From Opitutia bacterium (GTDB taxonomy: Bacteria > Verrucomicrobiota > Verrucomicrobiia > Opitutales > Opitutaceae), in assembly GCA_947472765.1 (NCBI GenBank), contig CANJCM010000017.1, positions 1-64,000 on the forward strand: a DNA stretch of 64,000 bases, read 5' to 3'. Each line of letters begins with the position of its first letter. Position 1 is the stretch's first letter. The notes below the pieces were generated by a model that was not told the DNA's origin, made no database searches, and saw nothing but the letters and a program-made list of their open reading frames with translations. Both the position numbers and the translations under genes were made by a program. Below are positions 1 through 64,000 of the stretch, in pieces.

Positions 1-734
1 GTGATGTGCGCCATCATGCGCGCAATCGCGAGGCCGACGCGCGGGCCGCCTTCCTTCGGATAATCGCCGTGGTTCCACGCCGGGTCCTGCATGATCGCCT
101 GGCGGCCAACCTCGTTGAACGCGATCGCCTGCGCGCTTTCGCGGCCGGTCGTCGCCATCGCGAGCACGCGGCGGATGAAGCCGGGAAACTCGATCGCGGA
201 GAGCATCGCGATCATGCCGCCCATTGAGCCGCCGATGATCGCGTGGACCTTGGCGATGCCGAGGTGATCGAGCACCAGCTTCTGCGCGCGGGCCATGTCG
301 CGGATCGTGACGAACGGAAAACGGATGCCGTACGGCTGGCCGGTCTCGGGGTTGATCGAGGACGGGCCGGTCGAACCCTGGCAGCCGCCGAGCACGTTGG
401 CGCAGACGACGAAGTAGCGGCGCGTGTCGACGGCCTTGCCGGGGCCGATGAGATTATTCCACCAGCCCGGCTTCTTGTCGTCGGGTGAATGCCAGCCGGC
501 GCAGTGATGGTCGCCGCTGAGCGCGTGGCAGATCACGATCGCGTTGTCGCGGGTCGCGTTGAGCTGGCCGTAGGTCTCGTAGCGCAGCGTGAAGCCCGGA
601 ATGACCTGGCCGCTTTTGAACGTGAACGGATGCGGACAGACGAAGTCTTTGGGTGCGACGATCCCGACGTCACCGGGGGCAAGGTGGCGGCGCGCGGACT
701 CCGCACTCGGGAGAACTTCGACGTCGTCGGTCAT
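1..734 (-). CDS. metX: Homoserine O-acetyltransferase MetX (3' part lies outside the window)
   Basis: The enzyme acetylates L-homoserine with acetyl-CoA, the activating step of methionine synthesis in the cytoplasm. I translated the minus strand from the ATG at 734; about 244 codons are visible before the window edge. The alpha/beta-hydrolase core is clear: a SGDHHCAGW segment near residues 73-81, the family signature NVLGGCQGSTGPSS at about 113-126, and the nucleophile elbow GGSMGG with Ser170. The catalytic Asp and His expected near the C-terminus are cut off. It is separated from yebC by an inverted-repeat pair and about 120 further bases. The close relative homoserine O-succinyltransferase of the same fold is possible; the NVLGGCQGSTGP motif fits both, and the acetyl/succinyl choice cannot be settled here. 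A cystathionine gamma-synthase-like gene that could use the product lies at 36-37.7 kb. Confidence 0.93.
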   Translation of the reverse strand, partial: MTDDVEVLPSAESARRHLAPGDVGIVAPKDFVCPHPFTFKSGQVIPGFTLRYETYGQLNATRDNAIVICHALSGDHHCAGWHSPDDKKPGWWNNLIGPGKAVDTRRYFVVCANVLGGCQGSTGPSSINPETGQPYGIRFPFVTIRDMARAQKLVLDHLGIAKVHAIIGGSMGGMIAMLSAIEFPGFIRRVLAMATTGRESAQAIAFNEVGRQAIMQDPAWNHGDYPKEGGPRVGLAIARMMAHI

Positions 735-856
735 TTGGGAGGGGACGGTCGATCAAACCGGACTCCCCTCGGGACGCAAGTTGCCCCCCGGGTTATGACG
801 CTGGGCCGGGGGGCGGGGAAATGCGTACTTGGGAGGAGGGAGCGGGAGGATTGAGA

Positions 857-931
857 GTGGCACGGGTCTCCCGACCCGTGGTGGAGTTGTGCACTTGGTA
901 CGGTTTTCACGGGTCAGGAGACCCGTGCCAC
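857..931. repeat. REP-like inverted pair (family A, copy 1)
   Basis: Two 24-base arms, 857-880 and 908-931, are inverted around a 27-base spacer. Each arm has a GTGGCA head followed by a 7 bp hairpin whose stem is CACGGGT/ACCCGTG. The pair sits 12 bases beyond the yebC stop, so it could also stabilise that 3' end. A second copy with exactly the same 24-27-24 geometry lies at 31589-31663. Confidence 0.85.
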
Positions 932-943
932 GGCCGGCGCCGC

Positions 944-1690
944 TTACGCCGGCTCTGCCAACCCCGCACCCAGTTCCTCGTTCGAGAACACCGCCTGAAC
1001 GTCGTCGATGTCCTCGAGAGCGTCCTGGAGGGCCGCCACACCTTTCGCGAGGGCCGGGTCCGTGACGGCGACTGTGCTGGTCGGGATGTAGGCGATCTCG
1101 GAGCTCGCGCACTTGATTCGCCGTTCTTCGAGGGCATGCGCGACCTTGTCGAAGAGGTGGACGTGGCAGCGGAGTTCGAAGCCCTGTTCGCTGGTGAGCA
1201 CGTCGTCCGCTCCGACTTCGAGCGCGAGCTCCATCAACGCGTCCTCGGTGGAGCGATCTCGGGCGATCAGGAACTGGCCGGCGTGCTGGAACTGGAAGGA
1301 CACCGACCCGGTGCTGGCGAGGTTGCCGCCCTGTCGGGCGAAGGCCGAGCGCACGTCTTTCGCGGTGCGCAGCTTGTTGTCGGTTGTCGCCTGCACGATG
1401 AAGGCGACGCCGCCGGGGCCGTAGCCCTCGTAAGTGACTTCTTCGAACACGACGCCCGGCAGTTCGCCGGTGCCCTTCTTGATCGCGCGGTCCACATTGT
1501 CCGCGGGCATGTTGGCGTCGCGGGCCTTCAGCATCAGCGTCCGCAGCCGGGCGTTGCCCTCGGGATCGCCGCCGCCGGATTTGGCGGCGAGCGTGAGGTC
1601 GCGGGACAACCGGGAGAAAACCTTGCCCTTGCGGGAGTCGGTGACGGCTTTGAGCCGCTTCACCTTAGACCACTTGTTATGGCCGGCCAT
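944..1690 (-). CDS. yebC: YebC/PmpR (TACO1) family protein
   Basis: This family comprises cytoplasmic proteins described as transcriptional regulators and, more recently, as factors that help ribosomes through difficult stretches such as polyproline. The 248 residues match the family length. The N-terminus MAGHNKWSKVKRLK is the standard family opening, and the segments NMPADNVDRAIKKG (about 60-73) and YEGYGPGGVAFIVQ (about 88-101) are hallmark motifs. It lies downstream of yidC on the same strand with a gap of 107 bases. In many bacteria yebC neighbours ruvC, which is absent here. The start at 1690 is supported by the conserved N-terminus. The exact regulatory or translational role in this organism is not visible from sequence. 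Confidence 0.95.
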   Translation of the reverse strand: MAGHNKWSKVKRLKAVTDSRKGKVFSRLSRDLTLAAKSGGGDPEGNARLRTLMLKARDANMPADNVDRAIKKGTGELPGVVFEEVTYEGYGPGGVAFIVQATTDNKLRTAKDVRSAFARQGGNLASTGSVSFQFQHAGQFLIARDRSTEDALMELALEVGADDVLTSEQGFELRCHVHLFDKVAHALEERRIKCASSEIAYIPTSTVAVTDPALAKGVAALQDALEDIDDVQAVFSNEELGAGLAEPA

Positions 1691-1797
1691 TGAGTCGGAA
1701 CGTCGGAGGTTCGGAGGTCGGAGGGTCAGAGAGCCGGACAGGACGCTGCTCGGAAGGGGAGCCGGCTCGAACTTCGCCGGCTGCCGTCCTTCCGGCC

Positions 1798-3612
1798 TCA
1801 GGAATTCTGGTTTTTCTTCGGCGTGACGTTCTTCACCGTCTTGCCGCCGGTGGTGGTGACGGACACGACCGGCTCATCGTCCTTGCTGCGGTTGATGACC
1901 ATCTGCTGCGCGATGGTGAAGAGACCGTTGATCGTGGAGTAGAGCGAAAGGGCGCAGGAGAAGCTGTAGCAGAACACCGTGAAAATGACGGGCATGAAGC
2001 GCATCATCTTCATCTGCATGTTATCCACCGAAGGCGTGGGCGTGAGCTTCATCTGATAGTACATCGTGGCGCCCATCAGCAGCGGCATGATGTTGATCGG
2101 GAAACCGAGGACGTGGGCGATGGTGTCCGGCGCGGCGAGATCCTTGGCCCAGAGGAAGGACTGGAACCGCAGTTCCGTCGTGCACTGGAGCATCGCGAAG
2201 AAGCCGATAAAGAGCGGGAACGTGATCAGGATCGGGATGCAGCCGCCAACCGGGTTCACCTTGTGCTCCTTGAAGAGCTCCATCGTCGCCGCCTGCTGCT
2301 TCTGGGGGTTGTCCTTGTACTTCTCGCGGATGGTCTGCATCGCGGGCTGCAATTTCGCCATGCGCTTGGCGGAGCGGGACGCGGCCAGCGTGAAGGGCAG
2401 GCTGACGAGTTTCAGGATCAGCGTCATCACGATGATCGCCACGCCCCAGTTGCCGACCCAGCGATGGGCCGTGTTCAGCAGCGTGTTCAGCAGCGGCGCG
2501 ACGTAACCGGCGAGGAAGATCCGGTTGAAGAACATCTGCGTGTAAGGGAGGACGCGGTCTTCCTTCTGCGCGAAGTGCGAGAGGCGCCGGTATTCCTGCG
2601 GTCCGACATACAGCAGGCCGCTCAGCGAGGAGGTTCCGTTCGCGGCGAGCGCGGGCAGATCGAAACGGGCGGTGCCGCTGAGGCCGACGTTGGCGATCTG
2701 CGAATCGGCAAAGGCGGGGAGCGCGACGCGACGCACGGTCACGCCGCTGCCGGGCTTGTCCGGCGTGTAGATGCTGGTGAAGAACTGATTCTTGGCCCCG
2801 GCCCAGACGACGGTCCCGGGACGTTCCAGCACGACCTTGGGCGCACGGCCGGCACCGACGAGCGAGCCGATGCCGCCGCCCTCGAGTTCGCCGCGCTCGA
2901 TGTAATGCGAGTCCTCGCCGTCGAAGGTCGCGATGTTGAGGTAGTGCGGCTGGTCGTGCGAATTCAGCAGGGCTGAGGTGCCCACGCTGAGACCGGCGCG
3001 CCCGAGCGGGAGCGTCGCGGCCGTCAGGTTGCGGAAAGTCGTCTCGTGGCGAATGCGGTACGGGTCGGCCCCGGGCTCGCCTTCTTTCGTGAGCCGGTAG
3101 TAACGCGTGACCTCGATCCGTCCGTCGAGCACCGTGCGATAAACTGCTTCCGTGGGCGACGAGCTGACGAGTTCGTAGGCCTTGTCGCGGCCGAGGCCGG
3201 GGTACTCCGTGAGCGCGAGCATCGGCTCGTCGTGGAGGAGATTGAAGACATACGGTTCGGGCCGGCCGAGGACGGCGGAGTGCTTCTTGAAGGCGACATC
3301 GCGGACGGCGCCGCCGAAATTGGTGAGGCGAACCTCGATGTAGTCGTTGGCGAGCAGCGTGACGCGGACGTTGGCGGTATCCGCGGTCACGGCGGCGAGT
3401 TCGCTCGCTGGGGCGACGGCGGCGGCGGGAGCTCCCGGCGTGGCGGGCTGTCCGGGGACGGGCGCAGCGGTCCCAGCGGTGGCCGACGCGGGCGTGGCGG
3501 CGGGTTGGGCGTTGGCCGGCGGCGTGGGCGGCGCGGAGCGCGGGGCCATGATCAGGACCGCCAGAGCTGCGATGAGCAGCAGGACGCCGATGGTGAAATT
3601 CCGTTTGTCCAT
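1798..3612 (-). CDS. yidC: Membrane protein insertase YidC
   Basis: YidC inserts and folds inner-membrane proteins, alone or with SecYEG. The 604 residues fit the Gram-negative form: an N-terminal membrane anchor (about residues 6-24), an Ala/Pro-rich linker, a large periplasmic beta domain (about 75-370), and the conserved C-terminal core of five membrane segments. Core features include GNWGVAIIVMTLILKLVSLP, the positively charged cytoplasmic loop with AKLQPAMQTIREKY, and NPVGGCIPILITFPLFIGFF. The tail is short and Lys-rich. It follows yidD by 42 bases in the conserved rpmH-rnpA-yidD-yidC order, so co-transcription is likely. Confidence 0.97.
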   Translation of the reverse strand: MDKRNFTIGVLLLIAALAVLIMAPRSAPPTPPANAQPAATPASATAGTAAPVPGQPATPGAPAAAVAPASELAAVTADTANVRVTLLANDYIEVRLTNFGGAVRDVAFKKHSAVLGRPEPYVFNLLHDEPMLALTEYPGLGRDKAYELVSSSPTEAVYRTVLDGRIEVTRYYRLTKEGEPGADPYRIRHETTFRNLTAATLPLGRAGLSVGTSALLNSHDQPHYLNIATFDGEDSHYIERGELEGGGIGSLVGAGRAPKVVLERPGTVVWAGAKNQFFTSIYTPDKPGSGVTVRRVALPAFADSQIANVGLSGTARFDLPALAANGTSSLSGLLYVGPQEYRRLSHFAQKEDRVLPYTQMFFNRIFLAGYVAPLLNTLLNTAHRWVGNWGVAIIVMTLILKLVSLPFTLAASRSAKRMAKLQPAMQTIREKYKDNPQKQQAATMELFKEHKVNPVGGCIPILITFPLFIGFFAMLQCTTELRFQSFLWAKDLAAPDTIAHVLGFPINIMPLLMGATMYYQMKLTPTPSVDNMQMKMMRFMPVIFTVFCYSFSCALSLYSTINGLFTIAQQMVINRSKDDEPVVSVTTTGGKTVKNVTPKKNQNS

Positions 3613-3654
3613 GAAGAGTCGGGGAAGTGCGTCGGCTGGAGCCGGCGCGAGAGG

Positions 3655-3996
3655 TTAGAGAGTCACGCGCGAGCAGACTCGCGCGGGCACCGGGTCGAGG
3701 CCGCCGGGATGAAGCGGCGTGCACTTCAACAACCGGCGGACGGCCAGGGAGGCGCCGGTGAAGGCACCGTGAGTTTGAATCGCCTCGGCCGCGTAGTGCG
3801 AACACGTGGGCGAGAAGCGGCAGCCGCAGGTGCCGAGCGTCAGCACGGGCAGGATCGGCGAGAGTGTCCGCTGATAAAGTCGAATCAGGCCGAGCAGCAA
3901 ACGCGCGGGCACTCGTGCGACGCCGCCACGACGCACCGAGCCGACCGGAGGGACCGGGCGGGCGGAGGACGGACGGAGATCGAGCGATGCGATCAT
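3655..3996 (-). CDS. yidD: Membrane protein insertion efficiency factor YidD
   Basis: YidD is a small inner-membrane-associated protein that assists YidC-dependent insertion. The core is unmistakable: [14 protein letters not shown], then the Cys motif [17 protein letters not shown], then [11 protein letters not shown]. The protein is 113 residues, longer than the usual 70-90 because of about 30 extra basic residues at the N-terminus, so the true start may be internal. The annotated ATG overlaps the rnpA stop by four bases (ATGA), which supports translational coupling and this start. Confidence 0.93.
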
Positions 3997-4400
3997 GCGG
4001 TGGGCTGGGAGGCGGCGGCGGGCGGAATCTGGCGACAGGCTTCGGTAAACTTCTGCTCCAAGGTCGCGAGGGGCCAGTCGATCGCTCCGGTGCGCGCGAT
4101 CAGCAACAAGTCACATCCCGCGGGGACATCCGACTGGCGGTGGCGAAACACTTCCCGGAGCCGGCGCTTGGCGCGATTACGGCGAATGGCTCCACCTACC
4201 GAGGCGGTTGAGGCGATCACGCACACGCGCGGCAAGGAGTTCGGCTCCGGCTTCGAAGGCTCAGGCTCCAACTCCGTGGGGGCGTTGCCACGGTGTTTCC
4301 ACCAGAGGGTAAACGCCCGGCACTCCAGCCGGCGCCCGAGTTCGCGTACCGCCCGAATATCACGCTGGCGGCGCAGGTGCTGCTCGGAGCGGAAGCGCAT
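3993..4400 (-). CDS. rnpA: Ribonuclease P protein component
   Basis: RnpA binds the catalytic RNA of RNase P and helps it cleave the 5' leader from tRNA precursors. The diagnostic RNR motif is present as [16 protein letters not shown], and the N-terminal [22 protein letters not shown] matches the usual opening helix. At 135 residues it is slightly long; an acidic Pro/Glu-rich insertion of about 20 residues (around residues 39-57) sits between strands. It lies 56 bases after rpmH and overlaps yidD by four bases. The RNA partner (rnpB) is not in the window. Confidence 0.95.
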
Positions 4401-4456
4401 GGGCCGGGGATCTCAGGCGGCGGACCGTCGGAGCGTCCGCGACGCCGGACGGGTAA

Positions 4457-4594
4457 TCAAACGACCGTCAGACGCTTACGACCCTTCAAGCGACGGGCCT
4501 TTATGACCTTGCGGCCACCGGTCGTGGCCATCCGGGCACGGTAACCAATCTTGCGGGCGCGCTTCTTGCGGTGCGGGCGGAATGTAGGCTTCAT
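4457..4594 (-). CDS. rpmH: 50S ribosomal protein L34
   Basis: I found this short gene by translating the minus strand upstream of rnpA. The 45-residue product opens [19 protein letters not shown] and contains [20 protein letters not shown], the typical L34 sequence. L34 is a basic protein of the large ribosomal subunit. A perfect TTGACA hexamer lies about 48 bases upstream, but no convincing -10 box is found at normal spacing. It heads the rpmH-rnpA-yidD-yidC cluster. In many bacteria dnaA and the origin are close to rpmH, but here the upstream gene is a divergent phosphodiesterase. Confidence 0.97.
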
Positions 4595-4641
4595 AAAGTG
4601 TCAGGAAAAAGAGGGTCAGAGGTGCCCGAGGCCCCAGGGGG

Positions 4642-4647
4642 TGTCAA
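4642..4647 (-). promoter_or_regulatory. Possible -35 box for the rpmH cluster
   Basis: On the minus strand a perfect TTGACA sits 48 bases upstream of the rpmH start, in the divergent region between rpmH and the phosphodiesterase gene. The sequence 16-19 bases further on (around 4617-4625) does not resemble TATAAT, so this is only half a promoter by sequence. Confidence 0.3.
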
Positions 4648-4762
4648 GGGTTGTTGGGGCACGAAAGGCGGCCGGTGTTTGGGACCGTTTGAGCGGTTTC
4701 CACCCGCCGGGCCGCGGATTTTCAGATCGTCTCGGCTTCGCCGCGCGTCAGGGTGGCGCGGG

Positions 4763-5200
4763 ATGCGCATCGCCGTCATTTCCGACACTCACGACCGCTA
4801 TCCGGCCTGGCTGCCGGAGCGACTGCGGGAAGCGGACGAAATCTGGCATCTCGGCGATGTCTGCGCGCCGACCACGCTGGTGGAATTCGAGCAGCTGGGA
4901 CCGCCGCTGTTCCTCGTGGCGGGTAACTGCGACGCCCATCCCTGGCCACTTGTGCTGAACCTCGAGCGGGAGGGCATCCGGTTTCACCTCATCCACATTC
5001 CGCCGCATCGGGCTCCGGCGGCCGCCCAGGTGATTTTGCATGGTCACACACATGTCCCGCGTGACGAAACGGACGCGGGCGGGGTGCGCTGGCTGAACCC
5101 CGGCTGCATCACGCGCCCGAATCGCGGCGCCCCGGCGAGTTTTGCATGGCTGACCGTCACCCGCGGACGGCCGTTGGTGTGGGAGACGGTCCGGCTTTGA
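4763..5200 (+). CDS. YfcE/MJ0936-type metallophosphoesterase
   Basis: A cytoplasmic metal-dependent phosphodiesterase of the calcineurin-like superfamily; the natural substrate is unknown. The 145 residues carry the full metal-site set in order: ISDTHD (about 6-11), HLGDV (about 31-35), GNCD (about 54-57), the HLIHIPP region in place of the usual GHxH, and HGHTH (about 94-98). An upstream in-frame extension exists, but the ATG at 4763 places MRIAVISDTHD at the N-terminus, exactly as in the family. It is divergent from rpmH and 63 bases upstream of a phosphatidyltransferase gene on the same strand. Confidence 0.88.
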   Translation: MRIAVISDTHDRYPAWLPERLREADEIWHLGDVCAPTTLVEFEQLGPPLFLVAGNCDAHPWPLVLNLEREGIRFHLIHIPPHRAPAAAQVILHGHTHVPRDETDAGGVRWLNPGCITRPNRGAPASFAWLTVTRGRPLVWETVRL

Positions 5201-5263
5201 GTCCGGCGCAGGTCGGCGTGGTCTCCGATTGACTCCAGTCGGCGGTGGGGAACGGATGGGCGC

Positions 5264-5863
5264 ATGCTCAATCCGAAGCACTGGCCGAATGTCCTGAGTG
5301 GGACGCGGCTCGCGCTGATGCCCCTGGTGCTGGGGGCGGCGCTGGCGGATTCACGTCGCGCCTTCGTGGTGCTGCTGGGGTTCGCGCTGAGCACGGATGT
5401 TTTCGACGGCTACCTCGCGCGGAAGTTCAGCGCGTTTTCCGATCTCGGGCGGAAGCTCGATAGCCTGGCGGACTACGTCACCATGTTCACGGGCATCGTG
5501 GGGATTGCGCTGCTCTGGCCTGGCACGTTCGAGCGGGAACTCCCGTGGATTGTCGCGGGCCTGGCGGCTTTTTTCGGCGTCGTCGCGTATGGCTTTGTCC
5601 GGCTCGGCCGTGCCCCGTGTTACCACACCTGGCTGGCCAAGGCGGGCGGCGCGGCGTGCGCGCTTTCCATGATTCCGCTGCTCGCGGACTACTCCGAAGT
5701 GCCGTTTCACGTCGCGATTGTCGTGCAGATTTGTGCGGGGATCGACGAGGTGACCATTGCGCTCCTCTTGCCGCGGCATGTCGGTGAAATGTCGAGTTCC
5801 TGGCATGCGTGGAAACTCCGGCGGACCGGGCGGGCGGCGCGATCAGCGGCGGAGGTGGGATAA
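5264..5863 (+). CDS. CDP-alcohol phosphatidyltransferase family membrane protein
   Basis: These inner-membrane enzymes transfer a phosphatidyl group from CDP-diacylglycerol to an alcohol such as glycerol-3-phosphate. The signature with spacing D-x2-DG-x2-AR-x8-G-x3-D-x3-D is complete at about residues 45-70, running from DVFDGYLAR to KLDSLAD. Several hydrophobic segments follow, as expected for a polytopic enzyme of this class; the length is 199 residues. PgsA is the best-known member, but the motif does not distinguish PgsA from other headgroup transferases. It starts 63 bases after the phosphodiesterase stop and could share its transcript. Confidence 0.85.
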   Translation: MLNPKHWPNVLSGTRLALMPLVLGAALADSRRAFVVLLGFALSTDVFDGYLARKFSAFSDLGRKLDSLADYVTMFTGIVGIALLWPGTFERELPWIVAGLAAFFGVVAYGFVRLGRAPCYHTWLAKAGGAACALSMIPLLADYSEVPFHVAIVVQICAGIDEVTIALLLPRHVGEMSSSWHAWKLRRTGRAARSAAEVG

Positions 5864-5924
5864 GATGAATCTGGCGGGTGAGGATAACCGTCTTCGAGCC
5901 GGAACGATGCGGTGGAACGAAACC

Positions 5925-6027
5925 GGCGGGTGTGGGCACCCGCCCTCCATGGTCGGAGAAATTTTCGCAGGACCTGCGTTTCTTCTCCGAAAGAGCAATC
6001 AATGGAGGGACGGTGCCCTCACCGGCC
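5925..6027. repeat. REP-like inverted pair (family B) around a third hairpin
   Basis: A minus-oriented element (5925-5950) and a plus-oriented element (6002-6027) share the head ATGGAGGG and a 6-7 bp stem of the CCGGTG/CACCGG type. Between them lies a hairpin at 5953-5990 with outer stem TCGGAGAA/TTCTCCGA and inner stem CGCAG/CTGCG. The flank at 5897-5924 recurs, inverted, beside the element at 44563-44587. Confidence 0.85.
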
Positions 6028-6147
6028 AGGCCGGTATCGTGTCCGACTGAATGCTCACCGATCGTAGCAGGCCCGGCACTTGTCGTCCGCGCGCTTGCGC
6101 CGCGCGCGGGCGCTACGTTTAGCTGCGCTCGGCATTTTTCCGATCGC

Positions 6148-7266
6148 ATGAACCCCACGCCCCCGTCGTCCCCGGTTTCTCCTGCTGCGGCCGCCTCGCC
6201 CGTTCCGCCGGTCGATGTGTCCGATTACGTGCGGCTGGCACCGTCGCGCATGTCGACGATGGCTTGGGAATACGTGAGTGGCGGCGCGGCGGACGAGGTC
6301 ACGCTGGGCTGGAACGAGGAACGTTATCGGGCGATCCGGCTGCGTCCGGATTTCCTCGTCGACGTCTCAAAGATCGACACCCGCGTGACGCTCTTCGGCC
6401 GCGAAATGCCGTTGCCACTCCTCCTCGCGCCGGCGGCCTACCAGAAGCTCCTGCATCCGGACGGCGAGCTGGCGACCGTGAAGGGCGCGGGCCTCGCGGG
6501 AACGACGATGGTGCTCAGCACCACGTCCACGGTCAGCATCGAGGATACGGCGCGCGTGGCCACGCAGCCGCTCTGGTTCCAGCTCTATGTGCAGCCGGAT
6601 CGCGAGGTCACGCGGTCACTCGTGCAGCGGGCGGAGGCGGCGGGCTGCCAGGCCCTCGTCATCACCATCGATTCGCCGGTCCTCGGGCCGCGCTACCGCG
6701 AGACCCGGAGCCGGTTCACGCTGCCGGCCGGGATGGAGCGGGCCAACCTGCGCGGCTTGAAGGCCGCGACGGGCGCGCAGCGCGCCACGGGCGGCACGAT
6801 TTACAGCGCGGTGCAGGACCCGACGGTGACGTGGCAGGATGTCGCGTGGCTGCGGTCGCTCACGTCTCTGCCGGTGCTGTTGAAGGGGATCATGAATCCC
6901 GACGATGCCGCCCGCGCGGTCGACGCCGGCGTGCAGGGCATCATTGTCTCGAACCATGGTGGCCGGAATGTGGATACAGTGCCGGCCACGATTGACGCGC
7001 TGGCGCCGGTGGCGGAGCGGGTCGCCGGACGGATTCCCGTGCTGGTCGATGGCGGCGTCCGGCGCGGCACGGACATCCTCAAGGCGGTGGCGCTCGGGGC
7101 GTCGGCGGTCCTGATTGGGCGGCCGTATCTTTATGGCCTTGCCGTCGGCGGTTCCGAGGGCGTCGCGCATGTGATCAACATCCTGCGGCGGGAACTCGAG
7201 ATGGCGATGGCGTCGACCGGCCGGCCGACGATCGCGTCGATCAATTCGTCGGTGATCTGGCGGTAG
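6148..7266 (+). CDS. FMN-dependent alpha-hydroxyacid dehydrogenase/oxidase
   Basis: An FMN enzyme of the lactate dehydrogenase / glycolate oxidase family that oxidises L-2-hydroxyacids to 2-ketoacids. The ATG at 6148 gives 372 residues, the usual family size; the upstream open frame crosses a repeat and is unlikely to be translated. Seen in order: the N-terminal MAWEYVSGGAADE flavin segment, LLAPAAYQKLLHPDGE, WFQLYVQPDR, the phosphate-binding LPVLLKGIMNPDDA, and the active-site SNHGGRNVD with His270 and Arg273. The usual following residues are QLD, so the N-V is a mild variant. The C-terminal DGGVRRGTDILKA and GRPYLYGLA bind the FMN phosphate. Substrate (lactate, glycolate, mandelate or other) is not determinable, and no respiratory partner gene is adjacent. 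Confidence 0.9.
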   Translation: MNPTPPSSPVSPAAAASPVPPVDVSDYVRLAPSRMSTMAWEYVSGGAADEVTLGWNEERYRAIRLRPDFLVDVSKIDTRVTLFGREMPLPLLLAPAAYQKLLHPDGELATVKGAGLAGTTMVLSTTSTVSIEDTARVATQPLWFQLYVQPDREVTRSLVQRAEAAGCQALVITIDSPVLGPRYRETRSRFTLPAGMERANLRGLKAATGAQRATGGTIYSAVQDPTVTWQDVAWLRSLTSLPVLLKGIMNPDDAARAVDAGVQGIIVSNHGGRNVDTVPATIDALAPVAERVAGRIPVLVDGGVRRGTDILKAVALGASAVLIGRPYLYGLAVGGSEGVAHVINILRRELEMAMASTGRPTIASINSSVIWR

Positions 7267-7332
7267 GGCAGTGACGCCCGTGGCCGCAAAGTTGACTCAC
7301 GCGGGTTCGTTGCGCGAAGTTACGGGTGCCGA

Positions 7333-8127
7333 ATGAGCGCGGAACGGCAGGAGGATCTGTTTGGGATGTTTTCCCCGACGGCGGGCGTGCACCAGCACCC
7401 TCCGGCGGAGCCCCATCGTTCCGCCGAGTCGATCGTCTTCGAACGGAGCGCCCGGGCGCGCAATTACCGTCTTACCTTGCGACGGGATGGCACCGCGGTC
7501 GCGACGATTCCGGCGCGGGGATCGGAGCGCGAGGCCCTGCGTTTTGTGGAGCGCCACGGGGAATGGCTCGAACGCGCCCGCGAACGCCAGCGCAGCCGTC
7601 CGAGCGCGGCCGGAATTTGGACCATCGGCACGCATGTGCTCTGGCGGGGAGAAATGACCGAAGTGCGGGTGGCGGCGCTGGGCCGCCCAGGCACGCCGGG
7701 CGGCCCTCCGCCGGCCGCCGCGGATCGGCCCCAGGTGTGCCTCGCGGCCGATGTGTTTCGCGTGCACCGGCTCGAGGGGGATCTGCGGCCCACGCTCGAG
7801 TCACATTTTCTCCAACGGGCAAAAGTCGAATTGACCGCGCGGACCTGGGAGCTCGCCGCCGTGACCGGCTCCGAGGCCAAACACGTAATCGTGCGCAATC
7901 AGCGTTCGCGGTGGGGTTCGTGTTCCGCGAACGGCACGATCTCACTCAACTGGCGGCTCGTCCAGACGCCGGATTTCGTGCGCGATTACATCGTTTACCA
8001 CGAGCTGATGCATCTGCGGGAAATGAATCACTCGGATCGCTTCTGGGCGCGGGTGGCGGAAGTGTGCCCGGGCTGGCGCGATGCCGAGCACTGGATCAAG
8101 CGGAACGGCAGCCTGCTCGGACTGTAG
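7333..8127 (+). CDS. YgjP-like (DUF45) zinc metallopeptidase
   Basis: The 264-residue protein has the M48-like YgjP architecture: an N-terminal half with FERSARARNYRLTLRRDG, a middle region with NQRSRWGSCSANGTISLNWRL (about 197-216, of which RSRWGSCS is the hallmark), and the zinc motif HELMHLREMNHSDRFW (about 230-245), followed by the W-x-x-A-E-x-W end. The two His of HELMH plus the later His would bind zinc and the Glu would be catalytic. Members are often found near restriction or repair genes and their substrates are unknown. No signal peptide is seen, so it is likely cytoplasmic. Confidence 0.88.
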   Translation: MSAERQEDLFGMFSPTAGVHQHPPAEPHRSAESIVFERSARARNYRLTLRRDGTAVATIPARGSEREALRFVERHGEWLERARERQRSRPSAAGIWTIGTHVLWRGEMTEVRVAALGRPGTPGGPPPAAADRPQVCLAADVFRVHRLEGDLRPTLESHFLQRAKVELTARTWELAAVTGSEAKHVIVRNQRSRWGSCSANGTISLNWRLVQTPDFVRDYIVYHELMHLREMNHSDRFWARVAEVCPGWRDAEHWIKRNGSLLGL

Positions 8128-8202
8128 CGGCGTCAGCAGCGCTCAGCCGGAGGCAGGTAATCGGATCTGCGTTCGCAAGGAAGCGGCACGACACGTGGCT
8201 TT

Positions 8203-8228
8203 GGCCCGGCGGCGAGCGCCGGCCCTAC
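8203..8228 (-). repeat. REP-like element (family C)
   Basis: Read on the minus strand this is a GTAGGG head followed by a CCGGCG...CGCCGG hairpin. It lies two bases beyond the stop of the FKBP gene, so it could act as a 3'-end hairpin for that gene and for the convergent metallopeptidase. Similar elements lie at 39199-39224 and 44339-44364. Confidence 0.8.
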
Positions 8229-8230
8229 AT

Positions 8231-8764
8231 TCAGCGCCAGTCGAGCAGCTCGATGTCGAAGATCAGCGTCGCCTTGGGCGGGATCGTCGGGGGGCGGCCC
8301 TTTTCCCCGTAGGCGAGCCAGTACGGGATGATCAGCGTCCGCTTCTCGCCCTTCTTCATCGTCATGAGGGCGTCGTCCCAGCCGCGAATCACGGCGCCCA
8401 CGCCGAGGCGGAATGTGAACGGCGCGCCGCGGCGGTAGGAGCTGTCGAAGGCGGTGCCGTCGAGCAGCCGGCCGTTGTAATGGCAGGTGACCTCGTTGCC
8501 GAGGGTCGGCATCTCGTCACCGGTGCCGACGGAGCGGACGACGTACTGCAGTCCCGACGGCAGTTTGCGCGCGTTGCCGTAGGTCTGGGCGATGAGCATC
8601 GCATCGTCCGTGCTGTACTGCGGCGTGTTGGCGTTGAGCGCCTCGCGCATCGCCTTGTTGATCGGCCGGCCCGGGTCCTTGCGGGCGAGAATTCCAGAAC
8701 GGGTCACCAGCGCGCCGGTCAGGAGCGCAACACCGAGCAGGACGAGAATGAAGGCATTCCGCAT
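8231..8764 (-). CDS. FKBP-type peptidyl-prolyl cis-trans isomerase, membrane-anchored or exported
   Basis: It catalyses cis-trans isomerisation of prolyl bonds and so assists folding, most likely in the periplasm. I chose the ATG at 8764, which begins a clean signal/anchor (FILVLLGVALLTGALV); a longer frame from 8809 adds a charged extension before it. After a linker of about 50 residues the FKBP domain covers roughly 75-177: VTCHYNGRLLDGTAFDSS, then VIRGWDDALMTMKKGEKR, then IPYWLAYGEKG and FDIELLDW. The core residues Y, D, W and the AYGxxG loop are all present. Total 177 residues. Confidence 0.92.
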   Translation of the reverse strand: MRNAFILVLLGVALLTGALVTRSGILARKDPGRPINKAMREALNANTPQYSTDDAMLIAQTYGNARKLPSGLQYVVRSVGTGDEMPTLGNEVTCHYNGRLLDGTAFDSSYRRGAPFTFRLGVGAVIRGWDDALMTMKKGEKRTLIIPYWLAYGEKGRPPTIPPKATLIFDIELLDWR

Positions 8765-8833
8765 GACGCCGAAACTACGTCCGGGCCAATCTGTTTTGCA
8801 AACCCGCACCCCGGGCCGGGGTGCGGCGGGCGG

Positions 8834-9181
8834 CTACAGCCCGTAGGTGATGGTGCGCGATCCCGCGACGCCGGAGATCGTGATCGCAACCCCCTGCGTA
8901 TAGTTGTCGGGATACGTCTCGCTGGCGACGAGGTTGATCGACTTCACGTAATTGGTGGCTCCCACGAGCTGGCTGTAGCCGACGAAAATCACGCCGTTCT
9001 CCATCATGTATTGATCGGCGGCGGCGGCGAGCTGGCGGGCGTTGTTGACGACCGCCTTGTCCTGCGACGCGAGCCGCACCTTTTGAAAACCCGGAATCGC
9101 GAGCGCCGCCAGCATCCCGATGATCACGACGACGATCATGATCTCAACCAGGGTGAAGCCTCTTTGGGGTATGTGCCTCAT
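8834..9181 (-). CDS. Type IV pilin-like protein with prepilin leader
   Basis: A 115-residue protein with a canonical class III leader: a short basic leader MRHIPQRG, a cleavage site before FTLVEIMIVVVIIGMLAALA, and Glu at position 5 of the mature form. The N-terminal helix is followed by a short globular part with SQDKAVVNNARQLAAAADQY, a pattern common in type II secretion-like pseudopilins of Verrucomicrobiota. It would be processed by a prepilin peptidase and assembled into a pilus or pseudopilus. No pilus ATPase, platform protein or peptidase gene is nearby, so it is an isolated pilin. Confidence 0.9.
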   Translation of the reverse strand: MRHIPQRGFTLVEIMIVVVIIGMLAALAIPGFQKVRLASQDKAVVNNARQLAAAADQYMMENGVIFVGYSQLVGATNYVKSINLVASETYPDNYTQGVAITISGVAGSRTITYGL

Positions 9182-9273
9182 GTGGGATTAGTCTCAAGGG
9201 CATCGCAGATTTGTAGGCAATTTGCATGCAGATATTAGGGGATTTCTACGGAGGGCCGGACGGCTCCTCGCGG

Positions 9274-10620
9274 CTAGGGCCGGATGGAAGCGGGGGTGCG
9301 GGCGAGCAGGTCGAGAGCAACCGCGGTCAGGCTTGTCATCCCCGTCTTGATGGTCGTCTCCGGGGTCGGGGCAAACCGGCTCGAGTGGAGCGACGGGAGA
9401 GGTTGCCCGGTGCGCTGGCTCTCCGCATGGAGGGTTGGATCGACGGCGCCGACCCGGAACAGGCAGATGGGGACTTTCTCCACGGTCCGCCCGTATTGCC
9501 CGAAATCTTCGCCGCCCATCTCGGCGTCGATCGTCTGCACTTTTTCGGCCCCCAGCCAGTCGGTCAGCACTCGTCGCACCCGCCGCGTTAACTCCGGCTG
9601 GTTGTAGGTGGCGGGGGTGTATTCGGACTCTGAGATCGTGACCAATGGCATGCGGTCCTCCGGAATTCCCGCGGCGATGGCCTCGCCCCGGCAGATCCGG
9701 CGAATCGCCTCGATGGTGTGCGCGCGAACGGAGTCGGAGTAGGAGCGCAGCGTGAGCTGCAGCTTCACCTCGTCCGGGATGACGTTGTGCTTCGTGCCGC
9801 CGTGGATGGAGCCGACCGTGACGACGGCCGGATCGACGGGCCGGGTTTCGCGGCTGACGATGGTCTGCAGTGCCGTGACGATCCGCGCGGCCAGGACAAT
9901 GGGATCCTTCGTGGTGTGCGGATAGGCGCCGTGTCCACCGACCCCGCGGACAACGATGTCCATCGAGTCGACGTTTGCCATGGCGAAGCCCTCGATCGTT
10001 CCGACCGAGCCGGCCGGCAGGGTCGCGCTGTCGTGAAGGGCGATCGCGTAATCCGGTTTCGGGAAGCGCCGGTAGAGTCCTTCGCCCAGCATGAGCCGCG
10101 CTCCCACCCCTCTTTCCTCGGCGGGCTGGCCAATCATGACGGCCGTGCCGGACCAGTGTTCCTTCATGGCCGCCAGGTTGCGCGCGGTGCCGAGAAAAAC
10201 GGTCATGTGGATGTCGTGACCGCAGGCGTGCATCGTCGGCACCTCGGCTCCGGTGAGATCTTTCATGCGATGCGTGCTCGCATAGGGGAGTCCCGTTTCC
10301 TCCGCGACGGGAAGCGCGTCGAGATCCGTCCGGAGAAGCAGCGTCGGCCCCGGTCCGTTGCGCAACACGCCGACCACGCCGAAGCCGCCAAATTTCTCGG
10401 TCACCTCGAAGCCGGCGGCCCGGAGTTCCCGCGCCACCAGGCCGGCCGTGCGCTCTTCCATGAGCGAGAGTTCGGGATGCGTGTGCAGGTCGCGATAGAT
10501 CGCCTCGAGGGAGGGGTATTCCGCGGCCACGCGGGTGGCGACGGATTCACGAATGGCGGACTCGGCGGCGGTCAAGGCGGTCGCGACGGCGAACGGGGCG
10601 AGCAGGAGGCGGAGGCGCAT
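9274..10620 (-). CDS. M20 family amidohydrolase with signal peptide
   Basis: A zinc-dependent amidohydrolase of the hippurate hydrolase / N-acyl-amino-acid deacylase group. The ATG at 10620 begins with a plausible signal peptide (LLLAPFAVATALTAAES), so the enzyme is probably periplasmic. Of 448 residues, the catalytic domain shows HTHPELSLME, LLLRTDLDALPV, the metal motif HACGHDIHMT and PAEE; the dimerisation domain insert follows (VDSMDIVVRGVGGHGAYPHT), and the C-terminal metal region has GGEDFGQYG. The substrate is unknown. It lies 91 bases downstream of the histidine kinase on the same strand. Confidence 0.9.
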   Translation of the reverse strand: MRLRLLLAPFAVATALTAAESAIRESVATRVAAEYPSLEAIYRDLHTHPELSLMEERTAGLVARELRAAGFEVTEKFGGFGVVGVLRNGPGPTLLLRTDLDALPVAEETGLPYASTHRMKDLTGAEVPTMHACGHDIHMTVFLGTARNLAAMKEHWSGTAVMIGQPAEERGVGARLMLGEGLYRRFPKPDYAIALHDSATLPAGSVGTIEGFAMANVDSMDIVVRGVGGHGAYPHTTKDPIVLAARIVTALQTIVSRETRPVDPAVVTVGSIHGGTKHNVIPDEVKLQLTLRSYSDSVRAHTIEAIRRICRGEAIAAGIPEDRMPLVTISESEYTPATYNQPELTRRVRRVLTDWLGAEKVQTIDAEMGGEDFGQYGRTVEKVPICLFRVGAVDPTLHAESQRTGQPLPSLHSSRFAPTPETTIKTGMTSLTAVALDLLARTPASIRP

Positions 10621-10711
10621 GGGAGAGAATGGCTCGGGGAGGAAGCGAACGTGCCGGCCGCGGACCGGCATCACAATTAAACTCGCGGTCCCTTCCCGGC
10701 GATCGCCGTTT

Positions 10712-12133
10712 TCAGGGCACCACCACCGTGAAACTCGCGCCACGGGCCGGGCCGGGGCTTTCCGCCCAGACCTGGCCGTGGTGCAGAGCGACCAGCTGGC
10801 GGACGATCGCGAGTCCGAGCCCGGTGGACGTCTCGCCGCCCGTGGGCCGGGCGCTGCCGCGCTGATACTTGGCAAAAAGCCGGTCGCGATCCTCGGGCGC
10901 GAAGCCCGGGCCCTCGTCCCTCACGACCAGCCGGTAGCCCGCGGCGTCGTGGGCGAGGGTAATCCAGACGCTTGAACCGGCCGGGGAGAACTTGACCGCG
11001 TTGCTGATAAGATTGCCGGAGATTTGGCGAAAGCGGCCCTCGTCAACCTGGGCGGGAGGAGCGCGCAGGGCGGAACCATCGGCGGAGAAATGCAGCGTGA
11101 TCGACTTCGTACCGGCGATCTGCCGGTAGCTGTCGACGGTTTCGGCCACCAGCCGGGGCAGATCCGTGGGCTGCGGATTGAGCACGATTCCGCCCGACTC
11201 GGATTCGGTTTCGATCAGCAGATTATCGATCAAGCCCGACATCCGCCGGGCCGACTCGGAGATGCCACGCACCAATTCCCGCGTGCCTGGGTTGAGCTCA
11301 CCGTCGAAGCTCTGCGCGCTCAGCGCGATCGTCTGCAGCGGATCGCGGAGATCGTGCGCCGCGAGCCCCAGCAGTTCCGTCTTGAGCCGGTTCGCCCGCG
11401 AGAGTTCGAGGTTCTTCGCCGCGAGTTCCTCATTGGTGCGGGCGAGCTGCGCGGTCTGGCACGCGATGATCTTCTGATGGGCGAAGTCGCGTGCCTTGAG
11501 GGAATAAATCACCCGGGAGAGCGGCCAGAAGAACGCCACAAAGTCCGCGGCGATCACGAGGTGGCTGTACGCCGTCACCGTGGAAGACTGGAAGAACGGC
11601 AGCGCGATGACGAACACCGCGAGGCTCGTGAGCATCAGCGCGAGGCTGGCCCGCACGGTCGTGTAGAAGCCGGTCGCGAAGGCGGCCATGCCGAGCAGGT
11701 AGACCGTAATGGCGCCGGTGATCTGCTGGTGAACCAGCGAGATCGTCATCATGCCGAAGAGCGACACCCAGCAGAAAATCTGGACCAGCACGGCGTGCCG
11801 CCGGGTGGTTTCGGAGACCGATTTCGGGCGCCACCGATGCAGCAGCGGCAGGAAGGTGAAGGAAAACGCGGCCAGCGCCGCATGGATGGCGAACCATTCG
11901 ATGAACGCCGGATTGTCGTTCCACTTTCCCTGTGCCCGCCAGACGAACAGGTCGGGGATGACGCCGAGGAACAGGTTCACGGCCCCGAGGGCGAGCGCGA
12001 AGACGCCCGCCCGCGGGTAGTTCGCGAAGGTCGCCTCGCGGGCGAAATCCGCGCGATTCTCGGCCGGCAGCCGATTGAACATCGCGATCTGCAGGCGCCG
12101 GAGGAGGCCCGGGCTGGAGGCGGCGTCAGTCAT
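10712..12133 (-). CDS. Sensor histidine kinase with multi-pass membrane sensor
   Basis: An inner-membrane sensor kinase of 473 residues. The N-terminal half (about 40-210) has roughly six hydrophobic segments and no large periplasmic loop, suggesting sensing within the membrane. A short coiled coil (about 215-250) leads into the HisKA domain with the phospho-acceptor His260 in AAHDLRDPLQ. The ATP-binding domain follows: N box NLISNAVKFSPAGS, G1 box RDEGPGFAPEDRD, G2 box GLGLAIVRQLVALHHG. The H-box has HDLRDPL rather than the common HELRTPL, an accepted variant. No response regulator gene is adjacent. It starts 22 bases after ppnP. Confidence 0.93.
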   Translation of the reverse strand: MTDAASSPGLLRRLQIAMFNRLPAENRADFAREATFANYPRAGVFALALGAVNLFLGVIPDLFVWRAQGKWNDNPAFIEWFAIHAALAAFSFTFLPLLHRWRPKSVSETTRRHAVLVQIFCWVSLFGMMTISLVHQQITGAITVYLLGMAAFATGFYTTVRASLALMLTSLAVFVIALPFFQSSTVTAYSHLVIAADFVAFFWPLSRVIYSLKARDFAHQKIIACQTAQLARTNEELAAKNLELSRANRLKTELLGLAAHDLRDPLQTIALSAQSFDGELNPGTRELVRGISESARRMSGLIDNLLIETESESGGIVLNPQPTDLPRLVAETVDSYRQIAGTKSITLHFSADGSALRAPPAQVDEGRFRQISGNLISNAVKFSPAGSSVWITLAHDAAGYRLVVRDEGPGFAPEDRDRLFAKYQRGSARPTGGETSTGLGLAIVRQLVALHHGQVWAESPGPARGASFTVVVP

Positions 12134-12155
12134 GCCTTCCCTGCGCCTTCCGACC

Positions 12156-12488
12156 TCAGGCCGGAAGGAAGGAGCAGATGTATTCGCAAAGTCCGGACGC
12201 GACCGCGATCGTGAATCCGCTCTTGCCCGGGACGTCGAAGTAAGTGCCGGCCTCGTAGGTCTTCGCCGCCGTGGTGCCGTCGAGCGTGACGGTGCAGGCG
12301 CCGGCGACGATCTCCATCCGCTCGGGGGCGCCGGTACCGAAATGATAAGAGCCCGGCCGGATCAGCCCGAGGGTCTTTTTCGAGTCGTCCTTGAAGAGGA
12401 CGGTGTGGCTGATGACGTTGCCGTCGAAGTAGATGTTGGCCTTGGTGACAACCGTCACGCCGACGAATTGGGCGGGGAGCGAGGACAT
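12156..12488 (-). CDS. ppnP: Pyrimidine/purine nucleoside phosphorylase PpnP (DUF1255)
   Basis: A small cupin-fold enzyme that cleaves nucleosides with phosphate to free base and ribose-1-phosphate. The ATG at 12488 gives 110 residues; family members are usually about 95-105. Characteristic segments are VVTKANIYFDGNVISHTVLF, LGLIRPGSYHFGTGAPERME and GTYFDVPGKSGFTI. It lies directly upstream of the histidine kinase on the same strand; no functional link between them is evident. A longer frame to 12584 exists but overlaps the divergent phosphatase start and lacks family similarity. Confidence 0.9.
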   Translation of the reverse strand: MSSLPAQFVGVTVVTKANIYFDGNVISHTVLFKDDSKKTLGLIRPGSYHFGTGAPERMEIVAGACTVTLDGTTAAKTYEAGTYFDVPGKSGFTIAVASGLCEYICSFLPA

Positions 12489-12582
12489 TCCGGCGTGATG
12501 CCGCCCCCGGCGAGCCGAGGCAAGCGTTTGGAGCGGTGGAAATGGCGCTGGCCGGAGGTGGGACCCGCGGCACAGTGGCCCC

Positions 12583-13332
12583 ATGAAGGTCTTCCCCCCG
12601 GCCTGGTTTCCTTGGATCCTTGGTATCGTCCTGCTCTTCTCCGCTCCCCGCGCGGGGGCTCAGGGCAACGTCATGCAGGCGCCCGCCCCGGGCGCCGCGG
12701 CCCACTTCGTCTCGCTCGCCGCCTTCGATCTGCCGCAGATCCTGCCGGCCCCGCCCGCACCCGGTTCGCTCGCGGCGCGGGCTGACCTTGAGACCGTGCT
12801 GCAGGCGCAGGCGTGGCGGACCGATGAACAGGTGGCGTGGGCGCAGCTAATCGAAAAGCAGACGGTCTTCACCGTTTTCGGCCCGATTCTCGGGACCGGC
12901 TTCACGGCCGGGAATTTTCCGGCGCTGGTGCAGTTGCTCGCGGATGTGGGCGACGACATTCGATCCATCAGCGAGGCCGCCAAAAAAGTATATCCCCGGG
13001 CCCGGCCCTACGTGGTCGACCCTCGCGTGCAACCTTGCGTGGCCGCCCCCAAGAACGACACGTACCCGAGCGGGCATGCGCTGAATGCCCATCTCATGGC
13101 CGCTATTCTCACCCGGCTGTTTCCCGCCAAGGAAGCGGTGCTCGCCGAGCAAGCGCGTCGCGCGTGCTGGGGGCGCATTTTGGGTGGAGTCCACTTTCCG
13201 ACCGACCTCGAGGCGGGCCGGCTGCTGGCCGTGGCGGTGGTGACTCAGCTCGATCGGAACGCGGAATTTCGTGCCGGGCTCGCGCGGTGCCAGGCTGAAG
13301 CTGGGTCGAAGCCGCAGCGCAAGGCGGCTTGA
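12583..13332 (+). CDS. Class A acid phosphatase / PAP2 superfamily protein
   Basis: A periplasmic, vanadium-haloperoxidase-like phosphatase that removes phosphate from organic phosphomonoesters. The 249-residue protein begins with a signal peptide (about 1-26, ending SAPRAGA). The three-part active site is present: KKVYPRARP (about 129-137), YPSGHALNAH (about 155-164), and GRILGGVHFPTD (about 196-207) with the catalytic His and Asp. The third motif usually starts with SR; here it is WGR. It is divergent from ppnP. Confidence 0.88.
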   Translation: MKVFPPAWFPWILGIVLLFSAPRAGAQGNVMQAPAPGAAAHFVSLAAFDLPQILPAPPAPGSLAARADLETVLQAQAWRTDEQVAWAQLIEKQTVFTVFGPILGTGFTAGNFPALVQLLADVGDDIRSISEAAKKVYPRARPYVVDPRVQPCVAAPKNDTYPSGHALNAHLMAAILTRLFPAKEAVLAEQARRACWGRILGGVHFPTDLEAGRLLAVAVVTQLDRNAEFRAGLARCQAEAGSKPQRKAA

Positions 13333-13355
13333 GCCGGTACCAGGAATTGGGAACC

Positions 13356-13460
13356 ATGAAGGGCGGTGTCCTCACCCGCCAGATTCGTCGGCGTCCAAGT
13401 TCGCGCCGTGCTGTCGTGCCTGGTCGCGGTATCTGGCCGTTGGGGGCACCGGCCCTCCAT
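13356..13460. repeat. REP-like inverted pair (family B)
   Basis: A plus-oriented, degraded copy at 13356-13380 (head ATGAAGGG) and a minus-oriented copy at 13435-13460 (head ATGGAGGG) enclose about 54 bases. It fills the gap between the convergent phosphatase and LysM genes and may form their shared 3' end. Confidence 0.75.
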
Positions 13461-13503
13461 CGGCTCGGGTCCTTGCCGGGGTGTCGGGCTCATCCGCGCG
13501 CCG

Positions 13504-14478
13504 CTAGCGCGCGGGAATCTCGAGCTCCATGCCGACTTGGAGCGGCTGGCCCTGGCCCAGTCGGGAGAGGTTCGCGTCGTAAATCGCGCGCCACCGGTCG
13601 CTGTCCCCGAAGTACTCCCGGGCCAGCTTGTCGAGGGTGTCGCCCGCGCGCACGACGTGCACTCGCCGCCCGCCGGTGGGACTGGCGGCCGCCGACTCTT
13701 CCGGGGAACGAATGCGATCGGCGTTCGTGCGCAGCTCCGCGGTGGGGGAGGCGCCGGCCCGCGGATCCTTCGCAAGGTCGAGCCCGCTCATGGTGCCACG
13801 ACCAGCCGTGGCCGCCGGCGGTGTTTCCGTCGCGCGGCCGCCCTGGGCCATGACCGTGGCGAGTTGTGCGCGCATCGCGGCGGACGACTGCTCCGCCTTC
13901 TGACGGGCTTCACGCTGGAGCAGTAACTCGGTGTTGAGCTGCGCGAGGGAGCCCTGGGCCTGCTCGTTCCGCTGGGTCACGGATTTCAACTGGTCGGCGA
14001 GGCCGCTGTTTTCCGAACGGGTGCGGTCCAGCTCCCGCCGAAGCCGGGAATTCTCCTCCTGCAGTTGCGTGTAATTGCGGAGAGAGGCCGCCAGCTTTTC
14101 CTCGATCTGGGCCAGTTGCCCGGAGCGATCCGGATTCGCTCCGGCCGCCGCACTGCGGTCAGCCTGCAATTTCGCATAGTTGGCGCGAAGTGCGGCCAGC
14201 TCACTGGTGAGATCCGCGCTCCGGCCGCCAGAGTCGCCGGGTCCGGCCTGACCCTGGGCCCGTTCCAGGGCGACCCGCAGCGTCTCGCCTTCCTTGCGCG
14301 CGAGTGCCAGCTCCTGCTGCAGGATCTTGTGATTGGTGCTGAGCGAGGAGTAGGCCTGCGCTGCGGCGGCATCGCCCGCGATCGGCCCGGCTTCGGGCAG
14401 CCGCCCGAAATGGACAAAACCGCAGCCGGCGAACAGGGGGAGCAGGCTGAGTAGACCGAGGACACGGACGGCACGCAT
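13504..14478 (-). CDS. Coiled-coil lipoprotein with C-terminal LysM domain (short paralogue)
   Basis: A 324-residue envelope protein. The N-terminus has a lipoprotein signal (LLSLLPLFAGC, lipobox Cys about residue 19). Residues about 45-225 are a long Gln/Glu/Leu-rich coiled coil, then a low-complexity linker, then a LysM domain at about 273-322: VHVVRAGDTLDKLAREYFGD followed by SDRWRAIYDANLSRLG. LysM binds peptidoglycan glycan strands, so the protein could tether the outer membrane to the wall. The stop codon lies in the loop of a 7 bp GC hairpin (13494-13514). It shares its opening (GCGFVHFGR versus GCGYVHLGR) with the 486-residue gene at 15638-17098, which indicates a paralogue. Confidence 0.88.
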   Translation of the reverse strand: MRAVRVLGLLSLLPLFAGCGFVHFGRLPEAGPIAGDAAAAQAYSSLSTNHKILQQELALARKEGETLRVALERAQGQAGPGDSGGRSADLTSELAALRANYAKLQADRSAAAGANPDRSGQLAQIEEKLAASLRNYTQLQEENSRLRRELDRTRSENSGLADQLKSVTQRNEQAQGSLAQLNTELLLQREARQKAEQSSAAMRAQLATVMAQGGRATETPPAATAGRGTMSGLDLAKDPRAGASPTAELRTNADRIRSPEESAAASPTGGRRVHVVRAGDTLDKLAREYFGDSDRWRAIYDANLSRLGQGQPLQVGMELEIPAR

Positions 14479-14575
14479 GGGTTTAGTTAGGCCGGGTGGG
14501 GAGCCGCCGGCAATCCTCCGCGTGCACCGGCGTGAATCGGCTCGATGGATTTCCCGGAAGTTCTACGTTGTGGCC

Positions 14576-15613
14576 ATGATGCGACCCCAATCCGTTGATT
14601 CCGCCTTCGCTCGTGGCCGCCGGCCGCGGCTCCTGCTCGCTGTTTTTCTGGGCCTTGGCGCCTTCGGCCTGGTCCGGGCCGCCGACCTGCGCGTCGGCAT
14701 CGTTGGCTTGGATACGTCGCACGTCGTGGCGTTCACCGGGGTGCTGAATAATCCGGCGGACAAGGACCACCTTCCCGGCGCCCGGGTCGTGGCCGCTTTC
14801 AAGGGCGGCAGTCCCGACCTCCCGGCCAGCGCGTCGCGCATCGAAGGTTTTACCCAGGAACTTGTGCAGAAGCACGGCGTGAAGCTTTACGACTCGATCG
14901 AGGAGCTGGCGCGTCAGGTCGATGTCATCCTGATCGAGAGCGTGGACGGCCGCGTTCACCTCGACCAGGCGAAGCGGGCGTTCGCGGCCCGCAAGCCCGT
15001 GTTTATCGACAAGCCGATCGCCGCCTCGCTGCGGGACGCGGTGGAAATCTTCCGGCTCGCGCGGGAAAACAACGTGCCGGTTTTCTCGTCCTCCTCGCTC
15101 CGTTTCTCCGATGGGCTGGCCGCGGTGAAACACGTGGATGTGGGTCGGCAGATCGGGGCGCTGTCCTTCGGCCCCGCCACGATCGAGCCGCATCATCCCG
15201 ATCTGTTCTGGTATGGGATCCATGCGGTGGAATCCCTCTTCACGGTGATGGGCCGCGGATGCGTTTCCGTCTCCCGGACGCATACCGATGGCATGGATGT
15301 CGTGACGGGCGTCTGGTCGGACGGCCGCATCGGGACCGTGCACGGCGTCCGCGGGGGCAAGTCGGAGTACGGTCTGACGGTCTTCGGGACCAATGGCGTG
15401 GCGCAGGGCAAGCCCGACGGCGCCTATGCCCGCCTCGTGGCAAAGATTCTCGATTTTGCGCGCTCGGGCGTCGCTCCAGTTTCACCGGCGGAGACGCTGG
15501 AAATCTTCGCGTTCATGGCGGCGTCCGACGAGAGCGTTCGCCGCGGTGGTCAGTCCGTGACCCTCGCGGAAGCGATGAAAGCCGCGGGCGGCTCGCCTGA
15601 ACTCCTGAAGTAG
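14576..15613 (+). CDS. Exported Gfo/Idh/MocA family oxidoreductase-like protein
   Basis: The family comprises NAD(P)-dependent sugar or inositol dehydrogenases. From the ATG at 14576 the 345-residue protein starts with a signal-like stretch (PRLLLAVFLGLGAFGLVRA), then the Rossmann strand LRVGIVGLDTSHVVAF. The usual GxGxxG loop is replaced by GLDTSH, which is seen in a subgroup of this family. The EKP-type motif is present as FIDKPIAASL (about 143-152), and a HPDLFWYGIHAVESL segment fits the substrate domain. With an altered dinucleotide loop and probable export, enzymatic activity is uncertain. It sits in opposite orientation between two LysM genes. A second Met three bases on is equally possible. 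Confidence 0.8.
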   Translation: MMRPQSVDSAFARGRRPRLLLAVFLGLGAFGLVRAADLRVGIVGLDTSHVVAFTGVLNNPADKDHLPGARVVAAFKGGSPDLPASASRIEGFTQELVQKHGVKLYDSIEELARQVDVILIESVDGRVHLDQAKRAFAARKPVFIDKPIAASLRDAVEIFRLARENNVPVFSSSSLRFSDGLAAVKHVDVGRQIGALSFGPATIEPHHPDLFWYGIHAVESLFTVMGRGCVSVSRTHTDGMDVVTGVWSDGRIGTVHGVRGGKSEYGLTVFGTNGVAQGKPDGAYARLVAKILDFARSGVAPVSPAETLEIFAFMAASDESVRRGGQSVTLAEAMKAAGGSPELLK

Positions 15614-15637
15614 GCCAGCCCGCGCCGGTCTTCCGGA

Positions 15638-17098
15638 TTACGGAATCCGCAGCGTGCGGCCGACGACGAGGTTGTTGTTCTCGCCGAGCACGTCGCGATT
15701 CGCCGCGAGGATGTCGCCCCAGCGGGCGGTCGTGCCGTAATACTGGTTCGAAATCTTGGCGAGCGTATCGCCGCCGGTCACGACGTGGTAGCGCGTGCCG
15801 CCCGGATCGTTGCGGACGATGGCCGGACGCGCGCCGCTCGGGACGGCCATCACGAGCGAGGCGTTGACGCCGCTGGCCTGCCGCGGGCTCGTGACCGAGG
15901 TAATCGTTACGGGAGCCGGCGAGTTTGGCGTGATGGTGATTTGGCTGTTCGGAGCCGGAGCTGCGCCGCCGGCGGCGACCGATCCGGGAAGACGGGCCTT
16001 CAGGCGGGTGTTTTCCTCGGCCAGCGCCGACGCCTGCATCTGAGCCTCGTGGAGCTGATCGCGCAGCGACTGGACTTCACGACCTGCCGGACCGGCGCGC
16101 AACTGGGCCAGTTGCGTTTCGAGCTCCGTGCGGGACGTGCTCAACTGGGTCGTTGCGGTCTTCAACTGCTCGTTCTCCTCGCGGAGTTGGGTCGCATCGC
16201 GGATGGCTGAGGCGAGCTTGGCCTCGACGTTGGCGAGTTCGGGGGAAGGCGTCCTGGCCGCCTTTTCCGCGGCGACAACCTGCTCGAGGAGCTTTGTGCG
16301 TTCGGTCGTGAGATTCTGCACCGTGTCGCGGAGCGTGCTGAGCTGCTGCTTCAACGCATTGGTCTCCGCGGCATGTTCGGCGATCAGGGAACTGGCGGCG
16401 ACGGCGGCGCCGGTGCGCTGCTGGGCGAGGGCGGAGGCTGACGGTGCGACGGTCGCGAGCTCGGTGCGGAGCGTGGCGGCATCCTGTTCGGCGCGGAGGC
16501 GGGCATCCTTCTGCGTGAGCAGTTCGGTATTGAGCTGGGCGAGGGCGGCCTTCGCCTCCTCGCTCTGCACCGTGACCGTCCGGACCTTCTCTGTCAGCGC
16601 GACGTTTTCCTGCTGGGTGCGGACGACGTCGCCGCGCAACCGGGTCACTTCGCCCTGCAGATCAGTGTAAGTGCGGAGCGCGTCGGCCAGCTTCTCTTCC
16701 GTGGCGCCGAGACGGTTGCGGAGCGCGCTGGCTTCGGTGGCGCTCGCGACCGCCTGGTTGCGCTCGGTCTGGAGCTGCGCGTAGCTCGCCCGCAGCGTGG
16801 CCAGTTCCTTGCTCGTTTCGCTCAACCGCTCGACGAGTTTCTTCGAAGTGTCGCCATCCGCGGCCCGGTTCTCGATCGCCATCCGCAGGGCGTCGCCCTG
16901 GGCACGGGTCAACGCGAGTTCCTGTTGGAGTATCTTCTTCTCCGTCCGCAGGTCGGAATTCTCCTTGGTCAATTTTTCGTCGGTCACCACCGGTTGGCCC
17001 GGTGCCACCGGCACCCGGCCCAAATGGACGTAGCCGCACCCGCTGAAGGCCAGGAGGACGGGCCAGGCCAGAATGAGTAGGAGACGTCTCGACCGCAT
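15638..17098 (-). CDS. Coiled-coil lipoprotein with C-terminal LysM domain (middle paralogue)
   Basis: A 486-residue envelope protein. The ATG at 17098 gives a lipoprotein signal with lipobox AFSGC; the upstream in-frame extension lacks that property. Residues about 35-385 are coiled coil with many LTxERxxLxxQ heptads. An Ala/Pro linker follows and the LysM domain occupies about 434-486, from YHVVTGGDTLAKISNQYYG to the end GRTLRIP. The LysM segment ARWGDILAANRD closely matches NRWAEILAANRD of the neighbouring giant. It begins 62 bases beyond the giant's stop on the same strand, so the two may be co-transcribed. Confidence 0.9.
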   Translation of the reverse strand: MRSRRLLLILAWPVLLAFSGCGYVHLGRVPVAPGQPVVTDEKLTKENSDLRTEKKILQQELALTRAQGDALRMAIENRAADGDTSKKLVERLSETSKELATLRASYAQLQTERNQAVASATEASALRNRLGATEEKLADALRTYTDLQGEVTRLRGDVVRTQQENVALTEKVRTVTVQSEEAKAALAQLNTELLTQKDARLRAEQDAATLRTELATVAPSASALAQQRTGAAVAASSLIAEHAAETNALKQQLSTLRDTVQNLTTERTKLLEQVVAAEKAARTPSPELANVEAKLASAIRDATQLREENEQLKTATTQLSTSRTELETQLAQLRAGPAGREVQSLRDQLHEAQMQASALAEENTRLKARLPGSVAAGGAAPAPNSQITITPNSPAPVTITSVTSPRQASGVNASLVMAVPSGARPAIVRNDPGGTRYHVVTGGDTLAKISNQYYGTTARWGDILAANRDVLGENNNLVVGRTLRIP

Positions 17099-17160
17099 GA
17101 TTTGCGATGAAGTGGTGAAAAATTGGAGCTGCAATGCTGCGTGCATGCGGAGATTACGGA

Positions 17161-20100
17161 TCAAGGGATTCGGAGCACGCGGCCGGCAATCAAACTGCGT
17201 TCGTCGCGCAGCCAGTCCCGGTTGGCGGCGAGAATCTCGGCCCAGCGATTGGTCGTACCGTAGTATTGGCGGGAGATTCCGGAGAGGGTTTCGCCGAGGG
17301 CAATTGTATGCAGGCGGGGCACCGGGCCGGTGGGTGGCGCCGCCGGAGCGGTCGTGACGGGCGTCACGGCCGGCCGGGAGGGAGCGGTTACGGCGACGGG
17401 AGCGCGGACCACCTCGGTCGGCGTCGGGGGAGCGACGGTCGTGGGACGGTTCGGGGTGCTGGCCACCCGGTCCGCGAGTTCGTCACGCTCCTCCGTCATG
17501 AGCGTGTAGGAACGAAGGGCGGTTGAGAGCTTGTTCTCGGTTTCCGCGAGCGCAGCGGTCAGGCGGGCGACTTCCTCGCGGTCGCCGGCCGGAGCGGGGG
17601 CCGCAGTGGCGGCAGTGGCTTTCTCGGACTCGAGCTGGCGGACTCGTGCCTCGAGTTCGCGGGCGACGCCGGTCTCCTCTTTGAGTTTCGCAACTTCCGT
17701 CGTGCGGGCGGCGAGCTGCGACTGGGCGTCGGTCAGCGCGCGACGACTGGCTTCGAGTTCGGAGGACGGCACCGCGGCGCGGGAAGCGGCATCGGCCTGA
17801 GCAAGGCGGCGGGTGAGGGCCTCATTTTCGGTCGCGAGGCGTTCAGCGCGTTCGGCTTGTTCAGCGAGCGTGCGGTACTTTGCGGCGGCGTCGGATTGGG
17901 CGGCTGCTGCGGCGGAGAGATCGGCGCTGAGTTTCGCGGACGCGGTCGTGGCGACGAGGAGCCTGGCCTGAAGGTCGTCGCGGGCGGCGCTCGTGGTTGC
18001 GAGCTCGCGTTCGAGAGTGGCGAGGCGGGTTTCGAAGCCGCCGGCGGCCTGCTGGCGTTCGGTGGCTTCACGGGCCGTGGCCGCGAGGCGGGCCGTCGCG
18101 TCCGTGCGCGCTGTTTCGGCGGCGGCGAGGGCGGCGCGAAGTTTGCCCGTCTCCGCCTGAAGGTCGGAGGCAGAAGACTGCTTTTGCTGGTGCTCGGCGT
18201 TCGCGGCGGCGAGGGCAGTTTGCAGGCGGGACTTTTCGGCGTCAGCCGCGGCGGCGGCGGCTTGGGACTTCGTCGCGGCCTCACGCAAGGAGGCGACTTC
18301 GCGCGACAGGGTGGTGACTTGCGCCTGCGCTCCCTCGGCCGAGCGGCTCGCGTTCTCCGCGGCGGTGAGACGCCGGGTCAGGGCGTCCTTTTCTGTGGTC
18401 AGGCGCTCGACTGACTCGTTCAGCGCGGCGGCCTTCTGCCTGGCCTCGGCGGCACTGGAGTCCGCCTGGCGCGCCTGGGCCGCGGTGGCGGTGGCCGCCG
18501 CCAGGTCGCGGGTCAGTTTGATTCGTTCGGCCGCGAGTCCATCCCGCTCGGCGGCGAGCGCCTGCAACTTGGAACGGGCCTCGGTCAGCTCGGTGGTGCG
18601 CGCCGCGACCTGCGCGGCCGTCTCGGCTTGGGCGGACGAGGTGCTGCGCGCCGTGGCTTCCAGCGCGGCGAGGGCCCGCTCGGCTTTGACGGCGCGGGAT
18701 TCGGTCTGCTCGAGCGTGGCCTTGGCGGCTTCGGCGGCGGATTGAAGTTCGGTATTTTTGCGGGTGCTGCTGGCTGCGGCCTGCTGCGCGCTCGCGAGCC
18801 GCGAATCCAGATCCCGCAACTGGGCCTGAAGGGCGGTGATTCGTTCGTTGCCCTGCTTGTCCGTCTGATTGCGGGCGTCGTCGATCTGACGGCGCGTGGT
18901 CGTCAACTGCTGGTTCGTCGCCACCAGACGCTCGTTCAGCGTCGCGACCTCGCCGGCCTGGGCGGACGACTTCGTCGTGAGCGAGGCAACCTCGCGGCGG
19001 AGAGTCTCGATTTCCCCGTTCTGTTTCTTGAGCGATTCTTCGGCACCGGATTTGTCGCGGCTGACGCGTGCGGCGGCGGTCCGTGCCGTCTCGACCTCCT
19101 GTCTCGCTGTTGCCAACTCGGCGGCGAGCGACGCGGCGCGAGCTTCCGCTTCGTTGAACTTGCGGGCCTGGGTCTCCGCCTTTGCGAGTGCCTCGGCCGA
19201 GACCGCGGCGCGCGAAAGATCGCGGGCGAGCGTTTCCTTCTCCGCGGTCAACTGGCGGATGGTCGCGTCCTTGGCTGTGACGGAACTGCCGGCCTCGGTT
19301 GTGAGGCGGGCCTTTTCGGCCGCGAGCGTGGCGCGCTCGGCTTCGAGTTGTTGGACCTGCCGGCGGAGGGAAGCGACTTGTTCTCCGGTGGTGCGCGCGC
19401 CGGCTTCAGCCTGTGTCCGGGCATTGGTGGCTTCGGCCTGCGCGGCGGACAACTTCGTCGCGTTCGCCTCGGCGGTCTTGAGGGCGGCAGCCAGGCGCTT
19501 GTTTTCCGCGCCCGCGGATTCGGCGGATTGGGTGGCCGTGGTGAGACGGGAATTCAGGGTCGCGACCTGTCGCTGGGCCTCGGTGGCGCGGGCGGATTCG
19601 GCGGCGGCGGACTTCTCGGCGGCGGCCGCGCGCGCTTCCGTCTGCGCCAGGGACGCGACGGTCGCAGTCGACTTCGCGGTCAACGCATTTGAGGTCTCGG
19701 TGGCGGCGCGGAGCTTCTTTTCCGCATCTTCGCGAGCGGCCTGCAACTCGCGTTCGAGCGACGTTACCCGGCCCTGAAGGCTGCGGGCCTGTTCCGCGGA
19801 TTCGGCCGCGGTTTGGGCCCGCGCGGACTGCTCCTTGGCGGACGCCTCGGCGCGGGCGAGCCGCGTGTTCAAATCGGTGGCTTGCGCGCGCGTCTTGGTG
19901 AGTTCGTCCCGCGCGGCGGTGAAATCCCGATTCAGCGCGTCGGCCTTCGCCACCGACTCGGCCTGCGCGGTACTGAGGGCGGCGAGGCGGTTCGCTGTGG
20001 CGCTCGCGCTTTCGGACTGGGACGAGGCCAGCGAACTGCGGGTCGCCTCAGCCTTGATCGCCGCGGCGAGGGCGTCGCGGAGTTTGGTTTCCGTGGCGGC

Positions 20101-22155
20101 GAGCGTGCGGGCGGCGGCCTCGGACTCGCGCTGCCGGCTCGCGGCGAGATCGCTCAGGGACTTCCTGGCCGTCGTCAATTCGGCGGCGGTGGCTCGCGCG
20201 GATTCCAACTCCTTGCGGGCGGCGGAGAGATCGCGGTTCAGGGTTTCAACCTGACTCTGCGCTTCGCGCGCCTGCCTGGCGGTCGCCTCCGCGGTGGCGA
20301 GCCGGGCGGCGAGTGTCTCTTTCTCGGAAGTGAGCTGGCGGACAGTGGCGTCCTTCGCGCCGGTCGCGGCGGTGGCTTCGGAGGCGGCGCGGTTGCGCTC
20401 GTTGGCGAGGCGGTCGCGTTCGGTTTTAAGTCCGTCGCGCTCGGCCTCGATCGTCTGCACACGGGAGCGCAGCGTTGCGAGTTGGTCGGAAGATGACTTC
20501 GCGGTCGCGTCAGCGCGTTCGCGGGCGGTGACCTCGGCCTTGCTGGCGGCTTCGACCTTGGTGAGCCGGGTGGCGAGGGCGTCCTTTTCCGCGGTGAGCT
20601 GGCGAACGGTGGTGTCGCGGGTGGTGTTCGCCGCGGCGGCATCGGCGGCGATGCGGTTGCGTTCCGCGGAGATCCGATCGCGTTCCGTTTCGGCGGCCTG
20701 GAGCCGCGTGCGGATGTTGGCGAGTTGCTCGTTGGCGGACTTGGCGGAGGCTTCCGCGCGTTCCCGGCCCGCGAGCGCCTCGGCCTTGGCCATCTTCTCG
20801 GTCCGGGCCGCGGTTTCGACGGCGCCGGACTTTTCCTGCAGCGTGCTCGTGGAGCGACGGAGCGTGTCGAGCTCGCGGGTAAGTTCAGCGAGGCGGGCGC
20901 TGGCCGTGGCCTGCGCTGCCACCGCGGCGGCGCGTTCGCGTTCCGTGGCCTGCAACTGGGTCCGCGCCGTCGCGAGTTCGCGGGCGCCTTGATCGTTCGA
21001 ACTCGCGGCGGCTGCGGCGGCGGTGAGTTGCGTCTGGCGCGCCTCGGCGGCGGCGAGACTGGAGCGGGCGGCGGTGAGATCGCTCCGGAGCTGTTCGGTT
21101 TCCCGGCGCACCGTGGCGAGTTCCTCGGTCTGGGCGGCAAGACGGCTGGCGGCGTTTGCCTGTTCCTCGGTGCGCGTCGTGGCCTTGGCGACTTCGTTGG
21201 CGGCGAGAGCGAGCTTCGCGCGGGCTTCGGCGAGCGCGCGGGTGGTCTCGGCGTGGGCGGCGCGTTCGCGTTCGAGGGAAGCCTGGGCTCCCGCACTGGC
21301 GTTGGCCGCTGACGCCCGCGCGGCGGCCTCGGCCTTCGCGGCGGCAAGATCGGCTTGGGCATCCGAGAGTGCTTTCGCCCGCTCGGCCGCCTGGGCCTCG
21401 AGTTGACGCGCCCGGGCGTTCGCTCTTTCGGCGGCGTCGGCTCGATCGGCGAGCGCGGATTGGGCCTCCCGCAACTGAACCTGAAGTGCGGCCAGTTCGG
21501 GGCTGGCATCGCTCGCCGGCGTCGCCGGGGCGGCAGCCGTCGTGGTGGAACCGGCCTTCAATTTTTCCAGCTCCTGCCGGGCGGTCGTGAGATCTCCGGT
21601 GAGCTGGCGCTTTTCCTCGGTGATGACGCTGAGCTGTTCGTAGAGGTTCTTCGCTTCGTCGGAAGACGGGACCGCGCTGGGCGCCGAGGCGGCCGAAGCG
21701 GCGTTCGTCAGGGCCTTGCCCTGGCTGGCGGGCGGCGGCGTCGAGACGACGGTCTTGAGAAAGGGATTGTTGGCGCGAATCGCCTCCAGCCGGCGCCGGC
21801 CCTCGGCGAGCTGTTGCGGCGTCATCGACGACAGCAGCGTTTCCAAGGCCTTTCCCGTGCTGCCGGTTTGCGACGAAAGCGTCAGCCAGACAAACGCTTC
21901 AGGGAGATCGACGATCGTCTGCCGACCTTGGGCGTAGGCGAGGCCGAGATTGTATTGGGCGATGACATTGCCCCGTTCCGCCTTCGCGCGCAGCGAGCCA
22001 ATGTCGTTCGGATCGTTCCGATTCTGGGCCGGGCTGGTAACTGGAGCTGCGGCGGGCGCGGCTGCTTTCGGCGCCGGGGCAGGCGCAGTCGCGGCCCAGG
22101 CAGCTGGTGACAGGGCCGGAAGTGAAACGAGGAGCGCGAGGCGGACAGACTTCAT
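17161..22155 (-). CDS. Giant coiled-coil protein with N-terminal Sel1-like repeat and C-terminal LysM
   Basis: A 1664-residue exported protein. The ATG at 22155 begins a signal peptide (LALLVSLPALSPAAWA). A Sel1-like repeat follows at about 53-115 (AERGNVIAQYNLGLAYAQGR), then about 1400 residues of nearly continuous Ala/Glu/Arg/Thr-rich coiled coil, a Pro/Thr linker, and a LysM domain at about 1613-1664 (GETLSGISRQYYGT, ending GRVLRIP). The coiled coil contains internal duplications of about 87 residues: two adjacent copies at about 448-621 and a more divergent one near 899-985, each with an RQLTxEKxxLAxxL segment. A helix this long could span a large distance in the envelope; there is no lipobox. 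It resembles no single named protein I recognise. High GC makes long antisense frames appear opposite it; these look like shadows. Confidence 0.88.
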   Translation of the reverse strand: MKSVRLALLVSLPALSPAAWAATAPAPAPKAAAPAAAPVTSPAQNRNDPNDIGSLRAKAERGNVIAQYNLGLAYAQGRQTIVDLPEAFVWLTLSSQTGSTGKALETLLSSMTPQQLAEGRRRLEAIRANNPFLKTVVSTPPPASQGKALTNAASAASAPSAVPSSDEAKNLYEQLSVITEEKRQLTGDLTTARQELEKLKAGSTTTAAAPATPASDASPELAALQVQLREAQSALADRADAAERANARARQLEAQAAERAKALSDAQADLAAAKAEAAARASAANASAGAQASLERERAAHAETTRALAEARAKLALAANEVAKATTRTEEQANAASRLAAQTEELATVRRETEQLRSDLTAARSSLAAAEARQTQLTAAAAAASSNDQGARELATARTQLQATERERAAAVAAQATASARLAELTRELDTLRRSTSTLQEKSGAVETAARTEKMAKAEALAGRERAEASAKSANEQLANIRTRLQAAETERDRISAERNRIAADAAAANTTRDTTVRQLTAEKDALATRLTKVEAASKAEVTARERADATAKSSSDQLATLRSRVQTIEAERDGLKTERDRLANERNRAASEATAATGAKDATVRQLTSEKETLAARLATAEATARQAREAQSQVETLNRDLSAARKELESARATAAELTTARKSLSDLAASRQRESEAAARTLAATETKLRDALAAAIKAEATRSSLASSQSESASATANRLAALSTAQAESVAKADALNRDFTAARDELTKTRAQATDLNTRLARAEASAKEQSARAQTAAESAEQARSLQGRVTSLERELQAAREDAEKKLRAATETSNALTAKSTATVASLAQTEARAAAAEKSAAAESARATEAQRQVATLNSRLTTATQSAESAGAENKRLAAALKTAEANATKLSAAQAEATNARTQAEAGARTTGEQVASLRRQVQQLEAERATLAAEKARLTTEAGSSVTAKDATIRQLTAEKETLARDLSRAAVSAEALAKAETQARKFNEAEARAASLAAELATARQEVETARTAAARVSRDKSGAEESLKKQNGEIETLRREVASLTTKSSAQAGEVATLNERLVATNQQLTTTRRQIDDARNQTDKQGNERITALQAQLRDLDSRLASAQQAAASSTRKNTELQSAAEAAKATLEQTESRAVKAERALAALEATARSTSSAQAETAAQVAARTTELTEARSKLQALAAERDGLAAERIKLTRDLAAATATAAQARQADSSAAEARQKAAALNESVERLTTEKDALTRRLTAAENASRSAEGAQAQVTTLSREVASLREAATKSQAAAAAADAEKSRLQTALAAANAEHQQKQSSASDLQAETGKLRAALAAAETARTDATARLAATAREATERQQAAGGFETRLATLERELATTSAARDDLQARLLVATTASAKLSADLSAAAAAQSDAAAKYRTLAEQAERAERLATENEALTRRLAQADAASRAAVPSSELEASRRALTDAQSQLAARTTEVAKLKEETGVARELEARVRQLESEKATAATAAPAPAGDREEVARLTAALAETENKLSTALRSYTLMTEERDELADRVASTPNRPTTVAPPTPTEVVRAPVAVTAPSRPAVTPVTTAPAAPPTGPVPRLHTIALGETLSGISRQYYGTTNRWAEILAANRDWLRDERSLIAGRVLRIP

Positions 22156-22439
22156 GCAGAAGCGCGGCGCGACGCTGGCAGCCCCCCTAGGCTGATACAA
22201 CTCGCGAAGTTGCAGAATGCCACTTTTTGCCCCGCCGGAACTCGAGGCTTGCGCGGACCGAATCGAGGTCGCCAACTTTCGCTTCCGTTTCGTCAGGCTT
22301 GGGATGCTCACGAGGTTGTGCTTGGATCCACGTGAGAGAGGCGACCCCAAAACGTCGTCTCCAATTCACCACAGCGGACGAGAGTTTGTCCGCCGATATA
22401 CTTTTCTTGCGACCCAGATTGCCTGTGCCCGGCCCCTTC

Positions 22440-23594
22440 ATGAATTTCCCTCCGCTTCGCCCGTCGTTATTTCCCTTCCTCACGGTACTTCTCGTGGCGG
22501 CGGGATGCTCCAAGTCCGGCAGCACGACGGGGCCGGCGACGGCGCCCGTCATTCCCGTGCAGACGGCGGAGGTCGAAACCCGGGATGTCCCGCGGATTGT
22601 CGAATCGGTCGGCTCGGTGCAGTCGCTGCGCACGGTGGCGGTGAAGTCGCAGGTCGACGGGATGATCGCCGAGATTCATTTTCGCGAGGGCGACGAGGTC
22701 GAGGCCGGCGCGCCGCTCGTCTCGCTGGATCGCCGGCCGTTCGAGAACAGCCTGCGGATCGCCCGCGCGGATCTCGCCAACGTCCGCGCCGAGGCGTCCA
22801 AGGCCGTCGCCGATCTCGAGCGCTACAAGAGTCTCGATCAACAGGACGCAATTTCGAAGGAGCAGTTCGCCCAGTTGAGCACCAAGGCCGAGACGACCCG
22901 TGCCCTCGTGCAGGCGAAGGAGGCGGCCGTGGCCAACGCGGAACTCATGCTCGGCTACACCACCATTCGCGCGCCGATCGCCGGTCGCACCGGGCAGCTC
23001 AGTCTTCATGAAGGCGCTCTCGTGAAGGCCAACGACGCCGGCCAGTCGATCGTCACGCTCAACCAGCTCGCCCCGATCAACGCCGCGTTCACCGTCCCCG
23101 AGGTTGCCCTCAACGCGATCCGCGCCGCGATCAAGGCGGGCGAGGTTTCCATCACTGTCACCGACCGTACTTCCGGCCTCGTCCGTTCCGACGGACAGCT
23201 CACATTCGTCGACAACGCCGTCGATCCTGCCTCCGGCACCATCACGCTCAAGGCCACCTTCGCCAACGCTGATCACGCGCTCTGGCCCGGCCAGTTCGTC
23301 CACGTACAGACCAAGGTCGGCATCGATCGCGCCGCCCTGCTCGTGCCGTCCGCCGCCGTGCAAACCGGGCAGAACGGCGCCCAGATCTTCGTCGTGAAGC
23401 CCGACCGCACCGTGGATATCCGGCCGGTGAAAATCCTTCGCTCCGCCGGTGATTCCACCCTCGTCAGCGAGGGCGTCCGCGCCGGCGAAACCGTCATCAC
23501 CGACGGCCAGCTGCGCCTCGTGCCCGGCGCCAAGGTCGAGTCGAAGGCCCTCGCCACGATCCTCAAAGGTCCCGCGACCGCCACCACCCCATGA
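22440..23594 (+). CDS. RND efflux periplasmic adaptor (HlyD/MFP family), lipoprotein
   Basis: The periplasmic adaptor connects an RND pump to an outer-membrane channel. The ATG at 22440 gives a lipoprotein signal (FLTVLLVAAGC, Cys about 23) and 384 residues. Domains in order: a barrel-sandwich half with VAVKSQVDGMIAEIHFREGD, an alpha hairpin (about 110-165, LANVRAEASKAVADLERYK), the second sandwich half LGYTTIRAPIAGRTGQLSLHEG, then beta-barrel and membrane-proximal domains. The opening VGSVQSLRTVAVKSQVDG is typical of the MdtA/AcrA group. Its stop overlaps the pump start by four bases (ATGA), so the two are translationally coupled. Confidence 0.93.
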   Translation: MNFPPLRPSLFPFLTVLLVAAGCSKSGSTTGPATAPVIPVQTAEVETRDVPRIVESVGSVQSLRTVAVKSQVDGMIAEIHFREGDEVEAGAPLVSLDRRPFENSLRIARADLANVRAEASKAVADLERYKSLDQQDAISKEQFAQLSTKAETTRALVQAKEAAVANAELMLGYTTIRAPIAGRTGQLSLHEGALVKANDAGQSIVTLNQLAPINAAFTVPEVALNAIRAAIKAGEVSITVTDRTSGLVRSDGQLTFVDNAVDPASGTITLKATFANADHALWPGQFVHVQTKVGIDRAALLVPSAAVQTGQNGAQIFVVKPDRTVDIRPVKILRSAGDSTLVSEGVRAGETVITDGQLRLVPGAKVESKALATILKGPATATTP

Positions 23595-26500
23595 ATCTTC
23601 CCGCGCTCTGCATCCGCCGGCCGGTGATGACGACGCTGCTGACCGCGGCGCTGCTCGTGTTCGGGGCCATGGCCTACCGGCAGCTGCCCGTCAGCGATCT
23701 GCCGAACGTCGATTTGCCCACGATCGTGGTGACCGCAAGCCTGCCCGGCGCGACGCCCGAGACGATGGCGTCCGCCGTCGCGACGCCGCTCGAGCAACAG
23801 TTCTCCACCATCGCCGGCATCGATTCGATGACGTCGACGAGCTACCTCGGCGGCACGTCGATCACGGTGCAGTTCACGCTCGAACGTAGCATCGATGCGG
23901 CGGCGCAGGACATCCAGTCCGCCATTGCCTCGGTCCAGCGGCGTCTTCCCGCGGACATGCCTTCGCCGCCTTCGCTGCGGAAGACCAATCCGGCGGACTC
24001 GCCGATCATGTTCCTCGCGCTGAGCTCGGCGACCCTGCCGCTCTCCGTGGTCGACGAGTACGCCCAGACCTATCTCGCCCAACGCATCTCCACGGTCGAT
24101 GGCGTGGCGCAGGTGATGGTGATCGGAGCGCAGAAGTACGCGCTACGGGTCCAGCTCGACCCGCGAGCTCTCGCCAGCCGCGGCATCACCCTCGATGAGG
24201 TCCGGTCCGCGCTGTCGACCCACAACGTCAATCTCCCGACCGGCGTCCTCGACGGGAATTTCCAGGCGATGACGGTGGTCGCGAGCGGTCAGCTCAAGAA
24301 CAGCGCGGAGTTCAGCAAGATCGTCGTCGCTTACCGCAACGGCGCCCCGGTCCGCCTCGGTGACATCGCCCAGGTGCTCGACAGCGTGCAGGAGGTGCGG
24401 TCGGCGAGCTGGTATTACGGGCAGGGGGTTCCCAACGGGCAGCGCACCATCGGCCTTGCGGTCCAGCGTCAGCCCGGCACGAATACGGTCGAGGTGGTGA
24501 GCAAGGTGCGCGCGCTGCTGCCGGCGTTTCGCCAGCAGCTCCCGGCCTCGGTCCAGATTGAAATTCTGAACGATCGCGCGGTCGCGGTGCGCGAGTCGGT
24601 GCACGACGTGCAGTTCACCATGGTGCTGGCCGTGGCACTCGTGATCATGGTGATTTTCCTCTTCCTCCGCACGCTGACCGCGACGCTGATTCCCGGGGCG
24701 GCCATCCCGCTCGCGCTGCTCGGCACGTTCATCGTGATGCATTTTTGCGGGTACTCGTTGAACAATCTGTCGCTGCTCGCGCTGACGCTCTCGGTCGGGT
24801 TCGTCGTCGATGACGCGATCGTCATGCTCGAGAACATCGTCCGCCACATCGAGGCCGGCATGCCGGTGCGCGAGGCGGCCTTCAAGGGCTCGGGCGAGAT
24901 CGGATTCACGATTCTCTCGATGACGGTGTCGCTCGTCGCGGTGTTCATCCCGGTCCTGTTCATGGGCGGATTGCTCGGCCGGCTGCTGCACGAATTCGCC
25001 GTCACCATCACCGCCTCGATCCTGATTTCGGGCCTCGTCTCGCTCACCCTGACGCCGATGCTGTGCAGCCGGTTTCTCAAGCCGCATCACGGCGGCCCGG
25101 TGCACCACAACTGGTTCTATCGTACGAGCGAGGCGTTGTTCCAGGGCATGGTGGGTCTCTACGGCCGCACACTCGCCGCGGCGATGCGGCACCGGGCGCT
25201 GACGGTGTGCGTCGCGGCGGCGATGGCCGTGCTGACCGTGCTCGTCGCACGGCAGCTCCCGACGGGTTTTATCCCGACCGATGACACCGGCCAGATGTAC
25301 ATTGCGACCGAGGGTGCGCAGGACGTTTCGTTCGCGGAGATGGTCAACCACCAGCAGGCGGTCGCCAAGGTGGTCGCGGCGCATCCGGCCGTGGAAGCGT
25401 TCATGACGTCGATCGGAGGCAGTACCATGAGCGCAGGGACGGCCAATCAGGGCCGGATGTTCATCCGCCTGACGCCTCGGGACCAGCGTCCGGCGGCCGC
25501 GGAAGTGGTGCAGGACATGCGCCAGCGGCTCGCGGTCATCCCCGGCATCAAGACGTACCCCCAGATTCTTCCGCCGCTGCGCATCGGTGGCTCGCTCACG
25601 AAGGCGCAGTACCAGTTCACGCTCTTCGGCACCGACCTGAAGGAGCTGTACGCCGCGGCTCAGAACATGGAGGTGAAGATGCGCGCCCTGCCCGGTCTGC
25701 AGGACGTAAATTCCGATCTGCAGATCACGAGCCCGCAGCTCCGCGTGGAAATCAAGCGTGACCGCGCCGCCGCGCTCGGCATCACGCCCCAGCAGATCGA
25801 GGACGCCCTCTACAGTGCGTATGGCTCGCGCCAGGTCTCGACCCTCTACACGCCGACGAACCAATACTTCGTGATCATGGAGATGGCGCCGGAGTTCCAG
25901 CGTAACTCCGAGGCGCTCTCGCTGCTCTACCTCCGCAGCCGCAGCGGCAAACCCGTCCCGCTCGACACCGTGGCGGAACTCAAGCGTGAGGTCGGCCCGC
26001 TGACCGTGAACCATCTCGGCCAGGTGCCCGCGGTTACGATCTCCTTCAATCTTCGACTCGGCTTCTCGCTCGGCGAGGCCGCCGCGCTCGTGACCGAGCT
26101 CGCCCAACGTGAATTGCCCGCGACCGTCAGCTACGGATTCCAGGGTGCGGCGCAGGCGTTTGCTTCCTCGATGCAGGGACTCGGCCTGCTGCTCGTGCTC
26201 GCGATCCTCGTGATCTACGTGGTGCTGGGAATTCTCTACGAGGACTTCATCCACCCGCTGACGATTCTGTCGGGCCTGCCCGCGGCGAGCTTCGGCGCGC
26301 TGTTCACGCTCTGGCTCTTCAAGCAGGAGCTGAACGTGATGGGCTACGTCGGCATCATCCTGCTCATTGGCATCGTGAAGAAGAACGCGATCATGATGAT
26401 CGACTTCGCGCTTTCCGCCCGCGACCGCGGCGAGCACAACCCCGAGAAAGCGATCGTCGAGGCCTGTCTCGTGCGCTTCCGGCCGATCATGATGACCAGC

Positions 26501-26731
26501 TTCGCGGCGCTCGCGAGCGCCATCCCGATCGCGCTCGGTCTCGGCGCCGGCGCCGAATCCCGCCGGCCGCTCGGCCTCGCGGTCGTCGGTGGGTTGATCG
26601 TCTCGCAGTTGCTCACCCTCTACATCACGCCGGTGATTTACGTGTACATGGATCGCTTCACGGCTCACGCGCGGAAACTGAAACGCGAAGCCGCGGCGGG
26701 AGTCGTCAGCGAGCCCGCGATGGCGAAGTAA
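23591..26731 (+). CDS. RND family multidrug-type efflux permease
   Basis: A 1046-residue inner-membrane proton antiporter of the AcrB/MdtB (HAE1) type. It has the two-fold repeat of 12 membrane segments with two large periplasmic loops. The proton-relay Asp pair lies in LSVGFVVDDAIVMLENI at about residues 407-408, as in AcrB, and the second-half equivalent is IVKKNAIMMIDFAL. The N-terminus RRPVMTTLLTAALLVFG is also typical. Substrates cannot be predicted. No outer-membrane channel gene follows; after the pump comes a repeat-rich gap and an unrelated minus-strand gene, so a TolC-like partner must be encoded elsewhere. Confidence 0.95.
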   Translation: MNLPALCIRRPVMTTLLTAALLVFGAMAYRQLPVSDLPNVDLPTIVVTASLPGATPETMASAVATPLEQQFSTIAGIDSMTSTSYLGGTSITVQFTLERSIDAAAQDIQSAIASVQRRLPADMPSPPSLRKTNPADSPIMFLALSSATLPLSVVDEYAQTYLAQRISTVDGVAQVMVIGAQKYALRVQLDPRALASRGITLDEVRSALSTHNVNLPTGVLDGNFQAMTVVASGQLKNSAEFSKIVVAYRNGAPVRLGDIAQVLDSVQEVRSASWYYGQGVPNGQRTIGLAVQRQPGTNTVEVVSKVRALLPAFRQQLPASVQIEILNDRAVAVRESVHDVQFTMVLAVALVIMVIFLFLRTLTATLIPGAAIPLALLGTFIVMHFCGYSLNNLSLLALTLSVGFVVDDAIVMLENIVRHIEAGMPVREAAFKGSGEIGFTILSMTVSLVAVFIPVLFMGGLLGRLLHEFAVTITASILISGLVSLTLTPMLCSRFLKPHHGGPVHHNWFYRTSEALFQGMVGLYGRTLAAAMRHRALTVCVAAAMAVLTVLVARQLPTGFIPTDDTGQMYIATEGAQDVSFAEMVNHQQAVAKVVAAHPAVEAFMTSIGGSTMSAGTANQGRMFIRLTPRDQRPAAAEVVQDMRQRLAVIPGIKTYPQILPPLRIGGSLTKAQYQFTLFGTDLKELYAAAQNMEVKMRALPGLQDVNSDLQITSPQLRVEIKRDRAAALGITPQQIEDALYSAYGSRQVSTLYTPTNQYFVIMEMAPEFQRNSEALSLLYLRSRSGKPVPLDTVAELKREVGPLTVNHLGQVPAVTISFNLRLGFSLGEAAALVTELAQRELPATVSYGFQGAAQAFASSMQGLGLLLVLAILVIYVVLGILYEDFIHPLTILSGLPAASFGALFTLWLFKQELNVMGYVGIILLIGIVKKNAIMMIDFALSARDRGEHNPEKAIVEACLVRFRPIMMTSFAALASAIPIALGLGAGAESRRPLGLAVVGGLIVSQLLTLYITPVIYVYMDRFTAHARKLKREAAAGVVSEPAMAK

Positions 26732-26762
26732 GATCGAGTACGGCCGGGCTCCGGATTGGTTG

Positions 26763-26983
26763 GAGCCTGAAGCCAGGAAATCAGGAACCGATCCATTAGC
26801 GGGCGGCAGAGAGTGGCATCGAGCGTGATGCGAATGGCCTCCGTCGTGTTCCGGAGTCTGAGCGGCTCGGTTCCGGGTTTCCTGGCTTCAGGCTCAATTA
26901 TCGAGCTCTGGATTTTAATCACCGAGGCACCGAGACACCGAGTTCCGGATATTCTTCGTGCCTTCGCGCCTTCGTGGTTAAAT
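26763..26983. repeat. Two nested intergenic inverted repeats (families H and G)
   Basis: Family H: 26763-26786 (GAGCCTGAAGCCAGGAAATC) is repeated inverted near 26875-26898, about 90 bases apart. Family G: 26917-26983 contains an ACCGAGGCACCGAGACACCG arm and a TTCGTGCCTTCGCGCCTTCG arm ending in GTGGTTAAA. Both families recur at 28.1-28.7 kb, and family G also at 34215-34275. They fill the whole gap between the RND pump and the convergent amidohydrolase. Confidence 0.8.
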
Positions 26984-26998
26984 CCGAATTTGTCCGGC

Positions 26999-27970
26999 TT
27001 AGAACCCGTACAACCGCGCCGGATTCTCGACCAGGATCTTCTTCCGCAGCGCCGCGTCCGGGACCCATTTCGAGAGGAGATTCAGCATCTTCCCGTCGTC
27101 GACTGTCCGATACGGTGTGATCTCCATGATGCTGCGGCCGCCGGCTCCGCCCGGATGCGGCCAGTTGGAACCCCAGAGGATCCGATCCTCATTGGCCGCG
27201 ATCAGGGCGCGGGCCAGCGGGGTCATGTCGGCGTAGTCCGGCGCGCCATCGGAACTCTGGTAGGCGCCGGAAATCTTCACATACGCGCGGCCGGATTTCA
27301 CGAGCGCCACGAGATCCGCGAAGCCCGGCTGCCCGAGGCCGAGTTCACCGCGGGCGCTGCCAAAGTGATCGATCACGATCGGGACGGCGGACGACGCGAG
27401 GAGGTCCTTCAACGCCGCAATCATCGCGAGATTCGTGAAGGTCTGGATGTGCCAGCCGCGCTTCGCCATCCGCGCCATCGCGGACTCGAACCGGCCGCGC
27501 GCGACCTTCGGATCGTTGGTGCCGCCCGTGGAAAGGTTGAGCCGGATGCCGCGAAAGCCGGCCGTGGCGAGCTCATCGAGTTCGCGCTCGGGTGTCTGTT
27601 CGTTGATCACCGCGACGCCGCGGGCGCCGGCGCCGTACTCCTTGATGCCGTCGCGCGTGGCGGAGTTGTCGGTGCCGTAGACACTGGGCGTCACAATCAC
27701 GACCCGCTCGAGTTTCAGCCGCCGGTGCATCGCCTGCAGTTCCGGGGTGGTCGCCGTCTCGGGCGTGTACGTCCGACCGGGAAACATCGGATATTTCGCG
27801 GGATCGCCGAAGACGTGGACGTGACAGTCGCACGCCCCCGAAGGCAGGGCGAACGCGGCATCGGTGGCAGGCTGGGGGGCTTTGGCGGACATGGAACGAG
27901 CGGCGAGAAGGGTTCCCGCGCTGACGGCTCCGACGACAAAATTTCGGCGCGTCATGGGCGTGGTGTTCAT
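26999..27970 (-). CDS. Amidohydrolase (PDC lactonase-like) with Tat-type signal
   Basis: A metal-dependent TIM-barrel hydrolase of the amidohydrolase_2 / 2-pyrone-4,6-dicarboxylate lactonase group. The ATG at 27970 gives 323 residues starting with a twin-arginine-like signal, TRRNFVVGAVSAGTLLAA, so a folded enzyme is probably exported. The metal motif is CDCHVHVFGD (about 47-56), with later conserved segments VVIVTPSVYGTDN, GFRGIRLN, PIVIDHFG and the end motif ILWGSNWPHP. Substrates in this family include lactones and carboxylic acids; which one applies here is unknown. It stands alone between repeat-filled gaps. Confidence 0.85.
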   Translation of the reverse strand: MNTTPMTRRNFVVGAVSAGTLLAARSMSAKAPQPATDAAFALPSGACDCHVHVFGDPAKYPMFPGRTYTPETATTPELQAMHRRLKLERVVIVTPSVYGTDNSATRDGIKEYGAGARGVAVINEQTPERELDELATAGFRGIRLNLSTGGTNDPKVARGRFESAMARMAKRGWHIQTFTNLAMIAALKDLLASSAVPIVIDHFGSARGELGLGQPGFADLVALVKSGRAYVKISGAYQSSDGAPDYADMTPLARALIAANEDRILWGSNWPHPGGAGGRSIMEITPYRTVDDGKMLNLLSKWVPDAALRKKILVENPARLYGF

Positions 27971-28109
27971 GGGGTTGGGGTGGGCTTTTGCATCCCAGCA
28001 TTCGCGCGGAGAGGCCATCTCAAAGATGAGAGTTGAGGGTTGAGATTTGAGAGTCGGGAAACGTCGAAGGAACTCCGGATTTAACGACACGCGGCCCGAA
28101 GAACTCCCC

Positions 28110-28665
28110 TGAATTGGAGTGAGCCTGAACCCAGGAAATCTGGAGTTTCCATGTAGGGGCGTGCCTCGTGCGCGCCCTTAATTCGTACGCCTGCCATGCT
28201 GACCGCAGGGAAGAATCCGAGTCGTCCTCCTCGGTGCCTCGGTGTCTCGGTGGTTAAACAGCTCGGTCTCTCAGTGCGGCGGAATCCGGACTGACCCTGA
28301 CCTCCGCTCTTCGGTGGTTAACTCCAAGCGTTGGAACCCAAACGCCAACCCGGACTTTACCATGAAGCCGCGAAGTCACGAAGAAATCCCCGGACTGGGT
28401 GAGCCTGAAGCCAGGAAGCCCGGAGTTTCAAACCGGTGAGCAACGTGACCTATGCACCTCACTGACGTCCTCGTCATGTGCGGCCAAAAGTGCCTGTCAT
28501 TCTGAGCGCAGCGAAGAATCCACGGCCCCGAGGGAGACTCACGCGTGGATGCGCTACCCTTTCACTCCGCTCGGTAACTTAGCTGCGCTCAGAACGACAG
28601 GGTCTTTATCCGTCGAACGGGGAATTGTCCTCCTCGGTGCCTCAGTGTCTCGGTGGATAACTCCA
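28110..28665. repeat. Repeat-packed gap with no gene
   Basis: The 784 bases between the amidohydrolase and the PIN gene hold no supportable gene. They contain family H copies (28121-28149 and 28400-28430), a family D element with GTAGGGGCG head (28153-28177), family G arms (28227-28259 and 28629-28660), and an inverted pair of family I: TCATTCTGAGCGCAGCGAAG at 28498-28517 and its inverse near 28579-28602. At least four unrelated repeat families are therefore packed into about 550 bases. Confidence 0.8.
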
Positions 28666-28754
28666 AGGCACGGATCAGCCAGTCCCGGGCTCACACGAAG
28701 GCGCGCAGAAGGCGAAGGAAGGCCGCCTCGGGCGGCTCTGGCCCTTCGGCACGA

Positions 28755-29273
28755 CTACTCAGCCTGATACTCGGCCTGGGATTCCATCACGATCGGGAAG
28801 TCCTTCTGCCCGTCAGGAGTGAAAGCTTCGAGGGAAAAACCGCCCTGAAGTTTTATCCCTCGAAGGTGTGTGCGCCCTGATTTTCTCAAGGTTTCGCAGT
28901 ACTCGAACATCGTTTCTGCATCATCGGTGATCACGTAACCGAGACCCCGTGCATGCGCGTGACCGATGATTTTCAGATCGTCCTTCAGCGACTGCCGATC
29001 GGTTCCGGAACCGGCGGCCATCGACTTGAAGTCGAACGAAGCGGCCACCATCGCGTCCTCATGGGTGAACGGCAGGAGGATGAGCTGTTGAAGCGGGAGC
29101 GTCTCCAACGTCTGACGGATGCAGAATTCGGCCACGACAATCGCCGAAAGAAACATCGGCTGACGGCTGGTGAGAAAGTGCTGGAAGAATTGCTTCGCGA
29201 CGCCGTGCCGATCGCGGCGGGAATCGGCCAGCGTAATCAGGAAACTCGTGTCGAGAATGATGCCGTCACGCAT
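28755..29273 (-). CDS. PIN-domain protein, putative ribonuclease
   Basis: PIN domains are Mg-dependent ribonucleases, often the toxin of VapBC-type pairs. The 172-residue protein begins MRDGIILDTSFLITLADS with Asp8, followed by Glu49 in IVVAEF, Asp98/99 in LKDDLKIIGHAHARG and Asp117/118 in YVITDDAE. This is the full acidic set. Length is slightly above the 130-150 of VapC, with a C-terminal extension of about 40 residues. It starts three bases after the stop of the upstream gene, so the two are almost certainly co-translated. The partner (about 257 residues) is far larger than normal VapB antitoxins. Confidence 0.85.
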   Translation of the reverse strand: MRDGIILDTSFLITLADSRRDRHGVAKQFFQHFLTSRQPMFLSAIVVAEFCIRQTLETLPLQQLILLPFTHEDAMVAASFDFKSMAAGSGTDRQSLKDDLKIIGHAHARGLGYVITDDAETMFEYCETLRKSGRTHLRGIKLQGGFSLEAFTPDGQKDFPIVMESQAEYQAE

Positions 29274-29276
29274 GCG

Positions 29277-30050
29277 CTACCCCCGGTGTTCCCGGACCCA
29301 CTGCGCCGCGTCGGGCACATCGGCCCACGCCTTTTCACCAGCGGCCGTCATGCGAGCAAAAGCGGCTTCATCGAACTCAGGTCGATACGGTACGAATTCC
29401 AGGAGGCGAAGCTTGCGGAGCGTTCGAGTACGCTGATTCCGCTCGCCCAGCACCCGCATGACCTTTTCGCGAAAGAGCGGATAGGCCTCAGCCTTCAGCT
29501 GGTCGGGCGAGACGGCGACAATGACAGGATCGGTCTGGTCGCGGAGATGAACGTGGATGTTGGTTCTTACTCCGCCCGCCTCCCGCACTTCTCCCATGAG
29601 GAGAAGCTCGACCGGCACCCAACGGTCCTCGGACGGGCGCCGCAATGTAGTCTGGCCATCAATCTTGAGCTCACGGAACCGAACATGGCTTCCCTGTGGT
29701 CGAATGAAATAGGCGAGGCTACGTTCGCCAGCGGCCCGCTTCTGCCACTGGTGCAGCACGTTTAACCGGACCGGGTCCGGACTGGCTGCGTCGTCCTGGC
29801 CCGCGACCAGCGAAAGATCGGACTCGAAACTTTCCCTCACGTTGTCGGGCAGGGGGACGACGAGCGCGTAGGAACCTTGCTTCACTTGCACGAGGGTATC
29901 GACGAGTGATCCTTGATTGGACCCGAGGACCAGCCGCTCCACGTCTTCGTGAAACTTCCGCATCAGTCCGAACGGCACGTGGGCAGGGGAAATCTCCACG
30001 CCGTGGGCGGTGCCGCTGAGGGCAAATTCGACTGTCGCGGGTTGAACCAT
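29277..30050 (-). CDS. Unknown protein coupled to the PIN gene
   Basis: I do not recognise a family. From the Met at 30050 it has 257 residues; an in-frame Met at 30149 would add 33. No signal peptide, membrane segment or helix-turn-helix is evident. It is mostly mixed alpha/beta with a charged middle (VRFRELKIDGQTTLRRPSED), a strand-rich part (WVPVELLLMGEVREAGG) and a basic C-terminal part (RVLGERNQRTRTLRKLRLLE). The strand-rich middle followed by a basic region could suit RNA or DNA binding, but that is speculation. Its stop is three bases from the PIN start, so the two form a two-gene unit. It might be an atypical antitoxin or a protein that directs the nuclease. Confidence 0.7.
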   Translation of the reverse strand: MVQPATVEFALSGTAHGVEISPAHVPFGLMRKFHEDVERLVLGSNQGSLVDTLVQVKQGSYALVVPLPDNVRESFESDLSLVAGQDDAASPDPVRLNVLHQWQKRAAGERSLAYFIRPQGSHVRFRELKIDGQTTLRRPSEDRWVPVELLLMGEVREAGGVRTNIHVHLRDQTDPVIVAVSPDQLKAEAYPLFREKVMRVLGERNQRTRTLRKLRLLEFVPYRPEFDEAAFARMTAAGEKAWADVPDAAQWVREHRG

Positions 30051-30293
30051 GGTCGTTCCGCGTAACTTTCGCCAAAGGTCCGTGGTGCGCAAGAGCGCGA
30101 GTGAGAGGCTAAACTCTGCGACGCTCCCCTCGCTCACGCTCGCTACCACGTGATGGTTTCCTGGCTTCCGCTGCTTCGTGTCTTCGTGGTTAACCCCGGC
30201 GATTGGATCCCACGCTTATTGAACCCTAGACGCTTGTCGGTGAGTTGGCGGAAACCTTGCCGGGGGCGCCGTGTCCCAGCTTTCATCTCTGTC

Positions 30294-30893
30294 ATGAAAA
30301 CCGCGTTTGCCCTCGCTCTCGCCCTGCTCGCCGCCACCACCAGCCAGGCCCAGATTTTCCGCTCCCGCGGGCACGGGGGCTATGCGCCGCGGCCTTATCA
30401 TTCCGGGACGTCGATTTCGGTCGGGATCTCCTCCGGTCCCTGGATTGGTTACCCCAGCTATGGTTATGGCTACGGGTACGGTTACGGCTTTCCGCGGAGC
30501 CATCGCCGCGCGGTTTACTCCTATTATCCCGGTTACGACGCCGGCTACTATCCGTACGCCAATTCCAGTTACGCCGGCCCGTCGAGTGCGGCCGCCAACG
30601 GCCTTTGGCTCGGTGCGCTCGCCGGCGGCATCATCGGCAACAACAGCGGCGACTTTCGTCACGACGGCTGGCGCGGCGCGGCTTGGGGCGCGGGCCTCGG
30701 CTGGCTGCTCGGTTCCGTCGTCGATACCAACCGTCGCGTGAATGCGGCCCAATCCGCGCCGGCCTACCCCTCCCCCGCGGTGCCGGCGGCGGCTCCGGCG
30801 ACGCCCGCGGCTCCGGTCACGGTGATTAACAATTACTACAACGCGCCGGCCACGCCGATGAGCGGCGCCAACAGCCTGTTCGGGCGCAACTAA
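30294..30893 (+). CDS. Secreted Gly/Tyr-rich protein with glycine-zipper-like segment
   Basis: Unknown function. The ATG at 30294 gives 199 residues with a signal peptide (FALALALLAATTSQAQ). The mature part opens with a Gly/Tyr-rich stretch containing repeated YG dipeptides (about 54-65). A small-residue hydrophobic region follows at about 105-145 (LWLGALAGGIIGNN and GAAWGAGLGWLLGSVV), resembling glycine-zipper membrane segments. The C-terminal part is Ala/Pro-rich. It lies 62 bases upstream of the LpoB-like gene on the same strand and may belong to that envelope operon. Confidence 0.75.
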   Translation: MKTAFALALALLAATTSQAQIFRSRGHGGYAPRPYHSGTSISVGISSGPWIGYPSYGYGYGYGYGFPRSHRRAVYSYYPGYDAGYYPYANSSYAGPSSAAANGLWLGALAGGIIGNNSGDFRHDGWRGAAWGAGLGWLLGSVVDTNRRVNAAQSAPAYPSPAVPAAAPATPAAPVTVINNYYNAPATPMSGANSLFGRN

Positions 30894-30955
30894 CCTCGTT
30901 CCGCGTAAACTTCCCGCCGCGGGCCGCGACCTTTCCTCTGATTCTCAAGCGATCC

Positions 30956-31585
30956 ATGAACTCCACTTCTCTCCTCTCCCGCGCGGGCCTGCTCGTTGCG
31001 GCGGTTGTTCTCGGCGGCTGCGCCACCACGGGCGTCAACCAGCCCGCCGGCGTGCCGCCCACCGAAATGCGCCCCGATGAACGCGGCTTCGTCGCCGGCA
31101 CCGGGATCGAGTCCCAGGATCTCGTGACCGTCACCGACAAGATGGCCCGCAGTGTCCTCGGCATTCCCGAAATCGCCCGCGCCCAGGCCAAGCCGTATAT
31201 CGTGCTCGAGCCCGTGACCAACAACACGCGTTTCCCGATCAACAAGGACATCTTCCTCACCCGCATCCGCACCCAGCTTAACTCGAAGGCCGCGGGTCAT
31301 GTCAGTTTCCTCGATCGCGAGATGATGAAGACCCTCGAACGCGAGCGCGCGCTCAAGCAAAGCGGCCAGGTCACGGCCAGCGCCGATCCGAACGTCGTCG
31401 AGTTTCGCGGCGCGGACTACTTCCTCACCGGCAAGCTCGACGGCCTGACCACGCGCACGTCCGCGGGCACCAGCGACTACGTGCTCTACAGCTTCCGGCT
31501 CACGAACGCGCGTACCAGCGAGATCGTCTGGGAGGACTCAGCCGAGATCAAGAAGCAGGGGCTGGAGGACGCCGCCTACCGTTGA
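30956..31585 (+). CDS. LpoB-like penicillin-binding-protein activator lipoprotein
   Basis: In E. coli, LpoB is an outer-membrane lipoprotein that reaches through the peptidoglycan to activate the synthase PBP1B. The 209-residue product has a lipobox (VVLGGC, Cys about 22) and a C-terminal alpha/beta domain with the family pattern: YIVLEPVTNNTRFPINKDIF, FLDREMMKTLERERALKQSG, ADYFLTGKLDGL and YVLYSFRLTNARTSEIVWED. The linker between lipid anchor and domain is short. The YcfL-like gene two genes downstream mirrors the ycfL-lpoB adjacency of enterobacteria and supports the call. Confidence 0.85.
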   Translation: MNSTSLLSRAGLLVAAVVLGGCATTGVNQPAGVPPTEMRPDERGFVAGTGIESQDLVTVTDKMARSVLGIPEIARAQAKPYIVLEPVTNNTRFPINKDIFLTRIRTQLNSKAAGHVSFLDREMMKTLERERALKQSGQVTASADPNVVEFRGADYFLTGKLDGLTTRTSAGTSDYVLYSFRLTNARTSEIVWEDSAEIKKQGLEDAAYR

Positions 31586-31588
31586 GAA

Positions 31589-31663
31589 GTGGCACGGGTC
31601 TCCTGACCCGTGAAATCACTTCGAACGGCCGTCCCCGTCCACGAGTCGGGAGACTCGTGCCAC
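31589..31663. repeat. REP-like inverted pair (family A, copy 2)
   Basis: Arms at 31589-31612 and 31640-31663 with GTGGCA heads and a 27-base spacer, the same geometry as 857-931. It starts three bases after the lpoB-like stop and ends nine bases before the next start, so it sits inside the operon and could tune relative expression. The spacer sequence is unlike that of copy 1. Confidence 0.85.
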
Positions 31664-31672
31664 CTCGAACGT

Positions 31673-32905
31673 ATGACTTCCCGGCCTTCCGCCATTGAAC
31701 GCCGTTCGGCGTTTTCGCCCGTGCGCGCGCTGGCGTTCCTCGGGCTGGCGGGAACCGGTTTCCTGTCGGGCGGCTGCGTGAGCGAGGTGCCGGAGCATCG
31801 CGGGGGCGGCACGGTCGCCGATCGCCAGGTGCCGGTCCCGGAGCGCGATCGCGTGCTCTTCGACTACCGGATCGCGGCCACCGCCCTGCGCCGGGGTGAC
31901 GACGCGGTGGCGAAGGAGAAACTCGACGACGCCATTGCGCGGATCGGCGGGATCATCGCGAATTCCGCGGATGCGGCGCGGGCCCGCAGCCTGTTTTCCG
32001 CGGAGAGCTCGAAGGTGTTCATCGGCGAGCCCTACGAGCGAACCATGGCGTATTTTTATCGAGGCATCCTCTATTGGCGCGACGGACAGCCGGACAACGC
32101 CCGGGCGTGCTTTCGCTCTGGCCAGGTCATCGACAGTGACCCCACCAACGAGCACTACGACGCTGACTACGTGTTGCTCGACTACCTCGATGGTCTGGCC
32201 ACCGCGAAGCTCGGCGGCGACGGCTCGGACGCCTTCGCCCGCGCCCAGCGCAACGCCGGCGAGCGGCTCGCGCTCGCGCCCTATCAGCCGGCGGCGAATG
32301 TCCTCGTCTTCGCCGAGTTCGGGTACGGCCCGCGCAAATACGCGGCCGGGCAGCATGGTGAGCTCCTGCGTTTCTACGCCGATGACTCGCCCTCGCGTTC
32401 CGCGCGTCTGCTCCTCGATGGCGGGACGAAGATCGTGCCGCTGCCCGCGTTCGACGATCTCGGCTTCCAGGCGACGACGCGGGGCGGCCGCGTGATGGAC
32501 CACATCCTGGGCAACAAGGCGGTGTTTAAAGCCGGCGCGAACGTCGCGGGTGACATCGCCCTGGCCGGCTCGGCGATCGCCCACGAGAAGTCCCGCCGGC
32601 GGGAGCGGGAGGGCAAGGACACCGACGATTCCGATTTCGCGGCGGTCGGTCTCGGCGTGCTCGGGATGATCGGCAAGGTCGCCTCGGCCGCGACCGATGC
32701 CACGGCCGACACCCGTCAGTGGGACAACCTGCCGCAACGGCTCAGTTTCGCCGCGATCGAGCTTCCGGCCGGACAGCATCCTGGACGGATTGAGTTCCTC
32801 GACCGCGACGGTAACGTCCTCGAACAGCGGACCCAGACCATCACCCTCAACGTCGCCGCCGCCGACCGCGATACGGTCGTTTTTTTGAGCGAACTTAAGC
32901 GCTGA
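31673..32905 (+). CDS. COG3014-like lipoprotein of the LpoB operon
   Basis: Function unknown. The ATG at 31673, just after the inverted repeat, gives 410 residues; an in-frame Met at 31610 lies inside the repeat and is rejected. A lipoprotein signal (FLGLAGTGFLSGGC) is followed by a helical TPR-like region (about 55-200) with AMAYFYRGILYWRDGQPDNARACFRSG-type packing. The C-terminal half includes PEEDTDD-like acidic stretches replaced here by REREGKDTDDSD, an Ala/Gly-rich membrane-like segment and a final domain LPQRLSFAAIELPAGQH. I recall the family beside lpoB/ycfL in other genomes, which fits this position; treat that as recollection. Confidence 0.7.
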   Translation: MTSRPSAIERRSAFSPVRALAFLGLAGTGFLSGGCVSEVPEHRGGGTVADRQVPVPERDRVLFDYRIAATALRRGDDAVAKEKLDDAIARIGGIIANSADAARARSLFSAESSKVFIGEPYERTMAYFYRGILYWRDGQPDNARACFRSGQVIDSDPTNEHYDADYVLLDYLDGLATAKLGGDGSDAFARAQRNAGERLALAPYQPAANVLVFAEFGYGPRKYAAGQHGELLRFYADDSPSRSARLLLDGGTKIVPLPAFDDLGFQATTRGGRVMDHILGNKAVFKAGANVAGDIALAGSAIAHEKSRRREREGKDTDDSDFAAVGLGVLGMIGKVASAATDATADTRQWDNLPQRLSFAAIELPAGQHPGRIEFLDRDGNVLEQRTQTITLNVAAADRDTVVFLSELKR

Positions 32906-32941
32906 CTGCCAGTCTCACGATCACCTGACCTTACCACCGCC

Positions 32942-33358
32942 ATGAAGACCAAGTTGTTTCTTGTCCCGTTCGCCGCCGCTGTTTTCTCGCTCTCGGCGGG
33001 GTGCGTGGCACCGGGGCCGTATGCGCCGCTCGACACGACCAAGTTCACGCTGGAGAACACCGATCGCTTCGTCCTGCTCGATCAGCCGGCGCAGGCTGCC
33101 GTGACCTGCACGGGTCTGCAGGAAGTCTGGCGTGACGATGGCCGGCTCGAGGTCGTCGCCAACGTGAAGAACCGTGAAGGCCGCCGCGTGCAGGTCCAAA
33201 TCAACTGTGTGTTCAAAGACGAACAGGGCTTCTCGACCGGTGATGAGACGCCGTTCCAGACCCTCACGCTGTCCGAGAATTCCACCGAGGCCGTGCGCTT
33301 CACCGCCATGAACAAGCTGGCCCGGAAGTACACGGTCCGCGTCCGCCAGTCCCGCTAA
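32942..33358 (+). CDS. YcfL-like lipoprotein (DUF1425)
   Basis: A 138-residue lipoprotein (signal ending FSLSAGC). The domain at about 40-135 is an immunoglobulin-like beta sandwich: AAVTCTGLQEVWRDDGRLEV, VVANVKNREGRRVQVQINC, FQTLTLSENSTEAVRFTAMN. In E. coli ycfL lies directly upstream of lpoB, and its product is an uncharacterised lipoprotein. Here it is the third gene after the LpoB-like gene, with 36-base and 20-base gaps to its neighbours, consistent with one operon. Confidence 0.82.
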   Translation: MKTKLFLVPFAAAVFSLSAGCVAPGPYAPLDTTKFTLENTDRFVLLDQPAQAAVTCTGLQEVWRDDGRLEVVANVKNREGRRVQVQINCVFKDEQGFSTGDETPFQTLTLSENSTEAVRFTAMNKLARKYTVRVRQSR

Positions 33359-33378
33359 CCTCCCGCGTCACCCCCGCC

Positions 33379-34200
33379 ATGAAAGCATTTACCGGTTCTC
33401 TGCTCTCGTTCGTCCTGCTTGCCCTTCCGGCCGCCGCCCAAACCGCCGGTGGCCCGCCCATCGCGCAGAACCTGCCGGGTCCGGTCGCCCCGCGGCTGCC
33501 TTCGGCCGCGCAGCAGACTTACGGCCCGAGTTCCGACACGCTGATCGCGCGGCAGGCCGCCGACGGAATTCTCGAGGGCTTTCGCAAGGCGTACGTCACG
33601 GACGGCGCCCCGCGGATCGTCATCTACGTCAACCGCGCGCTCGTCGACGCGAGCTCGGGGCTCTCGCTGACTCATCGCACCGAGAAATTCGAGAAGACGG
33701 ATAATTCTACGAAGACCAGCGGCACGAACACTTACGCGGCGAAGGAGGCGAAGCCCGCGGCGCTGGCGGATCAGCAGACGGTCCGCGAAATCGAGCGACT
33801 CTTCGGCCGGGTTTTCCGGCACGGCGGCGCGCAACTCGCGGATCAGGCCACCGCCACAGCGCTCCTTCCCGAACAGGCCGGCGCACATCTCACCGGCGAC
33901 CCCGCCGCACGGGACCGCGCGGCCCTGGCGCAGATTGCCGACATCGCGATCGAAATCCTGATCTCCAGTCGCAACCTGGTCGTGCCGCAGGTTTCGGGTG
34001 ATGTCACTTATCCCGTCCCTGATATCCAAGCCACGGCGATCCGGCTGAAGGACGCCGCGATCGTCGGCCAGGCGGCCGCGAGCGACATCATCGGTAAAGG
34101 GATGCAGGCCGGAAAAGTCATTCGTCAGTTCGACGCCAGCGACATCACCGAAGCGACCGCGATCGCGTTGATCGAGGATATGCTGACCGGGAAGAAGTAG
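33379..34200 (+). CDS. Secreted protein of the LpoB-like operon, possibly CsgG/LpoB-fold
   Basis: Unknown function, 273 residues with a signal peptide (LLSFVLLALPAAAQ). A strand RIVIYVNRALVD (about 75-86) is followed by a helix-strand pattern with EIERLFGRVFRHGGAQLADQ and LAQIADIAIEILISSRNLV. This resembles the layout of CsgG/LpoB-type domains, in which the protein sequence recognises a variable partner, but the similarity is only in general pattern. It is the last gene of the four-gene group starting at 30956. A structure prediction would decide the fold. Confidence 0.65.
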   Translation: MKAFTGSLLSFVLLALPAAAQTAGGPPIAQNLPGPVAPRLPSAAQQTYGPSSDTLIARQAADGILEGFRKAYVTDGAPRIVIYVNRALVDASSGLSLTHRTEKFEKTDNSTKTSGTNTYAAKEAKPAALADQQTVREIERLFGRVFRHGGAQLADQATATALLPEQAGAHLTGDPAARDRAALAQIADIAIEILISSRNLVVPQVSGDVTYPVPDIQATAIRLKDAAIVGQAAASDIIGKGMQAGKVIRQFDASDITEATAIALIEDMLTGKK

Positions 34201-34214
34201 GCCTGGCGCCGGAG

Positions 34215-34275
34215 TTAACCACGAAGGCACGAAGGCCCGGGTATTCTCGGTGCCTCGGTGTCTCGGTGGTTAAAC
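34215..34275. repeat. Intergenic inverted repeat (family G)
   Basis: TTAACCACGAAGGCACGAAG opens the left side at 34215 and the right side ends with TCGGTGTCTCGGTGGTTAAA at about 34275. The outer TTAACCAC/GTGGTTAA ends are perfectly complementary, with inner tandem GGTGTCTCGG- and GAAGGCAC-type units. It lies in the convergent gap after the LpoB-like operon. Confidence 0.8.
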
Positions 34276-34292
34276 CCGCTCGAGCCCGAATC

Positions 34293-34700
34293 CTACGGCC
34301 GCTTCGGCGGCGCGAACTTTGTGTCCTTCGTCGCCGCTTCCATTTCCTTCAGGGCCTTCTCGATCGCGAGGGTGTCTTCGCCGCCGGAGCGGACCACGGG
34401 CGCGCCAATGGAAAAATCGATCGTGGCGCCGTTCTGGATCGGCACCTCCATCTTGAGGGCCGGCGGTTCGACGCGGAATTTAACCTCGGGCGGAGTGGGA
34501 AACACTGGCGTCGGAATCGTCGCGTTGAGCATCGATTCCGGCAGCGCGAAACTCGGACGTTCCGGCACCAGCGGCGTGCGGCCTCCCACCGGACCGCGCG
34601 AGCGCTCGGGCATCGGCGTGATCGCGGGACGAATCGTGACGTAGTAGAACGCGGCAAAGGCCGCGAGCAGGACGGCGCCCCAGATCAGGCGGGATTTCAT
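34293..34700 (-). CDS. Small single-membrane-segment protein of unknown function
   Basis: 135 residues. An N-terminal hydrophobic helix (SRLIWGAVLLAAFAAFYYVT, about 3-22) is followed by a Pro-rich stretch with repeated PxxP units (about 28-80) and an acidic/Lys C-terminus. No conserved domain is recognised. It is the last gene of a minus-strand group with the EamA and YggU genes, 35 bases downstream of the former. Likely a signal-anchored envelope protein; moderate confidence that it is real because the gene is codirectional, closely spaced and has a coherent membrane start. Confidence 0.65.
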   Translation of the reverse strand: MKSRLIWGAVLLAAFAAFYYVTIRPAITPMPERSRGPVGGRTPLVPERPSFALPESMLNATIPTPVFPTPPEVKFRVEPPALKMEVPIQNGATIDFSIGAPVVRSGGEDTLAIEKALKEMEAATKDTKFAPPKRP

Positions 34701-34735
34701 GCGGGGCGAGGCATGGCCGGAACGTGGGAGAGGAA

Positions 34736-35602
34736 TCAGCCGAGTGCCAGTGCGATTACTCCCGCGGCCATCGCCGCCGCCGCCCAGAGCCGCCGGCGGC
34801 CCTCGGCCTCGCGAAGCAGGTGCGATCCGAGAAACGCGCCGATCACGATGCTCACCTCCCGGGCCGGGGCGATGTAGCTGACCGGCGTGAAGCTCATCGC
34901 CGTGAGAATGAGCACGTACGCGGCGGGTGAGAGCAGCGCCATGCCCCAGACGTAGCGGCGATGCTCGCGCCAGTGCCGCGTCACCTCGGGCCAGCGCGGG
35001 AGTGCAAAGGGTGTGACGAGCGTCAGCACCATGAGCGCCGTGCCCGCATCGTAGAGCAGCGGCGGAATTCCGAGCCGGTGCACGCCGTGCCGATCCCAGA
35101 TCGTGTAGGCGGCGATGAAGAGCCCCGAGATGATCCCATAACGAAACGCGATGCGCAGATGAGCCCGATCCTCATGAAACAGCCGCGCTCCGTCCGTGAG
35201 AAAAAAGATCGCCGCGATGATCACGAACCCGCCGGCCAGCGCGACCAGGGACGGCCGTTCCCCGAGCAGCATGATCGCGGCGAGCGTGGACAGCAGTGGA
35301 CCGGTCCCGCGGGCGAGGGGATAGATCAGCGAGAAGTCACCGCTGCGATACGCGCGCTGGAGAAACAGCGAGTATCCGGTCTTCAGCACCCCGCTGCCCG
35401 CGATCCACGCGATCGCGGCGCCGGAGAGCTGCGGCGATTTCCAGAGGCAGTAGAACGTGACGACCGGGACGTAGAGCGTGCAGATCACGGCTCCAACCAG
35501 CCACACGAAGGGCAGGCCGCCGCCCGCGCGTTTCGCACAGAGATTCCAGGTCGCGTGCAACACCGCGGCGACCAGCACGAGCGTGAGCGCGAAGGCCGTC
35601 AT
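34736..35602 (-). CDS. EamA/DMT family transporter
   Basis: A 288-residue inner-membrane protein with about ten hydrophobic segments in the two-fold repeat of the drug/metabolite transporter superfamily. Typical features: the first repeat with LHATWNLCAKRAGGGLPF and PLARGTGPLLSTLAAIMLLGE, and the second with SFTPVSYIAPAREVSIVIGAFLGSHLL. Substrates in the family range from amino acids to nucleotide derivatives and cannot be assigned. It overlaps the preceding YggU-like gene by four bases. Confidence 0.87.
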   Translation of the reverse strand: MTAFALTLVLVAAVLHATWNLCAKRAGGGLPFVWLVGAVICTLYVPVVTFYCLWKSPQLSGAAIAWIAGSGVLKTGYSLFLQRAYRSGDFSLIYPLARGTGPLLSTLAAIMLLGERPSLVALAGGFVIIAAIFFLTDGARLFHEDRAHLRIAFRYGIISGLFIAAYTIWDRHGVHRLGIPPLLYDAGTALMVLTLVTPFALPRWPEVTRHWREHRRYVWGMALLSPAAYVLILTAMSFTPVSYIAPAREVSIVIGAFLGSHLLREAEGRRRLWAAAAMAAGVIALALG

Positions 35603-35883
35603 CCGAGCCCGAGCCGGGAGTGCGCCTCCGGAGCGGTCAGGCCGGCGATTCGGATGACCTTGCGGCGCGACGTATCGCCGCGAAGCAGACTCACCGCCCG
35701 TCGCGGCACCCCGAGCCGTTCGGCGAGAAATTCGCAGAGAACAGTATTGGCCTTACCCTCGACCGGCGGCGCGTGAACCTTGATCTTCACCGCGTCCCCG
35801 AGCCAGCCGACGATTTCGCTGCGTGGCGCATTGGGCACGACGGCGATCGCGAGCGTGCAGGAGATTTCGGGAGCGGCGGACAC
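35599..35883 (-). CDS. DUF167 / YggU family protein
   Basis: A 94-residue protein of the widespread YggU family, whose function is unknown. Hallmarks: VVPNAPRSEIVGWLGDAVKIKVHAPPVEGKAN with the PVEGKAN signature at about residues 40-46, then LAERLGVPRRAVSLLRGDTSRRKVIRI. It overlaps the EamA gene by four bases. Just upstream begins a repeat-filled gap. Confidence 0.9.
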   Translation of the reverse strand: MSAAPEISCTLAIAVVPNAPRSEIVGWLGDAVKIKVHAPPVEGKANTVLCEFLAERLGVPRRAVSLLRGDTSRRKVIRIAGLTAPEAHSRLGLG

Positions 35884-36165
35884 AGGAGGACAGGATTTGG
35901 CGGAAGGGATTCGGCGAGTGAGACAGGATTACAGGATGGGCAGGATGATTCCGGATCCCTGGCGACCCTGCCTCAGAGCTTGGCCGATGCGGAAGTTGAT
36001 TCGATCAGGGTTTCCGGAACGCTCGAGGGATCGCACTCTGATGGAGGGCCGGTGCCCTCACCGGCCAAGTCAGTTCACCCTGCATCCTGAGGATTTGGTC
36101 CGATCAGAAAATTTCTCTCCGCCCTGAAATCCTGCTGCATCCTGCCCATCCTGTCCAAACTCCGG
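35884..36165. repeat. CAGGAT-type inverted repeat enclosing a family B element
   Basis: Tandem ACAGGAT motifs occur at 35882-35948 (for example ACAGGATTACAGGATGGGCA) and their inverse ATCCTG motifs at 36124-36165 (GCATCCTGCCCATCCTGTCC). Between them is a plus-oriented family B element with TGGAGGG head at 36041-36066. This is the same CAGGAT motif that bounds the 180 bp tandem repeats at 51.1-52 kb. No gene is seen in this gap of 290 bases. Confidence 0.75.
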
Positions 36166-36173
36166 TTCCTAGC

Positions 36174-37679
36174 CTACCCCAGTGCTTCCGCCAGCGCTTC
36201 GATGATCGCCTCTGCCGGCTCCGTCCCGCAGCAGAGCCGCAGCAAATCGGGATCAATCCCGCTCGCCGCCAGCTCGGCGATACCCGCGGGCGTCGTCACG
36301 AGGTCGTAGTGCGCGAGGTACATGAAGGGACAGATCAACGTCGTCTGCATGCCGAAGCTCGGGCCCTTGGGCAGCCGCAGCCGATCGTAGAACTCCTCCA
36401 TCCCGGTCCGGAGCGTGAACGAAATCATGCCGCCGGTCGCATCGGGCCGGCGCGCCACCTTCAGGAAGTTCGCCCGCGAATCCGCCTGCAAGGCCCAGTA
36501 GACCCGCCGGACTTTCGGGTGCTGTTCGAGGAACGCCGCGACGCGCGCGGTGTTGGCGTGGATCTGTGCGAGCACGGATTCGGTCCGGCCGATCTGCCCG
36601 GCCAGGCGCGCGAGATCGCGCGGATAAACCGGCTCGAGCGCGGCCGCGGTGCCCCGCCGCAATTCCGCGGCGTCCGGTCCCGCCGGATTGATGATGCTCA
36701 CGCCGGCAATCACGTCGCCCTCGCTGGCGGTGTATTTCGTGAGGCTCGAGACGACGACATCCGCCAGCGGCAGGATGTTGAGGTTCCAGACCGAGGCGAC
36801 GGACGGGTCGAGCAGCAGGTGCGCGCCATGCGCCCGGCAGAGCGCGGACAGCGCGGGAACGTCGGGGGTTTGGATCAGCGGATTGGTGGGCAGCTCGGCC
36901 AGGACGCCGGCGATGCGCGAACCGTGGCGGGCAAAGATCCGCTCGATGCACTCGAGATCGCCCGGGTTGCGCACGTAGACATAGTCCACCGGGGCGGCGG
37001 TGTATTTCTTGAGAATCGCGATGGTGTCGAGATACAGCCAGCCGAGCTGCAGCCAGACGGTGCGACCGCGGGCGGCCTGCAATGCGGCCGACGCGCGGAA
37101 GGCCGCGAAAATCGCATTCATGCCGGAGTTCGCGGGCAGGATGTCGGCGTCGCCCGCGGCCGGCATCACGGTGCGCAACACGCGCCGGATTTCCTGCGTG
37201 GCGTCGCCCGCGAAGACGGGCTCGGCGTCCACGGAGGACTTCACGCCGAGGCGGACGAGTTCGTCCTCGGCGGCGCGGGAGGAGAGGAAGCCGCCGATGT
37301 TTTGGAGAAACGTCTTGGCGCGGCCGAACGTGTCGGCCGACTCGGAGTGGGACACGCCGTGGATGCCACCGTGGGCGAACACCGTGGCCCCGCGATCGGT
37401 TCCAAGGTGGCCGGCCAGATCAGCGGCCATCCGTGCGGACGAAACCAGCCAGAGCGTGCGGCCGCCGAGCGCGGACACGGTGCCGGCGAGGTGGGCGGCG
37501 AGCTGCTTCGTGTAAGGGTGAACGACGAAGCGCGGGTAGCCCGAGGTCAGTTGCCGCATCGTCGCGGGATTCTTTTCCTCGTAGCCGCGGACATCCCGCA
37601 TCGTGGGCAGGCTGCAGGACACGGCGTGTGGGCTCGCTGGAATACGTTGACCGAGAGGAAGCGGAGGAAAGACGGGCAT
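36174..37679 (-). CDS. Cystathionine gamma-synthase-like PLP enzyme with long N-terminal region
   Basis: A PLP-dependent Cys/Met metabolism enzyme. The ATG at 37679 gives 501 residues, about 100 longer than bacterial MetB/MetY. The PLP lysine is Lys315 in SSLTKYTASEGD, preceded by the Asp291 region LLLDPSVAS; substrate-side segments include LAELPTNPLIQTPD. The N-terminal HAVSCSLPTMRDVRGYEE and SGYPRFVVHP segments are reminiscent of fungal cystathionine gamma-synthases (STR2/met-7 type), from memory. It would join an activated homoserine to cysteine in methionine synthesis, consistent with metX at the window start. Other trans-sulfuration reactions are possible. Confidence 0.82.
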   Translation of the reverse strand: MPVFPPLPLGQRIPASPHAVSCSLPTMRDVRGYEEKNPATMRQLTSGYPRFVVHPYTKQLAAHLAGTVSALGGRTLWLVSSARMAADLAGHLGTDRGATVFAHGGIHGVSHSESADTFGRAKTFLQNIGGFLSSRAAEDELVRLGVKSSVDAEPVFAGDATQEIRRVLRTVMPAAGDADILPANSGMNAIFAAFRASAALQAARGRTVWLQLGWLYLDTIAILKKYTAAPVDYVYVRNPGDLECIERIFARHGSRIAGVLAELPTNPLIQTPDVPALSALCRAHGAHLLLDPSVASVWNLNILPLADVVVSSLTKYTASEGDVIAGVSIINPAGPDAAELRRGTAAALEPVYPRDLARLAGQIGRTESVLAQIHANTARVAAFLEQHPKVRRVYWALQADSRANFLKVARRPDATGGMISFTLRTGMEEFYDRLRLPKGPSFGMQTTLICPFMYLAHYDLVTTPAGIAELAASGIDPDLLRLCCGTEPAEAIIEALAEALG

Positions 37680-37860
37680 GACGGGAAGCGGCGGGGCCGC
37701 TTCCGGTTGAGGGTTGAGAGTTGAGTGGGCTTGGCAACCGGAAGGTGTGTCCTCCTTCGCCAAGGCTACGGAGGACAGGTCCTCTGCGAACCGCGTCTGC
37801 GGGGATGCCTGGCCGGATGAACTTCGCCTGGGCCCGAGAAGGTTGGTCCCTCCGCCCGGC

Positions 37861-37911
37861 GCTTTTGCGACGCAAAAGCCTAGTCATTTTCCGCCGGAGG
37901 CGGAAAATGAC
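37861..37911. repeat. CTAG-centred twin hairpin upstream of exonuclease III
   Basis: Two hairpins flank a CTAG: 37861-37879 (stem GCTTTTGCG/CGCAAAAGC, one central base) and 37883-37911 (13 bp perfect stem beginning GTCATTTTCC, loop GGA). The second ends only five bases before the exonuclease III ATG, so it may affect translation initiation. Related elements are at 48266-48295 and 53907-53949. Confidence 0.85.
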
Positions 37912-37916
37912 CCGGA

Positions 37917-38675
37917 ATGAAGTTCGTTTCCTGGAACGTGAACGGCGTGCGCGCCGCCCATAAGAAAGGTCTGCTCGATTTCATGACCCAGACGCAGGCC
38001 GACGTCATCTGCCTGCAGGAGGCCAAGGCGCACCCTGGCGACGCGCAGCACATCGCGTGGCCGCATGGCTACGAGGTGTTCTGGAATCCGGCGGTGAAGA
38101 AAGGGTACAGCGGGACGATCACGTTCACGCGGCAGAAGCCCAAGGAAGTCACGCTCGGCATCGGTCGCGCGGACCACGACGGCGAGGGTCGCGTCATCAC
38201 CGCGGAGTACAAGGACTTCTTCCTCCTGAACGTGTACCAGCCGAATACGCAGCGCGGGCTGACGCGGTTGGATTACCGCACCAAGGAATGGGACCCGGCG
38301 TTTCTCGCCTACCTCAAGAAGCTCGAGAAGAAGAAGCCCGTGATTTTCTGCGGCGACCTCAACGTCGCCCACACCGAGCTCGATCTCACGAATCCGAAGA
38401 CCAACCGGCGCAACGCGGGCTTCACGGACGAGGAACGCGGAAACTTCTCGCGGATCCTCGAGGCCGGCTTCGTCGACACGTTCCGCGAGTTCGAGAAGGG
38501 CCCGGGCCACTATTCGTGGTGGAGCCAGATGATGAACTGCCGCGCCCGGAACATCGGGTGGCGCGTCGATTACTTCGTCGCCAGCGCCAAGCTGCAGTCC
38601 TCGCTCAAGCGGGCGTGGATCAGCCCGGAAGTCATGGGCAGCGATCACTGCCCGGTGGGACTCGAAATCGGCTGA
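37917..38675 (+). CDS. xth: Exodeoxyribonuclease III (AP endonuclease family 1)
   Basis: A Mg-dependent enzyme of base-excision repair that cuts DNA at abasic sites and has 3'-5' exonuclease activity. The 252 residues show all family motifs in order: SWNVNGVRA (about 5-13), CLQEAKA with catalytic Glu (about 33-39), LLNVYQPN, FCGDLNVAHTELDL (about 144-157), and the end GSDHCPVGLEI with catalytic Asp-His. YFV/WRVDYF precedes it. The start lies directly after a strong hairpin. CinA-like amidase follows by 11 bases and may be co-transcribed. Confidence 0.95.
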   Translation: MKFVSWNVNGVRAAHKKGLLDFMTQTQADVICLQEAKAHPGDAQHIAWPHGYEVFWNPAVKKGYSGTITFTRQKPKEVTLGIGRADHDGEGRVITAEYKDFFLLNVYQPNTQRGLTRLDYRTKEWDPAFLAYLKKLEKKKPVIFCGDLNVAHTELDLTNPKTNRRNAGFTDEERGNFSRILEAGFVDTFREFEKGPGHYSWWSQMMNCRARNIGWRVDYFVASAKLQSSLKRAWISPEVMGSDHCPVGLEIG

Positions 38676-38686
38676 ACGAATTCGCA

Positions 38687-39178
38687 ATGAGCGCCTCCGA
38701 CCTGAAATCCCTGCTGCTGGCCAAGCCCCGGCTGACGCTGGCGGCCGCCGAGAGCCTCACCTGCGGTCACGTCCAGGCGGCGATCGGGGCGACCCCCGGG
38801 GCGTCGGAATACTTTCTCGGGGGCGTCACGGCGTACTCGCTCGACCAAAAGGTCGCGCTGCTCGGGGTGAATCGCCGGGCGGCGGCCCGCGTGAACTGCG
38901 TGTCGGCCGAAGTCGCAGCGGAAATGGCGCAGGGCGCGTGCAAATTGTTCGGCAGCGATCTCGCCCTCGCGACCACGGGCTATGCGGAACGCGCGCCGGA
39001 GAGCGGCGTGCTGGCGCCGTTTGCGTGGTGGGCCATCGCCCACCGGCGTCGCGGCCGCTTCCTCGCGCTGCGCACCGGCCGCGTGGAGTGTCCCGGTGAA
39101 CCGCGCGTCGAGGTGCAGAAGATCGTCGCGGCTGCCGTCATTGCCGAACTCGTGGCGTATCTGAATGAGCTGAGGTGA
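38687..39178 (+). CDS. CinA-like C-terminal (nicotinamide-nucleotide amidase) domain protein
   Basis: The family removes the amide from nicotinamide mononucleotide, recycling the pyridine nucleotide. The 163-residue single-domain protein shows LTLAAAESLTCGHVQAAIGATPGASEYFLGG (catalytic Ser in the AESLTCG motif), then TAYSLDQKVALLGV, and ALATTGYAE. The usual signature is TGIAGP; here it reads TGYAERAPES, a mild divergence near the active site. It follows the exonuclease III gene with 11 bases between them. Confidence 0.87.
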   Translation: MSASDLKSLLLAKPRLTLAAAESLTCGHVQAAIGATPGASEYFLGGVTAYSLDQKVALLGVNRRAAARVNCVSAEVAAEMAQGACKLFGSDLALATTGYAERAPESGVLAPFAWWAIAHRRRGRFLALRTGRVECPGEPRVEVQKIVAAAVIAELVAYLNELR

Positions 39179-39198
39179 GTGCCGATTGCCGAATTGGT

Positions 39199-39313
39199 GT
39201 TGGGCCGGCGCTCGCCGCCGGGCCTCTTCTCGACTGAAAAACATCGGCCTGCCGACGAGCGGCAGCCCTACAATTCGGCCCTTTTCCTGGAGGGCCGGTG
39301 TCCCCACCGGCCA
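39199..39313. repeat. Composite of REP-like families C and B
   Basis: A plus-oriented family C element (39199-39224, hairpin CCGGCG...CCGCCGG), a partial inverse ending in GGCAGCCCTAC near 39271, and a plus-oriented family B element (39288-39313, head TGGAGGG). The stretch 39199-39262 closely matches 44339-44402. Beyond it (39365-39410) is a short simple repeat of GAATTCGGCACTCG type. Confidence 0.8.
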
Positions 39314-39408
39314 TGAGGGCATTCGGATATGCTTCGGCGGGTGAAAAACCCTCCCTCCATCCCCTTATGCCCTTCCGAATTCGGCACTCGGAATTCGGCC
39401 ATCGGCAC

Positions 39409-39831
39409 TCACGTGACTTCGTTCTGCAGAAACTCGATCGACTCACCGTTCGGCCCTTCGCAGAAGAAAATCCGGATCGGAAACGCGCCTTTGCCATTGG
39501 TCGTCGTGAGCGTGACGTCCTTCGGCTCGATCGTGATCTTGTAGCCGGCCTCGCGCACGCGGGTGGCGACGGCGTCGAGGCGGTTCGTGCGAAACGCGTA
39601 GTGAAACACGCTGCCGTTCGGCGCCGGGAAGTACGCGAGATCCTCGAAGACCTCGATGTAGTTGCCGTCGCCGGTATCGAGCATCACCGCGCGTTGCGGT
39701 GCCGCGCGCCAGGCGACTTTCTCCGTGCAACCAAGCACGCCTTGGTAAAAGGCCATCGTGCGATCCCAGTCGCGCGTCTTGACGCACACATGATGAAAGC
39801 CGCCGTTGCCGAGGATGGGGTTCGAAGCCAT
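39409..39831 (-). CDS. VOC superfamily (glyoxalase-like) protein
   Basis: A 140-residue protein of the vicinal oxygen chelate fold, whose members are metal-dependent isomerases, dioxygenases or resistance proteins. Visible are GNGGFHHVCVKTRDWDRTMAFYQGVLGC (first half with metal-binding His) and the second half with SVFHYAFRTNRLDAV, FFCEGPNGESIEFLQ, which includes the second His and Glu candidates. Reaction unknown. It stands alone between repeats and a convergent-free stretch, 82 bases downstream of a SYLF-domain gene on the same strand. Confidence 0.85.
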   Translation of the reverse strand: MASNPILGNGGFHHVCVKTRDWDRTMAFYQGVLGCTEKVAWRAAPQRAVMLDTGDGNYIEVFEDLAYFPAPNGSVFHYAFRTNRLDAVATRVREAGYKITIEPKDVTLTTTNGKGAFPIRIFFCEGPNGESIEFLQNEVT

Positions 39832-39913
39832 GAGGAATTATGGAGGTCCGCCGCTCGCCGGCGGGTCGGGAAACTGGCGTGGCGACCTGCGCGGAAATAC
39901 TCCCACTATCACC

Positions 39914-40591
39914 TCAGGGCGCGAGACGCTGCATCAAGTTCATGAGCGGCTGCGACTCGGAGACGGGCTGAACCCAGTCGCTGTAGAGCAGCTCCGGCAT
40001 CGTGTACTTGGTGTTATAGAGAAGGAAGTTCGCCTTGTCGTTCCGGGAGAGGTGGCCGAGCTTCACCGTCGCGCCGGCATAGAGCCCGGTGCTCTTCGTG
40101 TAGACGAGGATGGGGGCGTCGAGCAGCTCGGACCGATTGCGTTCCACTTCCGCAGCCCGCGGACCAGCGACGGCCTTGGCGTCCACGCCGATGTTGAAAC
40201 GGTTCTGGAACAGCATCCGGGGCGTGGAGGCATCGGTCAGAATCAGCACGCTCTCCACCGACTTCGCACCGATCTGGAAACCGAGGCTGGCTTCACCGGC
40301 ATTGAGCAACACCGGGACGCTCCAGCGGCCGTTCGCCTTCTTCACCAGGATGGCGCCATAGCCGTCCTGCACGCCGAGGAAGAAGCCGGCCTTGAACTGG
40401 TTGAGAATGATGACGGCCTTCGCCCGCTGCCAGACCTCGGTCGGAATCGCGGTGTCGCGACGGATCTGGAAGGTCTGGAGGATCGCCTCGCAGCTCTCGA
40501 CGCGCCGCACGAGATCGTCGCGGGTGGCCTCGGCCCGGCCGGAAGTGACACCGAGGAGCGCAACAAGAGTGAGGAGCAGGAATTTCTTCAT
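39914..40591 (-). CDS. SYLF/YSC84-type lipid-binding domain protein, exported
   Basis: The ATG at 40591 gives 225 residues with a signal peptide (LLLTLVALLGVTSGRAEA). The SYLF domain covers most of the mature protein: IPTEVWQRAKAVIILNQFKAGFFLGVQDG, then GYGAILVKKANGRWSVPVLL and ASLGFQIGAKSVESVLILT. SYLF domains bind lipid/phosphoinositide in eukaryotes; the bacterial role is unclear, probably envelope-related. An upstream in-frame extension to 40774 looks non-coding and overlaps the next gene. Confidence 0.88.
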   Translation of the reverse strand: MKKFLLLTLVALLGVTSGRAEATRDDLVRRVESCEAILQTFQIRRDTAIPTEVWQRAKAVIILNQFKAGFFLGVQDGYGAILVKKANGRWSVPVLLNAGEASLGFQIGAKSVESVLILTDASTPRMLFQNRFNIGVDAKAVAGPRAAEVERNRSELLDAPILVYTKSTGLYAGATVKLGHLSRNDKANFLLYNTKYTMPELLYSDWVQPVSESQPLMNLMQRLAP

Positions 40592-40730
40592 GACGTGCGA
40601 AAGGCTGTAATTGGGGGCGAGTGTATGCAAGGCCCGTTGAAATTGGAAAGCGCGGAGTGCGCCAGGCCCAGAGCGGGACAAAGCACCACCCGCAAAGTTC
40701 CTCCTGAACCCTGGCCCCGACGACGAACGC

Positions 40731-41114
40731 TCAGTCGAGGCCGCGCGCGGCGAGTTCATCCTCGTCCCAACCAAGATAATGCCCGAGTTCGTGCAGGTAG
40801 GTCACGCGGACCTCGGCACAGAAAATCTCCTCCTCCTGATCCGCGAAGTCCCAGAGATTCTCGAGATAGAGGAGGATCTGCGGGGGCGCCGGTCCCGCGT
40901 CCGAGAGCTCGCTGCCATGGGGATTGCCGGTGAACAGGCCGAGGATGTCGGGCTCGAAACCCTCCTCGAGCAGGTCTGGACCCGGCAATTTCTCATAATG
41001 CACGGCGACGTCGCGGGCGAGTCCCCGAATCTCGGGCGGCAACTGCCGCTGCGCCGCTCCCACCGTGTCGGCGGCGAGCGTGGTCAGGCGATCGAACTCG
41101 GCTTCCGGCGTCAT
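40731..41114 (-). CDS. Small zincin-like metallopeptidase
   Basis: A 127-residue protein of the PF06262 type (bacterial metallopeptidase family). The zinc motif HELGHYLGWDEDEL lies near residues 108-121, with His, Glu, His in HELGH and an Asp/Glu-rich end. A second Met six residues upstream (41132) is also possible. The ABC permease stop is 25 bases upstream on the same strand, so this gene may be part of that operon. Substrate unknown. Confidence 0.85.
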   Translation of the reverse strand: MTPEAEFDRLTTLAADTVGAAQRQLPPEIRGLARDVAVHYEKLPGPDLLEEGFEPDILGLFTGNPHGSELSDAGPAPPQILLYLENLWDFADQEEEIFCAEVRVTYLHELGHYLGWDEDELAARGLD

Positions 41115-41138
41115 GGTCGGGAGTGGAGCCACCGAAGG

Positions 41139-42953
41139 CTACGGCCGCAACTCGGCCGACAAATCCAGCCGCTCGAACCGCGCCCCGAGCAACCGCACCC
41201 CGGCGGCCACCTCGGCGAGCAGGACGATGAGCACGAGCCCGCTGGCCACCAGGGTGGCGGCGACGAGCGCGGGCGTGGATTGCAGTCCGGCGAACGAGGC
41301 GATCGCAAACGGCACCGCCCCGATCAGGAGCGCGGGAATGAGCGCGAGGACCATCGTCAGCGTCTGCGCGAAGAAGAAGATCATCCGCTGCCCGACCACC
41401 TCGGGTCCGCCGCCGCGGCTCCGGGTGGTCTGAAACCAGCCGGGGAAAAGCAGCACCGCCGCGTTTGGCACGAGCAGCTGCAGACTGACGAGCGCCGGCA
41501 CAATCGCGCCGAGGCCCAAGCTGGCGGCGACCCGGATCGGGGGCGTCAACCAGGCCCAGTTTCGGCCGGCCGGCTCCAGCGTCAGGGCGAGCGTCAGAAT
41601 CGCGAGCCAGAGCAGGCCCGCGAGAATCGCGGTCGGCGCGAGGAGTTCGCCGAGGATGATCTGCCAGCCGGGGAGCGGGTACGCCTTCAGCAGATCGACG
41701 TTCCCGAGATCGTTGCGCAGATCCTGCCGCGCGAACTGCGGGCCGACGATGAGGGTGTAGAGGGCGAACGCGGCCGCCGCCGTCGCGATGCCCGGTCGCA
41801 ACGCGAGCCCCGCCGGACTCCGCTGCAGCCAGGTGGCACCGAGGACAATGCCCGTCGCCACGAGCAGCAGGATGCGTCCGGTGAAATACGGCCAGGTCGA
41901 CAGCAGGTTCTTCCAGAGAAACGCGAACTCCGGCCGGCCCGCGCCCGAAAGCGCGAACGGCCCCGGGCGACTCCGCGGCGAGCGGTCGCCGAAGCGACGG
42001 CCCGACGTTTCGGCCCCTTCGCGACGTTCTGATTTCCTCGCCGCTTCGTCGATCGCGGCCTCCTCGAACGCCACCGCGCTGCGCACGACCCACAGATAGT
42101 GCAGGACAATCAACAGCAGCGCAGGTCCGAGCGCCGCGAGGAAGGCGGAAACATCAGGCGCGAGGAAGGGGCCGAGCACCGCGCGAAACGGCCAGAGCAA
42201 CCAGGCCAGCGGCGCCGTCTGGGTAAGATCGACGACCCACTGCGCGAGGAGTGCGAAGGCCGGCTCGGTGCCGAGGTCGGGTCCGCGGCTGCCGGCGGGC
42301 GCCTGCAGGAAAGTCGCCACGATCACCGCTCCGACTGTCGCGGCGACGAGCAGGCGTCGTCGCCAGGGTCCGACTCCCAAATCGACGAGCCGTGTCAACG
42401 TGAAGCCCGCGCCGTGGAAGTGGAGGTTGAGCGCGGAGAAGATGAACCACCAGCCGACCGCGTGCGTCACGGCGTTGCCGCCGAGGAAGCTCCAGCGGTT
42501 GGTGAACAGCATCATCAGCGCGGCGCCGACGAGACTGCGGAGCTGCGAGCTCACGAGCCGAAAGTGGACGAGCGCCCGCCGGGTGACGGGAGCGGGAAAC
42601 AGGAACGCGATCTCCGCCTCCGTGAACCCGAGCGTCGCGCGCGGCGCGGGCACGACCCACATCACGGTGAAGATCACGAGCAACAGCAGTGCGCCGATCG
42701 CGGTCGCAACTGCGAGGGAGTCGGGCGCGAGGGTGAAAGTGGCCGCCGGGTCGAAGCCGGTCAGAGGATTCGTGGGCCGCGCGTGGCGCGGACTGCTGAA
42801 ACTGCGAATGAAAAAGAAATAGAAGTAAGCGACGCCGACGATCGCGCCGAAGAGGTATTTCGGCTGCCGCAGCCGGCGGAGTCGCGAGCCCAGCCAGTTG
42901 CGCGCCGAGGTGAGCCGCAGGTAGAGGAGCGCGCGAAGGATCGACGCGTTCAC
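41139..42953 (-). CDS. ABC-type exporter membrane protein
   Basis: A 604-residue polytopic protein (roughly 12-14 hydrophobic segments) that pairs with the ATPase encoded immediately upstream. No signature sequence defines the substrate. Recognisable features are the basic N-terminus LRLTSARNWLGSRLRRLRQPK followed by a first membrane segment and a long charged cytoplasmic loop near residues 290-335 (EEAAIDEAARKSERREGAE). Its start overlaps the ATPase stop by four bases. The arrangement fits a two-component exporter of lipids, polysaccharide or peptides. Confidence 0.82.
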   Translation of the reverse strand: MNASILRALLYLRLTSARNWLGSRLRRLRQPKYLFGAIVGVAYFYFFFIRSFSSPRHARPTNPLTGFDPAATFTLAPDSLAVATAIGALLLLVIFTVMWVVPAPRATLGFTEAEIAFLFPAPVTRRALVHFRLVSSQLRSLVGAALMMLFTNRWSFLGGNAVTHAVGWWFIFSALNLHFHGAGFTLTRLVDLGVGPWRRRLLVAATVGAVIVATFLQAPAGSRGPDLGTEPAFALLAQWVVDLTQTAPLAWLLWPFRAVLGPFLAPDVSAFLAALGPALLLIVLHYLWVVRSAVAFEEAAIDEAARKSERREGAETSGRRFGDRSPRSRPGPFALSGAGRPEFAFLWKNLLSTWPYFTGRILLLVATGIVLGATWLQRSPAGLALRPGIATAAAAFALYTLIVGPQFARQDLRNDLGNVDLLKAYPLPGWQIILGELLAPTAILAGLLWLAILTLALTLEPAGRNWAWLTPPIRVAASLGLGAIVPALVSLQLLVPNAAVLLFPGWFQTTRSRGGGPEVVGQRMIFFFAQTLTMVLALIPALLIGAVPFAIASFAGLQSTPALVAATLVASGLVLIVLLAEVAAGVRLLGARFERLDLSAELRP

Positions 42954-43681
42954 CGTTCCGAGCCGCCCGTCGCGCGGATGAAGATGTCCTCGAGATTCAC
43001 CTTGGCCTCGCCGTTGCCGAAACGCGCGGCCACTTCCGCGATCGTGCCGTTGGCGATCTTCTCGCCCTGCTTCAGGATCAGCACGTGGGAGCAGACTTCC
43101 TCGAGCAGGTGGAGCAGATGCGAACTCAGCACAATCGTGGCGCCCTCGCGCGCGCGGCGGGCGATGGAATCCTTCATCCGCCGGATGCCGAGTGGATCGA
43201 GTCCCGTGAGTGGTTCGTCGAAGAACAGCACGCGCGGGCCGTGGAGGAGTCCGCAGGCGATCGCGAGTTTCTGCTTCATCCCGCGCGAGAGTTCGCCGGG
43301 AAGCTGATCCGCCTTGTCGGCGATTTCGAATTCCGCGAGCAGCGGCTCCGCGATCGCCTCGTGATCGGCCACCCCGTACAGCCGCGCCACGAAGTTCAGG
43401 TGCTGCCGCACGGTGAGGTAATCGAACAGCCGCGGTTCATCTGGGAAGAAGGCGAGGGTGCGCTTGGCCGCGACCGCGTCGGTGGCGACGTCATGGCCGC
43501 CGATCCGCACGGCGCCGGACGACGCCGGAATGATCCCGGCGAGGCAGCGCAGGGTCGTCGTCTTGCCCGCACCATTGGGTCCCACCAAGCCAAGCACATC
43601 CCCGGGTCGGACGGCGAATGACAGCTCGCGGACGGCCGTAAACGAACCGTACCGCTTCGTCAGGGCCTCGACTTCGATCAT
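42950..43681 (-). CDS. ABC transporter ATP-binding protein
   Basis: 243 residues. The ATG at 43681 begins at the standard position, MIEVEALTKRYGS. Walker A is GPNGAGKTTT (about 37-46), Q-loop in FFPDEPRLFDYLT, signature LSRGMKQKLAIA (about 132-143; usual LSGGQ), Walker B LFFDEPLTGLD (about 152-162), H-loop in LSSHLLH. This composition is typical of ABC-2 type exporters such as Gliding/Nod/CcmA-like ATPases. Four-base overlap with the permease gene. Confidence 0.93.
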   Translation of the reverse strand: MIEVEALTKRYGSFTAVRELSFAVRPGDVLGLVGPNGAGKTTTLRCLAGIIPASSGAVRIGGHDVATDAVAAKRTLAFFPDEPRLFDYLTVRQHLNFVARLYGVADHEAIAEPLLAEFEIADKADQLPGELSRGMKQKLAIACGLLHGPRVLFFDEPLTGLDPLGIRRMKDSIARRAREGATIVLSSHLLHLLEEVCSHVLILKQGEKIANGTIAEVAARFGNGEAKVNLEDIFIRATGGSER

Positions 43682-43825
43682 GGGGGGCGACGCTGCGGAT
43701 CCCGTCCACCCCGGGCAAGCCTGCCGGAGATTGGGCAACGAATCCGGTGGCGATGCGTCTTGCCCCCTCGGTGCGACTTCCCGTCGGACCACTTCCCAAA
43801 ACTGAAACCGCAGAGTAATCCCTCC

Positions 43826-44224
43826 ATGAAACTGTTTAAATTCCTGATCTCAGCCCTGGCGCTGGGACTGATGGCGACCGTTCCGGCGCTCCACGCGCAA
43901 GACGGCCAGGCCAAGAAAAAGGGCGGCATGTCGCCCGAGCAACGCATCGCCCAAATCGACGAAGCCGTCGGTGGCCTCAACGCCGAACAGAAGACCAAGA
44001 TCACCTCGATCCTCGCCAAGGTGCAGGAGTCGGTCATGGCGCTCCCGGCCGAGGAACGCGGCGCCAAGGGCGCTGAGCTCCGCCAGGCCGCCAACAAGGA
44101 TATCCGCGCCGTGTTGACCGACGCCCAGAAGGCGAAGTTCGATGCCATGCCCCAGGGTCGCGGCCCCGGTGGCGGCGGTGGTGGCGGCGGTGGCGGTGGC
44201 GGCAAGAAGAAGAAAGATCAGTAA
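43826..44224 (+). CDS. Small exported Spy/CpxP-like protein with poly-glycine tail
   Basis: 132 residues with a signal peptide (ISALALGLMATVPALHAQ). The middle (about 35-105) has the LTP-type helical pattern of Spy/CpxP-like or DUF-type periplasmic proteins: RIAQIDEAVGGLNAEQKTKI, ILAKVQESVMALPAEER, then ADIRAVLTDAQKAKFD-type end. The C-terminus has 12 consecutive Gly then KKKKDQ. The poly-Gly is coded by mixed GGT and GGC codons, a potentially slippage-prone tract. A strong terminator follows at 44243. Confidence 0.8.
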   Translation: MKLFKFLISALALGLMATVPALHAQDGQAKKKGGMSPEQRIAQIDEAVGGLNAEQKTKITSILAKVQESVMALPAEERGAKGAELRQAANKDIRAVLTDAQKAKFDAMPQGRGPGGGGGGGGGGGGKKKKDQ

Positions 44225-44242
44225 TTTGATCTGAAAAATTTG

Positions 44243-44274
44243 GCCGCCGCGGGGAAACCTGCGGCGGCTTTTTT
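44243..44274 (+). terminator. Rho-independent terminator
   Basis: Eight-base stem GCCGCCGC/GCGGCGGC around a short loop, followed by six Ts (44269-44274), starting 18 bases after the Spy-like gene stop. Confidence 0.93.
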
Positions 44275-44338
44275 GTGCCCGCGCCAGTCCGCAACCGTGA
44301 CGAAGGTCCTCTCTTGAGCCGGAGCTATGCAGTTGAAT

Positions 44339-44618
44339 GTAGGGCCGGCGCTCGCCGCCGGGCCGCTTCGCGAACGAAACCCGTGGCCTGCCGACGAGCC
44401 GGTTCGGCAAGCTCACGGCCAAACGGAGGGAATCCCGGGCCCTACGACGCTCCGTGGACGTTCCGTCGCACGTTAGGCCGCCCTGGACGGTGGGGGCACC
44501 GTCCCTCCATGGATAGCTCTTTGAGAGGAGCGCGAACGGAAGTCTGAACGATCCGCCTACCCTGGAGGGCGGGTGCCCACACCCGCCGATTTCGTTCCAC
44601 TGCCTCGTTCCGGCTCAA
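44339..44618. repeat. Composite repeat block (families C and B, two B elements)
   Basis: Contains a family C element (44339-44364), an inverse CCC-GGGCCCTAC end near 44448, a minus-oriented family B element (44484-44510) and a plus-oriented one (44563-44587). The part 44408-44511 matches 63813-63936 apart from a 26-base insertion there. The part 44563-44618 is the near-exact inverse of 5897-5950. Nearby 44660-44700 is a simple AACTCCAAACTCCG repeat. No gene is seen from 44275 to 44781. Confidence 0.8.
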
Positions 44619-44781
44619 GCGGGGTGCCCGTCAGGGCGGGGTGTGTTGTCTGGCGGGTTATGTCCGAACTCCAAACTCCGAACTCCAAACTCAAAACTCC
44701 GCCCTGAGTCCTCCGCCGTCCGGCATCGGCTCCCCGGAATTCGGCTTCGACTTCGCCGGCCTGCCACCGCCAGCGTGAAAC

Positions 44782-46041
44782 ATGGCGGAAAAAACGCGCG
44801 TGGTGGTTGTCGGGGGTGGAGCCGCGGGCTTCTTCGCGGCCATCACCTGCGCGGAGAAATTAGGCCCGGCCGGCGAGGTGACGATCTACGAGACGACCGC
44901 CAATCCACTCGCCAAGGTCCGCGTCTCCGGCGGCGGCCGGTGCAATGTCACCCATGCCTGCTTCGAACCGCGCGAACTGGTGAAGCGTTACCCGCGCGGT
45001 GGCCGCGAATTGCTCGGGGCCTTTCATCGCTTTCAGCCGCGCGACACGGTCGCGTGGTTCGCGGCGCGCGGAGTCGAGCTCAAGACGGAGGACGACGGCC
45101 GCATGTTTCCCATCACCGACGACTCCGCCACGATCGTTGAATGCCTCACTGCCGCCGCCGAGAAGGCCGGCGTGCGCGTCTGCACGAGTCTCGGCGTGCG
45201 CACGGCGGAGGCGGGCGGCGGAGGTTTCTGGCTCACGCTCACCGATGGCTCGAATGTGCGCAGCGAAAAGCTGCTGCTCGCCACGGGTGGCAATCGTTCG
45301 TCCGCGGGGTTCACGATCGCCGAGCGTCTCGGCCACACCATCGAGCCGCTGGTGCCGTCGCTGTTCACCTTTCACATCGATGACGCGCGGCTCATCGGCC
45401 TCTCCGGGGTCGCGATGGAAAATGTCACGGTCGCCATTCCCGGGACCAAGCTCCGCGAGAGCGGCGCGATGCTCATCACGCACTGGGGTCTGAGCGGGCC
45501 GGCGATTTTGAAACTCTCCGCCTGGGGTGCGCGGGAACTGGCGGGACGAAATTATGAATTTTCGATCCTGATTAATTTCGCGCCGCCGCACAGCCGCGAG
45601 ACCCTGGCGCGCGAACTCGAGGCCGTGCGGGCGAAAAATCTGCGGAAGCAAATCGCCACCTGGAGCCCCCTGCCGATGCCGCAGCGCTTGTGGGAACGGC
45701 TGGTCACGAGCGCCGGCATTCCGGCCACGACGACGTGGACCGGCATCGCCAACGCCACGTTGCTCCACCTCGCGACCCAGCTCACCGCGGCGGAGCTCAA
45801 GGTCGTCGGGAAAAGTCTGTTCAAGGAGGAGTTCGTGACCTGCGGCGGCGTCCGGCTGAGCGAGGTGGACTTTCGGCGAATGGAGAGTCGGAAGTGTCCG
45901 GGGCTGCATTTCGCGGGCGAAGTGCTCGACATCGACGGCGTCACCGGCGGCTTCAATTTCCAGTCCGCGTGGACGACCGGAACGATCGCCGGCGAGGCGA
46001 TGGCCACGGTCTCCGACAAGGCGGCGGGCGACGCGGTCTGA
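44782..46041 (+). CDS. YhiN/HI0933 family flavoprotein
   Basis: A 419-residue FAD-binding protein of the HI0933 family (predicted dehydrogenase or oxidoreductase; substrate unknown). The Rossmann motif VVVVGGGAAGFFAAITCA is at the N-terminus, followed by the family signature KVRVSGGGRCNVTH (about 50-63) and a second glycine motif LLLATGGNRSS. The C-terminal FAD region is GVRLSEVDFRRMESRKCPGLHFAGEVLDIDGVTGGFN. Members are also related to tRNA-modifying flavoproteins. A repeat block flanks it on both sides. Confidence 0.93.
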   Translation: MAEKTRVVVVGGGAAGFFAAITCAEKLGPAGEVTIYETTANPLAKVRVSGGGRCNVTHACFEPRELVKRYPRGGRELLGAFHRFQPRDTVAWFAARGVELKTEDDGRMFPITDDSATIVECLTAAAEKAGVRVCTSLGVRTAEAGGGGFWLTLTDGSNVRSEKLLLATGGNRSSAGFTIAERLGHTIEPLVPSLFTFHIDDARLIGLSGVAMENVTVAIPGTKLRESGAMLITHWGLSGPAILKLSAWGARELAGRNYEFSILINFAPPHSRETLARELEAVRAKNLRKQIATWSPLPMPQRLWERLVTSAGIPATTTWTGIANATLLHLATQLTAAELKVVGKSLFKEEFVTCGGVRLSEVDFRRMESRKCPGLHFAGEVLDIDGVTGGFNFQSAWTTGTIAGEAMATVSDKAAGDAV

Positions 46042-46059
46042 TTCCGATAGAGCTCCCTC

Positions 46060-46278
46060 GTAGGGGCGCGCCTCGTGCGCGCCCGACCTCAAGAATGGAG
46101 GGCGGATGTCCCCATCCGCCCTGGCGTTCAGCCCGGCATGGCCGGTGGGGGCACCGGCCCTCCATGGAAAAGCCGTCTTCGGTCTCCCGTCTTTCTCATT
46201 CTCGTAATCGTTCTCGCGAAGCGGCGGCGAGAGGGGAGCGCGAGCGCCTCGCCTGGAGGGCCGGTGCCCTCACCGGCC
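46060..46278. repeat. Repeat block: one family D and three family B elements
   Basis: Family D (head GTAGGGGCG) at 46060-46084; family B plus at 46096-46120, minus at 46140-46165 and plus at 46254-46278. The first two B elements form an inverted pair. They fill the gap of 328 bases between the YhiN and AEC genes; I see no gene or terminator there. Confidence 0.8.
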
Positions 46279-46369
46279 ATCGCATCACAAATCGCCTGCC
46301 GGCTCACTTCGCGACGCGGGAAAGACTCGCCCCCGCGCCGACGTCGCGGCTCTCTTCGGCTTTTCCTCC

Positions 46370-47317
46370 ATGCCGACGTACTGGCAACTGCTGCTGCTCG
46401 TCCTGCCCGTCTTCGTCATCATTGGCGTCGGCGTCGCGGTGCGGCGCGTCCACTGGATCGAAGGCGAAGCCGAGGGCAGCCTGATCAAGTTCACGGTCAA
46501 CGTCTGCTTTCCCTGCCTGATCTTCGAGTCGGTCGCGAACAACGCCGCGCTGCAGAATCCGACCAATCTCGCGGTGCCGCCATTGGTGGGATTCGGCCTC
46601 GCCTGGATCAGCCTGATCGCAGGCAAGCTGATGGCGCGGGCGATCGGCCTGCAGGTCGGCACCGGACTCCGCACATTCGCGCTCGCCGTCGGGATCAATA
46701 ATTACGGTTTCCTGCCGCTGCCGATTATGGAGGCGATTTGGGGCCCCGGCAGCCGCGGCGTGCTCTTCGTCCACAACATCGGCGTCGAAATCGCGGTGTG
46801 GACCGTCGGCGTGCTGACCCTCAGCGGCCTGGGCCTGCGCGAGGGTTGGCGGCGCGTCGTCAGTCCGGTGACGATCACGATCGTCGTGGCATTGGTCTGC
46901 AATCTCTCCGGCCTCTCGCCCCATCTGCCGAAGGTGCTCTTCGACGCCGTGCATGCGATGGCCGTATGCAGCATTCCGCTCGGCCTGATTATGACTGGCG
47001 TGAGCCTTGCGAACTTCATCAACGAACCTCGGCAGCTCTTCGACCCGAAGGTCTCGCTCGCGGCCATCGCGCTGCGGCTGGGCATCCTGCCGGTGCTCTT
47101 CCTCGTCATCACGAAATTCGTCCCCTTCTCGGTCGAATTCAAACGCGTGCTGATCGTGCAGGCCGCCATGCCGACCGCGATGACCTCCGTGATCCTGGCA
47201 CGTATGTATAATGGTCATCCGAAGACCGCGGTGCAGATCGTCTTCGGCACCACCGCGCTCGGCCTCTTCGTCATCCCGCTCTGGCTCCGCGCCGGCCTCG
47301 CCTGGATCGGAGTGTAG
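46370..47317 (+). CDS. AEC family transporter
   Basis: A 315-residue inner-membrane carrier of the auxin efflux carrier family (malate/other organic-acid permeases in bacteria). About ten hydrophobic segments in a two-fold repeat, with the centre containing AVGINNYGFLPLPIMEAIWG and GVLFVHNIGVEIAVWTVG. The end has VQAAMPTAMTSVILARMYN, the second-half crossover motif. Substrate unknown. It lies 196 bases upstream of terC. Confidence 0.88.
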   Translation: MPTYWQLLLLVLPVFVIIGVGVAVRRVHWIEGEAEGSLIKFTVNVCFPCLIFESVANNAALQNPTNLAVPPLVGFGLAWISLIAGKLMARAIGLQVGTGLRTFALAVGINNYGFLPLPIMEAIWGPGSRGVLFVHNIGVEIAVWTVGVLTLSGLGLREGWRRVVSPVTITIVVALVCNLSGLSPHLPKVLFDAVHAMAVCSIPLGLIMTGVSLANFINEPRQLFDPKVSLAAIALRLGILPVLFLVITKFVPFSVEFKRVLIVQAAMPTAMTSVILARMYNGHPKTAVQIVFGTTALGLFVIPLWLRAGLAWIGV

Positions 47318-47318
47318 G

Positions 47319-47450
47319 GATTTTCGATTTTGGATTCTCGATTTTCGATTGGCGGCCGCCCGGCGGTTTCCTGACCGAAACTACCGGGCCTGGAACGACG
47401 GCGCCGCCGGACTCCGCAATCGAAAATCGGGAATCGAAAATCGAAAATTG
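47319..47450. repeat. Simple-sequence inverted repeat (GATTTTCGATT arms)
   Basis: Left arm 47319-47351 is built of GATTTTCGATT units; the right arm 47417-47450 is the inverse with AATCGAAAATCG units. The 65-base centre is GC-rich. The arms are AT-rich in a high-GC chromosome, a local composition anomaly. Confidence 0.75.
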
Positions 47451-47513
47451 GCCCGTGCTTCTCGAACCCGCATTTGACCAAACTTGCTCACAAGGGCCTA
47501 GTGCTCCGCCAAC

Positions 47514-48266
47514 ATGGACTGGATTTCTGATCCGCAGATCTGGGTCTCTCTCGTGACGCTCACCGCGCTCGAGATCGTACTCGGCATCGACAACATCATC
47601 TTCATCTCGATCCTCGCGGGCAAACTGCCGGTCGAGCAGCAGGCGCGGGCCCGCAAACTCGGCCTCTCCCTTGCGCTGATCACGCGCATCATGCTCCTGC
47701 TGAGCCTGACGTGGGTGATGAGCCTGACGAAGCCGCTCTTCACGCTGCCCGTGATGAACCAGGATATTTCCGGCCGGGATCTCGTCCTGCTGATCGGTGG
47801 ACTCTTCCTGATCTGGAAGAGCGTCCATGAGGTGCACGAAAAGCTCGAGGACGACGACGGCCACGCGACCTCTGGCAAAACCAGGATCACTTTTGCCGGA
47901 ACGATCGTGCAAATCCTGGTCCTCGACATCGTCTTCTCCCTCGACTCCGTCATCACCGCCGTGGGCATGGCGAACGAGGTGGGTGTGATGATCGCGGCCG
48001 TCGTGATTGCACTCGGCGTGATGCTGCTGGCCGCGACGGCGATCAGCGACTTCGTGAACCGGCACCCGACGCTGAAGATGCTCGCGCTCAGCTTCCTAAT
48101 CCTGATCGGCGTCGCCCTCGTGGCCGAGGGACTTGGCCAGCACATTCCGAAGGGCTACATCTACTTCTCCATGGCCTTCGCCTTCGGCGTCGAGATGTTG
48201 AACCTCAAGCTGCGCGCCCGGGAAAAGGCCAAGAAGCCCGTCGAGCTCCACCAGCCGTACCGCTAG
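47514..48266 (+). CDS. TerC family integral membrane protein
   Basis: A 250-residue inner-membrane protein of the TerC/Alx family, linked to tellurium resistance in some contexts and to manganese or metal export in others. The two hallmark acidic motifs are ALEIVLGIDNIIFISILAGK (about 17-36) and DIVFSLDSVITAVGMANEVG (about 142-161). About eight membrane segments. No other ter genes are nearby, so the metal-transport role is more plausible than tellurite resistance. Its stop abuts a strong hairpin. Confidence 0.92.
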   Translation: MDWISDPQIWVSLVTLTALEIVLGIDNIIFISILAGKLPVEQQARARKLGLSLALITRIMLLLSLTWVMSLTKPLFTLPVMNQDISGRDLVLLIGGLFLIWKSVHEVHEKLEDDDGHATSGKTRITFAGTIVQILVLDIVFSLDSVITAVGMANEVGVMIAAVVIALGVMLLAATAISDFVNRHPTLKMLALSFLILIGVALVAEGLGQHIPKGYIYFSMAFAFGVEMLNLKLRAREKAKKPVELHQPYR

Positions 48267-48295
48267 GAATTTGTCGGCCGGAGCCGACAAATTCC
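48264..48295. repeat. CTAG-headed hairpin at the terC stop
   Basis: A CTAG at 48263-48266 that includes the stop codon is followed by a 13 bp perfect stem starting GGAATTTGTCGGC (48266-48278) with loop CGGA. No T-tract follows, so it is not a classical terminator. Confidence 0.8.
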
Positions 48296-48373
48296 GAGTG
48301 ACGGTGGCGAACCAGCCGACATCGGGCGTGGACGAGCCTCGCCCCGACGAAGGGAATATTTCCAGCCGTACCC

Positions 48374-48398
48374 GTAGGGGCGCACCTCGTGTGCGCCC
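48374..48398 (+). repeat. REP-like element (family D)
   Basis: GTAGGGGCGCACCTCGTGTG followed by CGCCC; head plus a 7 bp stem with CTCG-type loop. Similar elements at 28153-28177 and 46060-46084, and minus/plus at 60577-60635. Confidence 0.8.
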
Positions 48399-48468
48399 TT
48401 TCGCGTGTTGGTAACACATCCCATCAACCGCTCGCGTCACGTCCTGCGTCGTTGGTCCGTTGTCACCT

Positions 48469-48610
48469 GTTATCTGGATTCCGAAGTTAAACGGATTGTC
48501 GTGGCCCTGTCCGTGAGGACAGGGACTTCGTGATCGTTTCGCCTCAATCCTTCCCGCTGCTCACGCAGCGGGCTACGAAGGCAACTTCGGAATCCAGGTA
48601 TTAGATAACA
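48469..48610. repeat. Large inverted repeat with two internal hairpins (family E, copy 1)
   Basis: The outer arms GTTATCTGGATTCCGAAGTT and its inverse AACTTCGGAATCCAGGT(A)TTAGATAAC enclose a GTGGCC-headed hairpin (stem CCTGTCC/GGACAGG, loop GTGA) and an inverted GTAGCC-headed hairpin (stem CGCTGC/GCAGCG, loop GTGA). A copy lacking the far outer arms lies at 60441-60566. The rest of the 447-base gap has no gene; 48660-48695 is a simple TCTCAAAT repeat. Confidence 0.85.
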
Positions 48611-48713
48611 AAAACGATTCGGCCCGCGGCGGGGGAAGCCCGCCAGATCCTGGCCCCGGATCTCAAATCTCAAATTTCAGATCTCAAACGCCGCCCCGCG
48701 GCGGCCGGGCGAC

Positions 48714-51050
<2,337 letters not shown>

Positions 51051-51137
51051 GAATGGAAAAACCGCCGAGAAGAGCGGGTGGCGCGGGGCGCGCAAGGAAC
51101 ATTTCCGGGGCAGACAGGAAACCGCCCCGGAGTTTTT

Positions 51138-51961
51138 GGACAGGATGAACAGGATGGAACAGGATGCCGGACGGCGTGGGTGGGTGGCAGAAGTGACCCG
51201 AGTATTCTGGGATGGGATCTTGGCTCGGAACCTCGGTTTCCCATCCTGCAAATCCTGTTCATCCTGTCTAAACCCCGAGTTCGGAATTTCGTTCGAGCAG
51301 ATCTGTCCCGGAGATTTGGACAGGATGAACAGGAGGGAGCAGGATGCCGGACGGCGCGGGGTGGGTGGGAGAATGGACCCGAGTTTTCTGGGATGGGATC
51401 GTGGCTCGGAACCCCGGTTTCCCATCCTGTAAATCCTGTCCATCCTGTCTAAAACCCGAATTAGGAATTTCGTTCGGACAGATCGGGTCCCGAGTTTTTG
51501 GACAGGATGAACAGGAGGGAGCAGGATGCCGGACGGCGTGGGTGGGTGGCAGAAGTGACCCGAGTATTCTGGAATGGGATCTTGGCTCGGAACCTTGGTT
51601 TCCCATCCTGCAAATCCTGTTCATCCTGTCTAAACCCCGAGTTCGGAATTTCGTTCGAGCAGATCTGTCCCGGAGATTTGGACAGGATGAACAGGATGGG
51701 CAGGATGCCGGACGGTGCGGGGTGGGAGGGAGAAGTGACCTGAGTTTTCTGGGATGGGATTCTGGTTCGGAACACCGGTTTCCCATCCTGTAAATCCTGT
51801 CCATCCTGTCTAAAACCCGAATTAGGAATTTCGTTCGAACAGATCGGTCCCGGAGATTTGGACAGGATGAACAGGATTTACAGGATTCAGACCCAGCTGG
51901 CCCGCGCCGCGCCTTTATCCTGCCAATCCTGTCATCCTGTCCAAACTGCCTGTGAATCCTG
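51138..51961. repeat. 180 bp tandem repeat array with 362 bp higher-order period
   Basis: Units begin with GGACAGGATGAACAGGA at 51138, 51318, 51500, 51680 and 51860 (the last partial). Each unit is bounded by ACAGGAT motifs on the left and CATCCTG motifs on the right and thus contains an inverted repeat. Copies 1 and 3, and 2 and 4, agree better than neighbours. The frame happens to stay open on both strands, giving repetitive translated products with no family similarity. It fills the gap between tex and the divergent epimerase gene. Confidence 0.93.
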
Positions 51962-52037
51962 TCGGCACGGCTAAATGCTTTGCGCCCGCCGCGGAAATTT
52001 GGCGACGTGCAGCGCAATCCCACCCGCGATCCCTCCG

Positions 52038-53906
52038 ATGTCCGCCATCAACCGCTTCCTCCTCGAGAACTCCCTTCGCGTCGCGACCAATCCGTGCGTC
52101 AGCCCGGACTTCTGCCTGGACTGGCCCGCCCTGCGCGCCGAACTGCAGGCGGGGCGGTTGCTCAAGGTGTATCCGAAGAGCCGGTTCGAGACAGTCGCGG
52201 GTTCCTGGACGCTGCTGGAGAACGCGGCCGGTGATTGCGCGTGGCGGCTCGAGGGCCGGACGAACGCGCTCACGGACGGCGTGGAACTGCCGGACGGCGT
52301 GCAGGCGTTTCCGGCGACGTTCGCAAATCTGCTGAAGCTGAAGAACCTCATTCAGGAGCATAATCCGGCGAGCACGATTTTCCCGACGGCGAGCGAACAG
52401 CTCGGTCGCAGCACGCTCGGCATCGGAGCGCGTTTTACGACGTTGCACTGGCCGGCGGTCGATTGGGCGATGAGCGCCCTCGGGCTCGGCGTGACGGCGA
52501 ACCAGAATTCGATCCCGCGCGAGCTGGTCTACGACGTCGACGTCATGCTGGCGGGCAAACTCGACAGCGTGCCGTTCCCCTTCATCGGCACGAACGTTCC
52601 CGAGGGTCACCAGGGGCAGAGCGTCGAAGGCATGAGTCACGGTTGCGTGCTGGCGAAGCTGAAGACCGGTTTTCACCGCCGCGGCGTGGCGTGGAGCTTC
52701 AACGCGGATCACCAGCCGATTGGCGGCAAGTTCGACCACCGCGAGGACGCGCTCGTCGCCGGCTGCGTGCTGGCAAGCTACATCACCTTCGATCTCTCCC
52801 CCGAGCTGGCGCAGACAAAAATTCCCGACGACGCCACCGCCTGGGTCAAAGCCAACGTAGCCGCAGAACTCGTCGCCAAGGTCCGCACCCGGGTCACCGC
52901 CGTCGGCGCCGGCCGCGAGGCCGGAGCCGCCTTGGAGTTGGACGAAGTCCAATTCCACCGGCTGCTGGCGTACGTCTGGCCCGCGATGCAGAAGATGAAG
53001 GCCCGCGATGCGAAGTATGCGGCGGTGCGGGCAAAGTTGTTCACGACGGAGTCGGGCCGCGCGTATCTGCGGGAACTCTCGATCGACGAGTTGCCCGGAC
53101 TCACGACGCCGGAGACAACCGCGGTCATGCTCGCGTTGTGCGAGGCGCTGGGAATGAAGATCAACTTCGTGGCGCCGGCGTTTGGCTTTCAGAAGAACAT
53201 GCCGTTTCCGGACAACGCGGCGCTGCGCCGGTTGATCGAGCAGCAGTGGGGCGTGTGCCGGCAGTTCGGGGCGAGCATCGGGTTCCACTCGGGCTCGGGC
53301 AAATCGGCGGAAAATTATCAGGCGATGGGCCAGGTCACGGGCGGGCACCTCGAAATCAAGACGAGCGGTCGCTACACTTATGAAATGGGCCGGGCGCTGT
53401 TTGCGTCGAAGGCGCCGGCCGATCAGGCGCTGTGGCGCGATTGGTACCGGTTCACGCTGGAGCTCGCTCAGGCGGGTTCGTACAGCACGGATGCGACGGA
53501 GCAGAAGATGGCGCGAATCTTCGTGACCGATGCGCTGGCGAAGGCGGGGCGCGGGACGGATGTGTTCGCGAATCCGACCGTGACGCGCGCGGCGCTGGAG
53601 TCGCTGCCGCCGAGCCCGGAGCACATGTTCTGGTTCGAGTACAATTTCCTCTACGTGCTCGCGGCCGACGGTCGCGCGCAGAAGTCGGCGCTCGGGGATC
53701 ACACGCCGGCCGGCTACCGGCAGCGCGCCCGGTTTTACAGCATCAGTGAGGAAGGCCGGATGCATTACGCGAAGAACGTCGCCGCCTACATCGTCTTCCT
53801 CGCGGAAAACACGGGCCTCGCGTCGCCGGCGGCGTGCGGGGCGGCGCGCAAGCTCCTCGCGGGTTATCCGACGCTCGAGGCGATGCTCAATGATGTGTCG
53901 CGCTGA
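52038..53906 (+). CDS. UxaE-like tagaturonate epimerase family protein
   Basis: By family, UxaE interconverts D-tagaturonate and D-fructuronate, linking galacturonate and glucuronate breakdown. The ATG at 52038 gives 622 residues; a Met at 51975 lies upstream but adds unconserved sequence. Seen: FNADHQPIGGKFDHREDALV (about 228-247), a TIM-barrel-like pattern, and GFHSGSGKSAENYQAMG (about 419-435). The function is assigned mainly from memory of the UxaE family and from the adjacent uxaC. At 622 residues it is longer than the approximately 480 I recall for Thermotoga UxaE. Could be a related sugar-acid enzyme instead. Confidence 0.68.
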   Translation: MSAINRFLLENSLRVATNPCVSPDFCLDWPALRAELQAGRLLKVYPKSRFETVAGSWTLLENAAGDCAWRLEGRTNALTDGVELPDGVQAFPATFANLLKLKNLIQEHNPASTIFPTASEQLGRSTLGIGARFTTLHWPAVDWAMSALGLGVTANQNSIPRELVYDVDVMLAGKLDSVPFPFIGTNVPEGHQGQSVEGMSHGCVLAKLKTGFHRRGVAWSFNADHQPIGGKFDHREDALVAGCVLASYITFDLSPELAQTKIPDDATAWVKANVAAELVAKVRTRVTAVGAGREAGAALELDEVQFHRLLAYVWPAMQKMKARDAKYAAVRAKLFTTESGRAYLRELSIDELPGLTTPETTAVMLALCEALGMKINFVAPAFGFQKNMPFPDNAALRRLIEQQWGVCRQFGASIGFHSGSGKSAENYQAMGQVTGGHLEIKTSGRYTYEMGRALFASKAPADQALWRDWYRFTLELAQAGSYSTDATEQKMARIFVTDALAKAGRGTDVFANPTVTRAALESLPPSPEHMFWFEYNFLYVLAADGRAQKSALGDHTPAGYRQRARFYSISEEGRMHYAKNVAAYIVFLAENTGLASPAACGAARKLLAGYPTLEAMLNDVSR

Positions 53907-53949
53907 CCCGCGTTTCACGCGGGCCTAGGCCAGTCGCGGAGGCGACTGG
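53907..53949. repeat. CTAG-centred twin hairpin after the epimerase stop
   Basis: Starts immediately after the stop codon. First hairpin 53907-53923 (stem CCCGCG/CGCGGG, loop TTTCA), then CCTAGG, then second hairpin 53930-53949 (stem CCAGTCGC/GCGACTGG, loop GGAG). A family I arm (GGATTCTTCGCTCTGCTCAG) follows at 53957-53976. The rest of the 291-base gap shows a short AGTTAGTGTC-type repeat at 54060-54095 and no gene. Confidence 0.85.
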
Positions 53950-54197
53950 TCGGGGGGATTCTTCGCTCTGCTCAGAATGACAAACCGGCAGGGGGTGGTC
54001 CGTGAGTGGGAAGCGGCGATTCTCTTAGTCTCACGGCGATCGGACGGCGACGTCCTAGTCCGAGTTAGTGTCTCATTAGTGTCAGTTAGTGGTTAACTCG
54101 TCCTGCGGTGTCATAACGCGCCCCTTTTTCAAAAAATGGGAGTGCGTTTTCCCAACCCGCCGCTTCAGATCGACGTCACGCTTTCTCGCTCCGTCCC

Positions 54198-55646
54198 ATG
54201 GCCAAATCCCGCCCCTTCATCCACGACGACTTCCTCCTGACGACCAAGCAGGCGCGCAAACTCTATCATGAGTTCGCGAAGGACGAGCCGATCTACGATT
54301 ACCACTGCCATCTGCCGCCCGATCTGATCGCGAAGAACCACGAGTTCGGCGATCTCTCGGAACTCTGGCTGGGCGGCGATCACTACAAGTGGCGCGCGCT
54401 GCGGGCGAACGGCGTCAACGAGCGCTTCGTCACGGGCGATGCCTCGCCGCGCGAGAAGTTCCAGGCGTGGGCCGAGACCGTCCCGGAGACGATGCGGAAT
54501 CCGCTCTTCCACTGGACCCAGCTCGAGCTGAAGCGCTACTTCGGCGTCGACGAGCTGCTCAACGGCAAGTCGGCCGAGCGCATCTGGAAAAAGGCGAACG
54601 CGATGCTGCCGAAGCTGCGCGTCCATGACCTGCTCGAGAAGTCGAAGGTCACCGTGGTGTGCACGACGGACGATCCGGCCGACCCGCTCGATTTCCACGC
54701 GAAGATCAGGACGAGCAAGCTGAAGACGCGCGTTTATCCCGCCTACCGGCCCGACAAGGCGCTGGCCGTCGGAAATCCGAAGATCTTCAACGCGTGGCTC
54801 GAGAAGCTCGCCGGCACCGCGAAGGTGGCCAACGGGATCAAGACGTTCGACGATTTGCTGGGTGCGTTGAAGCAGCGGCACGATGACTTCCACGCCGCGG
54901 GCTGCCGGCTGACCGACCACGGACTTGAACACGCGCTGTCCGAGCCGTGCACGCATGCGCAGGCGAAGATGATTTTCGACGCGGCGCGCAGCGGCCGGGC
55001 GGCATCGCCGGAAGAGGCGATTCGTTATGGCTCGTACCTGATGCTTGAGTTTGGCCGGTGGAACGCGGCGAAGGGCTGGACGCTCCAGTTGCACCTCGGC
55101 GCGCTGCGCAACAACAACGCGCGGCTGCTCGGCCGGCTCGGGCCGGACACCGGCTTCGATTCGATTGGCGATTTCCCGCAGGCGGTGGCGCTGTCGCGCT
55201 ACCTGAACCAGCTCGACTCGAGCGATCAGTTGCCACGCACGATCCTCTATAACAACAACCCGAACGATAACTACCCACTCGCGGCGATGACCGGCAATTT
55301 CCAGGACGGCACGATTCCGGGAAAAATCCAATTCGGCAGCGGCTGGTGGTTCCTCGACCAGAAGGAAGGCATGGAGTGGCAGATCAACGCGCTCTCCAAC
55401 ATCGGCCTGCTCTCGCGGTTCGTGGGCATGATCACCGATTCGCGCAGCTTCGTCAGCTATCCGCGCCACGAGTATTTCCGCCGGACGCTCTGCAATCTGC
55501 TCGGGGCCGACATGGAACGGGGCGAGATTCCGAACGACTTCAAGGCGGTCGGCGAAATGGTCCGCAACATCTGCTTCCGCAATGCGCGGGACTACTTCGG
55601 CCTCGAACTGGCGCCGGAGTACATGCCGAAGCTGGCGAAGAAGTAG
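54198..55646 (+). CDS. uxaC: Uronate isomerase (glucuronate isomerase)
   Basis: Interconverts D-glucuronate with D-fructuronate and D-galacturonate with D-tagaturonate, the first cytoplasmic step of uronate breakdown. The 482 residues fit the family (about 470). The N-terminus FIHDDFLLTTKQARKLYHEF and the metal-like motif YDYHCHLPPDLIA (about 35-47) are classical; later segments LHLGALRNNNARLLGRLGPDTGFDSIGD and GSGWWFLDQKEGMEWQI are conserved. It follows the UxaE-like gene by 291 bases on the same strand. A hairpin terminator follows the stop. Confidence 0.97.
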   Translation: MAKSRPFIHDDFLLTTKQARKLYHEFAKDEPIYDYHCHLPPDLIAKNHEFGDLSELWLGGDHYKWRALRANGVNERFVTGDASPREKFQAWAETVPETMRNPLFHWTQLELKRYFGVDELLNGKSAERIWKKANAMLPKLRVHDLLEKSKVTVVCTTDDPADPLDFHAKIRTSKLKTRVYPAYRPDKALAVGNPKIFNAWLEKLAGTAKVANGIKTFDDLLGALKQRHDDFHAAGCRLTDHGLEHALSEPCTHAQAKMIFDAARSGRAASPEEAIRYGSYLMLEFGRWNAAKGWTLQLHLGALRNNNARLLGRLGPDTGFDSIGDFPQAVALSRYLNQLDSSDQLPRTILYNNNPNDNYPLAAMTGNFQDGTIPGKIQFGSGWWFLDQKEGMEWQINALSNIGLLSRFVGMITDSRSFVSYPRHEYFRRTLCNLLGADMERGEIPNDFKAVGEMVRNICFRNARDYFGLELAPEYMPKLAKK

Positions 55647-55671
55647 GCCTGGCGCCGGGCGCCAGGCCTTT
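55645..55671 (+). terminator. Probable terminator after uxaC
   Basis: Perfect 11 bp stem AGGCCTGGCGC / GCGCCAGGCCT with a three-base loop, beginning in the stop codon region, followed by only three Ts. The weak T-tract lowers confidence. Confidence 0.6.
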
Positions 55672-55779
55672 GTCCTCACGGTTCGGGGTGGCCCGACGGC
55701 GAGCGACGGCTCTGCATCCAGACGATCATTCCCGGGCTCGTAGGGAGGCTCGTCAATCAGACAGACCGTAAGCTTCATA

Positions 55780-55840
55780 TCCCTGTCCTCACGGGCAGGG
55801 CCACATTTCAGCCGTGGCCCCCTGCGTGAGCAGCGGGAGG
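55780..55840. repeat. Hairpin pair related to family E
   Basis: An inverted GTGGCC-headed hairpin (55780-55804; stem CCTGTCC, loop TCAC on this strand) and a plus GTGGCCC hairpin (55814-55840; CCCTGC GTGA GCAGCG). Outer arms of family E are missing. The remaining 437-base gap before the propeller gene shows no gene. Confidence 0.75.
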
Positions 55841-56083
55841 ATTGGCCGGCCAGAATCCGTCAGCCTTTTGCCCGGGACTCGATAATCGTTCTTGAATTCG
55901 AGCAGGTCCGGTTCGTCCCTTTTTTGCGGAGGTAAGGTCACGGACGTGTGGCGGCACGGTTTCAAAGCGGTGACGCACCGATTTCGGCTCGCCCGAGCCG
56001 GGGTATCCGCCAGTCTCTTTCTGATCCCTCAATTCGGCTCTGCGCGGCGGTTTCCGCCTTGGGCCGTGTTGCTCCTCTTCACC

Positions 56084-57007
56084 ATGCTCCGCCTCTTTTC
56101 TTCCGCCCGCCCGTTCCTTTTGCTGTCCCTCCTTGCCGCGGCTCTGGCCCGGCTTTCTGCCGCAGAACCGGCCGCGGCCGCGCCCAATCCGGATCGTGAA
56201 TGGTACAACTCGCTGCCGACCGCACCGAAGCTCGAGTTGAAGAAGCACGGCCTCGCGGCGAAGGAACTGCGCCGCTGGAAGCCGCGCGGCGCCGGCCAGG
56301 GCGTGGCGGTCGACGACAAGTACTTCTACGGCATCGGCAATTTCCTCGTCGGAAAATACGACAAGAAGACGGGTGAGCGCGTCGGCGAGTGGATCGACCT
56401 CCGCGGGGGCGCGACCACCCACATGAATTCCGGCTACGTCGAGGAAGGGGTTCTCGTGCTGTCACACTCGAACTACCCGAATCTGCCGATGACGAGCTCG
56501 GTGATCTTCTTCGACACCGCGGCGATGCAGCCGATCCGGAGCCACAGCCTCGGCATCCAGCCCGGTTCGCTCACGTGGTGCATGCGCAAGGACGGTTACT
56601 GGTGGGCCTGCTTCGCCAACTACAATGAGCGCGGCGGCACCCCGGGACGTGACAACCGCTTCACCTATTTTGGGAAATTCAACGACCAGTGGCAGATGCT
56701 CGAATCGTGGATTTTCCCGCCGACGATGATTGAAGCGTTCGGCAAGATGAGTTCCTCGGGCGGAGCCTGGGGCGATGACGGCTTCCTCTATGTCACCGGC
56801 CACGATGCGACGGAGCTCTACGTCCTGAAGCTGCCGCAGATGGGCTCGATGCTCGAGACGGTCACGGTGATCAACGTCCCGTTCGAGGGCCAGGCCTGGG
56901 CTTGGGATCCGAGCGAGAAACGCGTCATCTACGGCATCACCCGCAATTCCGGCGAAGTCGTTGTCGCGCAGATCCCGGAAATTCCCGCCTCCCTCGGCAA
57001 ACCGTGA
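56084..57007 (+). CDS. Secreted protein of unknown function, probable beta-propeller
   Basis: No family recognised. The ATG at 56084 gives 307 residues starting with a signal peptide (PFLLLSLLAAALARLSAAE); a Met at 55892 lies far upstream and is rejected. Sequence shows repeated strand-turn-strand elements with aromatic/Gly residues: QGVAVDDKYFYGIGNFLVGKY, TTHMNSGYVEEGVLVLSHSN, SGGAWGDDGFLYVTGHDATELYVL, GQAWAWDPSEKRVIYGI. The DDxYFYxIGN and GDDGFLYVTG units recur roughly every 45-50 residues, as in propellers. It sits between uxaC and the TonB receptor on the same strand, so it may act on uronate-containing polymers in the periplasm. Confidence 0.75.
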   Translation: MLRLFSSARPFLLLSLLAAALARLSAAEPAAAAPNPDREWYNSLPTAPKLELKKHGLAAKELRRWKPRGAGQGVAVDDKYFYGIGNFLVGKYDKKTGERVGEWIDLRGGATTHMNSGYVEEGVLVLSHSNYPNLPMTSSVIFFDTAAMQPIRSHSLGIQPGSLTWCMRKDGYWWACFANYNERGGTPGRDNRFTYFGKFNDQWQMLESWIFPPTMIEAFGKMSSSGGAWGDDGFLYVTGHDATELYVLKLPQMGSMLETVTVINVPFEGQAWAWDPSEKRVIYGITRNSGEVVVAQIPEIPASLGKP

Positions 57008-57148
57008 TTTGCCTCTGAGTGCTGCCTCTGTTGGTCTCCAGACGTTTCAACTTAACAATTCCGCCCGGGTCGGGACCGCACTTGACTGGAGCGACCGCCC
57101 GCCCGATGCGTTAAACATTCTACTTAGGTCCGTTAACCCTCACACACC

Positions 57149-60100
57149 ATGACTACTCAGCCTGTACAACCCGGCCGCTTTGCGCGCCCCGGGAGTTCCC
57201 GTGCGGCGGCTCTCCTTGCCGCTGCCTTGTGTCTCGCCGCCTCGGGCCGCGCCCAGACGGCTCCCAAGCCGGTCGACAACAGTGAAGTAATTTCACTCCA
57301 GAGCTTCGTTGTGACGGGCTCGAACATCCAGCGCCTCGACATGGAAAAGATCGTCCCCGTGACGGTCATGAACATGGAGGCGATCAATACGCGCCTGGCG
57401 TTCACGCCGGTCGATTTGCTCACCTCGCTGCCGCAGGTGACGAACCTGCCCGAGAACGAAACCCGCCTCGGTTCCTCCGGTGCGCGTGGTGACAACGCCA
57501 ACATCAATCTCCGCAACCTCGGTTCCACCGGCACGCTGATTCTCGTGGATGGCCGCCGCATGGCGATCAATCCGATGACGGCCGGCCTGTCCCAGGCGGT
57601 GAACATCAACCAGCTGCCGACGCAGGGTATCGACCACGTCGAGGTGCTGCGTGACGGTGCGTCCGCCATCTACGGCTCGGACGCCGTCGGCGGCGTCGTC
57701 AATTACGTCATGCGCCGCGATTTCGTCGGCACGGAAGTGATCATGCGTTACGGTGATCCCGAAGGTCCGGGCGGCACCTCCACGCAGGCTTCGATTTCCT
57801 TCGGCCGGCACTTTGCCGGTGACAAGGGTCGCATCGTCGCCACCGCCGAGTACCTGTTCCGCGAGGCGTCCTGGCTGACGGCGAAGGATTTCTCCAAGTC
57901 GGCGAATAACACCGCCAAGGCCCCGGCGCCGTTCAACAACCTCGGTGGCGCATTCGACGGCCGGATCAACCGTGGCTATTACCCGACGTTCCGCCTCGGC
58001 ACGAGCACGGCGAACAACTTCTTCCGTTTCACCAACGGTACGCTCGGTTTCAGCACCGTGACGCCCCCGCGTGACACCAATCCGGAATTCTACCTCGACA
58101 TCAATCCGTTCGGCATGTCGTCCCCGCGCACGCATCGCGCGAACTCCTTCCTCGCGTTGGAGTATGATCTGACGCCCTCCATCACCGTCTTCGGCGATCT
58201 CTCCTACTACAAGTCGAAGTCCACGATGGCCCGTCAGCCGGTCGCGATCAACGCGCCGAACACCGACCAGGTGGCGGTGATGGCGATCAACAATCCGTAC
58301 AATCCGTACGGCTCGAGCTTCTATGATGTGAACGGTGCGCCCACGTCCGATGGCAAAGCCCGCGTCACCGGCGCCCCGCGCACGGTGGGCATCACCGCGA
58401 TGACGATTGCCGATCTCGGCAAGGAGTACATCGACACCGAGGCGGATGTCATCCGCTTCGCCGCCGGCTTGAAGGGCAAGGTCCTCGACAACTGGAAGTG
58501 GGAGGCCGCGGGCTTCTACAATCGCGTCAAGGGCAAGGACAATGGCTATCCGAATGTGCGCGAGAGCCAGTTCCAAGCGGCCCTCGCCCGCACGGATGCC
58601 TCGGCGTACAATCCCTTCGGCTACACCTTCAAGGTTGAAAACGGCGCGGTCGTTCCGGCCGCGAAGTACACGAATCCGCAGACGGTCGTGAACAGCTTCT
58701 CCGACACGTTCTCGCGTAATGCGCAGAGCATCCTCGCCAGCGGCGACGTCCGCGTCAGCGGCAAGCTCTTCAGCCTCTGGGCCGGCGACGTCAGCGTCGC
58801 GGCGGGCGCGGAATACCGCAGCGAAGACCTGAAGGATCTTCGTCCTCCGTTCAGCGGTGACAACGCGGGCGCCCCGGGCTCGGGCCTCGATCCGTTGAAC
58901 AACGACTTCCTCCTGCATCCGGCGCGTCCGGACGTGCGGGGTGATCGCACCGTCGGCAGCTTCTACGTCGAGACGGTTGTCCCGCTCGCCGCCCCGAAGA
59001 ATGGGATCCCGCTCGTGAACACGTTCGAGGTCTCCGCTTCGGCCCGCCACGAGCGCTACAGCGACTTCGGCAACACCACGAAGCCGAAGATCGGCGTCAA
59101 CTGGCGCCCGGTGCCGCAGGTCATGCTGCGTGCTTCGTACAACGAAGGCTTCATGGCCCCGAGTCTCGCTGCCATCTACACCTCCGCTCGCTGGACCACC
59201 ACGGCCGGCGCCGGCAATATCGATACCTACCGCGAGCCGGCCCTGAAGGAAGGCGCCTACCCGATCCGCAATTACTTCGGTGGTAATCTGAACCTGAAGC
59301 CCGCCGAATCCGAAGGCCGCACCGCCGGCATCGTCCTCGATGTCCCCGGCGTCAAAGGTCTGAGCATCACGGCTGACTTCTGGCGCATCACCCGCACCGA
59401 TCTCCTCGGCCAGCGCAGCTCGAATCAAGTGTCGACCAGCGACACGGCGCTGCTCCAGGCCTATGTCGCGTCGCAGCTTGCGGCCGGCAAGTCGGTCGAC
59501 TCGATCGATCTCGGTAGCGGCACGGCGAACTACAAGGGCGACCCGGACATCGTGCGCTACGCGGTCACGCCGGCGGACATCGCGGCCTACGCCGCCTACA
59601 ACGCGGCCAATCCGACGAAGCAGCAGGCTGTCGCCGGTCGCATCTTCTCCGACAACACGCCGTTCCTGAACCTCGCGACCAGCTTCGACGAGGGTTGGGA
59701 TTTCGGTCTGACGTATGTCGTGCCGAAGACTGATCTCGGCAACATCACGATCAATTCGGATTGGGCCTACCTCATGGCGACCAAGAACACGCTGAAGGTG
59801 CCGAATCTCCCGGCGATCCAGACGGACAGCCTCGACGTGGGCGGCGCGGCGCGCTGGCGTGGGACAACGACGGTGAGCTGGCGTGACGGCGCGTGGTCGG
59901 GCTCGCTCGGCGCTTATTACGCCGGTGAGACCACCGACACCGGTGCCACGACCACCGCCGCGATTTACGAATCGCTCGGTCGCCCGAACTACATCGGCAA
60001 GCAGTTCTCCGGTGGCGTGAATAATTACCGCTACATCATGGGCGAGACGCTGACCTATAATCTGGCGGTCGGCTACCAGTTCGGGCCCAACGCGGCCTTC

Positions 60101-60256
60101 CGGATGCTCCACAAGACGAAGGTTCGTCTCGGTATCTCCAATCTGTTCGACAAGGCGCCGCCCCTGGCGTCCGGTGCGTTCGGCTACAGCCCCGGCGTGA
60201 CGGGCAACATGTTCATCGGCCGGACCTGGAATCTGGAACTGACGAAGAGCTTCTAA
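57149..60256 (+). CDS. TonB-dependent outer-membrane receptor
   Basis: Imports bulky ligands such as oligosaccharides, siderophores or vitamins through the outer membrane, energised by TonB. The 1035 residues include a signal peptide (about 1-36, ending ASGRAQ), a plug domain (about 55-180: SFVVTGSNIQR, NINLRNLGSTGTLILVDGRRM, VEVLRDGASAIYGSDAVGGVVNYV) and a 22-strand barrel to the C-terminal Phe (WNLELTKSF). The plug is the kind without an N-terminal CarboxypepD domain. No SusD gene is adjacent, which fits Verrucomicrobiota rather than Bacteroidota. Ligand not determinable; the uronate neighbours hint at pectin or alginate fragments. A terminator follows. Confidence 0.95.
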   Translation: MTTQPVQPGRFARPGSSRAAALLAAALCLAASGRAQTAPKPVDNSEVISLQSFVVTGSNIQRLDMEKIVPVTVMNMEAINTRLAFTPVDLLTSLPQVTNLPENETRLGSSGARGDNANINLRNLGSTGTLILVDGRRMAINPMTAGLSQAVNINQLPTQGIDHVEVLRDGASAIYGSDAVGGVVNYVMRRDFVGTEVIMRYGDPEGPGGTSTQASISFGRHFAGDKGRIVATAEYLFREASWLTAKDFSKSANNTAKAPAPFNNLGGAFDGRINRGYYPTFRLGTSTANNFFRFTNGTLGFSTVTPPRDTNPEFYLDINPFGMSSPRTHRANSFLALEYDLTPSITVFGDLSYYKSKSTMARQPVAINAPNTDQVAVMAINNPYNPYGSSFYDVNGAPTSDGKARVTGAPRTVGITAMTIADLGKEYIDTEADVIRFAAGLKGKVLDNWKWEAAGFYNRVKGKDNGYPNVRESQFQAALARTDASAYNPFGYTFKVENGAVVPAAKYTNPQTVVNSFSDTFSRNAQSILASGDVRVSGKLFSLWAGDVSVAAGAEYRSEDLKDLRPPFSGDNAGAPGSGLDPLNNDFLLHPARPDVRGDRTVGSFYVETVVPLAAPKNGIPLVNTFEVSASARHERYSDFGNTTKPKIGVNWRPVPQVMLRASYNEGFMAPSLAAIYTSARWTTTAGAGNIDTYREPALKEGAYPIRNYFGGNLNLKPAESEGRTAGIVLDVPGVKGLSITADFWRITRTDLLGQRSSNQVSTSDTALLQAYVASQLAAGKSVDSIDLGSGTANYKGDPDIVRYAVTPADIAAYAAYNAANPTKQQAVAGRIFSDNTPFLNLATSFDEGWDFGLTYVVPKTDLGNITINSDWAYLMATKNTLKVPNLPAIQTDSLDVGGAARWRGTTTVSWRDGAWSGSLGAYYAGETTDTGATTTAAIYESLGRPNYIGKQFSGGVNNYRYIMGETLTYNLAVGYQFGPNAAFRMLHKTKVRLGISNLFDKAPPLASGAFGYSPGVTGNMFIGRTWNLELTKSF

Positions 60257-60293
60257 GGGCCCGCGGCTGACGCCGCGGACGAGTTACTCTCAA

Positions 60294-60325
60294 GGCACCC
60301 CGCTCGCGCGGGGTGCCTTTTTTTT
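60294..60325 (+). terminator. Rho-independent terminator of the TonB receptor gene
   Basis: Stem GGCACCCCGC/GCGGGGTGCC with a short loop, followed by eight Ts (60318-60325), 37 bases after the stop. Confidence 0.95.
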
Positions 60326-60399
60326 GGCGAGCCTCGTACTCGTTCCCTCGCGGTCGGCTGAGGGAGGGAACGGCTACGATAACGAGGTCTTGTCCTTCA

Positions 60400-60635
60400 A
60401 TGGAAGGCGGGTGTTCCCAACCGCCGGGTTACTTAGTCTTGGATTCCGAAATTGAAAGGCTCGGCGTGGCCCTGTCCGTGAGGACAGGGGCTTCTCGATC
60501 GCTTTGCTGAAAGTCGTCCCGCTGCTCACGCAGCGGGCTACGCCGCCAATTTCGGAATCGAGATAATACCCGTTGCGGGCGCGCACGAGCCGCGCCCCTA
60601 CGCAAGCCATGTAGGGGCTAGGCTCGTCCACGCCC
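60400..60635. repeat. Repeat block: families B, E and D
   Basis: A family B element (60400-60425, head TGGAAGG), family E copy 2 (60441-60566: outer GGATTCCGAA/TTCGGAATC arms, inner hairpins with GTGA loops), then a family D inverted pair, minus at 60577-60601 and plus at 60611-60635. They fill most of the 572-base convergent gap between the TonB receptor and the TRAP genes; 60636-60828 has a further weak GC inverted repeat and no gene. Confidence 0.8.
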
Positions 60636-60828
60636 GCCCTTGGCATCCGGATTTTGTCGCCCAGGGCTTTCCGTGCCCGCGAGCGTGAGCGAGTGGAGGT
60701 TCGACACTTTCCCGGAAGTTTCGGTCCTCTCCCCGCGCTCACGCTCGCGGCCACAAGGCACGGCTCGCAACGTCGCGGGCTCACCGAATTCCCGCCGTTC
60801 ACGCCGCGGACGACGAAACCAAGCTCGA

Positions 60829-62121
60829 TCAAAACCCGAGCGCGCGCGGCAGCGCCAGCGAGAGCGCCGGCCAATAGGTGACCGCGACCAACACGAGCAC
60901 CATCGCGATGAAGAACGGCAGCAGCGGCCGCCAGACCTTCGCGATCGTCGTGCCGCCCACGCCGCAACCGACAAAGAGCACGCTCCCGACCGGCGGGGTG
61001 CACAGGCCGATGCACAGGTTGAAAATCATCACGATGCCGAAGTGGATCGGATCCATGCCGAGCCGCTGCATCACCGGCAGGAAGATCGGCGTGAAGATCA
61101 GCACGGCCGGCGTCATGTCCATGAACATGCCCACGACGAGCAGGAGCAGGTTGATGATCAGCAGCAGCACTTCCTTGTTTTCGCTCAAGGCCAGCAGCGT
61201 CTCGCTGATGGTCTGAGGAATATTCGCCGACGACATCACCCACGACATGCCGGTCGAGGTCGCAACGAGCAGGAGGACGATCGCGGTGGTCGCGGCCGAG
61301 CGCGTGAAAAGATCCGGGAGTTCAGACCATTTGATCTCCCGGTAAACCAGCACCGAGAGCACGAAGGTGTAGAGGACCGCGATCGCGCTCGCTTCGGTCG
61401 GCGTGAACCAGCCGAGGATGATTCCACCCATTACGATGGCCACGAGCAGGAGCGCGGGGACGGCGGAAAAGAAGATGTCCACGGCCACGCTGAACTCGGT
61501 TTTCTCGCCGAGGGGGTACTTGCGCGCCTTCGCAATGACGCCGGCGACGACCATCAGGGCGAGGCCGAGCAGGATGCCGGGAACGTAGCCCGCGATGAAC
61601 AACGCCGCGATCGAGACACCGCCGCTGGCCAGCGAGTACACGACCATGATGTTGCTCGGCGGAATCAACAGCCCCGTGACCGCGGAAGACATGTTCACGG
61701 CCGCGCTATATTCCACGTTGTAGCCCTCGCGCTTCATCAGCGGCGCCATGAACCCGCCGTTCGCCGCCGCTGCCGCCACCGCCGAGCCCGAAATCGAGCC
61801 GAACAGCATGTTCGCGAGAATGTTCACGTAGGCCAGGCCACCCGGCAGCCGGCCGACAATGATTTTGGCGAGATCGATCAGCCGCCGCGCAATGCCGCCG
61901 CGGTTCATGAGATCGCCAGAGAGGATGAAGAACGGAATCGCGAGCAGCGCGAAACTGTTGAGCCCGCCCGCCATGCGCTGGGCGACGACGGTCGTGGCGG
62001 CGGCGGGGTCGAGTGAGACCATCAGGCCCGTCACGGCGGCGACACCGATGGCGAAGGCAATCGGCACGCCGGCGAAAAGCAGCACCGCAAAGACGAGCGC
62101 GAGGATGAAGGCTTCGTTCAT
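60829..62121 (-). CDS. dctM: TRAP transporter large permease DctM
   Basis: The large inner-membrane subunit of a tripartite ATP-independent periplasmic transporter (sodium-driven import of organic acids). The 430 residues show the DctM family pattern with about 12 hydrophobic segments: LLFAGVPIAFAIGVAAVTGL at the N-terminus, AIPFFILSGDLMNRGGIARRL, FGSISGSAVAAAAANGGFMAPLM and SNIMVVYSLASGGVS. It lies seven bases after the small subunit on the same strand in the order dctP-dctQ-dctM. Confidence 0.95.
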   Translation of the reverse strand: MNEAFILALVFAVLLFAGVPIAFAIGVAAVTGLMVSLDPAAATTVVAQRMAGGLNSFALLAIPFFILSGDLMNRGGIARRLIDLAKIIVGRLPGGLAYVNILANMLFGSISGSAVAAAAANGGFMAPLMKREGYNVEYSAAVNMSSAVTGLLIPPSNIMVVYSLASGGVSIAALFIAGYVPGILLGLALMVVAGVIAKARKYPLGEKTEFSVAVDIFFSAVPALLLVAIVMGGIILGWFTPTEASAIAVLYTFVLSVLVYREIKWSELPDLFTRSAATTAIVLLLVATSTGMSWVMSSANIPQTISETLLALSENKEVLLLIINLLLLVVGMFMDMTPAVLIFTPIFLPVMQRLGMDPIHFGIVMIFNLCIGLCTPPVGSVLFVGCGVGGTTIAKVWRPLLPFFIAMVLVLVAVTYWPALSLALPRALGF

Positions 62122-62128
62122 GCGCGTC

Positions 62129-62635
62129 TTAGTTGAGGCCGCTCGATTGCTGCCCGGCCGTCACCTGGTGGCGGGCCGCGTCCCGCAGCGTGGCGAGGCT
62201 GTAGATCACGATGCAGGCTCCGGCGATCGGGAGCGAAAGGTAAACGTAGCCGAGCTTCAGTTGCAGGGCCGCGGATTTCTGCCCGAGCGCGAGCTGGATC
62301 CAGACGAGGCGGCCGCCGCCGCCCAGCATGACCGTGGCGCCAAAGAGCAGCACGACGGTGTGGATGATGAACTCCGACGTGCGTTTTTTGGCCCCCGTCA
62401 GGTGGCCGGTCAGCAAATCGAGCGCGAGGTGCGACTTCCGGCCGACCGCATAGGCCGCACCGAGCATGCCGACCCAGATCATGAGGAAGCGGGCGAGTTC
62501 CTCGGTGAAGCTCGAGGGGCGTCCGATCACAAACCGGGTGAAGACCTGCCAGAGAACATTTCCGACCATCGCCGCCATCAACACGCTGATCAGGCGGGCG
62601 AGAATCCAGTCGAGGCCGGCGCGCAGGCGGTTCAC
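62129..62635 (-). CDS. dctQ: TRAP transporter small permease DctQ
   Basis: The small membrane subunit. 168 residues with four hydrophobic segments and the DctQ-type motifs VFTRFVIGRPSSFTEELARFLMIWVGMLGAAYAV and HLALDLLTGHL. It overlaps the dctP stop by four bases and precedes dctM by seven. The unit is complete. Confidence 0.93.
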   Translation of the reverse strand: MNRLRAGLDWILARLISVLMAAMVGNVLWQVFTRFVIGRPSSFTEELARFLMIWVGMLGAAYAVGRKSHLALDLLTGHLTGAKKRTSEFIIHTVVLLFGATVMLGGGGRLVWIQLALGQKSAALQLKLGYVYLSLPIAGACIVIYSLATLRDAARHQVTAGQQSSGLN

Positions 62636-63645
62636 GGCTGCACCTCCAGGATCCGGCGGACGAGCGGCCCGATCAGCGGATCCTTCTGCGCATCCTCGTG
62701 CAGTTTGGCGGCCTTCGCGATGAACAGTTTTTTGTCGGGCCGGATGATTTCGACGCCGGCCTTCTGCACTTCCGCCAGGGCGGTCGCGGTCGCTTCGCCC
62801 CAGAGCGAGCGTTGCACGCCGGCCGACTCATCGGCCGATTCCTGCAGCCAGCGCTGCTGCTCCGGCGTGAGGCTTTCCCAGAGATGCGTGCTCACGATCA
62901 GGACGTCGGGAATCGTGGTGTGCTCGTCGAGGGAGTAATATTTGCAGACCTCGTAGTGGCGCGAGAGGTGTAAGCTCGGCGGGTTGTTCTCGGCGCCGTC
63001 GACCACACCCTGCTGCAGCGCGGTGTAGAGTTCGCCGAACGAGATTGGCGTCGCGGAGCCGCCGAAGGCCCGGATGAGCGAAAACGCCATCGGACTTTCC
63101 TGCACGCGGATCTTCAGGCCGACGATGTCCTCGGGCGTCCTAATCGGACGGTCCTTGGTATAGAAACTCCGGCTGCCGGACTCGTAGTAGGTGAGTCCGC
63201 GGATGAATTTCTTCTGGGGCGAAAGCAGGATGTCGCGGCCGACCGGCCCTTCCCAGACCGCGAGCTTGTGGGCTTCGTCGCGCCAGAGATAGGGCAGGCC
63301 AAAGACTTTGAATTCGTTCGCGAACGCCTCGAGCACGCTGCCCGAGACCTTGGTCATGCCCAACCCGCCGAGCTGGACCAGTTCGACGCACTCGCGCTCG
63401 TTGCCGAGCTGCTCGCTGGTGTAGATGTCGATTCGCATCGTGCCGTTCGAGCGCTCCGCCAGCCGTTTGGCCATGTGCGCCATCGCCTTGTGGACCGGAT
63501 GGGAGGCGTCGAGGCCGTGGGCCAGTTTGATCACGCGCACCTCGCGCTGGCCGCCGCAGCCCGCGAGCAAGAGGGCCAGGACCGCCCAGACGCAGCCGAA
63601 CGCAGCCGGCAGCGGACGGGCGAAGTTGAACAAGGGGCGGTTCAT
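62632..63645 (-). CDS. dctP: TRAP transporter substrate-binding protein DctP
   Basis: The periplasmic solute receptor of the TRAP system. The ATG at 63645 gives 337 residues with a lipoprotein-type signal (WAVLALLLAGCGG); a longer upstream frame crosses a repeat. Domains: VIKLAHGLDASHPVHKAMAHMAKRL at the start, then DIYTSEQLGNERECVELVQLG, GLKIRVQESPMAFSLIRAFGGSATPISFGELYTALQQGVVDGAENNP (the Arg near residue 170-175 binds the ligand carboxylate) and DVLIVSTHLWESLTPEQQRWL. The conserved Arg fits acidic sugar or carboxylate ligands, which suits the neighbouring uronate genes. Confidence 0.94.
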   Translation of the reverse strand: MNRPLFNFARPLPAAFGCVWAVLALLLAGCGGQREVRVIKLAHGLDASHPVHKAMAHMAKRLAERSNGTMRIDIYTSEQLGNERECVELVQLGGLGMTKVSGSVLEAFANEFKVFGLPYLWRDEAHKLAVWEGPVGRDILLSPQKKFIRGLTYYESGSRSFYTKDRPIRTPEDIVGLKIRVQESPMAFSLIRAFGGSATPISFGELYTALQQGVVDGAENNPPSLHLSRHYEVCKYYSLDEHTTIPDVLIVSTHLWESLTPEQQRWLQESADESAGVQRSLWGEATATALAEVQKAGVEIIRPDKKLFIAKAAKLHEDAQKDPLIGPLVRRILEVQP

Positions 63646-63789
63646 GCGTGGGGCGAAACGTCGAGGTGCGACGGACAGAAACAAGGCGCCGACGATGCGC
63701 GAGCGTTCGTCGCGTTGTCGAGCGCAAGGAACGAAATGGAAAAGGCGGCCGGCAGTTCGAAAGGGGACCTTCAAGTACGTCATTCGTCT

Positions 63790-63936
63790 GTAGGGCCGGC
63801 GCCCTTCGACAAGCTCACGGTCAAACGGAGGGAATCCCGGGCCCTGAGCCAGTCGAAGGGCGCCGGCGCTACACCGATCCGTGGACATTCCGTCGCACGT
63901 TAGGCAGCCGTGGACGGTGGGGGCACCGTCCCTCCA
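63790..63936. repeat. Composite repeat block (families C and B) at the window end
   Basis: An 83-base inverted repeat with GTAGGGCCGGCGCCCTTCGA arm at 63790 and its inverse ending 63872, then a stretch shared with 44448-44510 that ends in a minus-oriented family B element (63912-63936). No gene is seen from 63646 to 64000; a possible promoter for dctP would lie here but none is convincing. Confidence 0.8.
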
Positions 63937-64000
63937 AGGGTACGCGCCAGCGGGAATATTCGTGTTTCCTACAGCGCGCTCAAAAACGGCGCCGAGGTCT

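Follow-up and report, generated by a model that had tools for sequence, protein, structure and literature searches.

A REP-like family of double hairpins with strongly concerted arm evolution in one genus of the Opitutaceae

Hairpins, genes and CTAG sites in the window

At three sites in the window (the whole 64,000-nucleotide stretch of Opitutia bacterium DNA that was analysed), hairpins lie beside genes (Table 1). An earlier note had described them as perfectly paired stems joined to a CTAG, and positions and pairing were all confirmed in the sequence. The ATG of the exonuclease III-type gene stands 5 nt past a double element made of two hairpins, H1 and H2. At the second site, the edge of a single long hairpin gives terC its TAG stop; at the third, two hairpins and a CTAG are placed 3' of the stop of a UxaE-like gene. 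Directly past this last group, at 53956-53981, lies an imperfect palindrome, GGATTCTTCGCTCTGCTCAGAATGAC, which we take to be a widespread repeat. No Rfam family overlapped the three window hairpins at E ≤ 1.

Table 1. Coordinates of hairpins and neighbouring genes in the window
Feature	Position	Strand	Remarks
H2 hairpin GCTTTTGC-GAC-GCAAAAGC	37861..37879		Perfect 8-bp stem, loop GAC
CTAG between the two hairpins	37880..37883		Its G is the first H1 stem base (plus strand)
H1 hairpin, GTCATTTTCCGCC stem	37883..37911		Perfect 13-bp stem, loop GGA
Double-hairpin element, H1-spacer-H2 read on the minus strand	37857..37912	-	Upstream of the exonuclease III-type gene
Exonuclease III-type gene (Exo_endo_phos, PF03372)	37917..38675	+	Pfam E 2.6e-33
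TerC family membrane protein gene	47514..48266	+	Pfam PF03741, E 6.9e-48
Single long hairpin, GGAATTTGTCGGC stem	48266..48295		Perfect 13-bp stem, loop CGGA
6-bp hairpin CCCGCG-TTTCA-CGCGGG	53907-53923		Other side of CTAG 53925-53928
8-bp hairpin, loop GGAG	53930-53949		Perfect stem

The three sites had been read as examples of one kind. Scoring with a covariance model, R1 (built on 23 aligned double elements with a hand-written structure, its H1 counts rougher than its H2 counts), picked out the first site only: the element at 37857-37912 scored 51.4 bits (E 9.5e-14) and is itself one of the 23 training sequences. Neither the hairpin at 48266-48295 nor the group at 53907-53949 gave an R1 match at E ≤ 0.1. 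The former is likely a relative of the double-hairpin family; the latter is no family member by the model and, taken alone, could be unrelated to it.

CTAG, usually rare in bacterial DNA, is depleted here too, with 11 sites in the window against 59 expected from shuffles and 165 against about 514 expected in an 856-kb sample of the window's own assembly. A constant CTAG head was not borne out: among 37 oriented elements, selected by hand from 222 R1 matches with the strand chosen by score, the spacer edge read CTAG in 11 and CTC, CTG, ATT or others in the remainder. Some CTAGs consist of a TAG stop codon together with the stem's first base. The supposedly constant GGA loop proved variable, although GGA is the commonest H2 loop (14/37, followed by GCA at 8/37). 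A genome-wide search for CTAG with a GGA loop (CTAGN{8,16}CGGAG) returned 42 matches against 1102 for the reversed pattern, an uneven comparison since that control lacks the rare CTAG. In 5 of 30 such loci read, a CTAG-headed hairpin with a GGA loop stood at the match, and three of these five were the window's own. A GGA loop could serve as a CsrA-like RNA-binding signal; that role was set aside here because the loops vary.

A high-copy double-hairpin family in part of one genus

The element at 37861-37911 is a copy of a dispersed repeat family, an oriented hairpin pair of about 55 bp with REP-like size and habit. In its plan, an H1 with a stem of ATTTTCCGCC type is followed, after a short spacer, by an H2 with a stem of GGTTTTTGC type. 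The examined loci held 33 adjacent hairpin pairs as well as single hairpins, and 23 clear pairs align in one orientation, running from a ATTTTCCGCC-type H1 through the spacer to an H2 of GGGTTTTTGC type. No publication describing such a family was recognised in searches of open-access literature, and at five element loci the only Rfam family reaching gathering scores was a TPP riboswitch upstream of thiC.

We sampled 856 kb (the window and 40 further stretches) of the window's assembly, a 4.97-Mb genome here called G000. Its perfect hairpins include REP-like groups headed GTAG, GGAG or GTGG, and a separate class with a 5' arm like GG-TTT(TT)-CGC and a 3-nt loop. A T-run in the 5' arm marked 29 hairpins (stem ≥9, loop 3-4, ≤1 mismatch), whereas three Markov-shuffled copies contained 0.33 on average; those of opposite polarity, with an A-run in the 5' arm, numbered 7 against 1.33. 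The pattern GGNTTTNNGCNNNGCNNAAANCC occurs at 23 sites in G000 and at 0-1 in each of 86 other genomes of an order-wide sample. Across 27 genomes of the genus it was also found in G004 (15 sites), G010 (11), G101 (5), G107 (3) and G002 (2), with a single site each in G003, G025 and G111, and its reversed control matched no genome in either the order-wide or the genus search. The free positions of the pattern were fully paired at 21 of the 23 G000 sites and at 48 of 60 sites read (from 62 in the genus search). The stems are not simply unrelated, as had been claimed: those of the window's three are rather different, but many stems in the family fit the GG-TTT(TT)-CGC type of consensus.

Other palindromic repeats share the window. 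GGAG-headed hairpins with GGCCGGTG-type stems, which also differ while keeping their pairing, stand at 5925, 36047, 39293, 44485-44587, 46140-46278 and 63912, and GTGG-headed inverted hairpin pairs of the REPIN type (CACGGGTC-type stems) at 861-927 and 31593-31659. In a tandem array between Tex-like and UxaE-like genes (51126-51877), a 181-bp unit with inverted arms of ACAGGATGAACAGGAT type is repeated 4.2 times, and weak miRNA matches there probably reflect the palindromes of the array. The GTAG-headed hairpin at 48553-48586 bears a weak likeness to Acido-Lenti-1 RNA (23.4 bits; gathering score 37) and may be a REP rather than an RNA.

R1 matches, counted on both strands of near-symmetric elements and among the best 150 candidates scored per genome, were most numerous in G107 (116), G000 (102), G101 (89), G010 (87), G003 (80) and G004 (78). 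They fell to 53 in G025 (weak, best E 2.2e-7), 30 in G002, 15 in G111 and 6 in G108, and to 0-2 in each of the remaining 17 of the 27 genomes. The family is therefore high-copy in part of one Opitutaceae genus. For G025, the 53 weak matches stand beside a single site of the strict pattern, and they may represent a different or decayed hairpin family. In a four-protein tree, covering genomes with at least three of the four proteins, eight match-rich genomes fell inside one strongly supported group (1.000), with G111 and G108 outside it. Six poor genomes (G102, G011, G106, G008, G009 and G006) are nested in the rich group, beside G003, so that loss or separate gains are needed. A search with the terC protein gave Opitutaceae and other Verrucomicrobia MAGs as its best matches on named contigs.

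Gene edges and arm change between species

The hairpins are often flush with start and stop codons. Among the 29 hairpins in G000, 8 are placed within called genes; of the remaining 21, a start or stop is no more than 5 nt distant for 11, with genes placed by a simple caller whose starts are approximate. The same distance was reached in 311 of 4000 cases for random intergenic 25-mers and in 3 of 171 for non-coding REP hairpins. In loci from several genomes of the genus, the stop codons adjoining hairpins were TAG in 33 cases, TAA in 12 and TGA in 8, compared with 117, 144 and 404, respectively, for all genes of the G000 sample. Shine-Dalgarno-like sites precede 66 of 665 genes in that sample and 2 of 19 starts that abut hairpins; given this scarcity, a hairpin before an ATG seldom costs such a site in G000. 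A T-rich tract follows within the next 10 nt at 17 of 73 stop-associated hairpins only, and intrinsic terminators were rejected on this ground for most stop-associated copies.

Across the genus, the family is common to orthologous sites, with turnover. At the exonuclease III gene, the double hairpin was found in G000, G010 and G003 and not in 8 other genus genomes read (11 of 17 exonuclease III loci were covered), and G101 carries it too. There H2 has the stem GCTTTTGC in G000 but GGTTTTTGC in both G010 and G101, C-TAG-T is preserved in G010 and G101, and H1 is intact in G101 and mismatched in G010 and G003. The hairpin after the metW stop occurs in 2 of 27 genomes (G000 and G004), with CTGAGG in G101 against CTA-hairpin-GAGG in G000. 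Likewise, the terC stop is TGA in 6 of 7 other genus genomes, where G000 reads CTA-hairpin-GAG; G004 has an imperfect version of the hairpin, and TGA is the commonest terC stop among 36 wider relatives. This insertion-type contrast (T^GA) was seen at metW, terC and fabH, and a TGA relative also at L039:15998. Hairpins of the family type, some decayed, were found at fabH in 5 of 24 genomes, at an AGXT-type gene in 5 of 25 and upstream of nuoI in 6 of 22.

Some hairpins also lie within reading frames. At thiC, a match was found in 5 of 27 genomes; the thiC-thiS gap has hairpins in G000, G004 and G010 and none in G107 or G025. The thiC-end hairpin is in frame in G000, G004 and G010, and such hairpins give ThiC the C-terminal residues GVLAAPKP or similar. 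Within a thiE-thiE open reading frame, G000 and G004 carry a double hairpin in frame, and its stems differ among G000, G004 and G010. Interspecies comparisons revealed no transposition event or active copy, and many copies are common to several species. One candidate, a G004 hairpin that appears split in G000 by about 3 kb carrying two peptidase-like genes (named by eye), is explained equally well by a deletion between two like hairpins.

The arms of the family change in concert. We compared 117 orthologous hairpin pairs. They are what remained of 266 projected pairs once 149 had been removed for a weak projection, a flanking match that was short or distant, duplication, or more than 3 arm differences; this filter, and the need for a recognisable hairpin in both species, bias the set to intact hairpins, so that decayed copies are undercounted. 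In these pairs, 66 of 1049 pair cells (which are not independent, several pairs coming from one site) showed changes in both arms that yielded a different Watson-Crick pair; independent arms would give 10.5 two-sided changes. Two-sided cells between G000 and each other genome were 18/242 for G004 (2.5 expected), 16/170 for G010 (2.8), 5/62 for G101 (0.7), 4/45 for G002 (0.4), 1/36 for G003 (0.25) and 0/45 for G107. The proposal that stems vary while staying paired is thereby upheld. Its counterpart, that identical stems elsewhere would mean ordinary copying, applies in part: 909 cells were unchanged, so ordinary inheritance acts as well. A further 74 cells had changed on one side or lost pairing, which argues that correction is slow or incomplete. 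In 150 aligned R1 matches, which include both strands of some sites in an alignment fitted to the model, 93.4% of cells were paired against 77.6% when shuffled, and double changes numbered 406 against 117 in shuffles and 27-71 in slid controls.

The kinds of change bear on the level at which the arms are kept alike. If RNA pairing were under selection, G.U should be tolerated on the sense strand and A.C should not, and the route through G.U yields transitions. The concerted changes comprised 34 transversions and 32 transitions, a transversion share that points to one-step copying of an arm. Sense-strand mismatches in 167 hairpins (87 of them perfect) were G.U in 16 cases, A.C in 21 and other in 48, or 9, 12 and 16 at core positions, in a test with few cells, stem ends included and the sense strand taken from the nearest gene. 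With no sense-strand excess of G.U and transversions making up half of the changes, a DNA-level process is favoured over RNA selection. The earlier note had left the choice between compensatory change and a palindrome-making process; these counts speak for a process that corrects palindromes rather than for compensatory selection acting on RNA. Concerted change could also result from conversion by a different dispersed copy or from DNA-level selection. Template switching predicts inverted loops, but these showed no excess: 5 among 99 triloop pairs, where permutation gave 8.3. At the 3' end of fabH in G107 (L335), an 18-bp perfect inverted copy of the last codons and stop lies directly downstream of the gene; it stands outside the family and would be the kind of event that template switching makes.

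Origin, maintenance and known systems

With modest confidence, we favour a dispersed double-hairpin family that spread in ancient times and whose arms are kept alike at the DNA level by template copying between them. The copies would have dispersed in the distant past as small palindromes able to move or duplicate, possibly with a Y1 transposase acting in trans as the spreading agent. When replication meets the hairpin, one arm could template the other (template switching or quasi-palindrome correction), and a mutation in one arm would then be either removed or passed on to its partner in a single step. Insertion beside a stop may be tolerated because the edge of the palindrome supplies a new TAG, and insertion just before an ATG because G000 hardly uses Shine-Dalgarno sites. 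Correction alone does not explain the flush position at gene edges. A more far-reaching version, which we advance tentatively, casts the copies as bacterial self-copying palindromes at gene edges whose arms are constantly regenerated from one another through template switching, so that pairing and covariation would arise without RNA function while insertion recasts stops and adds C-terminal residues.

Chance or an ordinary compositional effect is hardly credible. GC-rich DNA does form hairpins by chance, the window's three stems are dissimilar, and the raw search for CTAG and GGA showed no enrichment; however, the excess of T-run hairpins over shuffled copies, the empty reversed-pattern controls and the hairpins at matching positions between species already refute chance for the family. 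A role as functional RNA, in which compensatory selection keeps the hairpins paired as 3' end stabilisers, tail-less terminators or 5' regulators, would account for the strong covariation and for hairpins flush with stops and starts, and unrelated hairpins also follow some stops in relatives lacking the family there. We nevertheless consider this unlikely: G.U is not preferred over A.C on the sense strand, T-rich tracts are few, it is the 5' arm that carries the T-run (29 hairpins, against 7 with an A-run there), opposite to the polarity of intrinsic terminators, an open reading frame encloses some of the hairpins, as at the thiE junction, and the family is missing from most genomes at the four gene edges that were compared within the genus.

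A somewhat stronger rival, though still rather improbable in our estimation, is an unusual REP family moved in trans by a Y1 REP transposase (RAYT), with concert arising from repeated copying and selection on the hairpin as transposase substrate. Y1 transposases occur in 23 of the 27 genus genomes (152 hits in total), and G000 combines 7 Y1_Tnp hits with abundant GTAG-, GGAG- and GTGG-headed hairpins. Over the 27 genomes, element matches rise with Y1 hits (Spearman 0.70; 5-23 Y1 hits in the eight rich genomes and 0-12 in the others), genome size being correlated with both (0.42 with matches, 0.70 with hits). A further Y1 gene in G000 (L040:2794-3123) lies 1.3 kb from a family hairpin (L040:1450-1503, about 22 bits). 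PMC3733652 reports that GTAG REPs supply TAG stops and enter open reading frames, and that REPs, of the GTAG kind, abound in the related Opitutus terrae; PMC3116915 describes compensatory changes in REPIN hairpins as well. Against this, the family has no constant tetranucleotide tag, and no element was found in 30 other Y1 loci examined (30 of the 152 hits, 13 of them from the eight rich genomes), whereas two G000 Y1 loci (L424 and L444) carry the GTAG REP. Some Y1-rich genomes have few or no elements (12 hits and 0 matches in G110; 12 and 15 in G111). The GTAG-headed REP itself (GGGCGCRCC..), present in the window at 46064-46084 and 48378-48398, flanks two G000 Y1 genes and probably has its RAYT in G000.

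Paired-base covariation is widely taken as proof of functional RNA. The family shows strong covariation, yet the G.U test and the high share of double transversions both argue against selection on RNA. Should the reading of arms copied from each other be confirmed, the family would be a natural system in which to study how template switching corrects palindromes, and would call for care in discovering RNAs from covariation. The family also illustrates how small repeats reshape gene ends, turning TGA stops into TAG and adding new C-terminal residues to ThiC.

In sum, the hairpins form a REP-like repeat family of double elements whose arms evolve strongly in concert, and the family resembles several known systems in part. 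Double-hairpin elements were reportedly described in the mitochondrial DNA of Allomyces by Paquin, Laforest and Lang in 2000; like the family, they are reported to have two side-by-side hairpins with a short spacer, to be restricted to a clade and to be scattered between genes, but they are mitochondrial whereas the family lies on bacterial contigs. Rickettsia palindromic elements (RPEs) are likewise bacterial palindromes able to sit in frame within protein genes. RPEs are longer than about 55 bp; the family is shorter, with many copies at gene edges. In PMC6649704, RPEs are said to lose arm identity over time, whereas many family copies keep it. The same paper describes coding palindromes in nematomorph mitochondria that are apparently kept by active correction, with template switching proposed; these resemble the family in that respect but are much longer, belong to animal mitochondria and form no dispersed consensus family. 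Template switching has also been proposed, in PMC8794818, to maintain hairpins in RNA gene evolution, one event altering both arms as the family would require; that work concerns RNA genes, and the loop inversions it predicts are not in excess here. The GTAG- and CGTC-tagged REPs of PMC3733652 are also short, dispersed, high-copy palindromes, mostly extragenic, that are reported to supply TAG and enter open reading frames. They differ in their constant GTAG or CGTC tag, the family having none (CTAG in 11/37), and the family has two unlike hairpins in fixed order and no clear positional link to Y1 genes. A REPIN is the same REP twice, inverted; in the family, H1 and H2 have different consensus stems and stand in one order.
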